This document shows positions 1 through 9,871 of a DNA stretch of 9,871 nt, piece after piece. The notes beneath the pieces were generated by a model that saw nothing but the letters and a program-made list of their open reading frames with translations, did not search any database and was not told the origin of the DNA. Within the stretch, counting starts at the first letter, position 1, and every line of letters begins with the position of its first letter. The DNA is from an uncultured Oscillibacter sp. Its GTDB lineage: Bacteria; Bacillota_A; Clostridia; Oscillospirales; Oscillospiraceae. Position numbers and translations under genes: made by a program. Location: NCBI GenBank assembly GCA_948902155.1, contig CAQVQZ010000072.1:1-9871 (forward strand), in the 5' to 3' direction.

Positions 1-1925
1 CCACCACCACCCCCCGGGAGGCCAACAAGAAGCGCCAGGGCTGGGTGCTGGACAAAATGGCCGAGGTCATCAACCCGGATACCGGCCTGCCCTATATTAC
101 CGAGGCCCAGCGGGACGCCGCCAAGGCGGAGGTCCTCCAGTTCTCCGACGGGGACACCTCCGCCGAGGAGATCGTGGAAAAGGCCGCCGGAAAAATCGAG
201 ATCAACTCCTGGTTTGTGGACCAGGTGATCCGGGACGTGTCGGCGGACCTGGCGGACTCCCTCCACATCAGTCTCGAGGAGGCCATGGAGCGGCTGTACA
301 ACAGCGGCTACCGCATTTACACCACCCTGGACCCGGACATTCAGGCCATCGCCGAGTCCGTCTACGAGGACCGCAGCAACCTGGACGTCACCTCCCGGAA
401 CGGCCAGCCCCTCCAGTCCGGCATCACGATCCTGGACCCCTACACCGGCAACATCGTGGCCATGGTGGGCAAGGTGGGGGAAAAGGACCGGAACCTGGGC
501 TGGAGCTGCGCCACGGCCCGGCGGCAGGTGGGCTCCTCCATGAAGCCTCTGACGGCCTACGCTCCGGCTCTGGACGCGGGGGTCATCACCCAGGGCAGCG
601 TCTTTGACAACTACCCCGTTCAGGAGCTGAACGGCAGCCCCTGGCCCAAAAACTCCCCCAACACCTACACCGGCTTTACCACCGTCCGCACCGGCGTTCA
701 GAAATCCATCAACACCATCGCCGTCCAGGCCCTCCAATCCGTGGGCGTGGAGGAGGCGTACCGCTTTGCCGTGGAAAACCTGAAGCTGAACCTGGTTCCG
801 GAGGACATGGCCGTCGGCGCCATCGGCATGGGCGGACTTACCTATGGACTGAACACCGTGGAAATGGCGGCGGCCTATGCCTGCTTTGCCAACAACGGCA
901 TTTATAACGAGCCCCGGACCTACCTCCGGGTCACCCGCCTGGACAGCGCGGGGAACGAGGTGACGGTGCTGGAAAACGAGGGCGAGACCCATGTGGCCAT
1001 GAAGGAGACTACGGCCTACCTTATGACGAGCATGCTGAAAAACGCCGTGTCCGCCGGCACCGGCGGACAGGCCCGGTTCAGCGGCATGACCATCGCCGGA
1101 AAAACCGGCACCACCAACGACAACCGGGACCGCTATTTTGTGGGCTACACCCCCTATTATGTGGCCGCGGTGTGGACGGGCTATGAGGAGCCGGAAAAGA
1201 TCAGCTACAACGGCAACCCCGCCATCACCATGTGGAAGAAGGTTATGGAGCCCCTCCATGCGGAGCTGCCAAACAAGGACTTTGACAACAAGCCCTCCAC
1301 CGGGCTGACCACGATCAGCGTCTGCCTGGACAGCGGCATGAAGCCCACCGACGCCTGCCGCGCCGACCCGAGAGGGAACCGGACGGCCTCCTTTGAGGCG
1401 GCGGCGGGCACCGGGCCGGCGGAGGCGTGCACCGTCCACAAGATGGTATCCTACTGCACCGAGGGCCACTGCCTGGCGGGCGAATCCTGCCCCGAGGCGT
1501 CGGTGGAGCAGCGGGCCTATCTGGACTATCTCCGGGAGGACTACGGCCCCGGCATCAAGGCCGACGACGACGCCTATCTCATCAGCACGCTGGAGAAGGC
1601 GAAGGAGCCCTCGGAGGAGAATCCCACGGGAGGCTGTCCCGTCCACGAGGGCATGGCGCTGCCGCCTGAGGAAGATCCGCTGAACCCCGTTGATCCCAAC
1701 GGCGAAACTACCACGACCCCCGGCACCACGGCCCCCTATGTTCCTTCCCCCGGCGAGAGCCACGAGGGCTACGGGCCCTCTCCTCAGCCGACGCCCACGC
1801 CGGAGCCCACACCGGAACCGGACCCGCCGCCGGTATCTCCCGACGAGCCGTCGGAACCCGTGACCCCGGAGCCCGACCCCAACGGAGGCGGGCTGTTCGA
1901 GGACCTGTGGGGCATCGCCCCGTAG
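1..1925 (+). CDS. Class A penicillin-binding protein (PBP1A type), C-terminal part
   Basis: This is a bifunctional peptidoglycan synthase of the outer face of the membrane, truncated by the window. The reading frame is open to the left edge (first full codon at 3), and the residues there (REANKKRQGWVLDKM) match the end of a GT51 glycosyltransferase domain, so the GTG at 45 is not the start. The transpeptidase domain is complete. Counting from the codon at 45, the catalytic motif SSMK has its nucleophile at residue 164 (base 534), SIN is at 221-223 and KTGT begins at 353 (base 1101). After the domain comes a tail with seven cysteines (residues 427-531) and then a Pro/Glu/Thr-rich, low-complexity segment from about 545 to the end. 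Cross-linking of stem peptides is known for the family. The cysteine-rich and proline-rich tail is common in Clostridia PBPs, but its role here is not evident. The gene is followed by a terminator at 2107. Confidence 0.93.
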   Translation, partial: TTTPREANKKRQGWVLDKMAEVINPDTGLPYITEAQRDAAKAEVLQFSDGDTSAEEIVEKAAGKIEINSWFVDQVIRDVSADLADSLHISLEEAMERLYNSGYRIYTTLDPDIQAIAESVYEDRSNLDVTSRNGQPLQSGITILDPYTGNIVAMVGKVGEKDRNLGWSCATARRQVGSSMKPLTAYAPALDAGVITQGSVFDNYPVQELNGSPWPKNSPNTYTGFTTVRTGVQKSINTIAVQALQSVGVEEAYRFAVENLKLNLVPEDMAVGAIGMGGLTYGLNTVEMAAAYACFANNGIYNEPRTYLRVTRLDSAGNEVTVLENEGETHVAMKETTAYLMTSMLKNAVSAGTGGQARFSGMTIAGKTGTTNDNRDRYFVGYTPYYVAAVWTGYEEPEKISYNGNPAITMWKKVMEPLHAELPNKDFDNKPSTGLTTISVCLDSGMKPTDACRADPRGNRTASFEAAAGTGPAEACTVHKMVSYCTEGHCLAGESCPEASVEQRAYLDYLREDYGPGIKADDDAYLISTLEKAKEPSEENPTGGCPVHEGMALPPEEDPLNPVDPNGETTTTPGTTAPYVPSPGESHEGYGPSPQPTPTPEPTPEPDPPPVSPDEPSEPVTPEPDPNGGGLFEDLWGIAP

Positions 1926-2106
1926 AACTGGGGATTCGCCGAAAGGACCCTGGGGCGGCTGCCCATGGAGGGCGGCTTCCGGGCCGCCGGGGCATGCAAA
2001 GCGCGCTTCCGGCGCCCTGCTGTTGGAGAGGCGGATAACCTCCGCGGCGATTTACATGCCGGTATGCCGGAAGGGAGCTGCCTGCGGGTTCGCCCCATAT
2101 GGACAG

Positions 2107-2151
2107 AAAACGGAGACTATCGCACCGAGATGGCGCGGCAGTCTCCGTTTT
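2107..2151. terminator. Bidirectional intrinsic terminator
   Basis: A perfect 12-base inverted repeat (AAAACGGAGACT at 2107-2118 and its complement at 2140-2151) encloses a 21-base loop. It has an A-run on one side and a T-run on the other, so either strand gives a GC-containing stem followed by U residues. It sits between two converging genes, which is where a shared terminator is expected. Confidence 0.8.
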
Positions 2152-2270
2152 ACTGCGCTTTGACCGATGATAAAGAATGCCCGGTGCCCGCTCAGGGGCA
2201 AACCCGCATGACGGCAGGCCCTCTGTGAAGCGGTTTTATCGCAGTCCGCAGAAATCATGGCGGCAAAGGA

Positions 2271-2365
2271 GGCGGATACGGGTGGTACAGAACAAGAATG
2301 GCGGCGCAGGCGGGCCGACGCCCGTCAAGGAGGAAGACGCAGGGGTGCGGCCGCCTGTATCCGCC
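2271..2365 (+). other. Long imperfect hairpin, possible plus-strand structured RNA
   Basis: Bases 2271-2286 pair with 2350-2365 over 16 positions without a gap. Read as plus-strand RNA, 13 pairs are Watson-Crick and three are G-U (2280/2356, 2283/2353, 2286/2350). Read as minus-strand RNA the same three become A-C mismatches. Inside the loop a second stem, 2309-2315 with 2320-2326 (GNRA-size loop CGAC), again has one G-U that works only on the plus strand. All four non-canonical pairs therefore point to plus-strand transcription. No plus-strand gene follows, so this would be an independent small RNA, a 3' extension of the PBP transcript, or a degraded palindromic repeat. I do not recognise an RNA family. 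Confidence 0.35.
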
Positions 2366-2374
2366 GAACTGCCG

Positions 2375-3274
2375 TCAGGATGTTTGCGGATTGCTATAAA
2401 CAATGCTCCCCAATTCCTCCACAAGAATGCCGCAGAGGATCAGCAGGCTTCCGGCGCACATGGAGGGCGTTGGTTTTTCGTGAAGCAATGCGACGGACAA
2501 GAGAGCGCAGAAGACGCCCTCCGTCGCCAAAATCAGCGTGCACTTCACCGGGGAGATGCGCTGGACAGCATAGTTCTTGATGAGGAAGCAGATCAGCGTC
2601 GGCCCGACGGCCAGATAGAGCAGCGCGCCCACCGCCTCTATCGGATAGCTGCCGCCGCGTCCCTGGATCAGCGTCATGATTCCGGTAAAAATCAACGTGG
2701 TCAGCAGCTGCAAAAAGGTGATCTGCACTGCGGGGCAGTCCTTTCCCAGCTTTGCGGCGGTAATGCTGTTCATGGCGTAGAGGAAGGCGGTCACGAGAAG
2801 GAGAAGCTCCCCCGGTCCGAAGGCGAACCCGCCCTGGACACGGTTCAGACACCACACGCCGCCCATAGCCAGCCCGGCGGCGGCGATGGAGCGCAGCCGG
2901 GGCCGGACATGGAAAAACGCCGCATAGAGGAAGGGCATCATAATAATATTTGTGGAGGTCAGGAAAGCGGCCTTTGTGGCCTCCGTCATAGAAATGCCGT
3001 ACATTTCAAATGAATAAATTGCGGAGGTAATCACCCCCAGCAGAACGCCGGTGAGCCGAGCCGGCCTTGAGAACCGGCGGAGCTGCTTGTGAAACACGGC
3101 GCCCAGCAGAGCGACGCCCACCGCCATGCGGTAGAACACCGTCTCAAAGGGCAGCAGCCCGGCGTTCAAGCAGATTTTGGAGCAGACAAAGCTGCTTCCC
3201 CACATGAAGGAAGCGGCGATGAGAAGGATCGCCGCTCTCCGCGTCCCGGAACCGTCTGCATTTTGAACGGGCAT
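2375..3274 (-). CDS. EamA/DMT-family permease
   Basis: This is an integral membrane transporter of the drug/metabolite superfamily, 299 residues, with about ten hydrophobic segments arranged as two EamA repeats. The N-terminal repeat opens with the family motif FMWGSSF near residue 24. The second repeat carries the usual C-terminal signature (a Q-R-I-S-P-V run, then TEGVFCALLSVALLHEKPT). The start is set at the ATG at 3274 because GGGGAGGAGG lies 8-10 bases upstream. The frame stays open to 3382, but that extension is arginine-rich, overlaps the preceding gene and hairpin, and does not look like membrane protein. DMT permeases move amino acids, nucleosides or drugs, often outward, and substrate cannot be read from sequence. 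It follows the NhaC-type gene on the same strand behind a weak hairpin, so partial read-through from the methionine operon is plausible. Confidence 0.88.
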   Translation of the reverse strand: MPVQNADGSGTRRAAILLIAASFMWGSSFVCSKICLNAGLLPFETVFYRMAVGVALLGAVFHKQLRRFSRPARLTGVLLGVITSAIYSFEMYGISMTEATKAAFLTSTNIIMMPFLYAAFFHVRPRLRSIAAAGLAMGGVWCLNRVQGGFAFGPGELLLLVTAFLYAMNSITAAKLGKDCPAVQITFLQLLTTLIFTGIMTLIQGRGGSYPIEAVGALLYLAVGPTLICFLIKNYAVQRISPVKCTLILATEGVFCALLSVALLHEKPTPSMCAGSLLILCGILVEELGSIVYSNPQTS

Positions 3275-3302
3275 TGCGCGCACCCTCCTCCCCGGAGATC
3301 TC

Positions 3303-3347
3303 AAACCGGCACAGACCGCGCTGACAGCGAAGGGCCTGTGCCGGTTT
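3303..3347 (-). terminator. Hairpin between transporter genes, weak terminator
   Basis: A perfect 12-base inverted repeat (AAACCGGCACAG at 3303-3314, complement at 3336-3347) has a 21-base loop that itself contains CGCT-GAC-AGCG. On the transcribed minus strand the stem is followed by only three U residues and then GAGAU, so termination should be incomplete. The plus strand has the better T-run. It lies 9 bases after the NhaC-type stop codon and only 29 bases before the EamA start, leaving no room for a separate promoter outside it. It may lower rather than end transcription into the permease gene. Confidence 0.6.
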
Positions 3348-3356
3348 TCCTTAATT

Positions 3357-4730
3357 TTAGCGGACAGCCTCCGCCTCGTCAAGCTCGGGATAGAACGACT
3401 TTCCTTCCTTTTCCTCCTTGGTCTGCAGGAGATTGAACTGAATGGTGATGATGGTAAAGACGAACAGGAAGAAGAGATAATACCCGCGGGTCATCAGGGA
3501 CAGCGGAGAGACGGAGCTCATGGTGGTGACCACCAGGAAGGCGGAGCTCAGGGGCGAGAAGCCCGGGACAATCACGCCGAAGATGTCCATCAGGGAGGCC
3601 AGGCGCTCCGGCGCAACGCCGTATTTTTTGGCGATGGGCTTGCACAGCGGGGTGCTGATGATGATGGCGATGGTGTTGTTCCCGATGAAAAAATCGATGA
3701 CCGAGACAATTCCGGCGATGGCGTACTGGGCGCCCTTGCGGCTCTTGATGTTTTTGAAGAGGCCCGTCAGCCACTCCATGCCGCCCATATCTGCGGCCAT
3801 GCCGCTGAGGCCCTTCATGAACAGCGCCATGAGCACCAGGGACAGCATCCCACTAATGCCGCCGGTGGCGGAGGAGGAGAGGGTCACCAGGGTCATGGAC
3901 CCGGTGGCGATGCCGATGACAGCGGAGAGGACCGTGCCCGTCAGGAGGACATAGATCACGTTCATGCCCGCCACGGCGCAGACCAGGACGACCAGGTAGG
4001 GGACGACCTTGAGCAGCTGGTACTCATAAGCGCCGGAGACTTCTGCGCCGCCGCCGATGAGGCAGTAGATGACGGTCGTGATGACAGCGGCGGGCAGGGC
4101 GATCTTGAAGTTCATGCGGAATTTGTCCTTCATTTCGCAGCCCGCGCCCCGGGTGGCGGCGATGGTGGTGTCGGAGATGACAGAGAGGTTGTCTCCGAAC
4201 ATGCTGCCTCCGATCCCGGCGGACATGGTGACGGCAGGGTCCAGCCCGGCGGCCTCGATGAAGCCCAGGGCGATGGGGGCGATGGCGGAGATGGTTCCCA
4301 GGCAGGTGCCCATGGACGTGGAGATGAACACGCAGATCAGGAACAGGCCGGCGGTGATAAAACGGGCGGGGATAAAGGACAGCGCCAGATTCACGGTGGA
4401 GTCCACCGCGCCCATGCCCTTGGTAACGCCGGAGAACATACCGGCCAGGACAAAGATCAGGCACATCAGCATGATGCCGGGATTGGCGCAGTGGGCGGCG
4501 AAGGCGTCCACCGCCTCGTTGATGCCCCGCTTGCTCATGAACAGGGCCACCAGCACGGAGATAACCAGGGCGAACTCGCGGGAAATCTGCTTGAAAGCGT
4601 CGGGGGTTCCCAGGATGGTGAAGACAATGCCGCTGCCGAAGTACACCACCAGCAGCACGATCATGGGCAGGAAGGCCAGGGGGCCGTAATTTCTCTCGTT
4701 CTCAAGGGCTTTCAGGCTGTCCTCTTTCAT
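3357..4730 (-). CDS. nhaC: NhaC-family Na+/H+ antiporter-like transporter, candidate methionine transporter
   Basis: This is a polytopic membrane protein of 457 residues with roughly eleven to twelve hydrophobic segments, the usual length for NhaC/COG1757 proteins. The family hallmarks are present: a STSMGTCLGT stretch near residues 137-146 with the following APIALGF helix, and a GGSMFGDNLSVISDTTIAA block near 174-192 followed by the charged cytoplasmic CEMKDKFRMN. Members exchange sodium and protons or couple ion flow to organic substrates (for example malate/lactate antiport). A subgroup called MetT was predicted from comparative genomics to import methionine. Placement 32 bases downstream of a methionine gamma-lyase-like gene, with no terminator between, favours an amino-acid substrate here; that is inference. 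The ATG at 4730 has TAGGAGAAG about 8 bases upstream. Generic Na+/H+ antiport remains possible. Confidence 0.85.
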   Translation of the reverse strand: MKEDSLKALENERNYGPLAFLPMIVLLVVYFGSGIVFTILGTPDAFKQISREFALVISVLVALFMSKRGINEAVDAFAAHCANPGIMLMCLIFVLAGMFSGVTKGMGAVDSTVNLALSFIPARFITAGLFLICVFISTSMGTCLGTISAIAPIALGFIEAAGLDPAVTMSAGIGGSMFGDNLSVISDTTIAATRGAGCEMKDKFRMNFKIALPAAVITTVIYCLIGGGAEVSGAYEYQLLKVVPYLVVLVCAVAGMNVIYVLLTGTVLSAVIGIATGSMTLVTLSSSATGGISGMLSLVLMALFMKGLSGMAADMGGMEWLTGLFKNIKSRKGAQYAIAGIVSVIDFFIGNNTIAIIISTPLCKPIAKKYGVAPERLASLMDIFGVIVPGFSPLSSAFLVVTTMSSVSPLSLMTRGYYLFFLFVFTIITIQFNLLQTKEEKEGKSFYPELDEAEAVR

Positions 4731-4762
4731 AGCTTTCTTCTCCTAAAAATCGTATTTGGTAT

Positions 4763-5983
4763 TTACAGAGCGGCAAACGCCTGCTCGAAATCCTGAATGA
4801 TGTCCTTCACGTCCTCCAGGCCCACGGACAGGCGGATCAGCCCGTCGCTGATTCCGGCCTTCTCCTTGTCCTCCCTGGAAACCCGGGCGTGAGTCATGCT
4901 GGCGGGGTGCTCGACGAGGGTGTCGGGGTCCCCCAGGGATACGGCGATCTGGGCCAGGCGGAGGCTGTTCAGCAGCGCTGCCCCGGCGTCGTAAGCCGAG
5001 CGGCCGTGGATGCCCTCCTTCAGCTCGAAGGCGATCATGCCGGTGTACAGCTCCTCCCGCATCTGGCGCTTTGCGAGTTCGTGCTGGGGATGGCTGGGAA
5101 GGCCCGCGTAATAGACCCGGGCAATGTAAGGGGAGGACTCCAGATACCGGGCCGTCTCCATGGCGTTGGCGCAGTGGCGGCGGACCCGCATTCCCATGGT
5201 CTTCATGCTGCGGATGACAAGATAGGCGTTGAAGGGGGCCAGGGGCGTGCCGCAGAACCGGGTCATGGCGCCGTTGCGGACCTTGTCCATGTCCGCCTTG
5301 GACCCGGCGGCCACGCCGCCGATCACGTCCCCGTGGCCGTTGTAGTATTTCGTCAGGGAGTGGACCACGATGTCCGCTCCCAGCTCCAGGGCGAAGAGGA
5401 TGGGGGGCGGGGTGAAGGTGCTGTCCACCACCATTTTCAGCCCGTGGGCCCTGGCGATCTTGGACATGGCGGCCACATCGGTGACGGTCATCAGGGGATT
5501 TGCCACCGTCTCAAAGTACAGCATCCTCGTGTTGGGGCGGACCGCCGCCTCCACCTCCTCCGGCTTCGTCGTGTCCACAAAGGTCACGTCGATGCCGAAC
5601 TGGGCCAGGTTGGTCCCCATGATGTGGTTCGTGCCGCCGTAGACGCACCGGCCGCAGACCACATGGTCCCCGGTCCGCAGGAAGGCCACCATGACGCAGC
5701 CGATGGCCCCCAGGCCGGAGGCGGTGGAAACGGCGGCCTCCGCGCCCTCCACGGCGGCAATTTTTTCCTCCAGGACAAAATTGGTGGGGTTGCCGGAGCG
5801 GGAGTAGTAGCAGCCGGGGATCTCCCGCATGATTTTCTTCTGCCCCTCCTCCACGGTGTCATAGCAGAAGGTGGAGGTCTGGTAGATGGGGGTCGCCAGG
5901 GCGCCCCAGTCGCTGTCCCGGCGCTGCCCCGCGTGGATGAAGGCGGTGTCAAAGCCCGCGCCGGCGAGGTCAAATCCTTCCAT
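4763..5983 (-). CDS. Methionine gamma-lyase-like PLP enzyme (Cys/Met metabolism family)
   Basis: This is a cytosolic fold-type I PLP enzyme, 406 residues, of the trans-sulfuration family. Visible active-site elements are YSRSGNPT (Y60, R62, phosphate and neighbour-subunit contacts), Y115, N162, D187 (pyridine nitrogen), K212 in VHSLTKYYNGHGD (Schiff base) and R384 in GLIRLSVGLED (substrate carboxylate). The C-terminal half, with RHCANA, HPASMTH and GISDGLIRLSVGLED, is closest to methionine gamma-lyase (MegL/MdeA), which turns methionine into methanethiol, 2-oxobutyrate and ammonia. However, the MGL-typical cysteine after YG is glycine here (YGGT, as in cystathionine gamma-lyases), and the K-D-M triad near residue 241 is T-R-F. 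Cystathionine or homocysteine lyase or a sulfhydrylase are alternatives. Its start overlaps the upstream Nim-like gene by 14 bases, so the two are probably translationally coupled. The ATG at 5983 has AAAGGA about 12 bases upstream. Confidence 0.85.
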   Translation of the reverse strand: MEGFDLAGAGFDTAFIHAGQRRDSDWGALATPIYQTSTFCYDTVEEGQKKIMREIPGCYYSRSGNPTNFVLEEKIAAVEGAEAAVSTASGLGAIGCVMVAFLRTGDHVVCGRCVYGGTNHIMGTNLAQFGIDVTFVDTTKPEEVEAAVRPNTRMLYFETVANPLMTVTDVAAMSKIARAHGLKMVVDSTFTPPPILFALELGADIVVHSLTKYYNGHGDVIGGVAAGSKADMDKVRNGAMTRFCGTPLAPFNAYLVIRSMKTMGMRVRRHCANAMETARYLESSPYIARVYYAGLPSHPQHELAKRQMREELYTGMIAFELKEGIHGRSAYDAGAALLNSLRLAQIAVSLGDPDTLVEHPASMTHARVSREDKEKAGISDGLIRLSVGLEDVKDIIQDFEQAFAAL

Positions 5984-6626
5984 GTGTCTGTCCGTCCTTT
6001 CCGTTGTTTCGGATATTCAGGTATCCCAGGTAACGCTTGTTCCGTATCTCGTTTGGCCGTTCCGCCAGCAAATCGCCGACGTCATAGGGCTCGTGGTCCT
6101 CCGGGAGTCCGTAGACGTCCGGGAAGGGAACGTCCTCCGGGCGGCGGACGGGCGTCTCGGTTTTGCCGGATACGTCTTGCCAGTCGCATTCGATTGCGTA
6201 CATATCCATTCCGGCGATGCCCTTGGGGTTCTTGCAGTCCACCCGGCGGGTCTTGCGGAACAGGGCCTGGAGCGCCGCGGCGCATGCCTCCGGCTCCCGC
6301 TCCGGGCCCAGGTAACGGGCCCTGCCGAAGGCCATGACGGAGCGGTAGTCGTGGACGTGGCCCTTATAGGGCCGGTCCGGGAAGTTCCGCCAGGCGGCAA
6401 AGGAGCAGCACACCACGGGCTCCGATTCCAGCAGCATCCGGGTGTAGCCCTCTTTGGCGGTGTGAATGAAAATCGAAAGCCGCCGGTCGTCCGCCGCCCA
6501 GCCGTAGCACATGGGAACGACATAAGCGGTCTGTTTGTCCTGAAATCCAATATGTACGATATCGCACAGGTCCAGAATCGCGGTAATCACCGCGTGGTCG
6601 TAAACGAGCTGCTCATAGCGAAGCAA
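5970..6626 (-). CDS. NimA/pyridoxamine-phosphate-oxidase-like flavoprotein
   Basis: This is a predicted FMN-binding split-barrel protein of 218 residues, cytosolic. It begins RYEQLVYDHAVITAILDLCD, then has the Nim-type core YVVPMCYGW (35-43) and HTAKEG (55-60) and a later HDYRSVMAFGRARYL strand region (92-106), as in 5-nitroimidazole reductase-like (NimA) and related PNPOx-fold proteins. A charged tail of about 55 residues after position 165 is longer than the usual 150-160 residue family member. I choose the TTG at 6626 because GGAGG lies 8 bases before it and the family similarity starts there. A TTG at 6680 would add 18 residues from inside the repeat element and has no such site. It is the first gene of the operon and overlaps the PLP-enzyme start. 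A true substrate is unknown; nitroimidazole reduction, flavin-linked reduction or cofactor binding are all possible. Confidence 0.8.
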   Translation of the reverse strand: MLRYEQLVYDHAVITAILDLCDIVHIGFQDKQTAYVVPMCYGWAADDRRLSIFIHTAKEGYTRMLLESEPVVCCSFAAWRNFPDRPYKGHVHDYRSVMAFGRARYLGPEREPEACAAALQALFRKTRRVDCKNPKGIAGMDMYAIECDWQDVSGKTETPVRRPEDVPFPDVYGLPEDHEPYDVGDLLAERPNEIRNKRYLGYLNIRNNGKDGQTHGRI

Positions 6627-6634
6627 GCAAAATT

Positions 6635-6639
6635 CCTCC
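6635..6639 (-). promoter_or_regulatory. Ribosome binding site deciding the TTG start of the Nim-like gene
   Basis: On the minus strand GGGGAGGA is followed, 8 bases after the GGAGG core, by TTG at 6626-6624. The site lies outside the palindromic repeat that begins at 6648. No ATG or GTG is available at a suitable distance in frame, so a TTG start is the best reading. Confidence 0.65.
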
Positions 6640-6647
6640 CCTCTGAT

Positions 6648-6812
6648 TAGGGCCTGCTTGAAACATGCCAAAACACCCAATCGGCGGATATTTTTCCGCG
6701 GTTGCTGCGTTGAGTTTCCTTGAAATCCGCCAGGATTCCCGGGGAAAACCGCCTCGCCCGGCGAAAAAATCTCCCGCCGCCGGGCATTTCTCCATGTTTC
6801 AAACAGCCCCTA
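6648..6812. repeat. Palindromic multi-hairpin repeat with terminal inverted repeats (MITE-like)
   Basis: A 165-base element is bounded by inverted repeats, 6648-6667 against 6793-6812, pairing at 18 of 20 positions (outer part AGGGCCTGCTTGAAACATG). Inside are two further stems: GGCGGAT 6683-6689 with ATCCGCC 6725-6731, and GCCCGGCG 6756-6763 with CGCCGGGC 6778-6785 around an A-rich loop. The whole can fold as a three-arm structure on either strand. Open frames cross it in both directions but have no start signals and end outside it. From memory the outer motif resembles a dispersed non-coding repeat in Oscillospiraceae genomes; that is a recollection, not a search result. It lies between the Nim-operon ribosome binding site and the terminator of the AraC-type gene, so it must form part of the operon's leader or promoter region. 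Confidence 0.7.
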
Positions 6813-6846
6813 GCACAAAAAGCGCTGCCGTTTTAACGATGTGCAC

Positions 6847-6898
6847 AAAAAAGAATGTACACCTTCCGCTTCTTTAGGAAAAGTGTACATTCTTTTTT
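6847..6898. terminator. Strong intrinsic terminator of the AraC-type gene
   Basis: A perfect 16-base inverted repeat, 6847-6862 and 6883-6898, has an A6 flank on one side and a T6 flank on the other. An inner TTCC/GGAA extension encloses a 9-base loop. On the minus strand it follows the AraC-type stop by about 80 bases and ends in six U residues. A smaller hairpin, CGGGGA 6949-6954 with TCCCCG 6966-6971, lies between the stop codon and this terminator. It also insulates the Nim-like operon downstream. Confidence 0.85.
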
Positions 6899-6980
6899 CG
6901 CTTGATTCAATGCAATATCTTTGGCATTTTCCAAACCATTTTTCCAAACGGGGAGGATATTTCAATCCCCGCCCATGATT

Positions 6981-8006
6981 TTACAAAAGTTCGTCCAACC
7001 GCGCGGCAATGGACGCCAACTGTTCCCGGATATCCCGGACGGCCTGCCGGTCCACGGTCCGGCTGTCCGTCCTTTCAAAACAGGGACTGTATCGCGCCAG
7101 GGCCTCCTCCGCCTCCGGCAGCGGGCGGGGAAGGTACTTGTCCGAGCCCCGCATGGCCCGGAGCTCCGGATTCTGCCGCAGGGCCTGCCGGTATTCCTGG
7201 GGCGTCCGCCCGCAGTATTTCTTCATGCTGGAGGAAAACGCCTTGGCGTCTGTAAAGCCGTGGTCCAGCGCAATGTCCACGACGGAACGGTCCTGTCTCC
7301 CAAGAGTTTCCAGGGCATGGCGGAGGCGGACGCGGGTGATGTAGTCGTTAAACAGGATGCCGGTGCTTTTCTTGAAGAGGGTGGAGAGGTAGGTCCGGTT
7401 GTACTGCACATGGGCGGCCACTTGCTCCAGGGTGAGCTTCTGCTCAAAATTGGCCTCGATATAGTCCATGGCCCGCTGCAGGGCCTCCTGCTCCTTGCCC
7501 TTGCCGGCTTTCGGGGCGGTGACCTGCGTGGAAAAACGGAGCATCAGTTCGGACAGCAGGAGGGACACATATTGAAGGGACAGGCGTTGGACGGCGGGCT
7601 GTTCCTGAAGCGCGTTGAAGAAGGACTGTACCAGGAAGAACCGCAGCCGCGAAAACAAGGCTTCCTCTCCCATCCCGGGGGAGGAGACGCAGTCGATCTG
7701 CAGGGTGCTCAGCTCCGCGGCGAGCCGTTCCCGGAAGAAATCGGCGGATACCTCGCAGATCAGGACCAGGCTGCCCAGCTCCCGGAGGAAGGTGGAATGT
7801 CCGCAGTTTGAGTTGATCAGCAGCAAATCGTCCTGCTCCAGCAGATATTTTTTCCCGTCGGCGAAGACCTCCGCGCCTCCCTTCAGGACCAGCATCAGTT
7901 CCAGCGGACCGTGCCAGCAGAATTGATAGCTGCCGCCGCCCAGCAGATAATGCTCCAGCATAGGCAGCCGGTTTTCCGTCACAATTGCGTGATACCATTT
8001 TTCCAT
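6981..8006 (-). CDS. AraC-family transcriptional regulator with cupin sensor domain
   Basis: This is a DNA-binding regulator of 341 residues. Residues 1-100 look like an AraC-type cupin sensor (a run of short strands, WHGPLELMLVLKGGAEVF then LEQDDLLLINSNCGHS). A helical linker follows, then the two helix-turn-helix units at about 190-212 and 239-262. The second carries the family signature GFTDAKAFSSSMKKYCGRTP and EYR. About 55 residues extend beyond the usual end of the AraC domain, rich in Arg/Glu and probably helical at 315-341, which is unusual and may serve in dimer contacts. The ATG at 8006 is preceded by GGAGG at 7 bases. It is divergent from the Fe-S flavoprotein gene and shares a 290-base control region with it, so that gene or operon and the regulator itself are likely targets. 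The ligand cannot be read from sequence. Confidence 0.9.
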   Translation of the reverse strand: MEKWYHAIVTENRLPMLEHYLLGGGSYQFCWHGPLELMLVLKGGAEVFADGKKYLLEQDDLLLINSNCGHSTFLRELGSLVLICEVSADFFRERLAAELSTLQIDCVSSPGMGEEALFSRLRFFLVQSFFNALQEQPAVQRLSLQYVSLLLSELMLRFSTQVTAPKAGKGKEQEALQRAMDYIEANFEQKLTLEQVAAHVQYNRTYLSTLFKKSTGILFNDYITRVRLRHALETLGRQDRSVVDIALDHGFTDAKAFSSSMKKYCGRTPQEYRQALRQNPELRAMRGSDKYLPRPLPEAEEALARYSPCFERTDSRTVDRQAVRDIREQLASIAARLDELL

Positions 8007-8055
8007 ATCAGCGCCTCCTGCCTGAAAGAAGTCCGTTTCTCACGGCCGCAGGTTT

Positions 8056-8084
8056 AGTATAGCGGACCCGTCTGTTTATAGCAA
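8056..8084 (-). promoter_or_regulatory. Sigma-A type promoter of the AraC-type gene
   Basis: On the minus strand TTGCTA (8084-8079) and TATACT (8061-8056) are separated by exactly 17 bases. The -10 lies about 50 bases before the start codon. Both hexamers are close to the consensus, which makes this the best promoter in the window. Confidence 0.7.
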
Positions 8085-8158
8085 TTCCCTCTTTTGGGAA
8101 AATGCCCGGGAAAACCCTGAATATTTCCCCTGCCTCCCTGCGTCTGCCTGCTATTCCC
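8085..8158. promoter_or_regulatory. Cluster of five TTCCC/GGGAA boxes, candidate operators
   Basis: TTCCC occurs at 8085, 8125 and 8154, and GGGAA at 8096 and 8108. The first two form a dyad (TTCCC-N6-GGGAA) abutting the -35 of the AraC-type promoter. The GGGAAAA copies at 8096 and 8108 are direct repeats spaced 12 bases. The last copy is part of an imperfect dyad with TTGCGGAA at 8181-8188, next to the putative plus-strand promoter. None occurs elsewhere in the intergenic region. A binding role for the AraC-type protein is inference. Confidence 0.4.
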
Positions 8159-8175
8159 GCAAAACTGCAAAATAT

Positions 8176-8205
8176 TTGGATTGCGGAAAGCGCCGTTTTT
8201 TTATA
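8176..8205 (+). promoter_or_regulatory. Possible promoter of the Fe-S flavoprotein gene
   Basis: TTGGAT (8176-8181) and TTTATA (8200-8205) are spaced by 18 bases. An alternative reading is TTGCGG with TATATG at 15 bases. The match is modest, as expected if an activator is needed. The start codon lies about 90 bases downstream, leaving a leader of some 80 bases. Confidence 0.35.
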
Positions 8206-8226
8206 TGGTCTTAATAGACGCATGAG

Positions 8227-8268
8227 AAACGGTTCGCCTGCGCGAAACACATTGCGCATGCGGCGTTT
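8227..8268 (+). promoter_or_regulatory. Leader hairpin or operator dyad before the Fe-S flavoprotein gene
   Basis: TGCGC at 8239-8243 pairs with GCGCA at 8254-8258, and AAACG at 8227-8231 pairs with CGTTT at 8264-8268, giving a leader hairpin with an internal loop. The same stretch also contains a compact DNA dyad, TTCGC-CTGC-GCGAA (8233-8246). Either an RNA fold or a protein site is possible. I do not recognise a riboswitch class. Confidence 0.35.
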
Positions 8269-8296
8269 GCCCAAGTCATCCGCTGGGAGGTTTGAG

Positions 8297-9871
8297 ATGG
8301 AGCGGCTCGGTTTTTTATACGACACGACGCGATGCGTCGGGTGCAAGGCGTGCCAGATCGCCTGTAAGGAGCAGAACAAGCTGGGGGCCGGGGAATTCTT
8401 CCGGCGGGTGGAAACCCTGACGGAAGGCGGCTCCCCGGTTCATTTTTCCGCGGCCTGCAACCACTGTGAAAATCCCGCCTGTGCGGCGGTTTGCCCCACG
8501 GGGGCCATGTACATCGCCGAAGACGGCACGGTTCAACATGATGACGGGAAGTGCGTCGGCTGTGGGCGCTGCGTCCACCATTGCCCCTACGGCGCGCCGT
8601 CGCTGAACAAGAGGACGGGGTACGCCCAAAAATGCGACGGCTGTGCCCGGCGGCGGAAGGAGGGACTGGACCCGGCCTGTGCGGCGGCCTGTCCCACCCG
8701 CGCCTTGCACTTTGGTCCCCTCAGCCGGGCGGACGCGGACATGGTTTCCAGCGGCGGCCTGTCCTTCCTGCCTCCGGCCTCCCTCACGGGGCCGTCCCTG
8801 CGGCTCCGCCGTAAGGCGGGCGGCGTCAAGGCGGAAGACGCGGCCCCTCCGGCGCCCCGGGAGGAGGCCCCTCCGGCCTTCCGCCGGGATACGAAGCAGA
8901 AATTCCTGATCCTGGGCGGCGGCGTGGCGGCGGTCTCCGCCGCCCGGGCTATCCGGGCCAGGAACGCCTCCGCCTCCATCCGGATCGTCAGCGGGGAGGA
9001 CCGGATTCCCTACTGCCGCCCCATGCTCTCCAAGGGGCTGCTGAACGGCTTTTCCGAGGACCGCTACCCCGTCGCAGGCCGGGAATGGCTGGAGGAAAAC
9101 CGAATCCGCCTGACCCTGGGGCGGACGGTGGAGTCCCTGGACCCCGCCGCCAGGACGGCCGCGCTGGACGACGGGACGGTCCTGCCCTATGACAAGTGCG
9201 TGTATGCGCTGGGCGCCCGGTGCTTCCTTCCGCCCATCACCGGGAGGAGCCTGCCGGGCGTGTTTACCCTTCGTTCCGACACGGACCTCCGGGCCATCCG
9301 CCGCCGGATGCTGTCGGCGTCCCGTGCCGTGGTGGTCGGCGGCGGCATCACCGGGCTGGAGATCGCCTGGGAAATGAAAAAGGCGGGGCTCCGGGTGACG
9401 GTGCTGGACCTGGCTCCGGTGCTGATGGGCCGGCTGCTGGACCGGCGCAGCGCGGAGGCGCTCCGGCGGCGCATTGAGGACGCCGGAATCCCGGTGGCGA
9501 CAGGGGTCCGGATCAAGGCCCTGGAGGGCGGGAGCGGAGGGGTTGCCTCCGTGGCGCTGGAGGACGGGCGGAGCTTCCCGGCGGAGCTGGTGCTGCTCTC
9601 CACCGGGTTCCGGGCAAATACCGCCGTGGCGGAGCAGGCCGGACTGAGCGCGGGCCGGGCGGTCGCCGTCACAGAGGCGATGGAAACCAGCGACCCGGAT
9701 ATCTACGCCTGCGGCGACTGCACGGACCGCAGCCTCTCCACTTGGATGCAGAGCGTCCGGCAGGGGGAAGTGGCCGGGGCCAACGCCGCCGGGGACCGTC
9801 TTGTATTTCAACCGGAACCGGAACCGGCCATGGTCCACACAGCGGACACGTCCCTCCTTTCCGTCGGCGAC
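8297..9871 (+). CDS. Fusion of DmsB-type 4x[4Fe-4S] ferredoxin and FAD/NAD(P) oxidoreductase (3' end beyond window)
   Basis: At least 525 residues, open to the window end. GGGAGG lies 6 bases before the ATG. Residues 1-140 are a DmsB/NrfC-like electron-transfer subunit with 16 cysteines in four groups: C13/16/19/23, C54/57/62/66, C86/89/92/96 and C113/116/128/132, predicted to bind four [4Fe-4S] clusters. A Pro/Ala-rich linker covers about 155-200. From 203 there is a pyridine-nucleotide-disulfide-type flavoprotein: FAD motif GGGVAAVSAARA (207-), YCRPMLSKGLL (239-), NAD(P) motif GGGITGLEIA (348-) and the FAD signature DIYACGDC (468-). This half resembles NirB/rubredoxin-reductase-like enzymes. 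There is no signal peptide or membrane segment, so it is cytosolic. It should shuttle electrons between NAD(P)H and a partner enzyme through the clusters. E. coli AegA has an analogous plan with a GltD-like flavin half, and CODH clusters carry CooF and an FAD-NAD oxidoreductase as separate genes. The partner, probably downstream, is not visible. Confidence 0.92.
   Translation, partial: MERLGFLYDTTRCVGCKACQIACKEQNKLGAGEFFRRVETLTEGGSPVHFSAACNHCENPACAAVCPTGAMYIAEDGTVQHDDGKCVGCGRCVHHCPYGAPSLNKRTGYAQKCDGCARRRKEGLDPACAAACPTRALHFGPLSRADADMVSSGGLSFLPPASLTGPSLRLRRKAGGVKAEDAAPPAPREEAPPAFRRDTKQKFLILGGGVAAVSAARAIRARNASASIRIVSGEDRIPYCRPMLSKGLLNGFSEDRYPVAGREWLEENRIRLTLGRTVESLDPAARTAALDDGTVLPYDKCVYALGARCFLPPITGRSLPGVFTLRSDTDLRAIRRRMLSASRAVVVGGGITGLEIAWEMKKAGLRVTVLDLAPVLMGRLLDRRSAEALRRRIEDAGIPVATGVRIKALEGGSGGVASVALEDGRSFPAELVLLSTGFRANTAVAEQAGLSAGRAVAVTEAMETSDPDIYACGDCTDRSLSTWMQSVRQGEVAGANAAGDRLVFQPEPEPAMVHTADTSLLSVGD

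Follow-up and report, generated by a model that had tools for sequence, protein, structure and literature searches.

A DNA stretch of 9,871 nucleotides from an uncultured Oscillibacter sp. (GCA_948902155.1, contig CAQVQZ010000072.1, positions 1 to 9,871 of the forward strand; the window) holds most of a gene that joins a DmsB-type iron-sulfur module to an FAD/NAD(P)H oxidoreductase (FNR), and in the source genome this gene is followed by one for a DmsA-type molybdoenzyme with a TorD-type chaperone domain at its N-terminus (TorD-DmsA). The two genes cover E. coli DmsA, DmsB, a DmsD/TorD-like chaperone and, in addition, an NADH dehydrogenase module, with no DmsC seen. We consider it likely that they encode a soluble, cytoplasmic, NADH-dependent reductase of the DMSO reductase family made of two polypeptides. 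In the textbook version, bringing electrons from NADH to such a molybdenum reductase takes quinones, an anchor in the membrane and a helper protein of its own, and a DmsA-type enzyme found in a genome is commonly interpreted as anaerobic respiration at the membrane. Gene order, fusions, domains and conserved ligands were read directly from the sequences; the features of the window are:

6981 to 8006, minus strand: divergent AraC-type regulator gene, which also adjoins the fused operon in locus L005 (63% identity)
8007 to 8296, no strand: intergenic upstream region common to the AraC gene and the fusion gene
8285 to 8290, plus strand: Shine-Dalgarno-like GGGAGG, 6 nt ahead of the ATG at 8297, by sequence reading
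8297 to 9871, plus strand: DmsB-FNR fusion gene, cut at the window end and reaching 10138 in the genome (613 aa)
8297 to 8731, plus strand: DmsB module, residues 1-145, with 16 cysteines and four putative [4Fe-4S] sites (cluster type taken over from DmsB)
8732 to 8893, plus strand: residues 146-199, conserved DmsB C-terminal tail, then a short low-confidence linker (174-191)
8903 to 9766, plus strand: FAD/NAD(P)H oxidoreductase domain, residues 203-490 (Pfam Pyr_redox_2)

The frame is open from the ATG at 8297 through the window end, as the initial annotation had stated, and its stop lies 267 bases beyond that end in the source genome (G000, contig C23; 2.79 Mb in 94 contigs, 83% complete), the position 10138 being the end in the own-genome locus L002 converted to window coordinates. 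The window and assembly copies differ in 6 of their 525 common residues. The claim that a ferredoxin and a flavoprotein share a single chain was borne out by Pfam, with Fer4_11 at residues 50-140 and Pyr_redox_2 at residues 203-490; a Rubredoxin_C-like end (residues 558-592, outside the window) was below the Pfam cut-off. The module had been described as intact, and all of its 16 cysteines (16/16) have aligned counterparts in E. coli K-12 DmsB and are cysteine in 21/21 aligned fused sequences (the genome copy of the query, P0001, and 20 picked from 49 fused clusters). The NCBIfam profile for DmsB, TIGR02951, scored 151.3 bits against the fusion, under its cut-off of 214.1. Both dinucleotide motifs, which we take the two glycine-rich motifs of the flavin half to be, are readable in the alignment as claimed. 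The proposed Pro/Ala-rich linker stands only in part, since some of it is the C-terminal tail of DmsB itself (FLPPASLTGPSL aligns with E. coli DmsB PLPRAHFTKPNI); residues 174-191 are the sole stretch of at least 3 residues with a pLDDT below 50 in the structure model of the fusion (pLDDT 81.0, pTM 0.76).

Regarding the protein clusters, 49 of the 120 relatives listed (the best 120 of 241, the window's own included) are full-length fusions, i.e., with an identity of at least 45%, a query coverage of at least 95% and a length of 585-678 aa. A source name is present on two of these 49 only ('FAD-dependent oxidoreductase'), which argues against a common fusion of known function. Among 80 of 510 loci in named genomes, DmsB adjoins FNR and TorD-DmsA in six, and the flavin half only was found in 74. 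By reading frames, the halves are fused in L002, in L005 (a Dysosmobacter MAG) and in two MAGs from goat and buffalo cecum (L006 and L007); L008, L009, L067, L137 and L138 have them as two genes that adjoin or overlap, and the eight lowest-scoring of 39 other family matches comprised four split cassettes (L178-L181) and four loci with the flavin half only. With four fused and nine split loci the halves are not always separate. Within the family of the window, 37 of 400 genomes match the fusion protein at E <= 1e-60, full length in G000 only, and none of the eight other listed genomes of the genus matches it. Spread of the fusion by plasmids was rejected because plasmid records match the flavin half only: none covers 80% of the fusion, and the 13 records found show less than 60% identity over 48-58% of the query. 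A search of the open-access literature by title and start of abstract yielded no description of a DmsB-FNR or TorD-DmsA fusion, which is a weak absence; 'fusion' and 'fused' do not occur in the main text of a survey of the NarJ subfamily (PMC4464133).

A sequencing or assembly join of two genes has virtually no probability left. Split relatives with overlapping genes do exist, the overlap of DmsB and FNR being 4 bases in L180 and 8 in L138 (with the chosen starts), so that a small frame change would be enough for fusion, and each split locus is represented by one assembly, in any single one of which a frameshift is possible. The artefact is nevertheless refuted by the recurrence of fused frames on the independent contigs L005-L007, and the 49 full-length fused clusters and the branch formed by fused sequences in two trees point the same way.

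In the more careful FNR tree, 53 fused rows together with P0051 and P0053 make up one branch (support 100/98), which split L138 adjoins, the remaining split rows being placed deeper. Under strict labelling the fused group needs three changes because two rows within its branch, P0051 and P0053, contain FNR only; P0051 starts at FNR, and the start of P0053, which looks like a cut fused gene, falls within the DmsB part. Another tree, built more quickly, had four additional split rows and fewer fused ones, omitted four long outgroup rows and treated P0051 and P0053 as fused; in it a single branch separates the fused group from the rest (support 92, below the tool's star), with the position of L138 and the root left unfixed. 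The simplest reading of these trees is that the fusion arose once. The nearest relatives outside the cassettes are mostly clostridial frames of about 850 aa (64 of the 74 measured have at least 836 aa), and P0054 and P0055, which group with these, carry flavodiiron-type domains.

A molybdopterin enzyme of the DmsA type had been predicted as partner, and the gene next to the fusion indeed encodes one, with 877.1 bits for TIGR02166 (dmsA_ynfE; cut-off 777.7). It overlaps the end of the fusion gene by 11 bases. Its product of 957 aa comprises a Nitrate_red_del/TorD-type chaperone domain (residues 36-147; 41.7 bits at a Pfam cut-off of 22.2) followed by a molybdopterin oxidoreductase with PF00384/PF01568 of the DMSO-reductase family; this fused chaperone could not be seen within the window by the earlier reader. 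On reading by eye for a Tat signal, the N-terminus was seen to consist of the chaperone domain. The structure model has a pLDDT of 88.9 and a pTM of 0.88, and among the matches listed in the fold comparison none was to TorD, all being taken by the catalytic domain. TorD-DmsA directly follows DmsB and FNR in 13/13 loci seen to have both halves (four fused, nine split). The fusion protein sequence led to 10 of them and the window supplied one; L137 and L138, found via TorD-DmsA, are not independent support. L009 is truncated by its contig end.

This constancy bears on a reading to which we assign a small probability, namely that the DmsB half works as a hub for exchange with free ferredoxin or flavodoxin in general and that the flavin half, as ferredoxin-NAD reductase or bifurcating unit, serves other enzymes too. 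The FNR half does belong to the ferredoxin/rubredoxin reductase fold family, and DmsB-TorD-DmsA chains and orphan TorD-DmsA genes imply other donors in relatives. However, DmsB plus FNR was seen beside TorD-DmsA only, in the loci just described, and FNR without DmsB has no TorD-DmsA within the stretch examined (74 of 80 loci and 4 of 8 further loci).

After TorD-DmsA, the own-genome locus continues with a trio of genes (L002 4429-6835, minus strand) for a membrane protein that is ECF-like by eye, a 150-aa protein that is probably exported, and a MobA-like protein. The first two, i.e., the third and fourth genes of the cassette, gave no Pfam family at E <= 0.01 and no match over cut-off, even with matches listed to E 10; the MobA-like protein has an extra N-terminal part of about 195 aa and scores over the Pfam cut-off for NTP_transf_3 and under the curated cut-off for MobA. 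The trio has the identical order in L005, and an AraC-type gene, a candidate local regulator, is located upstream in both L002 and L005. Nothing convincing was found as operator or promoter in 8007-8296, and the count of terminator-like sites in the operon (13 versus 8.6 +/- 3.4 in shuffles) is uninformative. Beyond the AraC gene (window 4763-6680, minus strand) are a PLP enzyme similar to methionine-gamma-lyase, with scores below the curated cut-offs, and a Pyridox_ox_2 protein; the genes at L005 4590-6485 (minus strand) match this pair in order and strand and, for the first gene, also in the start residues (by eye). The pair is a possible hint at a sulfur-compound theme; regarding the substrate, no neighbouring gene gives a consistent clue.

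The third gene is also what a feed of quinol via an unseen membrane subunit could invoke, being a conserved membrane protein with no Pfam match over cut-off. We regard such a feed as very unlikely: by tblastn the protein adjoins 4 of the 13 cassettes and is missing next to nine (L009, one of the nine, being cut by its contig end), and six genomes (G000, G668, G1114 and those of L005, L006 and L007) yielded no match to DmsC, NrfD or PF02621 and, in four of the six, matches to the menaquinone marker menD of which none was over cut-off. These absences are weak, G000 being 83% complete and completeness figures lacking for three of the six. As no DmsC is seen in the operon or the six genomes, the bypass of the membrane postulated in the initial annotation is the natural reading. 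TatC is present in G000 (G000:C32:10022-10648, L172), and the search for it in the other five genomes gave no match; the export machinery is thus unusable as an argument there. E. coli DmsA lacking its Tat signal reportedly gives a DmsAB that is less stable yet soluble, cytoplasmic and active (PMC10609526), so a soluble form is feasible.

The best alignments of the flavin half are to ferredoxin-NAD reductases. In 21/21 fused sequences the second strand of its NAD fold ends in Asp or Glu, which would favour NADH as the cofactor. Complex formation, electron path, direction, location and cofactors are deduced as follows. The FAD of the C-terminal half would take up hydride from NADH, and from FAD electrons would pass singly along the four DmsB clusters to FS0 and on to the Mo-bisMGD of TorD-DmsA, where an oxidized organic substrate of the S- or N-oxide type may be reduced. 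The fused TorD domain would stand in for a separate maturation chaperone, and the likely gain would be the regeneration of NAD+ in fermentation without quinones. Ucdh, a clostridial gut enzyme of the xanthine oxidase family, is described as an NADH-fed cytoplasmic molybdoenzyme acting on diet-derived compounds, with NAD+ regeneration proposed as a possible role (PMC12771579).

Several observations stand against the soluble NADH-dependent reductase. Some TorD-DmsA relatives occur without DmsB or FNR within the stretch examined, so that the catalytic protein evidently accepts other donors; FS0 is without its usual first cysteine, and the fusion is below the TIGR02951 cut-off; and the absences are weak, with TatC present in G000. 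The chain is moreover reversible in principle, and the molybdoenzyme might oxidize a substrate while the flavin half makes NADH. Such a reverse run seems improbable to us, because the catalytic subunit belongs to the DmsA/YnfE reductase subfamily, a serine is aligned to the molybdenum ligand of DMSO reductase, and S- and N-oxide potentials are far above that of NAD. Its precedent is AorABC, which acts on aldehydes and uses NAD as electron acceptor (PMC10413684).

The catalytic partner belongs to a larger set. TorD-DmsA relatives number 2469 at E <= 0.001, and among the best 120, which were listed, 117 carry PF02613 (manual count); the chaperone fusion is more widespread than the DmsB-FNR fusion. 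In a subset of 24 (P0002 and 23 picked from the 120 listed), all have TIGR02166 at E <= 1e-50 and all have Nitrate_red_del at E <= 0.001. DmsB is fused ahead of TorD-DmsA in seven of the 120 listed (P0137, P0206, P0211, P0230, P0236, P0238 and P0239; 1117-1193 aa). TorD-DmsA-type matches at E <= 1e-150 were present in 2 of 394 genomes of the order; for the phylum, 16 among 398 genomes had them, in most cases aligned without the chaperone part. In a 250-genome sample of the family of L012 (Blautia), seven genomes match P0206 at E <= 1e-150; one of these loci is a DmsB-TorD-DmsA (L164 5480-8998), and the other six have neither DmsB nor FNR within the stretch examined. Two of these six, L167 and L170, are too short for a TorD part. 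DmsA-type genes that stand alone, with frames of 907-988 aa and no DmsB or FNR within the stretch examined, were seen in L152, L153 and L154 (second copies) and in L165, L166, L168 and L169.

A quick DmsA tree separated the cassettes and the standalone and DmsB-TorD-DmsA loci (support 99) from L140 and 20 DmsA proteins without a TorD part, here called canonical. A membrane gene that is DmsC-like by eye lies beside two canonical loci (L139 and L142), and DmsC is annotated beside E. coli dmsA. L140 (5426-9121) is a second chaperone-DmsA fusion, followed by a DmsB gene and two small membrane genes that are AzlC/AzlD-like by eye, with no FNR and no DmsC match. As L140 has its own TorD-like part and groups with the canonical proteins, the fusion of chaperone and DmsA probably happened more than once.

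Where the first FS0 cysteine is expected, 115 of the 120 listed TorD-DmsA relatives have Gly, four have Cys and one has a gap. Among the 20 canonical proteins, 14 have Cys there, three Gly and two Ser, the frame of L142 being misread at this point. Position 246 is Cys in 119 of the 120 relatives (one gap) and in none of the 20 canonical proteins; it is Cys in all nine cassettes first examined and in 8 of 11 other loci (not in L140, L167 and L170). Since the 120 are those with the highest scores, the pattern is the mark of a clade and not an unbiased census. The five canonical proteins without the first cysteine also lack Cys 246 and four relatives have the first cysteine too, so the exchange is not strict compensation. 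The absence of the usual first cysteine makes the cluster type and the electron transfer to molybdenum uncertain. Serine, presumably the molybdenum ligand as in DMSO reductase, occupies the aligned position in 160/160 rows. A non-cysteine ligand of FS0 has a precedent in the three Cys and one His of subfamily II enzymes (PMC8840923).

Taken further, these data may describe a distinct anchor-free class of the DMSO reductase family in gut anaerobes, which we put forward tentatively and at rather less than an even chance. The chaperone would be attached; FS0 may be held by a re-arranged set (C232, C236, C246 and C264) replacing the usual four; the electron-input module would be exchangeable (separate DmsB and FNR, DmsB-FNR, DmsB-TorD-DmsA, or none); and the window version would be a complete, NADH-driven reductase of the respiratory type made of two soluble chains. 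The cassette, whose host is a bacterium with animal-gut relatives, suggests that some Clostridia use a DmsA-type catalyst as a soluble sink for NADH, and that the annotations 'FAD-dependent oxidoreductase' and 'DMSO reductase subunit A' hide one two-protein enzyme. Since it comprises just two chains and brings a chaperone domain along, this enzyme lends itself well to studies of electron transfer, of what TorD does and of how FS0 is ligated.

Regarding known systems, the cassette resembles DmsABC/YnfEFGH (DMSO and selenate reductases) in a DmsA-type subunit over the TIGR02166 cut-off and a DmsB module with 16 cysteines; it differs in that no DmsC was found, DmsB is fused to a flavoprotein and the chaperone to DmsA, and the FS0 cysteine pattern is another one. 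AegA and YgfT presumably share the plan of a polyferredoxin and an FAD/NAD half in one chain, with a flavin half that we take to be of another type; identity with them was rejected, the profiles yielding 73.4 bits (curated cut-off 1003) and 77.9 bits (1154) with the best stretch in the Fe-S part only. Identity with a CODH-type system (CooF plus FNOR) was likewise rejected, no cooS being present among the nine neighbourhood proteins scanned with Pfam. The flavin half is similar in fold (FAD and NAD domains) and in sequence to the ferredoxin-NAD reductases BphA4 and TodA, which serve dioxygenase ferredoxins. Outside the cassettes, its closest neighbours in the trees are the clostridial FNR-flavodiiron proteins (about 850 aa), in which the flavin part is linked to flavodiiron-type domains and not to a molybdoenzyme. 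P0064 and P0097, source-named 'nitrite reductase (NADH) large subunit', have the same pair of Fer4_11 and Pyr_redox_2 but, with 28-29% identity, form a distant second family. The nearest demonstrated analogue is the tungsten enzyme AorABC of Aromatoleum aromaticum, in which a four-cluster ferredoxin subunit likewise lies between an FAD/NAD subunit and a metal-pterin enzyme: the four clusters of AorA relay electrons between the tungsten subunit and the FAD in AorC, FS4 being 9.5 A from FAD (PMC10413684). AorC is also a sequence relative of the flavin half (8c0z_E, E 2.2e-26). AorABC differs from the cassette in its catalytic subunit, a tungsten aldehyde oxidoreductase, and in being an NAD-using filament of separate proteins.
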